From positions 1 to 5,980 of the forward strand of contig JAFYLX010000066.1 in the NCBI GenBank assembly GCA_017556895.1: a DNA stretch of 5,980 bases, given 5' to 3'. The position numbers and the translations under genes are program-made. The number at the start of each line of letters is the position of its first letter. Within the stretch, counting starts at the first letter, position 1. This DNA is from Bacillota bacterium (lineage in GTDB: Bacteria > Bacillota_A > Clostridia > Peptostreptococcales > Anaerovoracaceae). The notes beneath the pieces were generated by a model that was given only the letters and a program-made list of their open reading frames with translations, was not told where the DNA came from and searched no databases. Positions 1-5,980 of this stretch are shown here, piece by piece.

Positions 1-21
1 AAAATCATAAACCTGTTTCAT
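1..21 (-). CDS. Start of an unidentified downstream gene (truncated by window edge)
   Basis: Only seven codons are visible (MKQVYDF), beginning with the ATG at 21-19 and running off the left edge. The start is credible because an AAGGAAG ribosome binding site lies at 34-28, six bases upstream, in the 29-base gap after the uxaC stop. With that short gap and no convincing terminator, it is probably the next gene of the same operon. Seven residues do not identify a product. The N-terminus is reminiscent of small clostridial flavin-binding (pyridoxamine-phosphate-oxidase-like) proteins, but this is only an impression; a hexuronate-pathway enzyme, kinase or transporter would fit the context equally well. 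Confidence 0.6.
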
Positions 22-50
22 GTTATTCTTCCTTAAATTATTGATACCTA

Positions 51-1439
51 TTAAATTTCGAATCCGAAATAGTTAACCGCGTTTCTCCAGCAAATGTCTT
101 CTACCATTTTGCCAAGGAATTCAATATCGGCTGGGTACTGACCGCTTTCTACTAGCTGCCCAATCTTATTGCATAAGATACGTCTAAAGTATTCGTGTCT
201 AGTAAAGGAAGTGAAACTTCTTGAGTCAGTAAGCATTCCTACTGAACCGGCAAGAGCGCCAGTTTCCATAAGCTGATCAATCTGAGCTTCGATGCCACGA
301 AGATGGTCAAGAAACCACCAAGCTGCGCCGTACTGAACCTTTGCGCCGTTTGATGCAAAGTTTAGAGCCATTGTTGCAAGCATCGTACTGTCAGCCGGAT
401 TTAGGTTGTATAAAATAGTCTTGGGAAGTGAACCCGCCCCTTCTAAATCACCTAAAAATGCACCTAACTGGAAAGGGTCAGTTGTAGCACCAACGCTGTC
501 TCCGCCTGCATCAGCACCGAAGTATTCTACAAGCTTTGGAGAATTGTTTCTGATAGGACCCATATGAAGCTGCATAGCAAGGTCTCTTTTTACATATTCC
601 GCCGCTAGGAACTTTAAAAGTTCTCCCTGGTAGATAGCGATTTCTTCCTCACAAAGAGATTCGCCTAAAAGGGCCTTTGCTACGATAGGTTCAGCATCCC
701 CAGAGGCATATCTGAATTTAATAAATCCGTGGTCTGTAACCTTGCAACCTGCGCTAGCAAAGAAGTCTAAGGCCTTCGCTAACGCTTCCTTAAGAGTTTC
801 CCAGTCAGTAATTTCGCCGTACTTAGCACCAAGCTGAGCTACTGCCGGCAAGAAGTTCGCCTGGTCGATGTGGAGAAATCTGTCAGGTCTAAAAGACGGA
901 AGCGTCTTAAACCCAATAGTTTCGTCCTCGGCAAGCTTTAGGTGCCACTCAAGAGTATCAGCAGGGTCATCAGTCGTGCAAAGAACCTTTGCCCCGATCT
1001 TATTTAGTAAGGAAACAGCATCAAAACCTTCTCCCTTTAGCATTTCGCTAGTCTTTTCCCAGATTTCATCACAAGTTGCGGCAGAAATCGGAGTATCGAT
1101 GCCGAAATATCTCTGAAGCTCTAGGTGAGCCCAAGTGTATACTGGGCTTCCGATTAAACGAGGCATAATTCTGGCGAATTCCGCGAATTTTTCGTAATCC
1201 GTTGTATCTCCAGTAACATACTTCTCGTCTACGCCGCTTGCTCTCATGCATCTCCACTTGTAATGGTCAGTCTCAAGCCAAAGTTGCGTCAAGTTTTCGT
1301 AACTTCTGCGCTCGAAGATTTCTTTCGCAGGCAAGTGGTTATGATAGTCTATAATAGGACAATCCTTTGCATATTTCTCAAAAAGGACTCTGCTAGTTTC
1401 TGTGGAAAGTAAAAAGTCCTTGTCCATAAATTTCTTCAT
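51..1439 (-). CDS. uxaC: Glucuronate isomerase UxaC
   Basis: This 462-residue protein is uronate isomerase, which interconverts D-glucuronate and D-fructuronate (and D-galacturonate and D-tagaturonate) in the cytoplasm, the first step of hexuronate catabolism. It belongs to the amidohydrolase-superfamily TIM barrels and is close to the usual length of about 470. Visible family signatures are the N-terminal metal-binding DYHNHL (H33, H35), LWLETDHYKWRCMR (53-66), CTTDDPAD (154-161), PSFRPD (181-186), QLHMGPIRNNS (290-300), GAAWWFLDHLRG (371-382) and GMLTDSRSFTSFTRHEYF (401-418). The gene starts one base after the stop of the LarA-like gene, so the two are probably translationally coupled. ATG at 1439 is preferred over the Met at codon 5 because of the AAGGAG ten bases upstream. 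The length is intact with no frameshift. The identity is very secure; substrate preference (glucuronate versus galacturonate) is inferred from the adjacent mannonate oxidoreductase. Confidence 0.97.
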   Translation of the reverse strand: MKKFMDKDFLLSTETSRVLFEKYAKDCPIIDYHNHLPAKEIFERRSYENLTQLWLETDHYKWRCMRASGVDEKYVTGDTTDYEKFAEFARIMPRLIGSPVYTWAHLELQRYFGIDTPISAATCDEIWEKTSEMLKGEGFDAVSLLNKIGAKVLCTTDDPADTLEWHLKLAEDETIGFKTLPSFRPDRFLHIDQANFLPAVAQLGAKYGEITDWETLKEALAKALDFFASAGCKVTDHGFIKFRYASGDAEPIVAKALLGESLCEEEIAIYQGELLKFLAAEYVKRDLAMQLHMGPIRNNSPKLVEYFGADAGGDSVGATTDPFQLGAFLGDLEGAGSLPKTILYNLNPADSTMLATMALNFASNGAKVQYGAAWWFLDHLRGIEAQIDQLMETGALAGSVGMLTDSRSFTSFTRHEYFRRILCNKIGQLVESGQYPADIEFLGKMVEDICWRNAVNYFGFEI

Positions 1440-1440
1440 C

Positions 1441-2715
1441 TTAGAATTTCTCCTTATTGATCCATAATCCTAAAGCCGGGTTAGGAATGAAGTAGATTTC
1501 TTCACCGTCTGGCATTGTGTTGTATCCATACTGAAGGGTTTCAGGATTGTAACGCTTGATAGTCTCATCGTAGTCCACTGCCGCAAATCCCACACCTTCA
1601 ACTTCCTCTTTAGTGATGTTTTTAACCGCGTAAGTAATCTTAAATCTATCATCGGACGAACCATGGATTAAGTGTGCCGCAGCACCCATGTTGTCTCTTA
1701 AATCCTGATTTTCAGGCTTTTCAAACTCTTCGAGAGTCTTGATTCTGCCTCTGTATCCGTACTTTCTGATAAGCAGGTCTACCTGATCGTCTTCACCAAA
1801 TCTTTCGATTCCCGGAGCAAGAACAAGTAGTTCACCGCCGTCTGCGATAGCCATTCTAGTTCTGTAAACAGACTTGTTACCTAGCCATGTTGACTTGAAT
1901 TCAGCTGGATCAAGATAAACAACACACTTCTTGATACCCGTTTCCACGAAGTCTATGTTCTTCTCCTGGGCAAGTTCAATAGCAGCCTCAAGAGCATTTC
2001 TCTTGTCACCGATGAACAGTCCGTGAGTGTTGATAACACCGCCCGGAGCCGTACATACAGTTAAAACGAAGAGAATAGGTCTTTCATTTAGGCAGTGTTC
2101 CATACCATAGTCGAATACCTTACGAACCGGAGTATGGTCCTTACCCATCATTCTTTCCATACCATAAACAGCACCAACCATGTGGCTCTTGTTAATCATG
2201 TCGCTTCCGCCAACCCCTACGAAAAGGTTTTTAGCATGGTTAGCCATACCGATAACTTCGTGTGGCACAACCTGTCCGATGGAAAGGATAAGGTCGTACT
2301 TTTTGTCCATTACAAGACGGTTGATTTCAACGCTTACCGGGTCTTTCCAAAGACCTTCTGTAATTTCTTCAAGGTACTCTGCAGGAACCTCGCCAATCTT
2401 CATTACATCAGTTCTCCAGTTGTGCGGAATGAACTTATCATAAGGAATATCACCAAACATCACGTCGATTTCTTCTTCCGTCACAGGCACGTGAGTACCG
2501 AGAGCCGGCAGGATATCAACCTTCACTCCCTTTTCTGTAAGTGCATGATAATAGACGTTAGTGATGAATCCAGCATTGGAATGGAATCTTGTAAAGTCAG
2601 GCGGAATAATTAAAACATTCTTTAATTCTCTGCCTTCAAGGCTCTTAAGAAGTGCCTCTTTCATTTCCTCGTGGCCGAGTCCGTTGCCACTTTTATCGTA
2701 AATAAAATGTTCCAT
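1441..2715 (-). CDS. LarA-superfamily nickel-dependent hydroxyacid racemase/epimerase (candidate mannonate/gluconate 2-epimerase)
   Basis: This 424-residue protein matches lactate racemase LarA (DUF2088 N-terminal domain plus C-terminal domain), a cytoplasmic enzyme using a nickel-pincer nucleotide bound covalently to lysine. Relative to L. plantarum LarA as I recall its numbering (H174, K184, H200), H152, K162 and H178 fall at identical spacings: proton-transfer histidine, cofactor lysine and nickel ligand. The DFTR motif (D40, R43) and GTH (H75) match the D72/R75 and H108 regions. The C-terminal substrate region reads VYRTRM (283-288), where LarA is thought to have a Y-Q-x-x-K pattern, so the substrate is probably not lactate. 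It lies between an SDR mannonate oxidoreductase and uxaC, where a mannonate dehydratase would be expected. C2 epimerisation of D-mannonate to D-gluconate is my inference; the family is known to include hydroxyacid racemases and a reported D-gluconate 2-epimerase. AAGGAG at 2727-2722, six bases upstream, fixes the start. No larB, larC or larE is visible. Confidence 0.88.
   Translation of the reverse strand: MEHFIYDKSGNGLGHEEMKEALLKSLEGRELKNVLIIPPDFTRFHSNAGFITNVYYHALTEKGVKVDILPALGTHVPVTEEEIDVMFGDIPYDKFIPHNWRTDVMKIGEVPAEYLEEITEGLWKDPVSVEINRLVMDKKYDLILSIGQVVPHEVIGMANHAKNLFVGVGGSDMINKSHMVGAVYGMERMMGKDHTPVRKVFDYGMEHCLNERPILFVLTVCTAPGGVINTHGLFIGDKRNALEAAIELAQEKNIDFVETGIKKCVVYLDPAEFKSTWLGNKSVYRTRMAIADGGELLVLAPGIERFGEDDQVDLLIRKYGYRGRIKTLEEFEKPENQDLRDNMGAAAHLIHGSSDDRFKITYAVKNITKEEVEGVGFAAVDYDETIKRYNPETLQYGYNTMPDGEEIYFIPNPALGLWINKEKF
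1450..1455 (-). promoter_or_regulatory. Ribosome binding site of uxaC inside the end of the LarA-like gene
   Basis: AAGGAG on the minus strand lies within the last codons of the upstream gene, ten bases before the uxaC ATG at 1439. It supports that start over the in-frame ATG four codons later, which would be 22 bases away, and it makes translational coupling plausible. Confidence 0.75.
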
Positions 2716-2748
2716 TTTAATCTCCTTTTTGGGCCAAATACCGCCAAA

Positions 2749-3597
2749 CTAAACTCCGCTGTATGCTGAGAAGCCGCCGTCTACAGGAATTACGATACCT
2801 GTAACGAATGATGCAGCCTTGTCGTCAACTAGGAATAATAGGGCGCCAAGTAATTCTTCAGGCTTTCCGAATCTTCCCATCGGAGTAGCGGATAAAATCT
2901 TGCCTGTTCTGGCAGTTGGGCTGCCGTCTTCATTCCAAAGAAGCTTCTTGTTCTGTTCAGTTGAGAAGAAGCCTGGAGCGATTGCATTTACTCTGATTCC
3001 AGTCTTGCTGAAGTGAACCGCAAGCCACTGTGTAAAGTTGGAGATAGCCGCCTTTGCACCTGAGTATGCAGGGATCTTAGTTAGTGGTGTATAAGCGTTC
3101 ATTGAGCTTACGTTTAAGATATTGCAACCTTCTCTTCCAATCATATCCTTAGCAAAAGCCTGTGTTGGGATAAGAGTACCGGAGAAGTTTAAATTAAATA
3201 CGTATTCCACGTCTTCTGATGACATATCGAAGAAAGTCTTAGTATCTTCGTCTAAGTCGCCAGCTTCAAAATATTCTTTATCAGTAGTCGCTCTAGGGTT
3301 GGTGCCGCCTGCACCATTGATTAGGATATCGCACTTGCCAAGTCTCGCAAGAACTTCTTCGTGAGCCTTGTTTACGCTTTCTGCATTAGTAACGTCTACG
3401 GATACTGCGATTGCTTCGCCGCCCATAGCCTTGATTTCTTCTGCAACAGCCTCAGCCTTTGATAGAGTTCTGCCAAGGATAGCAACCTTAGCGCCGCAAA
3501 GTGCAAGAGCCTTCGCGAATTCCTTGCAAAGCACACCGGCACCGCCTGTGACTACTGCAACTTTTCCTTCTAAATTTGGTTTATAACATAGTTCCAT
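2749..3597 (-). CDS. SDR-family oxidoreductase, probable D-mannonate oxidoreductase (fructuronate reductase, UxuB-like)
   Basis: This 282-residue classical short-chain dehydrogenase probably reduces D-fructuronate to D-mannonate with NAD(P)H. The N-terminal Rossmann fold carries VTGGAGVLC (16-24), a variant of TGxxxGxG in which the third glycine is Cys24. LINGAG (92-97) stands in for NNAG. The catalytic set is N137, S165, Y178 and K182 (AYSGAK), with the usual 13-residue Ser-Tyr spacing. VNAIAPGFF (203-211) and a C-terminal TGIVIPVDGGFSAY segment (266-279) complete the family pattern. The roughly 15-residue stretch around 106-122, rich in acidic residues, is an insertion relative to the shortest SDRs. 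A strong GGAGG at 3610-3606, eight bases upstream, supports the ATG. The gene is 33 bases before the LarA-like gene. Family assignment is very secure; substrate is inferred from uxaC and from SDR-type UxuB enzymes in Gram-positive bacteria. A gluconate 5-dehydrogenase-like role is the main alternative. Confidence 0.87.
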   Translation of the reverse strand: MELCYKPNLEGKVAVVTGGAGVLCKEFAKALALCGAKVAILGRTLSKAEAVAEEIKAMGGEAIAVSVDVTNAESVNKAHEEVLARLGKCDILINGAGGTNPRATTDKEYFEAGDLDEDTKTFFDMSSEDVEYVFNLNFSGTLIPTQAFAKDMIGREGCNILNVSSMNAYTPLTKIPAYSGAKAAISNFTQWLAVHFSKTGIRVNAIAPGFFSTEQNKKLLWNEDGSPTARTGKILSATPMGRFGKPEELLGALLFLVDDKAASFVTGIVIPVDGGFSAYSGV

Positions 3598-3642
3598 TCT
3601 AATTTCCTCCAGAATGATTTAGTATTCATCCTCTACTTATAG

Positions 3643-3832
3643 ATTTCTGATATTTTTCACTAGTCCTCGTCACTGGAAACAGGCGCAATACGCAGTTTTA
3701 TTCGCAGAGAATCTGACAAACTCGCCTTTTTAGCTTTTAATCACTCATACAGTGTCAGATTCTAACTGCTCATATGCACTGCTTAATTGGCCGTTTCATC
3801 AGTTCCTGCGAAATCGTTCAAAATATCATAAT
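3643..3832 (+). repeat. Palindromic repeat element, copy A (diverged)
   Basis: This element of about 190 bp is the more decayed of two related copies. Its ends form an imperfect inverted repeat, with TGATATTTT at 3648-3656 matched by AAAATATCA at 3820-3828, and ATT just outside on both sides. Its core contains a perfect 11-bp inverted repeat, AGAATCTGACA (3708-3718) and TGTCAGATTCT (3753-3763), flanked by GCAG/CTGC. Read on the plus strand it aligns with copy B read on the minus strand: 35 of 42 bases match between 3686-3727 and 4012-3971, and shared blocks GTCCTCG (3663-3669) and CTTAATTG (3782-3789) occur in the same order. It has no coding potential. A MITE-like or REP-like dispersed element is the best guess; a structured leader RNA of the downstream operon is the alternative. 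Confidence 0.7.
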
Positions 3833-3855
3833 CGATAAGTTTTATGAATAATCAA
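3825..3855 (-). promoter_or_regulatory. Candidate promoter for the SDR-larA-uxaC operon
   Basis: On the minus strand TTGATT (3855-3850) and TATGAT (3830-3825) resemble sigma-70-type -35 and -10 boxes, with a 19-base spacer that is longer than ideal. If used, transcription would begin near 3818 and the leader would include most of repeat element A. The -35 box would lie inside the left copy of the 10-bp direct repeat. The region is AT-rich and such matches arise by chance, so this is weak. Confidence 0.22.
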
Positions 3856-3858
3856 ATA
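3849..3858. repeat. Left copy of a 10-bp direct repeat flanking element B
   Basis: TAATCAAATA here is identical to 4061-4070. The pair brackets copy B and may be a target-site duplication. On this left side about 17 AT-rich bases separate the repeat from the 13-bp terminal inverted repeat, whereas on the right the gap is only four bases, so the true element end is uncertain. Confidence 0.5.
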
Positions 3859-3875
3859 TTTTTTATTTAATTACA

Positions 3876-4056
3876 ATTTTGCGACTTTGAGCTTTTCCGC
3901 AAGACATGGCTACAACAGTCAATTAAGCGGCGAATGTGAGCAGCATAGAGTCTGTCATTGTTTAAGCCGTAGGCGAGTTTGGCAGACTCTCTGCGAACAG
4001 AGTCGCGTATTGTTACTGTTGTCCATCGTCGAGGACCTTGCGAAAAGTCGCAAAAT
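3876..4056 (-). repeat. Palindromic MITE-like repeat element, copy B
   Basis: This 181-bp element is an imperfect palindrome centred near 3966. Its ends are a perfect 13-bp inverted repeat, ATTTTGCGACTTT at 3876-3888 and its complement at 4044-4056. Inner matching arms include ACAACAGT at 3912-3919 versus the complement around 4014-4021, and a core stem AGAGTCTG (3947-3954) with CAGACTCT (3983-3990), extended by GCAG/CTGC. The loop contains GCCGTAGGC (3966-3974). It is oriented opposite to copy A. The 10-bp direct repeats just outside suggest insertion by a transposase-like activity, making it MITE-like; no transposase is present. Open reading frames crossing it look spurious. Whether it is multi-copy in the genome cannot be judged here. 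Confidence 0.75.
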
Positions 4057-4060
4057 GTCG

Positions 4061-4070
4061 TAATCAAATA
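4061..4070. repeat. Right copy of a 10-bp direct repeat, containing the HAD gene stop codon
   Basis: TAATCAAATA is identical to 3849-3858. On the minus strand it reads through the last codons and TGA stop (4066-4064) of the HAD phosphatase gene. If the repeat is a target-site duplication, the element inserted at the very end of that gene and the duplication preserved its stop codon. Confidence 0.5.
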
Positions 4071-4891
4071 ATACTTGTTTTAAGAACGAAGCGTTCAATT
4101 GCCTTCGCCACCCCATCTTCGTCGCAGTGACCAGTCACCCAGTCGGCCGCATCTAGGGCCTCTTTGCATCCATTTGCCATCGCCACGCCTATGCCTGCTG
4201 TTTCTAGCATTGAAATATCATTTAAACCGTCTCCCATAGCGATCGTGTGATCTTTATCAACGCCTAGGTAATCTGCAAGGGCTGTAAGGGCAAGACCCTT
4301 TGTCGCATCCTTTTGATTGATTTCGATGTTCTGCGGTGATGAGCTAGATACCGCGATATTCTCAAAAACTCTAGGAAGTTTCTCTAACAATTCCAGGCGC
4401 AGATTCGCGTCTTTCGTAAAGAACTGAATCTTTTGGACATCTTCTCCTCGATTTTCCAAGAATTCTTTTAGTTCAGGAACTGGTTTTCTTAGATCATAGA
4501 ACATCTTCCTGATACGTGGATTTTCAACGATCTCATCTACCTTTGCCTTCAATGCTTCTGTCATAAAGGCATCATTATTCATATAACAATCGTAGATGAC
4601 AGGCAGCTCATCAAGATACTTCATTATATCGATGGCCTGCTTGTATGGCATTTCCGCCGAATAAATTCCCTCTACATATGCTCCGTTGATAGTTATGGCA
4701 TAATGGACAAAAGGCAGCTCCCGGATAAAATCCGGCATGCCGCCATAGAATCGTCCTGTCGTAGGAACAATCTCCCAGCCCGCCTCAGCCGCTCTTTCTA
4801 GAGCTTCTCGGTTTCCTGCACTTAATTCCTTCTTTGAATTAAGAAGAGTGCCGTCTAGGTCTAGGGCGATTATCCCTTTAGGTTTATGCAT
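4064..4891 (-). CDS. Cof-type HAD-superfamily (class IIB) phosphatase
   Basis: This 275-residue protein is a soluble Cof/YidA-type haloacid-dehalogenase phosphatase, a family that hydrolyses sugar phosphates and similar metabolites with Mg2+. Motif I is DLDGTLL with nucleophile D11 and acid D13; motif II is the threonine in PTTGR (43-47); motif III is K198 (DATKG); motif IV is GDGLND with D221 and D225. The C2-type cap lies between motifs II and III (about 75-190). The ATG at 4891 is chosen because DxDGT normally lies about ten residues from the N-terminus; the longer in-frame start at 4999 would add 36 residues read wholly out of frame within gnd. The start overlaps the gnd stop by 8 bases, with only a weak GCAGG upstream, so translation is probably coupled to gnd. 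Substrate is unknown; a phosphosugar of the pentose phosphate or gluconate route is only a contextual guess. Confidence 0.93.
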
Positions 4892-5980
4892 TGTATGTGC
4901 CTGCAGATGTGTTACCACCGTGGCCTGTCCAGTTAGTGTGGAACACCTGTCCGCGAGGCTGATCAATTCTTTCGTAAGTGTGAGCACCGAAGTAGTCACG
5001 CTGTGCCTGTAATAGGTTGGCAGGTAAGCATTCTGTTGTATATCCGTCGAAGTAGTTTAGAGCGGATGAGAATGCAGGCATTGGAATTCCAGCCTTTACA
5101 GCATATGCTACAACTTCTCTCCATGCAGGAACTAAAGTCTTGATAGTTTCTGCGAAATATTCGTCAAGAAGCAGATTTTCAAGTTCAGGGTTCTTGTCGT
5201 ATGCTTCTTTGATCTTTCCAAGGAATACGCTACGGATGATGCAGCCGCCTCTCCACATAAGAGCGATACCGCCGTAGTTTAAGTTCCATCCGTTAGTTTC
5301 AGCAGCTGTTCTCATTAGAGTATAGCCCTGAGCGTAGGAAATAATCTTGCTGGCATATAGAGCCTTTCTGATAGCTTCGATGAATGCTTCTCTGTCACCT
5401 TCGAAAGCAGGGATTTCCTTAGGGAAAACCTTGGAAGCTACAACTCTCTGGTCCTTCATTGCGGAAAGACATCTAGCGAATACTGCTTCACCGATTAAAG
5501 TTAAAGGCACGCCTTCGTCTAACGCACTGATTGCAGTCCACTTACCAGTACCCTTCTGGCCAGCTGTATCTAAAATATAGTTAACTGTTGTTTCACCATT
5601 TTCATCCTTGTAACCTAGGATATCTCTAGTGATTTCGATTAAATAGCTGTCTAGCTCTGTTTCGTTCCATGCTGCAAATACTTCGTGCATTTCTTCTGGA
5701 GTCATGCCAAGGCCGTCTCTCATTAGCTGGTAAGCTTCGCAAATTAACTGCATGTCGCCGTATTCGATACCGTTATGTACCATCTTTACGAAATGACCTG
5801 CACCGTTTTCGCCAACCCAGTCACAACAAGCCTGTCCGTCTTCTACCTTTGCACAGATAGCCTGGAAAATCGGCTTAACATATTCCCATGCAGCATAGGA
5901 TCCGCCCGGCATCATGGAAGGACCGTTAAGAGCGCCTTCTTCGCCGCCGGATACGCCACAACCTACATATAATAAGCCTT
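4884..5980 (-). CDS. gnd: 6-phosphogluconate dehydrogenase, decarboxylating (5' end outside window)
   Basis: This enzyme oxidises and decarboxylates 6-phosphogluconate to ribulose 5-phosphate with reduction of NAD(P)+, in the cytoplasm, normally as a homodimer. The reading frame is open to the right edge, giving 364 residues; the N-terminal Rossmann domain, roughly 105-115 residues, is missing. The visible part begins [16 protein letters not shown], followed by [10 protein letters not shown], the substrate-binding signature. [16 protein letters not shown] supplies the catalytic lysine (K183 in E. coli numbering, at about 5786-5784) and glutamate seven residues later. [14 protein letters not shown] and WRGGCIIRS are further family blocks, and the C-terminus has AHTYERID followed by QVFHTNW and a Gly/Thr-rich tail. 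The internal Met at 5915 is not the start. The stop overlaps the HAD gene start. Identity is very secure; NAD versus NADP preference cannot be judged without the N-terminus. Confidence 0.97.

Follow-up and report, generated by a model that had tools for sequence, protein, structure and literature searches.

The locus analyzed here raises the question of what becomes of D-mannonate in an operon where a LarA homolog is encoded between a mannonate oxidoreductase and glucuronate isomerase. The analyzed stretch, hereinafter the window, comprises 5,980 nucleotides of contig JAFYLX010000066.1 from a Bacillota bacterium (assembly GCA_017556895.1). All its genes are on the minus strand and are transcribed in the order gnd, Cof-type HAD phosphatase, SDR, LarA homolog, uxaC. 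The first gene (4884..5978) encodes Gnd, the decarboxylating 6-phosphogluconate dehydrogenase, and is partial, with its 5' end beyond the window (TIGR00873, 539.5 bits, cut-off 426.7, scored on 4884-5915). It is overlapped by 8 bases by the gene for the Cof-type HAD phosphatase (4064..4891, ATG at 4891; TIGR00099, 165.7 bits, cut-off 137, taken on the ORF from an upstream GTG at 4999), a recurrent member of the operon. After a gap of 466 bases follow the genes for an SDR-type D-mannonate oxidoreductase (fructuronate reductase; 2749..3597; NF006132, 445.4 bits, cut-off 281), the LarA homolog (1441..2715) and UxaC, the glucuronate/galacturonate isomerase (51..1439; NF002794, 529.1 bits, cut-off 387; Pfam UxaC, 570 bits), which is also matched by the glucuronate isomerase of PDB 3iac with 433 bits. 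Each of these three genes has a GGAG-type ribosome-binding stretch ahead of its start codon. The next gene (1..21, product beginning MKQVYDF) starts with an ATG at 21 behind AAGGAAG and is cut by the window end. A previous sequence-only reading of this DNA gave the coordinates of the SDR-LarA-UxaC unit and its gaps of 33 and 1 base exactly, base for base, and its assignments of the three proteins are borne out by scores above the respective NCBIfam cut-offs. It also noted the absence of canonical UxuA, and indeed no UxuA model matched any of the 5 window proteins scanned. The three-gene unit is, however, the tail of a longer same-strand gene set with gnd and the HAD gene, and gnd, which was not used in that reading, is the most telling neighbor.

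From comparative sequence evidence, we propose that the operon probably degrades D-glucuronate via mannonate, gluconate and 6-phosphogluconate to ribulose-5-phosphate, bypassing 2-keto-3-deoxygluconate (KDG). The key component of this predicted pathway is the LarA homolog, a putative D-mannonate/D-gluconate 2-epimerase of LarAH group 18 (hereinafter LarA18), which scores 630.2 bits (cut-off 500) with the NCBIfam model NF052594, 'NPN_18_hexonate, nickel-dependent putative hexonate epimerase'. The 2020 paper that discussed this group proposed merely 'a hexonate' as its substrate (PMC7583248), and no assay of a group-18 protein was found in the literature searched, with most subscription journals outside that search. 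Identity as a lactate or malate racemase was considered and rejected, the scores being 25.8 bits for NF033504 (cut-off 460) and 53.3 bits for NF052593 (cut-off 500). Alignment with 4NAR (GntE2) places D40, R43, H75, H152, K162, H178 and K281 of the window protein at the positions of LarA D72, R75, H108, H174, K184, H200 and K298, residues with catalytic or nickel-pincer nucleotide (NPN) contact roles (PMC7583248). All seven are invariant in 80/80 LarA18 proteins. The same 80/80 proteins contain E153, V154 and W277 (window numbering), that is, the EV/S loop and the alpha-11 tryptophan that together form the signature of LarAH groups 18-20 (PMC7583248). The predicted fold is closest to that of GntE2, an assayed D-gluconate 2-epimerase, with 25% identity over the structural alignment; GntE2 resembles the window protein in fold, in the NPN and catalytic residues and in the glutamate at the first loop position. 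The assayed D-gluconate 2-epimerases GntE1, GntE2 and LarAH15 all belong with the window protein to the LarA superfamily, whereas the activity of group 18 is predicted from sequence.

To survey the genomic context of LarA18, the GTDB species collection was scanned once for relatives; of 577 that were confirmed, the best 80, many of them close kin, were retained as loci. The tally covers 81 loci, namely 78 of these, the plasmid loci L001 and L002, and the window; L060 and L075 are outside it because their LarA was lost in ORF calling (L060 does have Gnd, SDR and UxaC matches), and two further plasmid matches (Embleya, 26% identity) were left out. Some loci stop within the operon, and ORF starts are the longest possible. 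Within these limits and among these best-scoring relatives, Gnd is the commonest partner, present in the same run in 57/81 loci, followed by a PfkB-type kinase (34/81), the SDR (32/81), UxaC (23/81), the HAD phosphatase (21/81), tagaturonate epimerase (11/81) and UxuB of the E. coli type (9/81). UxuA is found in the same run in 1/81 loci and within 8 kb in 3. The kinase gene is directly followed by gnd in 33 loci of this set, and where 6 kb or more of upstream sequence is available (49 loci), Gnd occurs in 38 and the kinase in 33. The recurrence of the same genes beside LarA18 in many of the 81 loci indicates that the grouping is not due to chance. The near relatives L003, L004, L089, L090 and L091 share the order kinase-gnd-HAD-SDR-LarA-UxaC, so that the kinase gene of the window's operon is expected just outside the window.

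A link to gluconate comes from the marine Saccharobesus litoralis, where a GntK-type gluconokinase (residues 3-157) and LarA18 (171-581) are joined in the product of a single 590-codon gene (L002, 9419-11188), which is located near genes for LarB, tagaturonate epimerase, Gnd and UxaC. In Catenovulum adriaticum, gntK, LarA18, larC, larE and larB are found in a row. Thus, Gnd in the window and the gluconokinase-LarA18 fusion in Saccharobesus both point to gluconate as the probable intermediate. The fusion protein is named merely gluconokinase in the plasmid gene table, and the words fusion and gntK are absent from the main text of the article on that strain under its earlier name (PMC7953866).

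The kinase encoded beside gnd belongs to the PfkB sugar kinase superfamily (L074 member, PF00294, 66 bits, gathering score 25.8), and its GGGD motif is invariant in 22/22 PfkB-type kinases. We considered the possibility that it is a plain KDG kinase and rejected it. In the two members compared with the cut-offs of KDG-kinase models, those of L003 and L074, no model passed: the L003 kinase, encoded at 5694-6773, scored 23 bits with NF052444 (cut-off 400), 86 with NF041332 (440) and 169 with NF041633 (700), and the L074 kinase was likewise below the cut-offs. Furthermore, L007 and L066 carry a separate KDG-type kinase or aldolase-kinase fusion in the same run, and in a tree without support values the kinase clade is separate from the KDG-type kinases of the same loci. 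The fold is nonetheless nearest to that of a KDG kinase. The few named database entries call this protein just 'sugar kinase'; we predict that it represents a new gluconokinase family, and no report of a PfkB-type gluconokinase was found in the searched literature, which left out most subscription journals. A second setting for the same kinase family is seen in L093 (5949-10264), where it is encoded near Gnd with an amidohydrolase gene between them; the respective genome (G299) lacks LarA18 and UxaC.

In the pathway that we infer from these associations, UxaC would turn glucuronate into fructuronate, which the SDR would reduce to D-mannonate. LarA18 would then invert C2 of D-mannonate to yield D-gluconate, with the nickel-pincer nucleotide carrying the hydride; the PfkB-type kinase, encoded upstream of gnd in relatives, would convert gluconate to 6-phosphogluconate, and Gnd would decarboxylate the latter to ribulose-5-phosphate. 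Gnd would give back, as NADPH, the reducing equivalents consumed by the SDR. Galacturonate might also be degraded where tagaturonate epimerase is present. The gene order fits equally well a scheme in which phosphorylation comes first, the kinase producing 6-phosphomannonate and LarA18 epimerizing it to 6-phosphogluconate, and a gluconate-kinase-type activity able to take mannonate has been described in Lactobacillus suebicus (PMC6978723). However, GntE1, GntE2 and LarAH15 take free D-mannonate in assays (PMC7583248, PMC11770544), and in relatives LarA18 is fused to or paired with a gluconokinase of the GntK/IdnK type; we consider the kinase-first order unlikely. The glucuronate-to-gluconate bypass put forward by the sequence-only reading is accordingly strengthened by comparative evidence, that is, co-occurrence, gnd and the gluconokinase fusion, with the activity itself predicted.

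The same reading placed LarA in the position of UxuA, and this can be assessed from gene content. In a sample of 297 genomes from the order of G001, the nearest relative, which holds L003, LarA18 was found above the cut-off in 7 genomes, UxaC in 51 and UxuA in 52. UxaC is present in 7/7 genomes with LarA18 vs 44/290 others (p=3.1e-6), and among the uxaC-bearing genomes UxuA is present in 2/7 with LarA18 vs 43/44 without it (p=5.2e-5), p-values that are indicative given just 7 LarA18 genomes and the non-independence of kin. The expected co-occurrence with uxaC and anti-correlation with uxuA are thus both observed. The one uxaC-bearing genome with neither uxuA nor LarA18 (G247) has a gene of the altronate/galactarate-dehydratase type one gene from uxaC, which may explain this exception; it also encodes a 223-bit distant relative of the PfkB-type kinase.

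Seven genomes have the window's gene order (G001-G004, G229, G301 and G318), comprising the four closest loci and the carriers from the order sample that have gnd-(HAD)-SDR-LarA-UxaC, L005 being without a called HAD. In these, uxuA and KDPG aldolase were each detected in 0/7. Neither gene was found in the genome of L010 (G008), which has the same gene order, or in those of L013 (G011) and L042 (G040), which combine the same enzymes in one run; the genome of L011 (G009) lacks uxuA but has KDPG aldolase. With uxuA and KDPG aldolase undetected, mannonate appears to have no outlet other than the bypass in the window's clade, as judged from gene content. Replacement of UxuA by LarA18 fits the seven genomes but is not universal. 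Among carriers in the best 80 of 577 relatives, uxuA is above the cut-off in 20/80 (11/40 + 9/40), and KDPG aldolase is above the cut-off in 30/47 genomes searched. The genome G031 encodes UxuA and KDPG aldolase although its locus L033 combines the same enzymes in a single run, and in L007 (LarA 81% identical) uxuA, uxuB, a KDG-type kinase and eda precede kinase-gnd-HAD-LarA18 in the same run; hence some carriers have both branches.

In two single-contig chromosomes the arrangement is different: uxuA and the gene for a divergent LarA18 are at most about 4 kb apart (L087 in G094 and L088 in G085), with an SDR and a GntU-like transporter encoded between them, and neither Gnd nor the kinase was called in the 20 kb around. 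This context would suit an enzyme with another hexonate as substrate, or one that forms mannonate from gluconate as a supply for UxuA, and the 2020 paper gave group 18 no more than 'a hexonate' (PMC7583248). For the window's clade we regard this as quite improbable: the seven genomes with its gene order encode Gnd in the operon, and neither uxuA nor KDPG aldolase was detected in them, so that mannonate from the SDR would be left without another known outlet and the reverse reaction would be purposeless. The LarA18 copy of G085 has an internal stop codon.

The proposed epimerization presupposes the nickel-pincer cofactor, and the sequence-only reading linked its proposal to larB, larC and larE. 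This expectation holds in part: of the seven genomes that share the gene order of the window, G004 (LarC partial) and G318 encode LarC and LarE, whereas neither was detected in the other five (G001, G002, G003, G229 and G301). A search of 85 LarA18 genomes covered LarC (PF01969) and LarE (TIGR00268; the cut-off was applied to the first 40 genomes and E 1e-30 to the remaining 45), with a partial LarE match in G005 (148 bits, cut-off 150) counted as present, and both were undetected in 42/85, including the named strain Peloplasma aerotolerans M4Ah (G348). Draft-genome loss as the sole cause was rejected: RecA was matched in 37/42 carriers lacking both vs 36/38 with at least one (p=0.44; 38 of the 43 genomes with LarC or LarE were compared, G005, G369, G371, G373 and G375 being left out), so incompleteness alone does not explain the missing genes. 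Their absence raises the question of the source of the cofactor and tempers confidence in the mechanism where the clade of the window itself is concerned. If it meant that LarA18 of this clade is without cofactor, the protein might be inactive or catalyze different chemistry. Nevertheless, the seven catalytic and NPN residues are invariant in 80/80 LarA18 proteins and the LarA18 gene set recurs across phyla, which speaks against inactivity because an inactive protein would drift; we view this explanation as highly improbable. Under the epimerase reading, auxotrophy for the nickel-pincer nucleotide or another route of its synthesis is possible in these carriers. Genomes that have larB, larE and larC without larA have been reported (PMC11796402), and no report of the reverse case, larA without the cofactor genes, was found in the portions of the literature examined.

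The proposed route is known in outline from Thermotoga maritima, so that the window operon is a variant rather than a new route. The UxaR operon of that bacterium, gnd-uxaRED-gntEK (PMC3750489), like the operon of the window's relatives as predicted here, brings together gnd, fructuronate reductase, a LarA-type D-gluconate 2-epimerase and gluconokinase, and likewise sends mannonate towards 6-phosphogluconate (PMC3750489, PMC7583248). The epimerase is, however, of group 18 here and of group 20 (GntE2) in T. maritima, the window encodes an SDR as reductase and its relatives an unnamed PfkB-type protein as kinase, and T. maritima additionally has kdgA-kdgK-uxuB-uxuA, in contrast to the seven genomes in which uxuA and KDPG aldolase are undetected. 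Similarly, the route from galacturonate to phosphoketolase in Lactobacillus suebicus joins mannonate to 6-phosphogluconate and is redox-neutral to ribulose-5-phosphate, but employs mannonate kinase and 6-phosphomannonate epimerase activities whose genes are unknown there (PMC6978723). The canonical UxaC-UxuB-UxuA-KdgK-KdgA route has its first two steps in common with the window operon. What looks new here is the different LarA group, the different kinase, the SDR reductase and the apparent status as sole mannonate outlet in the clade.

Glucuronate is commonly released from xylan and from glucuronides of drug or host origin, and the predicted bypass offers an explanation of its use by gut and rumen bacteria that bear uxaC and lack uxuA; if correct, glucuronate use in these organisms would be nickel-dependent. 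It would also provide a likely reaction for a LarA group that NCBI labels 'putative hexonate epimerase', a hypothesis of the 2020 paper (PMC7583248). More tentatively, and as a possibility that we rate below even chances, there might be a widespread gut and rumen variant of uronate catabolism in which the entire KDG branch has given way to the group-18 epimerase and a new family of PfkB-type gluconate (or mannonate) 6-kinases; roughly half of its carriers, having lost the NPN synthesis genes, would depend on cofactor from neighbors or on unknown enzymes.

Finally, the gap between the HAD and SDR genes has features of its own. An Rfam search of the window matched no family, and BLAST of the gap insert against the loci of relatives gave no match at E 0.001. 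The gap, which is much shorter in L003 and L004, consists of a single long imperfect palindrome (window 3654-4046) with arms at 3678-3727 and 3971-4020 that are 80% complementary, and the segment 3640-4070, folded as minus-strand DNA, reaches -84.7 kcal/mol (z -7.6); the palindrome resembles an insert of the MITE type. Two small ORFs are found between HAD and SDR in L056 and also in L091 (3599-4475), where one of them encodes a nucleotidyltransferase with a helix-turn-helix domain, resembling a component of an MNT-type toxin-antitoxin system.
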